Positions 1 to 64,000 of a DNA stretch of 64,000 bases are shown here, piece by piece. Location: the NCBI GenBank assembly GCA_026929865.2, contig CM049418.1:2722001-2786000 (forward strand), read 5' to 3'. Below the pieces are notes generated by a model. That model searched no databases and was not told where the DNA came from. It saw only the letters and a program-made list of their open reading frames with translations. Positions within the stretch are counted from its first letter, which is position 1; the number at the start of each line of letters is the position of its first letter. Made by a program: the position numbers and the translations under genes. The stretch is from Hyperoplus lanceolatus (lineage: Eukaryota > Chordata > Actinopteri > Uranoscopiformes > Ammodytidae).

Positions 1-109
1 AAATGTTTTAGCATGAGTTAAAATGCTAAAAACAAGTTTAATATTTGTTTCGTTTTTGCTACATAACTGTACAAGAGGGTACTTATCTCAATATCTCATA
101 TAAAAAACG

Positions 110-719
110 TTAAAGAGGACCTATGATGCTTTTTGACTTTTATGACCTATAAACGTTGTTATGATGATTCATAGTCATGCTTAACCATACTAAATTATCA
201 AATAATGACTTACATGCATTTCGACGTATTCCCTGCTGACCGTCTGGGGTGTCTGTGCAGAGCACTAAACACTATTCTAGCCAGTCGAGAATTCACGGTC
301 TACCCTTTCATAATTTGTGACGTCGCATAAAACTTTATGAAGCAACCACGCGGATGTTTCCATGTATGGTAATGCTGTCACTTCCCTGTTCGCGTCTGCC
401 TCGCGCCCTTATAGGTCCATGCTCGCGCTTCCCGCCACTGAAAGTGTTCCGGAAGGAAGGTAACCAATCACAACGGAGTGGGGTTTGCAGGAGGGGGGGG
501 GACGGGAGCGGAGATCGCCGAAGCACAGGCGGAGGGAGCGGAGATGCCCGAAGCACACACACTCAAGTGTTGACAGGACGTGCTGGATCGCCAAAATAAG
601 AGAAAGAGCTTCCCGAAAATCTACATAGTTTTTTGTGATGTGATTCGTGTCAGGTTGCTCTATAGCAGTGTAAAACAAGAAATTAAGACCAGAAAAGTAG
701 TATAATAGGTCCTCTTTAA
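110..719. repeat. MITE-like element, TIR TTAAAGAGGACCTAT
   Basis: The left end reads TTAAAGAGGACCTATGATG and the right end ATAATAGGTCCTCTTTAA, which are inverted copies of each other. The interior (about 610 bp) has no convincing coding frame and includes a GC-rich purine block around 480-550. The ends with TTAA look like a short non-autonomous DNA transposon. The family name is not recognised. Confidence 0.7.
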
Positions 720-2266
720 GGAAAAAATCCCCACTATACTTCTTTTTTTTGTCCCCAAGTTTGTATTTGAGCGGCCCGAGGACATATTTAAAACCACCTT
801 TAAATGTTGGACGGTTACCTCCCCAAATAGAGAAATAATAATAACTTTTTAATTTCTTAATTGTTTTTTTAAGTGATAGAGTTGACAAACCAAGTAGCCA
901 CAGCAAAAAATAAATAAGAAATGAATCCTAATACTGTCTGTCTGTAGGTGTTGGAATATGTTCAGTTTTGTGACAAGCTCAATTATAAACTTGCACTTGT
1001 GAAACCGACCCAAACTAACAAACACCATTCAGGGAATCAGAACTATGCTTTTCTAAGTTTTTCTCGCGAGTTATATGCAACCAGTGCCGCAAACTATAAA
1101 ACCCTACACTTCGTTAGGACCCGCTGCAGGAGTATTCAATACACACACACAAATAACTTGTAGCATTTTAATTTCTTTTTTTTTTTAAATATATATCCGT
1201 GACCTTTGCATATTGATATGTTGTATTTATTTTTTGATTTACAGGCCTACGGTTTTTTCGGGGGTTATCGGAGCTCAGGTGCAACTCATAATAATGTTTG
1301 TAAAGAGTTGCTGCCACGATTCACGGATGTTGTTGTTTTGGGGTTTGGGAGGGAGGGGAGGGAGGGAGGGACATCCTAAAGGTTTTTGGTTATAATTCAG
1401 TAAATTCTTTCATTTTGTTCAAAAAGAAAAGATAATAAACTGTAAACGTGCTTCTTTCTATTCAGTCTATGATGGACATAAAACGGCCGAGAATGAATGT
1501 TCAAATCTTCTGACTCCTGGATTCCGAGTATTGTGTGTACTTTGATGGATTGAGCCCGGCCCTGTGTAACTTTAGAGGGCTTTGCGTTTGGCTGGTTTCG
1601 TGTGATTGTGCCCTGTCGACGTGGGAAATAGTAAAAAAAAAAAAAAAAAAAAATCAACGCGCTCCGAGATCCCATTCATACAACAGCTGAAGACTTGAAC
1701 CACTAACTACTTTATTAAGGCATAGCAGACCGGGAAAATGAACCAAAATATTTGATTTTGTGCATTTTTTTATGGTAAAATGTAACCCTAAATATACCAA
1801 CATCTGCGTATTGCCGTAGTTTCTTTGGACAAAATTCAAATCACGTTGCAGAGCCTAAATTTCCACTATACACTCTCAAAAGATCTTGAAATCTGTGCTT
1901 AACCTCTCAAGTTCTGTATGAATGGGTTCTCTTGGCATATTGGCTTTACCGTTTTCTATCTCAACTTTTCTCCAGCCCAGCACCTCACATTGCTGTGCAT
2001 ATAAACCTACCAGTGAAACATTTGTGTCTTGTTGCCTCTCCCCCCCTCCCCCCATCCCTCCCCCAATCCCCCCAAACACTATTCTAAGCAGTCTAGGACC
2101 TGTACAGACTTGAGAACATAAACATACCTGTATCAACTATATACTCTTGAGCTGAATCTTTATAAGTGCGTGTTGAACTTCAGTGTTTCCTCTCCCATTC
2201 ATTTATTATCTTTATTTTTATTTTTGACTTGTCAGCAAATGGGGCTGAAAAAGATTTGTCTGTTGC
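720..2266. other. Gene-free flank
   Basis: I see no exon with splice sites or a recognisable protein. The stretch holds a GGGA-rich run near 1345-1372, a poly-A run at about 1634-1653 and a C-rich tract at 2040-2078. Short reading frames here have no family resemblance that I recognise. Confidence 0.5.
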
Positions 2267-2635
2267 TACAGGTGCATTTAAAAAACATTAGAATACCATG
2301 AGAAAGTTGATTCAATAAGTGAAACTTTTCATATATTCTAGATTCATAATTACACAAAATATGTCAGGCCTTTCTTTTTGTTTTAACTTTAATGATTAAG
2401 GCTAACAGCTAATGGAATAGAAAAATCCAGTATCTCAAAATATTAGAATATTACATAAAAACAATCAAAAAGGATACAGAAATGTCGAGCATCTGAAAAA
2501 TGTTTATTCTAGATTCTAGATTTATTTCACTTCATGTGTTAATGAATCTACAATATATTTAAGTATCACTTTTTGAGTAAAATTCTTTGGGGAAAACTTT
2601 TCATTAATATTCATTTGTTTTTACATGCACCTGTA
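2267..2635. repeat. Mariner-like MITE, TIR TACAGGTGCAT
   Basis: Starts TACAGGTGCATTTA and ends ATGCACCTGTA, an inverted repeat with TA at both edges as expected for Tc1/mariner target duplication. AT-rich interior with repeated TTAGAATATTA-like words and no transposase frame. Similar in style to the copies at 8433-8798 and 54406-54665. Confidence 0.7.
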
Positions 2636-3563
2636 TATCACAGATAACTTTAAAGTGAGCTCTGTTGGCTTAAAGCTGCGAGGCTCATTGGAGTTTACTT
2701 TGTATAGCATCCAAGAAAGCACTTACGGTTGAACTTGGCAGAAAAGAAGAACAAATAAATAATGAATAACATTTGGGGCCTTGGATGTCCATGACCGTTG
2801 CATTTTAGAAAAAATCCCTCAAGCTCTTTTAAGGGCATTTGCAATACTACATATGTGATAACGTAATCACCCACTTACAGGTATCTCATTCCAGCATCTC
2901 AATCTATCAATCAAACTTGCTTTTTCCAACTGCTGGTAAGAATTCAAGAGGAAACATTGAACTCCAATGACCTCGCTGGACAAGTCTGAAATTTCTACTT
3001 AAAAAAAAAAGAAGAAGAAAAAAAATATTACACTACAAGAGTTTTCGACCCCACATTTCTCAAGGCTCTCAAGCTGCAGCGCTGACCTAGGATCTGCCAA
3101 CGTATCCGCTATAATAGTCATGATGATATTTGCAGCAGGGGTTTATGGGTGATTTTTTCAAGTCTTGGAACCTTCTTTAACTCCTGATTTAAGATGTGAT
3201 TTTAGTTTTTTTTATGTTACTGAGAAAAAAGAAAAAATGTGAATTTTGGAGATGGAAACGAAGGTCTTGAATTTCAAGAAGGAATTTCCAAGCTTGAGAG
3301 GAAAGAGTTCCCTTTGCATAGAAAGAAAAACCTTTACAGAAACCCCTCTGTGCATTATCGCAGGAGACTTAATGGATCCCAGATCAGCGCTGCGACTCAA
3401 ACGGCAAAACGGTTTTTATCAGCTGAAGTGATCCACGTGTTGTAAATAAATGTGTTTTTAGATTGTGACTGAAATGCCCATGTTTGTCTTTTTATTCAAT
3501 CTTCACTGACACAATCACATTTCTTCTATTCCTATTTATCTGACAGCTGCAGGCAGAAATCCC
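2636..3563. other. Gene-free stretch
   Basis: AT-rich intergenic DNA with an A/G-rich run at 3001-3025. No exon, RNA gene or clear repeat family recognised. Confidence 0.45.
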
Positions 3564-3940
3564 AGGCTGTGTTCGAAAAGCCATTCTACTCATCCTAGCC
3601 ATACTGACATCCTACTCATACTTATTTTGACGTCAATTTGAGTATCTGACGGTTGTGTATGCAAGTTCGTGTAGGCCAGAAATGCCCGGATGAGTACTAA
3701 CTTCCGGGAAGATTTTGTGTATGGATCGATAGGATACTTTTCCTACTCAACCGCACCACAATGCATTGTGTCTTTTCAAACGGCATTTTTGTTAATCATT
3801 GCTTCTGTATACTTCAGTGTAAACGTTTCGACGAACCTCGCATACACAATCGATCATTAAGTAGACAGTATGGAGTATATACATGTTGAGTATGAAGGAG
3901 GGAGGACAGTAGGATGGCTTTTCGAACACAACCACAGCCT
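3564..3940. repeat. MITE with TIR AGGCTGTGTTCGAAAAGCC
   Basis: The left end AGGCTGTGTTCGAAAAGCCAT is mirrored by the right end ATGGCTTTTCGAACACA...CAGCCT. About 377 bp, no coding capacity. A related end fragment is seen near 56085-56130 (TTCGAACACAGCC). Confidence 0.7.
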
Positions 3941-4340
3941 CAATTTGACAGGTCTGAACTACATTTGAACCCAAGTAAAATATCCATTATTCATTTGTTG
4001 TTTGCATATGTTGAATTTGATTTGCCTGTAGATGCATTTCAAAAGTGTTTATGGTAATTATTTGGAAGTGGGTGACACGCAAGCGTCACCAGTTGTGTAA
4101 TGTAGTGCACGGAAAGAGCTTTGATGATCAAAACATGCATTGGATTAATCAAATATTTAATATGTCCCTTAAAATCACCAAGTAGGATGCTATGTATCCA
4201 GGCCAGCTACAATATCAAAAGCCCATTTTACAGGGCAAAATATGAATACTCCAAAAAGATATATTTACAGAAAGGTGTTTTGACTACAGGTTTAAGTACA
4301 GAAGGACTTTTTCAATTCAAGTAATATAATAAAATATCAA

Positions 4341-4530
4341 TTTAAAGGTGCAGTGTGTAATATTTGAATATTATAAAAGGCTCATTCTAACGAAATTAAA
4401 GAAAAAAATGTGTTTTATTTTCAAGGGACCATACAGTGTACTAATTAAAACATACTTGTGAATATTATATTACATTTCTACCAAGTCTGTTCTGAAAAAT
4501 GACAATAAATTCTACACACTGCCCCTTTAA
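4341..4530. repeat. MITE family C copy (AAAGGTGCAGTGTGTAA)
   Basis: Starts TTTAAAGGTGCAGTGTGTAA and ends TTCTACACACTGCCCCTTTAA. Other copies or pieces are at 8824-8966, 39017-39484, 44567-44896 with 46502-46554, and 61045-61290. This short copy served as an approximate empty-site reference for the nested insertion at 44.9 kb. Confidence 0.8.
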
Positions 4531-4724
4531 CCTTTTATTTACAGTATTTAGGTAGATTCTTTTGAGGTCAGAAACATTTCGATACAAAGACTTGGTGAAT
4601 TTAGACCATTTCATTTCAATGAAAAATGCCACTATGAGATTAAAAATCCACCACTAGGATGTGTTTTAGGTCAGAGAAATTGGAGAGTATATAATCCCTG
4701 CATACAAACCTACTAAGTACCCCT

Positions 4725-5009
4725 CCCTGCGTTCCAAATCACATACTTTTTTCTTTTTACTACGCTAAATACTAAAGTACAGAAGAGTTTTAGGGCCAAG
4801 TAAGAGAAAAAAAAACAGATAATTAAGTTTTTTTTTTCATATTGACAAGAAATGTTGAGAATAAAGACGAATACTCCAAAATGCTATTGAAGTTAGGGGG
4901 GCATTTATGTATTTTCAGAATACTGCAATTGACATGCATGCATTGGGACATCCTAAATCTTTTTCTGGCATACTAAATTGTAGGGAAGTATGGGTATTGA
5001 AATGCAGGG
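4725..5009. repeat. MITE family B copy (CCCTGCGTTCCAAATCACAT)
   Basis: The left end is CCCTGCGTTCCAAATCACAT. The right end, about GGGTATTGAAATGCAGGG, is its degenerate inverse. Other copies are at 11434-11719, 13427-13674, 22588-22777 and 25373-25660, all sharing interior words such as CATTTATGTATTTTCAG. Confidence 0.75.
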
Positions 5010-5360
5010 TATATTTCTTCCATTTAATTTGGTGTGCCTCCTGAATGATCTTTGTAGGACTAAGGGAGGAGCCCGTTTCATTTTACAAAGTCTTTAAATT
5101 GTTATTTATAGACCTGTTAATTGCTTATATGTACATTATGTCCTCTGTGTTAAGTCCTAGGACTTAATAGGACGATAATGTCTCATGATAAAACACAGAT
5201 AGTCTTAATTTTAAAAACTCTTAGCCAGAAATCTTAATCTTATTAATTTTTTTAGGTATTTTTTGAATTTCATATCCAGGATGTTGATTGCAGACTTCCA
5301 CCACTAGATGGCAGCCTTCAGCAGCTTGAAAACCTCCTCCCAGCACTTTAAACGTGTTTG

Positions 5361-5500
5361 CAGCAGCAGACCCGGGTTCGGTTCCCGCCCGCGGTCGTTC
5401 TCTGCATGTCGCTCCCATGTTCTCTGCCCCATTTCACCTCTGTCTCTCTGCGCTGTCAATAAAGCATAAAATTGCCCAAAAAATATCTTTAAAAAAAAAA
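5361..5500 (+). repeat. tRNA-derived SINE fragment
   Basis: Contains a B-box-like GGGTTCGGTTCCC, then the tail shared with the window's main SINE family (CGTTCTCTGCATGTC, CCCATTTCACCTCTGTCTC, AATAAAGCATAAAATTGCCC) and an A-rich end. The A box is degraded. Confidence 0.7.
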
Positions 5501-5968
5501 CGTGTTTGAAGATGAAATACAGGAAGACATTTGGCCTAATAGATCCACAAAAGGCATATTTTCTTTATATCCATTGTCAGAATATTTATGTTTATCCATC
5601 TGTTCAAACTTTTAAGGCTTGTAATATATAATATATAATAACATGACTCCTGAAATAAGAAATAGAATTTATCAGACATGTTATAAGTTAATCAAATCAG
5701 CTGCAAATTGAATTACGTTACTCTTAAGGTTAAACATAATTGTATTTTTATATCATGATAACTCCATATATTAAAGCTGGGAAGGAGGCGTTGGGGAGAA
5801 AATGGCTGTTGGGATAGAGATTTCGAATCCAAATACCTCAACCGCTCCACTTGTTCTCTTTGGTCCCTCCCCTATGGTCCCTCCCTGACACGCTCTACAC
5901 CAACAATGTCGTGCCAAAGTAAATGGACAGTCCCAACAGCCAATAAGAACAGATAATCGGAGCCTCGC

Positions 5969-6015
5969 TCTGATTGGTCAAAGTGTACAGCTCATGTCAA
6001 CTTTGACCAATCAGA
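5969..6015. repeat. Perfect 16-bp inverted repeat carrying CCAAT boxes
   Basis: TCTGATTGGTCAAAGT at 5969-5984 is the exact reverse complement of 6000-6015, with a 15-nt spacer. Each arm has one CCAAT box in opposite orientation; another CCAAT is at 5938-5942. It sits in a GC-richer island (5770-6030) that may be another MITE or a regulatory element. Confidence 0.6.
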
Positions 6016-6293
6016 AATCACATATCCCAGTTTTAAGTACATGGAAAATCATCCATTACTTTGCAGTATAGTCCAAGTGTGCGCTGTAGTGATTGAGAAA
6101 ATGTCTGCACTTATCTCTTGTAAACCCCGAATGTTCCCTCAATCTAGAAGTGAACATAGGACGCTACCCATCTGAAAATAAGGGTCTTAAAAGTCCTATC
6201 AAACCTTCTAAGTACATGGAAAAATTACCCTGTTCTTTCAAGTCACAATCACAAATAATTTTAATTCTGGTTGCTGCTGTTTACATAACAAAC

Positions 6294-6299
6294 TTTATT
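6294..6299 (-). promoter_or_regulatory. Candidate ORC4 poly(A) signal
   Basis: Reads AATAAA on the minus strand, about 155 nt downstream of the ORC4 stop codon and beyond a (CA)n tract that immediately follows the stop. Placement suits a short 3'UTR. Confidence 0.5.
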
Positions 6300-6403
6300 A
6301 AATTCAGTATCTGAAGCATTTTTAAGTATAATTTCACACATCCAAATAAACCATTCCATAATATCCAGGCAGATGTACACAGTAGTGAGTCCTATCAAAC
6401 TTT

Positions 6404-6420
6404 ACACACACACACTCACA

Positions 6421-6452
<32 letters not shown>
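6404..6452. repeat. CA/CT microsatellite in ORC4 3'UTR
   Basis: A (CA)n/(CT)n tract directly abuts the ORC4 stop codon at 6453-6455, so the transcript would begin its 3'UTR with a UG/AG repeat. Confidence 0.8.
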
Positions 6453-6454
<2 letters not shown>

Positions 6455-6635
6455 ATCCGAAGGCAGACATGGCCCACTGCTTAACGTCTGTGGGGCATTG
6501 TGGGTATTTCTGCAGAGCCTCCATAATCTGACTGTTGTCCAGCATCAGCCTCATGAGCCGATATTCTCTCTGGGTTTTAGATGCGTTTCCATCAACCGGT
6601 CGGATAAACTCCAACTGCAGCAGGTGCTCGAAGGC
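6453..6635 (-). CDS. ORC4: ORC4 coding exon 13 and stop
   Basis: Encodes [20 protein letters not shown] through the conserved C-terminus [19 protein letters not shown] and a TAG stop at 6453-6455. Acceptor CCCCCTCAG. Confidence 0.96.
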
Positions 6636-9600
6636 CTGAGGGGGAGAAAATGGTATGTAATTCAATAAATGTCTTTAACGGTAGACACTTTATACTCAAA
6701 TACATCTTTATATAACAGGATAGTTTTGATTATAAGAAGGTCTGAGGGTGAGAGAATGCATGAATGAATGCTTTATTCTGGACTCAAAGTTCCATATAAA
6801 AAAACAATACAAATACAAGGTCAACACAGATTAAAATACATACAAGCATTGATTCCAATGTTTCCACAACCCTTGTATCACTCTGTTTAGTGTCAGTGAG
6901 TGCAATTATTTTTTTTTTTTTTACTTTAGAAGACACATAAATTTATAGTATACATAAAGTTCCTCAACACACCATGAAAGGTGGGGACATTACTAGTCAC
7001 AAACAAAGAGCTAGACACTTGTCCATCTCTATCTAAGTCAGTGATTTAAATGAAGACACTTATTTATTTAGAAGATTATTTTTTGGCATACTAAAAAAGG
7101 TGCTACTACGAACTCTTAAACATTTCAGAAACAGTCTCATTTTTCCTCTGAAGCAAAAAAAGACCATCAGTGCAATGCTATTTTTATATAGTTTTTCTTA
7201 ATGTCTTTGTAGGTAGGCTCACCCAGGAACTACAGCTGGAGTAGTAGAAACACTAGAATTAACAAAAATGTAAAGTTCCTCAGAGCACCTTTTAATGTAG
7301 ACACTTTATATTCAAATAGACCTCTAAAAACAGGATAGTAAGACTTATTATGATTTTATACAGACCTTCATGATGACGGGCTGGTCGAAGTTGTACATGG
7401 AGTTCGACTTCCTCTGCAAGAACTTCTTAAACTCTAATAGAAAAAAGAGAAAACTTTGAAGAAATTACATCCTGGCTGGTCGTTTCATTTGTCTGACTAA
7501 AAACCAGGATGTTTGAACATCAGGGCTTAACTCTTATTTCCCTTGTCTATTCATTTCGCATCGCAGTCATTTGTGTCATCACATTAGAAAAGACTTAAAA
7601 TGACTATACAGATCCGGGAAAAAACAAGAGACCACTCCAAATATTCAGTGTCTCTCGTTTTACTCTTTATAGGCATATGTTTGAGTAGAATTAACATTTA
7701 GATTTTATTATATAAACTACTGACAACATTTCTACCAAATTCACAATAAAAATATTGTCATTTAGAGCATTTTCAATAAGTAATGTAGAGATGAAAGATT
7801 TAAGAGAAATCCATACTGGTCTCTTAATTTTTTCCGGGGCTGTAGACATGACAATAACAGTAAAAGAACAGATGCAAAATAAACATCCATTCTTACCGTT
7901 GTGAACCATCTGTAGATTGAACGGCTCTCCTTCGTAGACGTCGTTGAGATGTTTCATAGCGATGATGAGGCAAAGCTCCAGGATGGACAGACCTGGTGAG
8001 ACAATATAACACACGTAAATATACTGTGTGAGTGAGTGAGTGAGTGAGTGAGTGAGTGAGTGAGAGAGAGAGAGAGAGAGTGTGTGTGTGTGAGTGAGTC
8101 TGTCTGTCTGTCTGCTTGAAAGTTATTTCTATTTGGATTTTGTGTTCTCACCGAGGAGCATATTGACTTTTGCGTCTGTGAGTGAGTGAGTGAGTGTGCG
8201 TGCATATGTGTGTGTCTCAGTGAGTGAGTGAGTGAGTGAGTGTGTGTGTGTGTGTGTGTGTGTATAAAATGTATATCTATTTGGATTTACTGTTCTCACC
8301 GTGGAGCATGTTGGCTTTTGCGTCGGTGAAGCACATCTTGCTGGCCTCCAGAACGTCGGCTGGTTTGACGGAAGGTTTGGCTACAGACACACGACTCAGA
8401 CAAAACATCTAGGAACAAAACACAGAATAAAATACAGGTGAAACTCATATTATTAGAATATCATGGAAAATGAATTGGAATTGAGGCAAGAATTCATGCA
8501 AAAGGGGCCCAAACCAAGTACACATGCATGATTATACTTTATAGAGGGGCCGACATTTCTGTATTTAAAATCCCTTTTTTTATTGATTTCATGTGATATT
8601 CAAATTTTCTGAGATTTTGAATGTGGGGTTTTCATAAGCTGTAAGCCATAATAATCGAAACTATCAAAAATAAAGGCTTGAAATATCTCACTTTGCATGT
8701 AATGAGTCTATAAAATATATTAGTTTCACCTTTTAAGTTGAATTACTGAAATAAATTAACTTTTGCACTATATCCAAATTTTTCGAATTTCACCTGTAGA
8801 TATTTAGATATTGAATGGAGGCATTAAAGGTACAGTGTGTATATTAGGTCTATTTTGGTGTCATCTACTGGTGAGATTCTACATTGCCAATGCGCCCTTG
8901 CTAACGCATCCCTTTCAGAGAATTTATAGAAACTACGGTGGCCTTCAAGGACAAGAAGAAAGTTACCAGCAGCATGTGCAATGAACGGAAATCCTTGCTG
9001 GAGTTGAAGTGTTTCTGTAAAACGTCCTCGACTGATTTGTCTTCACACAGAGTCTGAAGACAGACAGAAAAACAGACAAGGACTGTATTGAAATGCAAAG
9101 GATCAAGAAAAATAACATTTAACAATATTACTCCTACTTTTTCCAATTCGGTATGTTTGGACAGATATGAGATCAAAATTCAAGATTCAGGAAATATTTA
9201 AGAGTAAGGCACGTAGAGCAGACAAAACATGACTAAAAACAGATAAATAAGTTATGGACAGTATAAAAAACACAACTAATATGTGCCAAGAATGTACATA
9301 AAATGTGCAAATGGGCAATGAGGTAGATATAGAGTGCAAATATGACAAAATGTATTTCTGCAAGGTTCACAGCAAGGTCCACCACTTTATATGGAGTGCT
9401 ATGTGCAAACATGTGTGTCTGTCTGTCTGTCTGTCTGTCTGAACCTGTGTCAGAACCTGTGTCAGCTCCTAGATTCACCTTAACAGCGATGTTCCAGTCC
9501 TTAGCGAACCGTTCATCTGGGAAGTCTGTTGGGAGGCTGAGTTGTGTCTGAACGCGCTGCACGTACTGAGGGAACGTCAGACCGGAGAGCAGGTGGACCT

Positions 9601-12600
9601 GACGGTGAGAGAAACGAGACTTCACTCGCTTCTCCAACAGCTCCAGAACATCCTGGATGGAAATGAAACAAACACAGAAATTCCTTACAGCTATAGTGCG
9701 TAACTTTTCCATATAAATTAATGTCCGTTCCATTCAAGCCATTACCAAACATGTTGATACAAAGTTGATTAAGCCTATTATCAGCTCCACAAAACTCTCT
9801 CTGTATTTCTCAGTACGGCAGCGTTTACAAACTGGTGCAGGAGCTCAAGAAAAATCCCAAGAAGTTTGAGTTTCAGTAGATGCACCGACAGTGTTGTTGT
9901 TATTACTCAGAATTTACTCATGGAGGCGAACAGAACTTACGCACTAGAGCTTTAAACATTAGTAAAGTGTTGTATTAATACTACTATGGTTGTAGTAGGC
10001 TTACCAGTCTGCATGTGAGGCCCACCACGGCGATAGGAGCCTGGGCCGACTGAGACACGTCGAGCAGGTTGTAGAGCAGCGTCTGGTTCTTGTGATGAGC
10101 GAACAAATCAAACTCATCCAGAACGAACAGCACGGGACGACTGCTGCTGCGATCGCCTGGTGAACAAAAAACAAGAAAGCAACAGTAAGTATGCCACACT
10201 CATCATCAAGCTGTATAGGGTTGGAAAAATTAACATACATAGCCAAGGGCAAGCAGGGGGATTTTGTCGAGGTCTAGGAGCATTACATACATTTTATGGC
10301 GGGTTGTGACATGGGAAAGATTTTTTATTTTATTTTTTCTTCTATTTGATGTTTTGTAGGCTGTGATGGTGCAGGTGTTTGTTTGTTTGTTTGTTTGTGT
10401 TGTTAAAAAAAAAAAGATACTGCAAAAAAGAAAAAAAAAGTATGCCACGCTCGATCTGATCTCACAAGCTTCACATTAGTTTTCTAACCTTTCTTCAAAG
10501 CCTCCAACAGGAACGCCAGATTCTCCGCAAAACTTCCCTGAAATAAAACAAAAATGGTTTTATTTCTTTATTGCATTATTAAAAACATACAGGTAGTGTT
10601 GAGGATACTGTCTGAATACTTACAAACACTTTGTCGCCGACCACGTTTTCCAGGTGAAGTTGCCGCGTGATTTCTTTCAGTGCGATTCTGTCGTCAGTTT
10701 GAAGGAGACCTACAAGGTAAATATGCATCCGATTATTTATATACGTATTTTAAAGGAGCATTATGTAACTTTGGGTGCGTCAGAGAAGTGAACATTTTCT
10801 AAAGGTATATTCTTATAGCTGAATAAACAAACTTCCCTCAAAGGAAAATTGCATCCCTGGAACACTGTTTGAAGTGAGAAAGATTCCTGAAAAATTACTG
10901 TTTCACTGCTGTTGTTTACAGCAGCAGGGCCCACAGTTTGGTTTACAAACATATTCTAGTCTTACATTTGGTTCCAGATTCCTCCAAATAATGATTTATG
11001 ATGAAAGCATTATTCAATACTAAGAATTACATGTAGAGTAAATATGTTTTGTAAACTAAACTGCAGGCTCTGTGAATGTAAACAAATACCCGTCCTCTGA
11101 AACTGCATGGTGCACCTTTAAAGTAAGGCAATGTAACTTTAACAGTTAAATAAGAGAACAGAGATACAGAATGAGAAATGTTCTGTCTTAAATTGTGAAT
11201 AAATTAAGGAATCGTTGATATACCGTTGAGATGAACTTGTAGCAGGTTTTTCAAAGCGTCTTTTTCCTCCAGCAAATCTCTCAACACACTCTTCAGCAGC
11301 TGCAAAGACAAAACCACAGACCCCATGAGACAGGGCAACACTCCCACGATTCAAACACACCTTTTTACACATAATTCAACATCTTACACACCATATTTTC
11401 TTTTACAAATAAGGCAATTTCCTTTTTAAGATTCCCTGTGTTCCAATCCCCATACTTCCCTACAATTGAGTATACCAGAAAAAAGATTTTGGATGTCCCA
11501 ATACATGCACGTCAATTGTAGTGTGCTGAAAATACATAAATGCCCCGCTAACTCCAATAGAATTTTGCAGTATTCGTCTTTATTCTTGACATTTCTCGAC
11601 ATAATTAAAGAAAATCTTCCTTATCTGATTTTTTTCTCTCTCCTGTGGCCCTAAAACTCTTCTGTACTTTAGTATGTAGTGTAGTAAAAAGAAAAAGTAT
11701 GTGATTTGGAATGCAGGGATTATTTATTGGCTACATCTAAGTCATTTTATTTTGGTTTACCATTGTTTTTCCGGCTCCCCTGGGTCCGACAATTAGCACC
11801 GAGTTACTCTCCCCGTGGACGGCCGTACGTTTCAGCAGCTCCAAGAGGTGTCTGTAAAAAAATAATTGTTTTGAATCAGCGTTGAAAATGTATTTGAAAA
11901 AAATATTTTTAGAAGAAAAAAAAGTAATAAAAAAATATTCGCCTACAATACAAACACTGCAACTCAAAAATAATTAATTATAATCGTTAATTCAATAGTT
12001 TTTCCTACATAGAATCAGTAAAAACAAGTGTCCTTTATACAGTTGGGACGCTCGTGTTGTGTTCAAGTCAGCTGGGAAATGGCGCTTCTCCAACCTCCTA
12101 ACTGGGGCAGCACTGTCAGCCAGGAACAACACTTAACACTAAACTAGGTCACTGAAGCTCACACACACATCCGCTCTCTACTACAGACCACACACTCCTG
12201 CTTCAATATCTAGTTAGAAATTCAAGGGTTATGTGACTCTAGCATTTCTCTATCTACGAAATATCCTTCTCTGAATAAGTATTTGGCAGATGTCACACTA
12301 GTAAAATGCAGGGTTAGACAGTGAGACCATAAAACACTCTTTCTGCCTTTTCTCAGGCTAGGATGAACCGGTTTCTAAAATGTTTGCACATTTATACTAC
12401 ATAGGATCTCAGAGTTCAATATTCACTTAAAACACACTTCACTATAATACATATTTCAGACTTTCTAACCAGCATTGAGGAAATAAACCTACTTGTGCTG
12501 CGATTCCACTCCCTCTGGCCGTTCAGGAATCTGCTGTCGGCAAAACCGTTCCCTTAAAATATCCTGAACCTTAAAGCAAACGTAAACAAAGAGACCTTAC

Positions 12601-13326
12601 AGTTAAAGTCAAATCTATCTCTATAGCACATTTAAAAACAACATCAGTTGACCAAAGTGCTGTACAAAATTCAATACAAAACAACATATAAGATTGTGTT
12701 AAAGGCCAAAGCAAAAAAAGTGAGTCTTCAGCAACGTTTTAAACTGGTCAACTTCACAGGGATCCAGGTTCCATTCATTCACACACAGTGACAAATCATG
12801 CGATATTATGCAAATTAAAAATTCAAGATGGAGTCAGTGATTCTGGAGAACGCTTGTTGTCAAAATCGCTTTTTGTCAAAATCAGTGAATATCTCCTCAT
12901 GATCTGCTACCTGTCTGTACTATGGGTACGCTGGGGGGAAAAAAGCTGGTGTTAATATACAGCCTAGGCTCTGTAAATTGCTATGTTGCTAGCTATGATG
13001 TTAATACCCCTTTGTTTACTTACCCTTAGTTTGTTTACATAACCGTTTACAGAGCCTAGGCTGTGTATATTAACACCAGATTTCTTTATCAGCACGCACA
13101 CACACAGTTGGGACAGGTAGCAGATCATGAGGAGATATTCACTGATTTTGACAAAGTGATTTTGACAACAAGCGTTCTCCAGAATCGCTCACTCCACCTT
13201 TAATCTCACAAGGAAAATGAATTTGTACAACCAAACCATGCAAATAAAACTTAATTATCTAATACAGACCTGTGTGACGCATTCTCCAACTGGCAAACTG
13301 GCATCTTTCACTTTTCTCTTACTCAT
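6453..13326 (-). CDS. ORC4: Origin recognition complex subunit 4, complete
   Basis: ORC4 is an AAA+ family subunit of the six-part origin recognition complex that binds nuclear replication origins and helps load the MCM helicase. I joined 13 exons on the minus strand: 13326..13270, 12569..12493, 11851..11761, 11299..11224, 10709..10624, 10537..10489, 10156..10005, 9652..9479, 9053..8967, 8408..8300, 7992..7897, 7433..7366, 6635..6453. Every junction has GT/AG and the phases close to one frame of 434 aa plus stop; human ORC4 is 436 aa. Walker A GPRGAGKT is at residues 67-74, Walker [10 protein letters not shown] at 154-162. The C-terminal winged-helix part ends [19 protein letters not shown]. 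The start [11 protein letters not shown] matches the human N-terminus and is the first ATG after a short 5'UTR. Introns contain many MITEs. The gene is divergent from MBD5, as in mammals. Confidence 0.97.
7096..7294. repeat. MITE family E copy
   Basis: Starts AAAAAGGTGCTACTACGAAC and ends AGTTCCTCAGAGCACCTTTT, with an inner CTCACCCAGGAACTACAGCT. Other copies: 36758-36952, 41450-41637, 62644-62802. Lies in an ORC4 intron. Confidence 0.7.
7366..7433 (-). CDS. ORC4: ORC4 coding exon 12
   Basis: Encodes [20 protein letters not shown] and MK. Acceptor CTATTAG; donor AAG|GTCTG. Confidence 0.94.
7897..7992 (-). CDS. ORC4: ORC4 coding exon 11
   Basis: Encodes [20 protein letters not shown] and then [11 protein letters not shown], nearly identical to human. 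Donor AACG|GTAAG. Confidence 0.96.
8034..8264. repeat. ORC4: GAGT/GT microsatellite block with ghost exon end
   Basis: Two (GAGT)n plus (GT)n tracts at 8034-8110 and 8177-8264 flank a 56-bp near-copy of the end of ORC4 exon 10 and its intron start. The arrangement is an imperfect tandem duplication of roughly 148 bp. Confidence 0.75.
8300..8408 (-). CDS. ORC4: ORC4 coding exon 10
   Basis: Encodes [20 protein letters not shown] and then [16 protein letters not shown]. Acceptor CCTAG, donor CACG|GTGAGAAC. The last bases and the donor are duplicated at 8123-8178. Confidence 0.92.
8433..8798. repeat. Mariner-like MITE (TACAGGTGAAA)
   Basis: TACAGGTGAAACTC at the left and GAATTTCACCTGTA at the right form the TIRs with TA edges. 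A truncated relative is at 54406-54665 (shared words GACATTTCTGTATTTAAAAT, CTTGAAATATCTCA). Confidence 0.75.
8824..8966. repeat. Truncated MITE family C abutting ORC4 exon 9
   Basis: TTAAAGGTACAGTGTGTATA through TACGGTGGCCTTCAAGGACA and AGAAGAAAGTTAC matches the first third of the copy at 39017. The match stops at the ORC4 exon 9 boundary. Confidence 0.75.
8967..9053 (-). CDS. ORC4: ORC4 coding exon 9
   Basis: Encodes [20 protein letters not shown] and then DFRSLHMLL. The donor CTG|GTAACT lies in sequence homologous to a MITE (see findings). Confidence 0.94.
9479..9652 (-). CDS. ORC4: ORC4 coding exon 8
   Basis: Encodes [20 protein letters not shown] and on to AKDWNIAVK (58 codons). Contains the conserved [10 protein letters not shown] segment. 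Donor AAG|GTGAAT. Confidence 0.96.
9685..9957. repeat. MITE family G
   Basis: The left end AGCTATAGTGCGTAACTTT and right end CTTACGCACTAGAGCTTTAA are inverted copies. About 270 bp, in an ORC4 intron. Confidence 0.65.
10005..10156 (-). CDS. ORC4: ORC4 coding exon 7 (Walker B)
   Basis: Encodes [20 protein letters not shown] and continues to GLTCRL. The DEFD is the Walker B acid motif. Donor CTG|GTAAGC. Confidence 0.96.
10489..10537 (-). CDS. ORC4: ORC4 coding exon 6
   Basis: 49-nt exon encoding [16 protein letters not shown]. Acceptor TTTCAG, donor AAAG|GTTAG. Confidence 0.94.
10624..10709 (-). CDS. ORC4: ORC4 coding exon 5
   Basis: Encodes [20 protein letters not shown] and then NVVGDKVF, nearly identical to human. 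Donor TTT|GTAAG. Confidence 0.95.
10750..11122. repeat. MITE family F copy
   Basis: Starts TTTTAAAGGAGCATTATGTA and ends CTGCATGGTGCACCTTTAAA. Pieces recur at 27935-28115 and 51720-51850 (shared CATATTCTAGTCTTA). Confidence 0.7.
11224..11299 (-). CDS. ORC4: ORC4 coding exon 4
   Basis: Encodes a helical segment ending KNLLQVHLN (human NVLQVHLNG). Acceptor TTTGCAG, donor AACG|GTATAT. Confidence 0.92.
11434..11719. repeat. MITE family B copy
   Basis: Ends CCCTGTGTTCCAATCCCCAT and TGTGATTTGGAATGCAGGG. It is flanked by ATT on both sides, a possible 3-bp target duplication; I could not confirm this from the other copies. Confidence 0.7.
11761..11851 (-). CDS. ORC4: ORC4 coding exon 3 (Walker A)
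   Basis: Encodes [20 protein letters not shown] and then the P-loop GPRGAGKTM (ATP binding). Acceptor TTACAG, donor ATG|GTAAAC. Confidence 0.96.
12300..12425. repeat. MITE family D fragment
   Basis: Right-hand part of family D: CACACTAGTAAAATGCAGGG, AACACTCTTTCTGCC and ACTACATAGGATCTCAGAG. Lies in ORC4 intron 2-3. Confidence 0.7.
12493..12569 (-). CDS. ORC4: ORC4 coding exon 2
   Basis: Encodes [12 protein letters not shown]..., closely matching human [12 protein letters not shown]. Acceptor TTTAAG, donor CACAA|GTAGG. Ends in phase 2. Confidence 0.94.
12828..13203. repeat. Long-palindrome MITE family A, near full copy
   Basis: The two halves are nearly reverse complements: GGAGTCAGTGATTCTGGAGA...CAGCCTAGGCTCTGTAAA in the left arm, TTTACAGAGCCTAGGCTGTG...CTCCAGAATCGCTCACTCC in the right. 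Arms are about 150 bp around a TTTGTTTAC-rich centre. Other copies or pieces: 16054-16398, 18930-19196, 22267-22590, 26104-26302, 31703-31860, 57488-57552, 59553-59790. Confidence 0.85.
13270..13326 (-). CDS. ORC4: ORC4 coding exon 1
   Basis: Encodes [19 protein letters not shown]. The acceptor TTTACAG ends at 13337, giving 10 nt of 5'UTR in this exon; the donor is CAG|GTCTG. Confidence 0.94.
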
Positions 13327-13426
13327 GATTCTGAGTCTGTAAACAAAACATATTGTCGATTTAATTAAAATACATTTGCGATGACCCATCCCAAGAGCAT
13401 ACAAACCTACTAAGTACCCCTCCCTG

Positions 13427-13674
13427 CGTTCCAAATCACATACTTTTCTTTTTACTACACTACATACTAAAGTACAGAAGAGTTTTAGGGACACAGAAGA
13501 GAAAAAAATGTTTCATTATGTCAAGAATAAAGACGTATACTCCAAAATGCTATTGGTGTTAGTGGGGCATTTATGTATTTTCAGCATATTACAATTGACT
13601 TGCACGTATTGGGACATCCTAAGTATTTTTCTGGCATACTGAATAGTAGGGAAGTATGGGTATTGGAACGCAGG
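13427..13674. repeat. MITE family B copy
   Basis: CCCTGCGTTCCAAATCACAT at the left and GGTATTGGAACGCAGGG at the right. Lies just 5' of ORC4 coding exon 1. Confidence 0.75.
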
Positions 13675-14312
13675 GTATGTTTGTAGTATACCTTTAAAAT
13701 AAATAGCAGGTATACATCTAATCTCTAAATAACTCACTTTGTATTGCACAGTGACAAGTTTACGCCAAACTGCAATGCAATATTCGTCAAAACACAATTA
13801 TTTCGCTTCAAGACATGTGTGCATTAATGTTGTAACAATATTGAATGTTTCTTATAAATAAACAAAAACTATCATTCAAATCGGCATATAACTTAAGCAA
13901 CAATTGCCATCTACTTTAATACAGTTCCCACTTTTATACCTTTCTCGGGGCTATTTCTCGTCCTAAAATAAGTTTTTTTCCCCCCAATATAATTAAATCC
14001 TTGAAGCCTGAGTGGATAAAATGTATGCCGAATTATAGAGTGACTTGTAATCATTTAGGGAAAGTCCCAAATTGTTTTCTAAACTGTATTTAATCGCGCT
14101 GGCAAGCAGAACTGCACTAAAATGTGAGAATTTATGAATGGAATTTGGTTTCACTCTCTCTCCACACTATAGTAAACGTTACCGGGGCTCGTGGAGGTAG
14201 CAAAGTAGCTGCACGTTCTGTCTTAGCGAGTTTACATAACTCAGTATACATCACAATAACATAAGTTTGTGTACAAATGCATATACGCATAATAACTATT
14301 TACAAAACCTAC

Positions 14313-14400
14313 CTAAATACAGCAGTAGTTCTTCCATAGACAGCTCTCAATCTTCGCGGGAGATTCTGTTCTGCCAGCGATGACGACATCCGGTTTTGGC
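14313..14400 (-). other. ORC4: ORC4 noncoding exon 1 (candidate)
   Basis: On the minus strand a GC-richer segment ends in the donor TTTAG|GTAGGT at 14312-14311, which could join to the exon at 13336. The 5' limit is a guess; no cDNA evidence is available here. Confidence 0.5.
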
Positions 14401-14425
14401 TGAGTCTAGCGCTCTGATTGGCTGG
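14385..14425 (-). promoter_or_regulatory. ORC4: ORC4 core promoter candidate
   Basis: On the minus strand an inverted CCAAT box (CCAGCCAATCAGAGCGC) is followed about 25 nt later by an ETS-type ACCGGATGTCG. This is a common layout of housekeeping TATA-less promoters. It faces ORC4. Confidence 0.5.
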
Positions 14426-15574
14426 GGTGAAATTCACCGTCACATACAGTAAGAGGCAATTTAATAAGAATTTAGCTCATGTATGTATGTTTATTACATT
14501 TTTTATTTTTATGTAAGCAGGTAAGATATATGGAATACTTTTAATTTATGTTTTGAGAATTGTTCAATAAAGTTCATTGGAAAAAAATAGAAAAAAAATA
14601 ACAATTTATCTTCTAATTCTCTCAAATAATCCGTATTGTAAACACATATCATTTAAATACCAAAATAAACAGTGAAATAATCAAATAAGTATTTCCGGTG
14701 CATCCAACTTACGTTATATGTATTTGTGTTCTTCCTCTGAGAGCTACATTCTATTAAAATCTCATCAGTGGGCCAGATGTTCCTTTATTATCACGCCACC
14801 AACATACACTGTTGTTTATTCTGACTAAACCTTGTCTGTTTGCGTCTGTGTATTTATCCTATACAAGCCTCTGTAATGGCCATTATCTCAACATTAGTTT
14901 TTTTCAATAGCCTACTTCTGAACCAAAAATCTCAACTTATAAAGCACTTACATCAACCACATTTTCCAAAATCATTGTTTGCACTATTCTGAAGGTTATT
15001 ACAGACAGATTTGTTCATAAGTTGTTAATTGCCTGATTTCTTATATTATAGATTTAAATTAAAAAATTCTTACACACATATACTATTATACATTTTCCTT
15101 TATTGTTGACTTGCTGCCTACATATCCCAACCCTTTGATAGAAGCCATTACTATACTTATTATAGTGTGGAGGTGTGATGCATGGCATGCCAGGAAAAAT
15201 GACATTGATTGCCCTAACAGAGAAAATTATATGTAATTATATATATTTTTTTATGGCGAAAGCTGTTAAGCCATAACTGCCAACACTAATGTTGAGCTTT
15301 GGGCTAAAATTAGAAGGGATGTTTCTCCTTAAAGGCTTGAGAAAAAGGGTCTTGCTTCCAACATCTTTAACTCATTCGCAATAATGATAAAACTCTGGAG
15401 ATACTTAAATGCTTCCTGTGGTTGACTTGGTTGACTAGATGAAGAAGATTTTTATTTTTTATTGAAAGACACAAAAAAAACACCAGATCTCTTGCAAATA
15501 GTCTCCTGGTCTGCGCACTAACATTTACTGTCACATTATGTTAAAATACAACTCACATTCAGCCCCTTGTATAT
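14426..15574. other. ORC4-MBD5 intergenic, no gene seen
   Basis: AT-rich DNA between two divergent genes. No exon or repeat family recognised. Confidence 0.45.
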
Positions 15575-15800
15575 TCAAGATTCAAAGTGTTTTTTGTCAT
15601 ATGCACAATAAGAAACATGTTCTCAGTCATACAATTAAATTCTTCCTTTGACTGCCAAGAAAGAAAAATGAAAATATGCAATATACAAGTAAAATAGAAA
15701 AAAGCAGCAACAATATAGAATATACAATTCACAAGGCAAATAGAAGAGCAGCAACTAGATACAATAATGCATCTAAGTTAAAATAAAATAAAACGGAATG
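15575..15800. repeat. LINE 3'-end fragment
   Basis: Contains CAAGATTCAAAGTGTTTTTT, GTCATATGCACAATAAGAAA and reiterated ATATGCAATATACAAG words. These resemble the 3' end of fish non-LTR elements also seen at 37100-37400 and 46570-46760. Confidence 0.5.
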
Positions 15801-16053
15801 GTGCAAATCCAAGAAAGTGTGCCATTGTACATGAGTTATGCCCCTTAAAAATGAGCTACATGAAGCGGACCGTCTTACAGCAAGCCTTACAACCGAATTA
15901 ATTAATCTTCTCCCCAGTTTTGGCCTCCAGACATTGTGCACTGGAGCTTTTGAGACATGTATTTACCCAGGGGAATTATCCGGGTTTGCTTCAGTGTCAC
16001 TATTATTCCAATTTATTTATTTATTTTCTAACCACTTAAATACAGTCTTCAAG

Positions 16054-16398
16054 GTTTAGTCAGTGATCCTGGAGAATGCTTGTTGACAAAATCACTTTTT
16101 GTGAAAATGAATCGTGAATATCTCCTCACAGTTTGTTATCTACAGCTAGTGTAAATACACATCCACAAGGCTCTGTAGAAGGACATGTTGCTATCTATGG
16201 TGGCCTTTTGTTTACAAACCATTTGTTTACACACCAGTTTACAACGCCTAGGATGTGTATTAACACCACTTTTTTATTTATTTAGCACACACACACACAC
16301 AGTATAGACAGGTGACGAATCATGAGGAGTTATTCACTGATTTTGACAACAAGTAATTTGACAACAAGCATTCACCAAAATTGTTGTCTACACCTTTA
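16054..16398. repeat. Long-palindrome MITE family A copy
   Basis: AGTCAGTGATCCTGGAGAAT on the left and CATTCACCAAAATTGTTG with CACCTTTAA on the right, centred on TTTGTTTAC words. Confidence 0.75.
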
Positions 16399-17270
16399 AG
16401 AGCAATATCAGAGGGTCCACTATAATAAGCTGCTTGTAGCCTAATGATGTGACAGATGGTTATCTTACCATCTGTCAATATTCAAGACAAATAACTGATT
16501 CATAAACTATTCTTGATTTAGCTGAGGATAGCTTGAGACCCCTGGAGACTATTGGAACTGCTACTGAAGATAACGGCTCTGCGTGAGTGAGTCATCCCAC
16601 CCACATACCCGTTATTCCAAATCCCTTTTTTTTTTTTTTTTTTAACAAACATAGCTATTCCTTACTTTGCAGAGACAGAGAGCGTATTTTTTAGAGAAAG
16701 CCATTCCCATTATAGAAATACAAATAAATGAAAACCTACCCATGAAAATAAAAATAATAATATAGTGATAACTGAGTCATAATTATACGAAAAAAATACG
16801 ATTTATCTCATAATTTAAAACAAAATTCTAATAATATAAAAAAAAAATCTCTCATTATTTTGGCCTTGATCTAATTATTGTGACTTTTTCCCTCATATTT
16901 TCGAACTTGACTTGACAACCTCAATCTTGTCTTAATATTTATGGCTTTTTGTCTATTGATTTTGACTGTTATTCTCAGGATTTCTTATCTTGTTATTTCG
17001 AAATATTTTTACTCATAATTCAGACCTTGATTTTATAATGACAATGAATTTTTATCTCGTGATTTTGACCTACCTGGGTAGTAGCCTATTTTTACCAATG
17101 TTTATTTCTATCCCTTTTTATCCATAGTTTTCCATAGGCTATCAGAACAGGTTGTATTCATAAATCAGAGCAGCTTTATTTTATACATCAGATCATCTTT
17201 ATGTATCATTTGAGATACATATTATGAGATATGTGTAACCACAAACATCACCTCAGCTCCCATCTGCTGG
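16399..17270. other. AT-rich stretch upstream of MBD5
   Basis: Contains a T run at 16627-16643 and repeats of TTTGAC / CTCATAATTT-like words (16780-17060), possibly an old tandem repeat. No gene seen. Confidence 0.4.
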
Positions 17271-17277
17271 CTGCTCT

Positions 17278-17345
17278 TGGCCACGCATGCGCAGTGCGGG
17301 CTCTCCATCATTTCCAATCTCCCAGTACAGGAGAAGCAGCAAGAG
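17278..17345 (+). promoter_or_regulatory. MBD5: MBD5 promoter / noncoding first exon candidate
   Basis: CACGCATGCGCAGTGCG at 17282-17298 resembles an NRF1 site and opens a CpG-richer block reaching about 17860. AAGAGGCAGAGGGAACTAATG|GGTAGG near 17362 could be a first-exon donor. The position fits a divergent promoter opposite ORC4; the exact start and donor are inferred. Confidence 0.4.
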
Positions 17346-18929
17346 GCAGAGGGAACTAATGGGTAGGATTTCTTATTCTTTATCTTTCCAAAGGCTCTTA
17401 AACGCGCTGTTGTTCGCCTGTTTCACTGTTCCCACCTTCCGCTATGCAACACTCGGTCCTACCCAGGGTATGGCTCACTGTTTACGGCTTGATTTGACGC
17501 AGACAGAAGCGTTAGTGCCTGAAAAGCGTCTCTCTCTCTCTTGGTCTCTCTCTCTCTCTCTAAATGCTAAGCTAACCCGTAGCTATCTCGGCCTAGCACG
17601 GCCCTTAACCCTGGCCCTCACCTTTTGGCTTCACTAAAAACTACCAATTCGCCCTCGCTGTTTGTTTACGTCGACAAATACCAAGTTAGGCGTGTGTGTT
17701 GCGCGTGCGGCTAATTAAAATGCTTAAACGTCATAAGCGTTAACAGTTAGCTCGCCCTCTATAATTCATTTGCGTTACAACAGGCTAGGTAACTGCGAGC
17801 TAACTAAACGCTAGCCAGACAGACAGCTGACGCTTGGGCACAGCCAGTTCAGATGCTGTGTCCCCCAAAAATCAATGCATCAAAAAGCACATATGGTTTG
17901 AACGGTAGTGTCCAAATGCTCTCTTAAAAAATCTCTTGTCATTTTAGTCGCTGTCAACTTTGAAAGCTCATGCAGCAATATGTGGCTAATTTACCCCCTT
18001 TAGCTAGACTACAACCAAATCCATGGTATTATAGCTAAGATGTAAAGGCAGTTTTAACCCAAGCCAGTTACCACTAAAAGCTGTTTTTCTCATGCCTAGT
18101 ACATTCTGTGTGCAGGCAACATGCATCGGTACCTAGCCTCAATTCTTGCTTCATTTGACAGATGTTAACCTAGCACTAAATGCATTTTTTCTATCAAGAA
18201 GCTTTGAATGTAGATGTATATGTATATGTATATACTCCGAAGTGGTCAGAGACATTTGTGCAGCCTCATATTGTGCATATAACATGTTATAACCCCTCTT
18301 AAACAATGTGTATAGGAGGCTTACTAACATGGGATAAACTAAAATACATTTACCAGAATATAATTGCTGTTAAATCCTGATTTAAAGCATTTGGCACACT
18401 TCTTGATTGGCTTATTTTGCTAAGCTGATCGGCTATTATCTAACGTCCTCTAGTTTGCTATGGTAGTGTACACATGCCCTTTGAAAAAAAGGTATAGTCA
18501 TGCTTGTAGCTGTCAAATTTGAAGGCTGCTGCAGGAGTATGTGTTTTATTTACCCCCTAAAGCTATAGACCTTAACCAACTCTAAAGTGTTACAGCAAGA
18601 TTTAAATGCTATGTTGAGAATAACTTGATTGTATCAAGAGCAGTTTTTTTTATCATGCTTTGTACATGCTTTGTTGCTACCAATTTTGGCTTAATTTGTC
18701 AGATGTTCACTTTGCGTCAAATGCATTGTTTTCTTTCATAAACAGCTCTGAATAGATATAAATACTCAGGAGTGGTCAGGGATATTTGTGGCAACCTCAT
18801 ATTGTTCATGTAACGTTACAAAACCCTCTCGAACAAAGTGTGTATCCAAGGTGACAGATAATAGGGCCACAATTCTCCAATTTATCAGTGTGGCAGTATT
18901 TTGTTTTTTTCATGCGTTTCATTCTGTGT
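17346..18929 (+). other. MBD5: MBD5 5' intron, start
   Basis: CpG-richer then AT-rich sequence with a CT tract at 17530-17560. Two stretches (17880-18350 and 18440-18850) share words such as GTAGTGT...CAAATGC, TTAGCTAT and TCATGC..TAGTACAT, suggesting an old duplication of about 500 bp. No exon recognised. Confidence 0.35.
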
Positions 18930-19196
18930 GTGCACTTTAAAAAAAAATCCAGTGTTAATACCCAGTCTAGGCTCTGTACACTGTCATGTCGCTAGCTGTG
19001 GTGGGAACCTTTGTTTACATACCCTTTGTTTACATGACAGTTTACAGAGCCTAGGCTGTGTGTATTAACACCAGATTTTTTTCAGCGCACACACAGTACG
19101 GACAGGTAGTGGATCGTGAGGAGATATATTCACTGATTTTGATAAAAAGTGATTTTGACAACAAGCATTCTCCAGAATCGCTGACTCCACCTTTTT
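18930..19196. repeat. MITE family A, 5'-truncated
   Basis: Begins at the inner arm (TCCAGTGTTAATACCCAGTC) and keeps the whole right arm to CGCTGACTCCACC. Confidence 0.75.
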
Positions 19197-20860
19197 AATT
19201 ATAGCACAAGGTGGAAATAAACTACGATCTAAAATGTCTGTTAAAGGTCTCATATTGTAAACTTTCCTGTCAATTTTACATTGTCTTACTTTTAGTAGTC
19301 CCTAATACTTATTTGTTTTAGATATTTGCTGAAAAACCCGTTCAAATCATTTATTGTAGCAAGCCTCTATACCCGGATTTTACTGCAATCATCATTTAAA
19401 GATCCTCTTCTGATTTGAATCATAAGAACATTTCCCAGGAAAAAAAGAAAAAGTTTATTTTTTTTTGTTCTGCTTTGGGATGACTCAGGACAATTAGAAG
19501 TGGTTGTGGGTTGGAAAGATTTTCGTGAGAGGAAAAGCGAATTCCAGAGACGTCAAGATATTCTGTGATCTCTACATTAAATACAGAGCTCTAAGATGAA
19601 GAAGATGCATCATAACAAAAAAAATACCAAATTCAATTAATACCAGCACATAGGAGGAAGAACACACCTTGATATCCATGTGATGAAATGCACAAAAAAA
19701 CATACTTTTTCTCATCATTATATCCTTTAAAATTTAGAGAGAGAGAGAAAAAAAATAAAAGAGAGATAAAAGAGAGAGAGAGAAAAAAAGAAAGAGAGAG
19801 AGAGAGAGAAACATTTTCGATTTGCATAAACCCCCAGACTTAATGGACTGCAAATTCAGTTACTCAACCTTTTGGCCGCGGTTCCACACTTGTCATTTTG
19901 ATGTGATTTCTTATCTCAAACATTCCTTTTTCTTTCTCTCTGCGACTGCATTGCTGTAAGTCTCTTGTTTTTATTTATTTTTCTGCATAAACTGGGGCTG
20001 GCTGCTTTCTTGCTCCAAAAACTGCTCCCATGAAGTTACCAGCTGGGTTGAATCCAAGCTATGTCCAGTCCCTGAAACATGCAAGGCCCACAATGTGTTT
20101 CCAATGCTGTGATGTGGAGGAAAATGTGGAATAATTAGGATTTATTTATTTATTAAAAATAAATGCAAAGTTAGTGGATATTATACAGCTCAACAAGCAT
20201 ATATTATTTCTCTTCATGAAAAAAATGAAGATTAAAATAAATAAACACTTTTTTTAAATTTAATTAATAAAGATAAAATAAAACTAGACAATCCCATGTC
20301 AATTTTGGTGACACTATTGGGCAGGACAGACAAAGATATACCAAGCTTTAAATCAGACCATTTCTTTCATTTCAAATCATCCACACATACATTTCTTACT
20401 ACTACAACCCCCTAGCAGTTGTAGCCTACAAATCCTGCATAACAACTAATACATGTGCTATTGGGGGGCCTGTCCTGGTAATTATAATTTTTTCTTCATT
20501 CATTTCTACACAAAATGTATGACGCACCATTTTTTGCAGCCTCGTATCAAATCTCAAATCGCAAACATGGGTGACTGTGCAGTTACGTTTGTCTCCCTGT
20601 CATTTATTGGGGGCATTTCTCCAAACAACACCATTTGTAATGTGATGGGTGAAATGGAAAACAACAGCAGCACAGCCTTAGCACAGCACACAGTGGGGAA
20701 CAGTATATTGTTATTATAGGATTAAATTCAGGATCCATTTCAAATTCCCTGCAAGAATCCCTCCGTTTGTAATGCATTCAGATCAAAGGGTAAAGTGAGA
20801 AATTATATAAAAAAAATTGCACCAAAAATGACAACCAGCTCTTCTGAAGTCTTATAGTCT
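19197..20860 (+). other. MBD5: MBD5 5' intron, mostly unique
   Basis: GA-rich tract at 19735-19812 and A/T-rich repeats near 20140-20280. No exon or known element recognised. Confidence 0.35.
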
Positions 20861-21110
20861 TTAAAGGAATCCTTCACCCATACGGAACCGGCGTTCTATC
20901 ATTATAAAATCACTATTATAATATAATGAATGAGGTTTTTCTTCCCTCAGTCTTCCCTTGGCCCAGTTGTCCTCTTAATCCCAACCCTAAATGTTTCACT
21001 AGTGTGATGTCACACATGGGAAAATGTAGGGTAAAACAGTGAGATCATAAAACACTCTTTCTGCCTATTCTCAGGCTAGGATAAACCGATTTCAAAACCG
21101 GTGAAATAGG
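20861..21110. repeat. MITE family D, truncated
   Basis: TTAAAGGAATCCTTCACCCA then TTATAATATAATGAATGAGG; breaks off after CCGATTTCAAAACCGGTGAA. Confidence 0.75.
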
Positions 21111-22266
21111 CGGTTTGCACCAAAATGTTACAGAATAACTGAAATCTTTACAATTATTTATCATATTTAACAATCCCTTTTTTATTCTTCACCGTAGCAG
21201 TCTTTGAAGAGAGCGTCTTAAAATGATTGTATCTCCTTTGACCACTGTTATGTCAGCTTATAATCGTATCCATGGTTACGTATTATGACAATGAATTTCA
21301 ATCATTTAGCTTTATGCATTTTTTATTTGTTATTAGCAGTACTTTTAAAGATCAGTCTCGTTTAGTATATTAATTATTGCAATACATAGCACCCAATAAA
21401 TAATTAAAATGTTATGTTTTTACCGTGCTCTCTTGGCCATATGAGCAATACATAGGCTTTATTTATTTAATCGAACTTACACTCTCTTGAGAATGAGACC
21501 CTGTTGTCTGTACGATATTATACTTGTATAATTAAAGGTAAAATTAACTAAATAAACATATAATTATTATGCACATTTTAAGAGCCACTTTTAGCTGGTC
21601 TATTTTTTTTTTCTTTTGGGTTTGTAAATACACAATGTACCAAGTTTCGACCACCTCTCTCTGTCCTCTCTCTCCGTATCTCTACCAGTCTATTTTATTG
21701 TTGCCTTGAGAACAATAAATGCTAAAAGGCCAACAACGTAATCTTATAAAAGATCAGCCTGCAGTAAAAGGTTACAGATTAGCAGGTACCATATGTAATT
21801 TGAACATTCTTAAGAGTCTGGGGGAAATGGTGGAGAGAGATTGGGCTATTAAACGGGTTGGAGTTGAGATTTAAACGTGTGCTTTCAAACTAGCGAGGTG
21901 GCAGATTTAGGGGAGTGTTGCTTTCGCCCCAAAGGTTAAGATGAAAACATTTTGGCAAAGGCATCGATGAGATTTTTAATCAAAATGTCTCTCTGGTTTG
22001 AATCTGGTCCAGGGCTCTTTTGCTGCATATTGCTTGAATCAGAAAGAGACGGGATAGATACTGAGAGACGGGGAGTAAACGAAAAACGACAAAATAGCGT
22101 GATTGATTCAAAAACCTTTAAAAATAGAGGCTAAAATGTACGAGTCATAGCCGGAGACAACCTCAAAACGGAAAGCTTATATTGGAAAAAAGTAATGTTT
22201 CTGTGAATACAACAATACTAGGAATTATTGTTTTAATCTTAATGTAAGTACGGGATTAAACTTCCA

Positions 22267-22777
22267 TTAAAGGTGGAGTCAGCGGTTCTGGAGAAGGCTT
22301 GTTGTCAAAGTCAATGAATATTTCTTCTCGTACTGTGTGTGCGCTGAGAAAAAATCTGGCGTTAATAAATACACAGTCTAGGCTCTGTAAATTACTGCTA
22401 TGTAAACAAATGGGGCCCACTGTAGCTAGAAACATGCCCATTTACAGACAGAGCCTAGAATGTGTATTAACATTTTTTTCAGCACACACACAGTACAGAC
22501 AGGTAGCGGATCGGAAGGAGGAGATATTAATTGATTTTGACAAAGTGATTTTGACAACAAGTGTTCTCCAGAATCACTGACTCCACCCCTGCGTTCTAAA
22601 TCGCATACTCTTTCTTTTTTCTATTCTACATACTACATCTGACGATAAAAATAATCTAGTTTGAATGCAATAGGCGTACAATTGGGACATACTTTTTACT
22701 TATTTATTTCAACATAACCATCCTTAATCTGGCCACAAGAATCGGGACATCCTAAATCAGATAGTCGAACGCAGGGC
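22267..22777. repeat. MITE family A joined to a family B copy
   Basis: Family A spans 22267-22590 (GGTGGAGTCAGCGGTTCTGG to ATCACTGACTCCACC). Family B starts immediately (CCCTGCGTTCTAAATCGCAT) and ends at TCGAACGCAGGG near 22777. Confidence 0.7.
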
Positions 22778-22904
22778 ACCTTTAACTGCCCTGCCCTCGA
22801 GTAGCACTACACAGTCTGTGGCAGCAGTGTCACTGGGTTTGGTCTCAGTTATGAGTCAGCAAGAGCAGCACAGACCAGGCTTTTGCATTGAGCTCAATCA
22901 CATT

Positions 22905-22938
22905 CACACACACACGCACACACACACACACACACGGT

Positions 22939-22986
<48 letters not shown>
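22905..22986. repeat. (CA)n microsatellite
   Basis: Alternating CA with a few interruptions, about 80 bp, in the MBD5 5' intron. Confidence 0.95.
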
Positions 22987-22987
<1 letters not shown>

Positions 22988-23139
22988 GATTTACCAGCTT
23001 TCATGGGCTCACAGCACTGTTTGCAATTCATTCTCATAGAGTGGGAGTGGGGGCTATACTGTCACATTTTGATGGTGTAATATTTCTTTATGACACAGTT
23101 CTGATGTTTGAATTGGTTATAGCAAATCTGAAGCTTTAT

Positions 23140-23560
23140 TCTAAAGCTGCAATATTTTATAACATGAGATGAGAAGAATTTTGAATGTTGAAGGCAGTAT
23201 TTTGGCTGATTTAACAAGATGATTAATTTACTATTGTCAGACAATAGAAGGGTTTTAATCCATTCTGAGACTGTTACCTATGCAAACAATTTACCATGTA
23301 TTCACTTTTTTCTGCCCTCAAATGATCCATGGGAACGGCACTGTTTTCTATCATTAGATGAGAAGAATTTTGAATATGTTGAAGGCATATTTTGGTTGAA
23401 TGTGTGCGCCATAGCTAGCTACTATTGTCCGACATTAGAAAGGTTTTTATACGATTTATTTTAGAGAATTTTGCCTATGCAACGAAAATAACCATTAGTT
23501 CACTCTTTTCTGCCCCCGCAGGAACCATGGGAACGGCATTACCCAGCTGCCCTTGGGATC
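23140..23560. repeat. Imperfect direct duplication about 180 bp apart
   Basis: ATGAGAAGAATTTTGAAT, GAAGGCA.TATTTTGG and TGGGAACGGCA recur at 23166/23357 and 23329/23529. This is an old tandem duplication. Confidence 0.55.
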
Positions 23561-23924
23561 CAATATGTTGAAGACACTCGACTTGTCCAACTGAGGGAGA
23601 CAAATGCTGAAGAATTTATATTAACCTTAGAGGGACAGCGCACACAAACTCCCCCATATCTTTTCCCCTTTCTGCGTTGCATCTTACTAAATCACCAAGA
23701 TGCAGTAATGGAAGTCAGTGCACCTTTCTGCAAAGGGTAGGGTCTGCTGTGTAGGGACCTTACCCTCCCCACCCACCCCAAATTGAAGCCACTTTTTCGT
23801 ACTAAAACATACAAACGATCTCACAAACCCTCCTACCAACACCACGGCTTTGGCAAAGAGATCATGACGTGCATTGCAGAGACACTGGTTGATGTCTGAT
23901 AGATAAAATAAATCCAGTGGAGCC

Positions 23925-41230
<17,306 letters not shown>

Positions 41231-41277
41231 CTTGAATTGTCTTGAGTCAAACATTGTTTCTTCTTTCACGATTATAT

Positions 41278-41361
<84 letters not shown>
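41278..41361. repeat. (ATT)n microsatellite
   Basis: About 84 bp of ATT units with one GTA interruption. Confidence 0.95.
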
Positions 41362-41363
<2 letters not shown>

Positions 41364-41449
41364 ACATTTTTAAAAATATGGTTTATTAAAGATGCTACGA
41401 GGAACCTTCAGTTATCTTTTAATTCTCGCAGCCCCTTTGGAAAAAAAGC

Positions 41450-41637
41450 AGTAGTGTTTTTACTACCCCAGCTGTAGTCTTTGGGTGAGCGTATACCCAT
41501 GACAAAGGCATTAAGAAAAACTATATAGAAATAGCATTTTTTGCACTGATGGTCTCGTTTGCTGTTACACGTAATTTATGATCATCAGAGGAAAAATTAG
41601 ACTGTTTCAGAAATATGTAAAAGTTCCTGAGAGGGCT
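41450..41637. repeat. MITE family E copy
   Basis: CCCCAGCTGTAGTCTTTGGG and ATGACAAAGGCATTAAGAAA, then AAAGTTCCTGAGAG. Confidence 0.65.
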
Positions 41638-42853
41638 AGAATAATACCTGTCCTCTGCCAGTATCTCACTGTGACATATAAACAGTTTCCATATTGATGG
41701 CAGTTTTATTTTAGTTCCAGAAGTGCTAGCTCCATTACCCTTCCTTAACATTTGACTTAGATATTATTACCAATAATTTATTTTCTTTGTATTTATTTTT
41801 ATTGTTATTCATACCTAAAGTATTTTATTTAATAAGGTTAAATAAATAAATATAACAACAAATAAAGAACTTCCTGTGGGTATCCCCAATGTTTACTGAC
41901 CGCAAACATTTAAAGGTTGTTTCAGATTTGAAGTTCTTTTACTCTGAAAATCTTGACAAATGTTATAAAATAAAATAAAAACACTTCTTAATTTCTCTTT
42001 TAATTAAACTTTATGAAAATGGATGAATATATTTATACTTTTTCGTATATTTGCCGGGTGTTTAAGAACTATTTATTGTATATTGTCAGTGAGGGAAACG
42101 TATCAAGACCATAGATGGTATAAAAAAGGTCATGACATAAATCTGTTTATAATTACACCTCAATCCCGTGGCCACAATGAGGTACTGCACCTGCAGGTGA
42201 AAAGCAAAAGTGAAGTTAAATCGGTGTAGTATTGAAGCCACGGACGGTGTCGCCCCCTGGCGACCAGAATGAGGTACAACACCTACAGACACCTAACCGC
42301 ACTGGACGCTGGGCGTAATTACATACAAGCACCATTTATTCGCCTTTTTAAAATGTATTTACCGTTTGAAACTATCAATGTACTGTGAAATAAAACGGAC
42401 AAAACAACACCTTCATTTCAACAAAGCACTCGTTAGAAACTTTATTTTAGAAGGAGGAAGGTAGGCTACATGTTGTTAGCTTCACTAGCTTAAGCTAACG
42501 GTTTGTGTTAAGCAGTTGGCTAATCAGGTCAAGCAAGAACTATTACCACACACTTTTACATAAGCAAAGATTACTCTCTTGTAGTGACGTGTCTTTAAAC
42601 AACACCTAAGCGAAACTTCAGTCCGCATTAAACCATCTATAATGACCCTGTCAAAACAGTAAGAGCAGTTAAATCAGTGTAGTATTGAAGACACGGACGG
42701 TGTCGCCCCCTGGTGAAGACAATGAGGTATTACACCTAAAGGTTTATTATGGAGTCAGTCAAATTGCTCTCCATCAGTAAATCCTATCCATGATATTTTT
42801 ATATTATATATTATAGTCAATAATCACAACCAAGAACATTTCACTTAGCAAAC

Positions 42854-43036
<183 letters not shown>

Positions 43037-43183
43037 CACTAGATGAAGACAAATGTAATAAAATAAAAGCATTTATTAATTCTCTTTAATTTATGAAAAT
43101 TTATGAAAGAAAAATATATGAACATATTTATACTCATAATATATTATGAGTATAATACTATACTACTACTACTAACCTGGTGA

Positions 43184-43186
<3 letters not shown>

Positions 43187-43258
<72 letters not shown>
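43187..43258. repeat. (TA)n microsatellite
   Basis: 36 TA units between the duplicated segments. Confidence 0.96.
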
Positions 43259-43262
<4 letters not shown>

Positions 43263-43611
43263 AGATTACTCTCTTGTAGTAACGTTGCTTCAAACACGCC
43301 CCAAACGAATCTACAGTCCGCATTAAACCATCTATAATGACTGAGTCAAAAATTAAAGAGCAGTTAAATCGGTGTAGTATTGAAGACACGGACGGTATCG
43401 CCCCCCTGTGGCCACATACCGTAACTACAGCCGTGTGTAAAGCCAGACGTAATCACATACAAAGTAATACTCCCGGTTAAACCTTTCAAAATAAAACGTT
43501 ATAAAGCTAAGCACATTTACATACAGGCACTACTTCCGGTAGAGAGAAAAAACAAGTTAAACGCAAAGATACATCTGTAGCTCTCTCTAGTGTCTCAAGC
43601 AGCTGCTGCCA

Positions 43612-43715
<104 letters not shown>

Positions 43716-44206
43716 CTATTATTGTTTTTTATTATTGATTCTAATATTGCCTATAGGGTTTAGCGTAATGAGGCTTTCAGAACTCGGTGCCTACCCACTC
43801 ACTGACCTCGACGTCACTGTCTGTTGGTGCAAATAAATCTGTATTTACTATCTATGATATAAGTACAGTTTTGAACACGAGGTAGCCCTTTCAGAATAAA
43901 ACACTCAAAGAAAACTAAACTAATGTGAATATGATCTATCTGGTGGGAGAGACAAAAAACATAGAAATCCCCAAAATGTTAGCTCATTGATAATACTGTT
44001 GTATTTTTATTTTTATTTTTTTTTAGAAAGGGCACTGACCAACTTCTCTTTTAGGAATTCGATGTGTGCCGTTTTTTTTTTGTCTTGTTATCTTGGAGTC
44101 AGCGATTCTGGAGCTTATTTAAATGTGTATTTTGAGGCCCAGATATTTCAGCTCTTAAGGTTAAATATTCACCTTATTTCGGATTTAAAAAATAATATTG
44201 TTCTGC

Positions 44207-44530
44207 CACGCGCATGGCTTTGGTCATTGTTTCCGATGGGACCCTTTTCAGTGACGGACCAGTCTGAATGTAAACAGGAAACAGCGTTAGTTTTCAGTGC
44301 AAGTTGACTTCACTACGAGCCTCGGTTAAATCTTTGCTTGTAAGTAGTGATGTGTTTGAGGTTTACAGAAGGATAACCTTACTTATCTTGGGGTTATTGT
44401 ATTTGTCACATTAAACCCCGCGTTATGTCGTATTTGTGGCGAGTGTATTGCTGCTTTCACTGTAGTGGGTGTGAGCCTGAGCGCACGGTGATGTAATGCT
44501 TAAAACTCTCCACCAGAGGGCATATGACTT
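44207..44530 (+). repeat. Segmental duplication copy 1 (pairs with 50641-50950)
   Basis: GACGGACCAGTCTGAATGTA, AACAGGAAACAGCGTTAGTT, TTCACTACGAGCCTCGGTTA and CTCCACCAGAGGGCAT are shared almost exactly with 50641-50950. Contains a donor-like TTTGCTTG|TAAGTAG. Confidence 0.8.
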
Positions 44531-44566
44531 TTAAGTAGGCTATCAAGTCAACTTTATTGTCTATTC

Positions 44567-44896
44567 TTAAAGGTGCAGTGTGTAATATGACATCATCAAG
44601 AAAGTTCTACAAAGTTCTAGAATGCAACGCTCCCTGGGTAACCCCAACCCTTTCGAATAATAACAGAAGCTACAGTGGCCTTCAAGGACAAGAACAATTC
44701 TATATTTTAAACAATGCACCTTATGACATTCCAACTATGACACTTTCAAGATGGCGGCACTAGGCCTTGGTCCAAAATATGCAGAAATATGGACATATAT
44801 GAGACCCTTTCTAAGGGAAAAAATAATAATTCAAAAAATCTTTTTCAGCTATTATGCGCTAAATTAAATGTACTTGTGGATATTATAATTACTTTC
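44567..44896. repeat. MITE family C, left part, split by insertion
   Basis: AAAGGTGCAGTGTGTAATAT...GATATTATAATTACTTTC; continues at 46502-46554 (CTACAAAATCTGCTAGG...TACACACTGCATGTTTAAA). Confidence 0.8.
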
Positions 44897-46493
44897 GGTA
44901 ACACTTTACAATAAGGTACACAAAATTGTAGTAGCTACTACATACCTACTACATAGTTTTTTTTTTTTTGCGCTACCTATGTGTTAGGTAGCACAAAAAA
45001 AAAAACCCTATGTGTTAGGTAGCACATAGGGTTTTTTTTTTGTGCTACCTAACACATAGGTAGCACAAAAAAAAAAACCCCTATGTGCTACCTAACACAT
45101 AGGGTTTTTTTTTTGTGCTACCTAACACATAGGTAGCACAAAAAAAAACCCTATGTGTTACCTACTACATAGTTTTTTTTTTTTTGCGCTACCTATGTGT
45201 TAGGTAGCACAAAAAAAAAACCCTATGTGTTACCTACTACATAGTTTGTTTTTTTTTGCGCTACCTATGTGTTAGTTAGCACAAAAAAAAAAAAACCCTA
45301 TGTGTTACCTACTACATAGTTTTTTTTTTTGCGCTACCTATGTGTTAGTTAGCACAAAAAAAAAAAACCCTATGTGTTACCTACTATATAGTTTTTTTTT
45401 TTTTGCGCTACCTATGTGTTAGGTAGCACAAAAAAAAAAACCCTATGTGTTACCTACTACATAGTTTTTTTTTTTTGCGCTACCTATGTGTTAGGTAGCA
45501 CAAAAAAAAAAACCCTATGTGTTACCTACTACATAGTTTTTTTTTTTGCGCTACCTATGTGTTAGTTAGCACAAAAAAAAAAACCCTATGTGTTACCTAC
45601 TACATAGTTTTTTTTTTTTTGCGCTACCTATGTGTTAGGTAGCACAAAAAAAAAAAACCTATGTGTTACCTACTACATAGTTTTTTTTTTTTGCGCTACC
45701 TATGTGTTAGTTAGCACAAAAAAAAAAACCCTATGTGTTACCTACTACATAGTTTTTTTTTTTTTTTGCTACCTATGTGTTAGGTAGCACAAAAAAAAAC
45801 CTATGTGTTACCTACTACATATTTTTTTTTTTGCGCTACCTATGTGTTAGTTAGCACAAAAAAAAAACCCTATGTGTTACCTACTACATAGTTTTTTTTT
45901 TTGCGCTACCTATGTGTTAGGTAGCACAAAAAAAAACCTATGTGTTACCTACTATATAGTTTTTTTTTTTTTGCGCTACCTATGTGTTAGGTAGCACAAA
46001 AAAAAAACTATATAGTAGGTAACACATAGGGTTTTTTTTTTGTGCTACCTAACACATAGGTAGCGCAAAAAAAAAACTATGTAGTAGGTAACACATAGGG
46101 GTTTTTTTTTTGTGCTACCTAACACATAGGTAGCGCAAAAAAAAAAACTATGTAGTAGGTAACACATAGGGTTTTTTTTTTGTGCTACCTAACACATAGG
46201 TAGCACAAAAAAAAACCCTATGTGCTACCTAACACATAGGGTTTTTTTTTTTGTGCTACCTAACACATAGGTAGCGCAAAAAAAAAAAAACTATGTAGTA
46301 GGTAACACATAGGGTTTTTTTTTTGTGCTACCTAACACATAGGTAGCGCAAAAAAAAAAACTATGTAGTAGGTAACACATAGGGTTTTTTTTTTTTGTGC
46401 TACCTAACACATAGGTAGCGCAAAAAAAAAAAACTATGTAGTAGGTATGTAGTAGCTACTACAATTTTGTGTACCTTATTGTAAAGTGTTACC
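44897..46493. mobile_element. Non-autonomous hAT-like palindromic element with hairpin satellite
   Basis: Begins GGTAACACTTTACAATAAGG; its first 60 bases are exactly the reverse complement of its last 60. Both sides carry the 8-bp direct repeat TTACTTTC (44889-44896 and 46494-46501), the target-duplication length of hAT transposons. The 1597-bp interior has no coding capacity: about 12 tandem units of roughly 70 bp (poly-T, GCGCTACCTATGTGTTAGGT AGCAC, poly-A, CCCTATGTGTTACCTACTAC ATAG), then about five units in the opposite orientation from about 45995. Each unit can itself fold into a hairpin. Class is inferred from target length; the terminal bases are not a textbook hAT end. Confidence 0.85.
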
Positions 46494-46569
46494 TTACTTT
46501 CTACAAAATCTGCTAGGAAATAAAACCCTACATTCTACACACTGCATGTTTAAAATACGATAATTCTTA

Positions 46570-46760
46570 GAATATGGAGGCACACATAAGGATCGAAATG
46601 GCGTTTGTCTCTGACCCACGGTGCAATAGGAAATATAATAATAATAAAATAAGTTAGAATAAGATAAAGATAAGCAAAGTAAAAAGTAGATTAATTTAAT
46701 TGAAATGTGCAATGTAATGAACGAATTTAAAATGTGAAATATGTGCAATATGCCCCAATA
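46570..46760. repeat. LINE-like 3' fragment
   Basis: CGAAATGGCGTTTGTCTCTG ACCCACGGTGCAATAGG and GTGCAATATGCCCCAATATG; relative of 37100-37400. Confidence 0.5.
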
Positions 46761-46771
46761 TGTTTCTAGCT

Positions 46772-46992
46772 GTGAGTGAAAGCATGTTTATTTTATTTAT
46801 TTGTTAGGGACACTGCATATTAATGAACAGCTGTAACAATCACAACTGTACAAATGCCAGATTATAGCAGAAGTGCTATCTGTTGTTGCCAGGCAGGTAA
46901 TAGACAAATTACAAATAATATACAAATACAAGGGCACAAGTGACACAAGACAATAATAGAGCTGAAAGGTTAAATCAAATCAAATCAGTTTT
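46772..46992. repeat. Direct repeat copy 1
   Basis: GTGAGTGAAAGCATGTTTAT to AATCAAATCAAATCAGTTTT, nearly identical to 47370-47590; only one substitution was seen by eye. Confidence 0.85.
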
Positions 46993-47245
46993 ATTTATTT
47001 ATTTATTTATTTATTTTTATTTTTATTTTTTTTTTATTTATTATTCTTTCGGACAATTCCACACAATACACAATTTTCTCTTGCAAATATTCATACATCA
47101 TACTTTGTGTTGTCCGAAGGAGACGGAAGAAGCCCAAAGGCTTATCAGGCCCGCCCCCCATTTTCATCAAATTCGGATTCAGATACACAGTTACTGTTAC
47201 AGAAAATAAAAATAAAACAAAAAACATTTTTTTTTTTATATATAG

Positions 47246-47278
<33 letters not shown>

Positions 47279-47322
47279 CATACATATATACACATATATA
47301 TATATACATAAACATACACATA

Positions 47323-47363
<41 letters not shown>

Positions 47364-47369
47364 CAGTGT
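46993..47369 (-). repeat. LINE tail and AT microsatellites between direct repeats
   Basis: On the minus strand, GGCGGGCCTGATAAGCCTTT GGGCTTCTTCCG with CTCCTTCGGACAACAC is a fish LINE ORF2/3' motif. (TA)n at 47246-47300 and a T run of about 39 at 47325-47363 follow. Confidence 0.55.
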
Positions 47370-47590
47370 GAGTGAAAGCATGTTTATTTTATTTATTTGT
47401 TAGGGACACTGCATATTAATGAACAGCTGTAACAATCACAACTGTACAAATGCCAGATTATAGCAGAAGTGCTATCTGTTGTTGCCAGGCAGGTAATAGA
47501 CAAATTACAAATCATATACAAATACAAGGGCACAAGTGACACAAGACAATAATAGAGCTGAAAGGTTAAATCAAATCAAATCAGTTTTAT
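47370..47590. repeat. Direct repeat copy 2
   Basis: Second copy of the 220-bp sequence, continuing into TTATATATAGCCCAATATCA CACATAG, a common fish repeat end. Confidence 0.85.
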
Positions 47591-47969
47591 TTATATATAG
47601 CCCAATATCACACATAGACATCTGCCTCAGTGGGCTTTACATTCCATACAGTATGACACCCTCTGCCCTGAGACCCTTAGCTCGGCTAATGATGAAAAAT
47701 CTTGACTTTGGAAGCTTCATTTGAAAAATTAAGAATGGAAAAATGAAAGGATTATTTATCAGTGTAAATATCCACTTTGTATTCCGTCTAACAAGGCTGA
47801 TTTGTGCATCTTGGCTTCATCTCAAACTTGTGCTGACTTTCTTTACTTTGTTTTGGATGCTACAGATGCGACAGATGCGACCGGTTTACACACCATCTGT
47901 TGGAAACATGGAAAAGTCTTCAGGTTTGTCCACATCCTGAGGGTCTTTGTCTTTTTATCCATCAACATT

Positions 47970-48383
47970 ATTATTATATTATATTATATTATATTATATT
48001 ATATTATATTATATTATATTATATTATATTATATTATATTATATTATATTAATTATATTATATTATATTATATCATATCATATTATGTTATATTAATTAT
48101 ATTATATTATATTAATTATATTATATTATATTATATTATATTATATTAATTATATTATATTATATTATATTATATTATATTATATTATATTATATTAATT
48201 ATATTATATTATATTATATTAATTATATTAATTATATTATATTATATTATATTAATTATATTATATTATATTATATTATATTATATTATATTATATTATA
48301 TTATATTATATTATATTATATTAATTATATTATATTATATTATATTATATTATATTGTATTGTATTGTATTATATTATATTAA
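47970..48383. repeat. (ATATT)n pentanucleotide array
   Basis: About 410 bp of TATATTA units broken by regular TTAATTA variants and ending in GTATT variants. Confidence 0.95.
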
Positions 48384-48947
48384 ATAGGGCTGTAACAGTA
48401 CAAAAACTCACAATACAATACAATTCAATTTGTATCACGCTTTTTGAGCCACGATTCGACACATACAATTTCTTCAATTTGAAATACATTTTATTTAGAT
48501 AATATTTCTTGTAACATTTGATAAAAAAAAATAACCTGAACAGATTTGAACACAAAGAACATTATAATTAACATGAATAAATAAATAACCAAAGATATAA
48601 CATTTCTCTCATAATGTTATGAAATGTGTTATTGTTGTATGATCTGTACTTAAACTGCATGTTAACACTTTTCTTGGTCACACACTTGTAGATATTGGGC
48701 CTCATTTGGACGCCATCTTGGAAGAAGATGTTCTCTGAGGTGGGATGTTTCTCTCATATTATTTGCTGCTCTGTTTCATGTTGAAGAATTCAGTTTAATG
48801 TTGAATATTGAAGCAGAAAGTTGTGTTTTCGAACATGTTGTTGCAATTATCAAGTGTTTGTCATTCATGGATCTAATCCTGCTTTCTATTTTGTGTAACA
48901 TTCGGTTTTCTTTTACATGTTTGTGATAAATATCAATCAAATCAAAT

Positions 48948-48951
<4 letters not shown>

Positions 48952-48987
<36 letters not shown>

Positions 48988-49011
48988 AGAGAGATGGAGA
49001 GAGAGAGAGAA
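48952..49011. repeat. (GA)n microsatellite
   Basis: GA repeat with two GATGGA interruptions. Confidence 0.95.
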
Positions 49012-49118
49012 ATGTGCAAATGCTGAAGTAATGGAAGCAGACTGTGTAGTGACTGCTGTCTCTCTACTTTCAAAACAATCTGCTTTGTAGAGTGAGTGAG
49101 TCATTACAGGTTTGCTCT

Positions 49119-49408
49119 TTAAAGGAATACTTTACCGATACAGAACCGGCATCATTATCAAATCACTTTTATAATATAATGAATGAGGTTTTTCTTCCCG
49201 CAGTTCAGTCCTGTTAATCCTAACCCTAAATTTTTACTATGTCACACTAGTAAGTGTAGGGTTAGACAGTGAGACCATAAAACACTCATTCTGGCTTTTA
49301 CTCAGGCTAGGATGAACCGATTTAAAAAAAAAAATTGCACATTTATACTACACAGGATCTCAGAGTTCAATGCACCTCCATATTCCCACCGGTGAAGTAG
49401 GTCTTTAA
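49119..49408. repeat. MITE family D copy
   Basis: TTTAAAGGAATACTTTACCG to CCGGTGAAGTAGGTCTTTAA. Confidence 0.8.
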
Positions 49409-49429
49409 GTTTGATTTTTTTACATTTAA

Positions 49430-49735
49430 AGGCCCATGTGTGTGGAGCAGCAGTCTCGGTCCTGTTCCCATCTAACAGTGTTAATGGATGAGGAGGGGGT
49501 CCAGTTCAGCGCCAGCTACAGGTGAGTATGTTTGTTCCTGCTTCTTTCTACTACTGAATAGGAAGCTTGACACATTGTCAGTTATCTGTTGATGAGTTTA
49601 TATGTGATGCGAGCTGTTGTCTCATTGAGATCAGTTACTTTGCATCCAGAGTGATTGATCTTAACGAGCTAGCAGTTAGCACCACAGGCTAACTCACAAT
49701 AGATAATTGACAATGTGTCAAGTCTCCTATCAGTG
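49430..49735 (+). repeat. Exon-like duplicated segment copy 1
   Basis: Open frame VLMDEEGVQFSASYR ends at a strong donor CTACAG|GTGAGTA (49521). The same frame and donor recur at 50963-51012. The following intron-like sequence (CTTGACACATTGTC...GATTGAT) is also duplicated. Confidence 0.5.
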
Positions 49736-49799
49736 GTGTGGATACTAGGAGCGTCGCAAATATATTTTATGCATTTATAAAAACAATTTTCATAACCCC

Positions 49800-50615
49800 C
49801 TATTTACAGGGCAGTGGAAGTAGGAGAGAGCCCATGCTCCATCTCAACTTGCACGTGTGCTGTCCAATGCCAGGTATCGAACCATGAACTGCCTTGGCAG
49901 TGATGCTTTACAAAGCGCTACCGATCCCGCTGTGCCACCAGCACTGAACACTTGTTGCTCTTCTCTGAAAGCTTTTCAATGTGCTGGGGACGTGTGAATG
50001 AAATGTCAAAACTCAACCAAGGAATTGAACCCATGACCACAGGTTCATATGACAGATGACATAACCTCTAGACCACCACGCCAGCTATGTTTACTCACTC
50101 TCTGAAGGCTTACACATAACTCTGAAACGTCCACAGGTTTAGATATTAAAGTATAATGCTCACTGGCCTCATTAAGTTCAGTGACTTAGTTACAGCAGTG
50201 CTTACTGTCTGTCTTTAGATGGTCTGACTGTCAGGAACAAGCACATTACTGACACTAAAGGAATTCACTGTTTTGTTTATCTCTTGGTTCCAGATTTCAC
50301 TATCGGTGACTTATCTGTCTGAGCTATTCCTCCACATAGTCAAACGCATGAATCTGTAGGTCTAGTTGACACTGCTAAGGAGAAAACCTGGAAAGCACCT
50401 ATTTCTGAGCTACATTTGAAGCCTGAAATAGGTTTAGTGGTTGTCTATGTTGTTGACATTACTAAGGAGAGTATATAACTAGTAAATGTGAGAGGAGCTA
50501 GTTGTTGACATTACTAAGGATAATTTTTAGTAAATGTAGGGTTAGGTGAGCCTGGGTTTTATCCCTCCACCTCAGAAACCACATCAACCGCTTATCCTGC
50601 TGAGCTATCCCTCTG
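49800..50615 (-). repeat. Cluster of tRNA-like SINE heads
   Basis: On the minus strand, four tRNA-like starts: 49948-49870 (TGGCACAGCGGGATCGG, B box GGTTCGATACC), 50095-50018 (TGGTCTAGAGGTTATG, B box GGTTCAATTCC), near 50335-50288 (ATAGCTCAGACAGATAAG) and near 50615-50538 (ATAGCTCAGCAGGATAAG). The first two have perfect B boxes. No cloverleaf was confirmed, so I call them SINE heads rather than tRNA genes. Confidence 0.55.
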
Positions 50616-50640
50616 AAGGAAATAGCCACCTAAAAATCAG

Positions 50641-50950
50641 CTTTGGTCATTGTTTCCAGTGGGAACCTTTTCAGTGACGGACCAGTCTGAATGTAAACAG
50701 GAAACAGCGTTAGTTTACATCTTACAGTGCAAGTTGACTTCACTACGAGCCTCGGTTAAATCTTTGCTTGTAAGTAGTGATGTGTTTGAGGTTGACAGAA
50801 GGATAACCTTACTTATCTTGCAGTTATTTTAGTTGGCACATTAAACCCCGCGTTATGCCGTATTTGTGGCGAGCGTATTGCTGCTTACTGCTTTCACTGT
50901 GGTGGATGTGAGCGCACGGCGATGTAATGCTTAAAATCTCCACCAGAGGG
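50641..50950 (+). repeat. Segmental duplication copy 2
   Basis: Pairs with 44207-44530; followed by the second exon-like segment. Confidence 0.8.
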
Positions 50951-50954
50951 CATG

Positions 50955-51560
50955 ACACTTCGCCCAGTATTAATGGACGAGGAGTGGGTTCAGTTCAACG
51001 CCAGCTACAGGTGAGTATTTTTGTAGATTCTTACTTATTTCTACTACTGATAGGAAACTTGACACATTGTCGACTAGCGGCTAAGCCCTTTACGAAGCCA
51101 CTAGTTGGTGGATTGTCAGACGTGCGCCCAGTAAAACACCGATGTTAAGTTTGACAACAATACGGTAGATTTATTTTCCTTTATACATCCATTCACCGGC
51201 AATAAAGTAAACTCATAATACACTTCAGTAACACAAATAACAAAACGAATTGCGGATCGCTATCACACAAAGGGGGCAGTCGAAAAACTGTTTGCTTCCC
51301 AATCAATAACACCTGTTTCTCCGTTTCTTCGGGTTAAATGACCCCACGTAACCTCTGCCACGATACAATACAGCCCCCTAGCGGTATGGAGCACAATACA
51401 TGAACATAGCTGAATAAATGGATATGGCTCCTACAGTCAATTGATGAGTTACTTTGCAAGCATAGTGATTGATTTTAATGAGGTAGCAGTAAGCATCACA
51501 TGCTAGGCCTATCTCATCAGTAGATCACTGATAATGTGTCATGTCTCACGGCGAAACCCA
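50955..51560 (+). repeat. Exon-like duplicated segment copy 2, interrupted
   Basis: VLMDEEWVQFNASYR with donor CTACAG|GTGAGTA at 51013. The intron-like homology to 49525-49735 is split by about 355 bp at 51077-51433. Confidence 0.5.
51077..51433 (-). mobile_element. Possible solo LTR
   Basis: Absent from the paralogous segment at 49.57 kb. On the minus strand it starts TGTAGGAGCC and ends GTCGACA (TG..CA), with a TATA-like TGTATAAAGG followed by AATAAA. A target duplication is not clear, so the class is inferred. Confidence 0.4.
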
Positions 51561-51719
51561 ACGGGTAAACACTACAACACTGCGTTGCGTTGATTTTTTT
51601 GCCGTGTTAACTCTAGATTTCCGTCGCTTTATATATACTTTCGGCTCACTATATTAGTGGACACTATACAACATACAGTGGCATATGACGTATTTTTTTT
51701 AGTTTCTAGCTGTGAAAGC

Positions 51720-51850
51720 ATGAACGAGCCGCAGCAGCAGGGCCCACAACTTAATTTACAAATATATTCTAGTCTTATGTTTGCTTCCAAGTGCCTCAAA
51801 ATCATTTTGTGTGTGTTATATGATGACAGAATTATAAAATATCAGGAGGA
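51720..51850. repeat. MITE family F fragment
   Basis: CAGCAGCAGGGCCCACAACT, ACAAATATATTCTAGTCTTA TGTTTGCTTCC; matches 10915-11000. Confidence 0.6.
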
Positions 51851-52059
51851 GCCGTCTCAAACGAGGCTATTAACTGGGTTGGGTGAGCATTCAGAGAGAG
51901 ATTGGACTAATTAATGGACAATATAATCAGAAATGTAAGTCATTTAAGTTCTAGTTGGTAGTATAGGGGAAATATACAGATGCAAACAGACCAGGTTGTC
52001 ATGTTGTTGTTTTATTGGTTACTGTGCTTCAGTTTCATGTTTCTTTTAATAATCATCGT

Positions 52060-52213
52060 AATTATTTCCAGCAGGTCTGCTGAGCCGGGCCGGGAGGGAG
52101 CGCCGGAGAAATCCACCTCAAGAAACACTGAGAAAGAGAAGCAGACAACATTCACATTAACACTGACTCCTGTTATTAGGGTCTTTACACTTTTTTTGAC
52201 CTTTTTAAGGTGA
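52060..52213 (+). other. Possible exon, unidentified
   Basis: After the acceptor-like TTATTTCCAGCAG the frame reads RSAEPGREGAPEKSTSRNTE KEKQTTF and runs to a TGA at 52211. It could follow the duplicated exon-like segments upstream. No family recognised. Confidence 0.2.
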
Positions 52214-52317
52214 TTTAGGAAGAGACGGCTCAGTCCTTGCAATGGCCGCCATGTTTAAAGATGCAGCTCAGACTCAAATGCGCTGCAGTGAACTTCTTCA
52301 GCCACTAGAGGACAGTG

Positions 52318-52388
52318 TTTGTGCGTGCGCGTGTGTGTGTGTGTGTGTGTGTGCGTGCGCAAGTGTGTGTGTGTGCGTGCGTGTGTGT
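52318..52388. repeat. (GT)n with GTGCGT interruptions
   Basis: GTGCGTGCGC and GT mosaic of about 70 bp. Confidence 0.95.
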
Positions 52389-53190
52389 CAAGGAATAGAT
52401 GAAAATATATTTATCATTATGTGAAACAATAAATTAGATTTGCTAATTAATTTTTCTTTTTTTTTCATTAAAAAATAGGAGTGACATGAGGACTTAAGGA
52501 CTGAAGTTGAAAAGGAAAGTTATTGAAAAATGTTAATTAATTAATTAATTAATTAACCAATTAATTAATTGATTAATTGGTTAATTAGTTTTTTATTTTT
52601 ATATACACATCAATTAATGTAAAATGGCCTTAGGAGGCAGAGTGTGAGTAAAAATAATATCCAGTGAATTATAGGGTTAATAAATGAACTGAGGTTAAAA
52701 GAGCCTAATTAGTTATACATTGAAAACCCAAATGTCCATAAAATGGCTTATGGAACTGAAGGTTATATTAAAATGAACATTCAGTTATATTTTGGCTAAA
52801 TTATTTTGCCTGTGATTAATTGGATGTTTTAAAAATGTTTATGACGGAAGTGACTCTTCCTGAGGTCTTTGTATAGCAACATAACACATTTCAATCAATC
52901 AATCAATTAGCTTTTTTTCAAGAGACTCGAGGTCCATTTTAAGGATATACAACATACTAGTGTCTTCCTACGAGAATATGTTCGTAACAAAATCAAACTT
53001 CTGATAAAGTCCAGATATACCTTCCACCGTTCTTCATACCCAAAGGTTGAACTAATTTATTCCTTTCCATTTCAGTTTCACACGATATCCAAGACTCAAA
53101 ATCTCATGCATTGTACTGTCGATTCTTTCATGCAGTGACTTTTGCCTTGCCAGGGTATGAAACTTCAGTCTTAGAGCTTTTCAACGCCAA
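52389..53190. other. AT-rich, gene-free
   Basis: TTAATTAATTAA runs at 52530-52590 and no gene signals. Confidence 0.4.
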
Positions 53191-53196
53191 AATCAG

Positions 53197-53477
53197 AATC
53201 AAAAAGATAAATACGACCAAAAATTAGATGTTTGTATGAAGGAGCAATAGCTCAGGCAGTAAGACAGCACGCTCCCTAATCCAAAGGTCGTGTGTTCCAC
53301 TCCCACTCTTGGCAATTTTTGAGTTTTTCGGTCCAAAGCTGCTAAATCCCAGCCCTATCCCCAAATCCCAGGATTCGAACCACAAATCCTGGGCCCGGCA
53401 GCGCACGCAGCTACTGCCTGAGCTATTGCTCTACACACTAGAATAGATTTTTTTGGTCGTATTTATCTTTTTGATTT
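53197..53477. repeat. Fold-back element of two tRNA-like SINEs
   Basis: The outer ends AATCAAAAAGATAAATACGA CCAAAAA and their reverse complement enclose two tRNA-like heads facing inwards (GGAGCAATAGCTCAGGCAGT A on plus from 53242; GAGCAATAGCTCAGGCAGTA on minus from 53433). The minus copy has a perfect B box GGTTCGAATCC. Confidence 0.7.
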
Positions 53478-53524
53478 GGATATGGGATTTTAAAAGCTCA
53501 AAATGGGCGTAACACTGGTTCAGA

Positions 53525-53818
53525 ATTTGCATAACCCCACCCCTAAATATGCATAGCCCTAAATTAGCATAACCCTACCCCTACATTTGCATAACCCTAA
53601 TTTTTCATAACCCTATCCCTAAATATGCATAACCCTAAATTAGCATAACCATACCCCTACATTTGCTTAACCCTAATTTTTCATAACCCTATCCCTAAAT
53701 ATGCATAACCCTAAATTAGCATAACCATACATTTGCATAACCCTAATTTTTCATAACCCTACCCCTAAATATGGGTAACCCTAACCCTAGTTCCAAATGG
53801 GTATAACCCTAAAAAAAA
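53525..53818. repeat. Telomere-like CCCTAA minisatellite
   Basis: About 20 CATAACCCTA / TAACCCTAAAT units in a higher-order pattern: GCATAACCCTAAATTAGCAT, ATTTGCATAACCCTAATTTT and TCATAACCCTATCCCTAAAT recur in order. Not a pure telomeric array. Confidence 0.8.
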
Positions 53819-54405
53819 AACAAAATATACTCCTTCAGATTATAGAGCTCAAATTGTTACGGAAGGTTTAGCTGATGTGTGTGTAAGAAGTTTATTGTTC
53901 TTGTTCAAACAAATGTGGAATAAATGGCCATCAAAGATTGGAAGAAATATACAGAGTCAAATAATTATTTCATCGTGTTTTATTGAAATGTATTCACTCA
54001 GTCCATCATAGTAACAACAGTGTCAGGATTATATAGAATATAGTAACAGACATTTAAAAACACAAGTCAAATATTACAAGAAACAAGCAGGTAATACATT
54101 ATGCTGCAAAATCTCCCAAACAATTTCAATTATTTATTTCCCCAAACTGGAAGTCCATCAAATATAATGTGAAACAAGTAAAAACATTAGTTAACATCAA
54201 ATCAAAATATCTTAAGTTATACAAAGTGCAACAAGAAAAGAGGTAGTGCCTATATGTAGTTGATCAATTTAAAAGTGTTAATATGCACACAGTTTCACAC
54301 GTTCCTTTTGGTCAAGATTCACATTTAAAAAAAAATATTAATACAATTCCATTAATAACTATGTATACAAGGACACTGGGTAGTTAGCGTTATACACAAA
54401 TACAA
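53819..54405. other. AT-rich, gene-free
   Basis: Low-complexity intergenic DNA; nothing recognised. Confidence 0.4.
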
Positions 54406-54665
54406 TACAGGTGAAAGTCGAAAAATTAGAATATCGTGTAAAATTGCATTTATTTCAGTAATTCAACTTACAAGGTGAAACAAAAATAAGAAGTGAGATA
54501 TTTCAAGCCTTCATGTGTTACAATTGTATTTATTATGGCTTTTCAAAATCTCTGAAAATTGTAATATTACATACAAAACAATAAAAAAAAGGATTTTAAA
54601 TACAGAAATGTCGGCCCTATATAAAGTATAATCATCGATATGTACTCATTACTTGGTTTGGGCCC
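54406..54665. repeat. Mariner-like MITE, truncated
   Basis: TACAGGTGAAAGTCGAAAAA through GAAATGTCGGCCCTATATAA to TTGGTTTGGGCCCCTTGGC; relative of 8433-8798, lacking the right TIR. Confidence 0.65.
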
Positions 54666-55497
54666 CTTGGCGTGGACATCAGGGTGGAAGTGGGCAACAT
54701 TTTACTGCGCAGAGGGATCCCACTTCTAGACACTGGAGCCCTTTATGGCGGGACGGACGTAGGTGGTGGCCATGAGGTGTTCTGCAGCTGGCCTGGGGAC
54801 TGTTTTGGGGTGAACAAGACAAGAAAGTAGAATTAGTGAACTGACACTTCTGCCTGCAGACATTTTTATTTTTTTTTTTAACCACTGGTCAATTTTGTGA
54901 TTTTTTTCAGAAAAAAAAATGCATTACGTACAAAAATATTGTCTCAATGCAAGTAATCAACTGGCAAAGCGAAACTATATCTATGAGTTAAAAACCTATT
55001 CACCTGCAAATTGAGGGAAGGAGGGAAGCACTGGATTGGTTGGAATGGGAACGATGGAAACACTGGGAGCCCCGACAAGGTTAGGCATGCTCCTCCGCAG
55101 CATATCTGAAAGAGATACAAAAAGTAAATATTTCAAGCAGATTATACGCAAAACAGTAGGATTTAAAAAAAAAGTACAGTGGGGGCTGTTTTATAAAGCC
55201 AGTTTTCCTTTTTAAATGGGCAATGAAAGGACTGTAGTCTATTCTGCAAAATTCCAATTCAACACAATTCTACATTGAAACTTTAAAGCATAGTGCATAG
55301 CAAGTAAAACCAGAATCCTTAACATGCGAAGAACCACATTAGATTCTTTTTCTCTCACCTGATTCTGGTCTGGAGCACTGTTAGTTGGACCCTGATGTAG
55401 GGCTTGTGACTGGGCTTGATAGGCGAACCCAGGGGAAGGGTAGTGTGGGGTGGAAGGAGGGTGGTGGATGTGCCCAGGAATAGGGAACTGCTGCTAC

Positions 55498-55612
55498 TGT
55501 CTGTAGGTAGGTACCACAAAATAAAATACTTCTGTGGTAGTAGCACAAAAAAAAAATCCTATGTAGTAGGTACCCCAATTTTGTGTACATTGTTGTAAAG
55601 TCTTACCAATTC
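55498..55612. repeat. Fragment related to the 44.9-kb palindromic element
   Basis: TAGGTAGGTACCACAAAATA, GTAGTAGCACAAAAAAAAAA, TCCTATGTAGTAGGTACC and CAATTTTGTGTACATTGTTG TAAAGTCTTACC resemble the unit and right terminus of that element. Confidence 0.7.
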
Positions 55613-56079
55613 TTCTACCTCAGAATGTACAACAAAGTGTAGGAGATAAAGGAAGGAGGGGTTGGGGGGGCAGGAGGCCATAGTCTTCATCTTCCTGGAA
55701 GTTGACGTGCTGGCTTAGTCCTGCCTTAGACCTACAGGGATGCTGCAGTGAGATCTGTTGCCATGTGTTAATAATGGAGAGCGGAGGGAACATTTGAGAA
55801 AGTGAATGAATTGGAGCACAATGACAGAAATAACTGCACAAAAAAAAAACGGAACAACACCGAGCCAGAATATCAATATTTAAAAGTTGCTCATTGAACC
55901 TTTAAATAGTAAAATCCTGAGTGCAGGTTCTGAACGAGGACGACAGGTGGGAGAAAACCGGACTGCAGGCTGCAAGGAAGGAAATCAAAGGACACCTTAT
56001 TTAACAGTCACTCAATTCAAATCATAACATTCATAAATGACACTTACACGACAGTTGCATTGTGGGGGATACACACTGG

Positions 56080-56135
56080 TGCTTTTAGTACGAGTAGGAC
56101 AGTAGGACTCTTCGAACACAGCCACACAATCACGC
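56080..56135. repeat. End fragment of the 3564-3940 MITE
   Basis: GTACGAGTAGGACAGTAGGA CTCTTCGAACACAGCC matches its terminus. Confidence 0.55.
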
Positions 56136-56699
56136 CCTCAATCTGCAGGAACACCTGAGAAAACACAGTAAAACATCTGCTCATTCATGTGTCAATCAAT
56201 GCTGAGCTTGAGCAACAGGAGAAATGAACAGCTAGCGATTGTACTCATTCACTTAGTTAAATGAATGATTACTTTAGCACAGTCTACTGAACAGAAACGT
56301 CTTGCTTTTTTTTAGTACTACCAAGTAGATCTCAATTGTCTCCTTGCCTGAAATCAAGTCCACGGCATGTTCGAGTCCAGCTGGCCCGATGTCCTTTGAA
56401 AACCTTTTTAAAGCTGGGGCACAATATTCTGTCAAGGGGGAAAGAAGAAAAATATAGAAAAAGTTGTGGGAAAATTGAGCGAGTTATTATCCACTCAAGA
56501 GACTTGGGAATAAAACAAATAAGTAAAATAAATTAATAAAAATAAACAACGCAACCCTTGCCTCTTCATTTCAATGATTCAACACACTTGTTACTTCCCC
56601 CTTGGTGGTTGTCAAGTTATCCGGGTTATGTTTTATGATTTGTGCCTTAACTTGAAAACGGCATGGATGAGACATGACGCATAGACAGCTCAAATCCTT

Positions 56700-57180
56700 T
56701 CTTGCTTTGTATTTATTCAACATGGTGAATGATGGAGCATTGGGATCAGGTTGATAACCTTAGTAGAAACACAAGATAAAAAGAAATCAAGTTAGTTCAT
56801 CAATCATTCTTTAAATAAATAATTCTCTAAATAAATTCAAATGCCTAAAATCAATCAATTGAGGGGTTACCCCTCATTTACAATGATGTTGAGTCAAACA
56901 AATGCAAAGCAAAAACAACAATATACAATGCAAATACAATCAGAACAAACTACTGATAGAGAACTATGTTTTTTAAACAATTAGACAGTGATGTAGAATG
57001 GCTGCAATTCAAATGAAATTAGTTAAAGTGCAATAAAGCAGTTAAACAGTTACAGGTAGAATTTGGCAGGTTAAAGATAATATGTCTGAATTGGTTAAAG
57101 GATATAAAAGGTATTCCTTTGTTGCTGTAAGTTGTTCCAGGAGTCAGGGGCACTGAAGCTAAAAGCAGAAAGAAAAACAA
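56700..57180 (-). pseudogene. LINE 3' relic, reverse
   Basis: On the minus strand, CTTCAGTGCCCCTGACTCCT GGAACAACTTACAGC reads SFSAPDSWNNLQ, the same motif as at 33.2 kb. A truncated dead copy. Confidence 0.55.
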
Positions 57181-57487
57181 TTTTATTAAAAATATATAAT
57201 ATTATAAAATATACATTATGACATAATATAACGTCAATTGCCATCTATTTAATAAGTTGATATATTAATTTAAACCACTAAGTGCGTTATCGTGTAATGA
57301 ATGGCGCCTCCTAGTGAACAAACATTTCCACCACGTGCGCTTCCGCTTCCACCACATGTGCGCAAGACGTCAGTATCGTCCACGCCATCACATAAGACAA
57401 ACTTACCTGAATTTAACCTGTGGGAAAGAAAAGTAGGAAATGGTTAAATTCAAACATTCAAACAATTTAAATTGATGCTGGTGGTAG

Positions 57488-57552
57488 TAATACAGGCTCT
57501 TTAGACTGGTATGTAAACAAAAGGGGCCCTGTGTATTAACACTGGACGATGA
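57488..57552. repeat. MITE family A inner fragment
   Basis: GCTCTTTAGACTGGTATGTA AACAAAAGGGGCCC and GTGTATTAACACTGGA. Confidence 0.55.
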
Positions 57553-57743
57553 GTAGATATCATGAAAGACATGGCATGAACGAAACCAAAAGTGCCAGAA
57601 AAACTGCGCATTGTGCAAATTACATTTCGAACGAACGGTGTAGAAAAACAAAGGATAAGCAATGACATACGTACTGAACCGTCCTCCCGTTCGCACAAAC
57701 CCTTTCGAGACAACTGGAAACCCCGGATACTTATGAACTCACC

Positions 57744-57776
57744 TCACGTGCTCATTCACCTCACGTGACGCAATCA
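57744..57776. promoter_or_regulatory. Two CACGTG E-boxes in a direct repeat
   Basis: TCACCTCACGTG occurs twice about 20 bp apart (the second followed by ACGC). TCACGTGA is a USF/MITF/TFEB-type site. It could serve the candidate minus-strand unit or a distal KIF5C promoter; function is inferred. Confidence 0.4.
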
Positions 57777-58349
57777 GGTAAACGCTGCCAGGTGTGATCA
57801 TAAATTAAATCGTGCGTCATTCCTAGGAAAACCCCCCCACTAAACAACGACCCCAAATGTTATTAAAATAAATATATACACAGTAAAAAGTGCTGGGTTA
57901 TTTTCGTAAAAACACTACTGAGTTGTTTATGATGGGTAAATGGTATAGATGCTATTACCCAAAATGTTATAACTCCTGGTCGATTATGTAACAAAATGCT
58001 GCGCCCAGCAACTTATCACATTTTGGGTCAGTTATTAATTATGGAGCGAGCAAAATATGTTTTGTAGTGTGGCATCAAAGTTTGTGTATTCCACTTTGAG
58101 CCTAGAATTACCTAAGACCTATTGACAGAATGCTTTCATGTAATACAATTTCTAAACTAGTAGGAGAAGAATATTTTGCTTGCTCCATAATGTATAGCCT
58201 AATGAGTAATTGTTACATTTTGGGAAAAAAGTTACTACGATCTGGGCTCAGTATTTTGTGACATTATCGGCCAGTTGTTACATTTGGGTTTTATTACATT
58301 TTCTTGGTTACATTTGGGGTCGTTTGGGCTTTTACGGGAACTTGCTCCA

Positions 58350-58460
58350 GTTTGCGCATGCGTACTGTCTCCTCGGTGTTGATGGAACTGGTGCTGATGC
58401 AGGCAGCGAGCGGGTGCGCGCCGCGGCATGGTGTCGAGAGCGCGCCTTCATTGCACTTTC
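58350..58460 (+). promoter_or_regulatory. KIF5C: KIF5C promoter / leader candidate
   Basis: TTTGCGCATGCGTAC at 58351-58365 is a strong NRF1-like motif, followed by a CpG-rich block (GCGGGTGCGCGCCGCGG). About 550 bp upstream of the KIF5C ATG. Confidence 0.5.
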
Positions 58461-58507
58461 AGGACGTTGCAGTTTGTCTCTGCGCATCTCTGCCTCTCCC
58501 TTCACTT

Positions 58508-58510
<3 letters not shown>

Positions 58511-58583
<73 letters not shown>
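58511..58583. repeat. KIF5C: (AC)n in the KIF5C leader region
   Basis: About 36 AC units between the promoter-like block and the start codon; probably 5'UTR if transcription starts near 58360. Confidence 0.95.
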
Positions 58584-58584
<1 letters not shown>

Positions 58585-58904
58585 CCACTCTGCATAGCGA
58601 CACGTGCAGGACGGTTGGGTTCGGTCATGGGGCAGCCGAGAAGACGTGGAGGTATTCGGCTTGGATGAAGGACATTTTGAGGAAAACCCAACGTTTGATT
58701 TTCACATTTTCTTCAGTTTTTGAGTGTATCCTGAATTGTCAGTTTTATCCGGGACGCAGGTACAATTCTCCCGACCCTGTTGGAGGTCCCTGAACCTCTC
58801 TTAGCGGCACCACCCTTTGCTTAAATAGAGCAATAGAGACTTTTATCGGCCAGTTGTGTGTGTGTTATAGTTAAGTGTTAGGCCCACTGTAAACAGCCGC
58901 AAAC

Positions 58905-63980
<5,076 letters not shown>

Positions 63981-64000
63981 TAGGTACATCTATTACAGAC

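What the first reader, a model, noticed from the sequence alone, without database searches (positions are those of the whole stretch)
44897..46493. A 1.6-kb palindromic hAT-like transposon whose interior is a satellite of hairpins
Seen directly: the first and last 60 bases are exact reverse complements, an 8-bp direct repeat TTACTTTC flanks both ends, and the interior is only GCGCTACCTATGTGTTAGGT-type hairpin units separated by poly-A and poly-T. 8-bp duplications are typical of hAT elements. A MITE that has turned into a two-orientation satellite is unusual and may be a seed for satellite DNA or a hairpin RNA source.
Basis: partly seen in the sequence, partly recalled or inferred. Interest (0 to 1): 0.82.

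Follow-up and report, generated by a model that had tools for sequence, protein, structure and literature searches.

The report
Foldback transposon family with hairpin arrays
The stretch is a recently inserted copy of a multi-copy jumping-DNA family in an animal genome (probably a fish) whose two arms are mirror-image arrays of short hairpin units; its ends look more like those of the Merlin group than the hAT group, and the number of units differs from copy to copy.

Summary
In detail: window 44897-46493 (1597 bp) has exact 72-bp inverted ends, an exact 8-bp target duplication, and 41 hairpin modules between A9-13 and T9-15 runs. It belongs to a family: its terminal 32-mer occurs exactly 626 times in the window's own 807-Mb genome (reversed control 0). 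Of 30 two-ended copies, 22 have an exact 8-bp duplication and 6 have one mismatch; non-cognate control 1 of 870. The 'two-orientation satellite' is foldback symmetry: in 13 of 15 main-type copies scored units point inward with one switch, and arm lengths are uncorrelated. A small palindromic element, like the 246-bp copy, probably grew by tandem duplication in each arm. The hAT label is not supported: ends are GG, inverted repeats are long, target sites show no hAT consensus. Two long-inverted-repeat loci carrying a Merlin (IS1595-type) transposase domain share 16-17 of the terminal 20 bases, and MITEs with that terminus have 8-bp duplications. Merlin is therefore likelier, but the direct parent was not found and neither Merlin locus shows a duplication. 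No free satellite was seen in the first 100 of 2794 unit matches. The kind is known (Tetris, Xstir, miDNA4); this is a new variant.

The parts
44889..44896 (.). left target-site duplication TTACTTTC
   Evidence: exact 8-bp match to 46494-46501
44897..44968 (+). left terminal inverted repeat, 72 bp exact; starts GGTAACACTTTACAATAAGG
   Evidence: first 32 bases occur 626 times exactly in the genome
44970..45997 (+). left arm: alternating A and B hairpin modules, mostly + orientation
45006..45139 (.). [not shown]
45937..46031 (.). apex region: TATAT-variant B module (+), A module (+), TATAT-variant B module (-)
   Evidence: a TATAT-variant module lies at or beside the switch in 8 of the 9 main-type copies that have one
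46008..46421 (-). right arm: B, A and C modules in - orientation
46422..46493 (-). right terminal inverted repeat, 72 bp exact
46494..46501 (.). right target-site duplication TTACTTTC
55497..55607 (-). older, one-ended relic of the same family (terminal 48 bp 87.5% identical), no second end or duplication found
   Evidence: blastn E 1e-12; about equal score to both subfamilies

Best explanation
A recently inserted copy of a non-autonomous foldback (MITE-derived) DNA transposon family. SHOWN: common ends, 8-bp target duplications, mirror-image arms of 72-bp double-hairpin units, unit number varying between copies. INFERRED: a Merlin-superfamily (IS1595-type) transposase acts in trans on the GGTAACACTTTA termini and moves the element by cut and paste, leaving 8-bp duplications. 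INFERRED: the family began as a small palindromic element like the 246-bp copy (TIR-A-C-A'-TIR); each arm then grew and shrank by tandem duplication (slippage or template switching at homopolymer runs and hairpins), which keeps units pointing inward with one switch at the apex. Rare template switches across a hairpin flip a module, as in the block 45006-45139. No host function is needed; the interior is tolerated cargo that may multiply a subterminal motif (TACCTACTACATAG, bases 47-60 of the TIR, recurs in the standard B module).
For: 626 exact terminal 32-mers, reversed control 0. 22 of 30 two-ended copies with an exact 8-bp duplication, 6 with one mismatch; non-cognate control 1 of 870 exact. 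13 of 15 main-type copies with a single orientation switch, arm module numbers uncorrelated, Spearman -0.17, p 0.56. Smallest copy 246 bp with GATGCACT on both sides. Merlin: PF12762 at 11 loci; L052 has the domain (E 6e-16) between 491-bp inverted arms, 97.6% identical, and a homologous C21 locus has arms of about 575 bp at 95.8%; their four termini match 17, 16, 17 and 17 of the family's first 20 bases. MITEs with the L052 terminus have 8-bp duplications: 5 of 10 exact, 3 with one mismatch. Terminal GG and 8-9-bp duplications are given as Merlin features (PMC8101967, passages).
Against: No Merlin locus found carries this family's full TIR; similarity stops after about 20 bases. Neither Merlin locus with both ends shows a target duplication (AAAAAAAA/TTGCCTTG, CCAAAATG/AGAGGATT). 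Termini of the GGTAACACTTTA kind are common here: three other Merlin-locus stretches of 9 kb also hold a one-sided one at 2-4 mismatches, so some proximity could be chance. 2 of 30 copies lack a recognisable duplication. 42 of the first 100 ends have no exact partner within 5 kb. The window copy is itself one of two exceptions to the single switch.
Confidence: 0.72

Rival explanations
1. A hAT-superfamily MITE: a hAT transposase acts in trans and the 8-bp duplication is its signature.
For: 8-bp duplications; hAT domains are abundant in this genome, 150 matches with only 150 of 722 candidates scored.
Against: GG ends; 72-bp TIR against 5-27 bp for hAT; 1 of 22 duplications fits Buster and 4 of 22 Ac; none of 12 hAT loci of 3.2 kb has such an end at up to 4 mismatches, one at 5, though 3.2 kb need not reach the ends. 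A CAG-ended element with its own 8-bp duplication TACATAGG, nested in L064, shows the contrasting hAT-type terminus (CAG as a general hAT mark is recalled, and seen for Mar).
Confidence: 0.1
2. Mobilised by another superfamily with 8-bp duplications (for example P) or by an unclassified transposase.
For: The direct parent was not found; the P-element search did not complete.
Against: The Merlin-domain elements share 16-17 of 20 terminal bases.
Confidence: 0.16
3. A free satellite that was captured by, or is escaping from, a transposon; the array is the primary thing.
For: 72-bp unit x 21 here; 2794 exact unit matches in the genome.
Against: 100 of 100 listed unit matches lie within 912 bp of a family terminus; 2694 were not listed.
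Confidence: 0.05
4. Assembly artefact.
For: Homopolymer-rich arrays are hard to assemble; unit counts may be off.
Against: The same design recurs at many loci on contigs C1-C4 and C24 with locus-specific duplications; contigs are 29-44 Mb long.
Confidence: 0.02

Closest known systems
Merlin superfamily DNA transposons and their MITEs (PMC8101967, passages)
   Same: Terminal GG, 8-bp duplications, long TIR; tandem repeats of varying number inside one Merlin family are mentioned there (163-bp unit, 4 against 3 copies).
   Different: No coding sequence in this family; arms made of hairpin units; direct parent not found.
Tetris foldback element of Drosophila virilis (PMC4079207, abstract and passages)
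   Same: Non-autonomous foldback; [quoted passage not shown] 8-9-bp duplications; shares its ends with a MITE; the repeat partly resembles the outer TIR.
   Different: Tetris repeats are about 220 bp and also form free satellite arrays; here units are 72 bp, are double hairpins, and no free array was seen in the sample.
Xstir and miDNA4 MITEs of Xenopus (PMC12628747 and PMC9659126, passages)
   Same: MITE whose interior becomes a tandem array; microhomology or stem-loop models of growth.
   Different: miDNA4 is Tc1/mariner; the passages do not describe mirror-image arms of hairpin modules.
Angel MITE of zebrafish (PMC12628747, passage)
   Same: Fish inverted-repeat element able to base-pair within one strand.
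   Different: No hairpin array is mentioned in the passage; its sequence could not be compared here.

Membership tests
hAT superfamily | 8-bp target duplication | tested here: met
   22 of 30 exact, 6 with one mismatch
hAT superfamily | short TIR (5-27 bp, PMC3517528 passage) with CAG-type ends (partly recalled) | tested here: not met
   72-bp exact TIR starting GGTAAC
hAT superfamily | target consensus nTnnnnAn (Ac, recalled) or nnnTAnnn (Buster, PMC3517528 passage) | tested here: not met
   4 of 22 and 1 of 22
hAT superfamily | hAT transposase element with the same ends | tested here: inconclusive
Merlin superfamily | terminal GG and TIR of 24-462 bp (PMC8101967 passage) | tested here: met
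Merlin superfamily | 8- or 9-bp target duplication | tested here: met
Merlin superfamily | IS1595-type transposase inside an element with the same ends | tested here: inconclusive
   L052 and C21 loci: 16-17 of 20 terminal bases, not the full TIR, no duplication seen
Foldback elements (Tetris-like) | long inverted arms containing tandem repeats, number variable between copies | tested here: met
   13 of 15 main-type copies single-switch; 3 to 51 scored modules in the 20 copies
Satellite DNA | long head-to-tail arrays independent of a transposon | tested here: inconclusive
   none in the 100 of 2794 unit matches listed

The most novel reading that the evidence does not exclude
A Merlin-type foldback family whose arms behave like a self-rewriting code of hairpin modules: homopolymer-flanked palindromes that duplicate, hybridise (C modules) and flip one by one through hairpin-guided template switching, so that each of some 300 or more copies (626 exact ends) records the order of those events; the repeated subterminal motif may also raise transposition efficiency, so that array growth is selected.
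Probability: 0.25. Interest if true: 0.62.

Novelty: new variant of a known kind. Interest (0 to 1): 0.45.

Why it matters
One genome offers a natural series of the same element at many array lengths (29 exact-ended pairs of 246-4660 bp in the first 100 ends, the longest with a nested insertion), each dated by its own target duplication. That makes testable how a MITE interior becomes a tandem array, and whether foldback arms grow within each arm or by copying across the palindrome (uncorrelated arms favour the former). It also moves the family from hAT to probably Merlin.

Tried and rejected
Copies outside this genome: terminus and unit patterns gave 0 matches in IMG/VR and GTDB contigs and none in plasmids by blastn; these are prokaryote, viral and plasmid collections, so this says nothing about spread in animals. 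Literature by sequence: 0 papers; sequences printed with breaks would be missed. Rfam: 0 matches at gathering thresholds over the window. Pfam over 105 of 141 ORFs of 70 aa or more (low-complexity ones already left out; I dropped 36, mainly those overlapping or near the MBD5-like exons and repeat-rich ones): 8 families, no transposase family. A gapless mirror scan for one apex was uninformative, 56% at best. A first scan for inverted ends with target duplications returned 0 because of my own filter error and was redone. A scan for outer ends with duplications around 11 Merlin and 12 hAT loci found none convincing. Rejected: assembly artefact; randomly oriented satellite.

Full report
WHAT IS THERE. 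The sequence at 44897-46493 is as described, with longer exact ends: 72 bp identical in inverted orientation, flanked by TTACTTTC on both sides. Between the ends lie 41 short modules separated by A-runs (9-13) and T-runs (9-15). Module A is GCGCTACCTATGTGTTAGGTAGCAC (a form with a symmetric stem, Z, occurs three times). Module B is CCCTATGTGTTACCTACTACATAG. Module C, CCCTATGTGTTAGGTAGCACATAGGG, looks like a hybrid of A and B and occurs three times. In the examples folded, A, Z or C with its flanking runs gives about -21 to -25 kcal/mol as RNA and B about -8 to -12. The whole element gives -1063 (+) and -1084 (-) against -375 to -408 for five shuffles of each strand. This shows a capacity to fold, not that it happens.

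A FAMILY, NOT A SINGLE ODDITY. The window's own genome is held (807 Mb, 527 contigs; window = C24:2722001-2786000). The first 32 bases occur exactly 318 + 308 times; the pattern read backwards occurs 0 times. Of the first 100 ends listed (contigs C1-C4), 58 form 29 convergent pairs of 246 to 4660 bp; the other 42 have no exact partner within 5 kb, two of them forming one same-strand near pair. I examined the flanks of 30 two-ended copies: the window copy, 18 fetched whole (17, 1) and 11 by flanks only (1, 10). In 22 of 30 the flanks repeat exactly 8 bp, in 6 with one mismatch (some A-rich and ambiguous), and in 2 (L019, L021) they do not. Cross-pairing flanks of different copies gives 1 exact and 8 up-to-one-mismatch matches of 870. 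The 246-bp copy, not among the 30, has GATGCACT on both sides. The copies were found by exact or best-scoring ends, so young copies are over-represented.

FOLDBACK, NOT A RANDOM TWO-WAY SATELLITE. I scored module orientation by fixed motifs in 20 whole copies; modules that had drifted from the motifs were not scored. Setting aside five that are of the other subfamily or very small (L009, L024, L026, L088, L087), 13 of 15 have exactly one switch, + to its left and - to its right (mean fit 0.99 over the 15). The window copy is one of two exceptions, because of its block at 45006-45139; L017 is the other. Module numbers of left and right arms are not correlated (Spearman -0.17, p 0.56). A TATAT variant of module B occurs in 9 of the 15 and sits at or beside the switch in 8 of those 9, which suggests a shared ancestral apex. 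The smallest copy, L087 (246 bp), reads TIR-A-C-A'-TIR: a bare palindrome with C near its centre. The simplest history is a small palindromic element whose arms grew by tandem duplication, each on its own. A second subfamily has 27-28-bp units with mainly T spacers in the left arm and A spacers in the right (clear in L025, L064 and L088; L009, L024 and L026 are more mixed). The relic at 55497-55607 scores about equally against both subfamilies.

WHICH SUPERFAMILY. That length is also Merlin's (8-9 bp), and Merlin has a conserved terminal GG and TIRs of 24-462 bp (PMC8101967, passages). hAT TIRs are given as 5-27 bp (PMC3517528, passages). Of 22 exact duplications 1 fits Buster's nnnTAnnn and 4 fit Ac's nTnnnnAn (the latter recalled). 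The genome holds 11 matches to the Merlin domain PF12762. One locus, L052, has the domain (E 6e-16; NCBIfam IS1595 model E 3e-15 but below its curated cut-off) between inverted arms of 491 bp at 97.6% identity. A homologous locus on C21 has arms of about 575 bp at 95.8%. Their four termini agree with this family's first 20 bases at 17, 16, 17 and 17 positions. A 475-bp MITE shares its outer ~124 bp with L052 (98% with one arm, 94% with the other). The L052 terminus has 1349 matches at up to 2 mismatches, control 0. Ten copies with that terminus (nine of 475-493 bp, one of 1233 bp) show the 8-bp duplication exactly in 5, with one mismatch in 3 and not in 2. As a contrast, an element nested in L064 has CAG...CTG ends and its own 8-bp duplication TACATAGG.

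AGAINST MERLIN. Similarity to the Merlin elements stops after about 20 bases. No Merlin locus found carries this family's full TIR. The two loci seen at both ends have no target duplication. Of the other nine 9-kb Merlin stretches, L056, L057 and L058 hold one similar end each (4, 2 and 3 mismatches), L059 and L062 one each at 5, and L054, L055, L060 and L061 none; one-sided ends may belong to neighbouring MITEs. The 12 hAT stretches, of only 3.2 kb, have none at up to 4 mismatches and one at 5. P elements were not tested. I therefore call it 'Merlin-type ends, membership likely but not proven'.

SATELLITE SEED? The unit 30-mer occurs 1457 + 1337 times exactly, control 0. The 100 places listed (84 on C1, 16 on C2) lie within 912 bp of a family terminus. 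In that sample there is no free satellite; the other 2694 places were not listed, so escape elsewhere is not excluded.

COMPARISON. MITEs and foldbacks with internal tandem repeats, some of them seeds of satellites, are known: Tetris (PMC4079207, abstract and passages), Xstir and miDNA4 in Xenopus (PMC12628747 and PMC9659126, passages), Angel folding in zebrafish (PMC12628747, passage). My searches for a Merlin foldback or a fish MITE with hairpin arrays (listings only, apart from the papers named) showed none, but most subscription papers and repeat databases such as Dfam or Repbase were not searched. I recall that termini close to GGTAACACTTTACAATAAGG are common in fish repeats; that comes from no call.

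CONTEXT. The window carries ORC4-, PWWP- and kinesin-type exons (the name MBD5 for the PWWP gene is recalled). The element lies between the PWWP exon and the kinesin exons. That the host is a ray-finned fish is inferred from gene order and repeat content, not from a record.

Noticed in passing
window 55242-55607 (-): A relic of the family lies directly upstream of a possible minus-strand exon (open frame 55242-55493, splice-like borders TAG|CAGCAG and CAG|GTGAGA), so the relic may supply its acceptor region; Pfam gave no hit for the frame, so the exon is unproven.
   Followed up: partly
L064 213-4362 (C1:23105300-23110110): A CAG...CTG-ended element with 8-bp duplication TACATAGG is nested inside a copy of this family that itself has duplication TATTCAAC.
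   Followed up: partly
L052 1703-5379 and C21:26789300-26800400: Two homologous loci with ~490-575-bp inverted arms and a Merlin transposase domain (domain), without visible target duplications.
   Followed up: partly
L089, L090 (C1:1497111-1497585, C1:39764315-39764790): An abundant 475-bp MITE family sharing the outer ~124 bp of L052; 1349 terminus matches at up to 2 mismatches.
   Followed up: partly
L028 301-443 (C2:8603509-8607509): Two left ends of the family in the same orientation 111 bp apart, as if one copy had inserted into another or been rearranged.
   Followed up: no
window 53524-53784: A minisatellite of 38/76-bp period (CCCTAAATATGCATAA-like), unrelated by eye to the element.
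   Followed up: no
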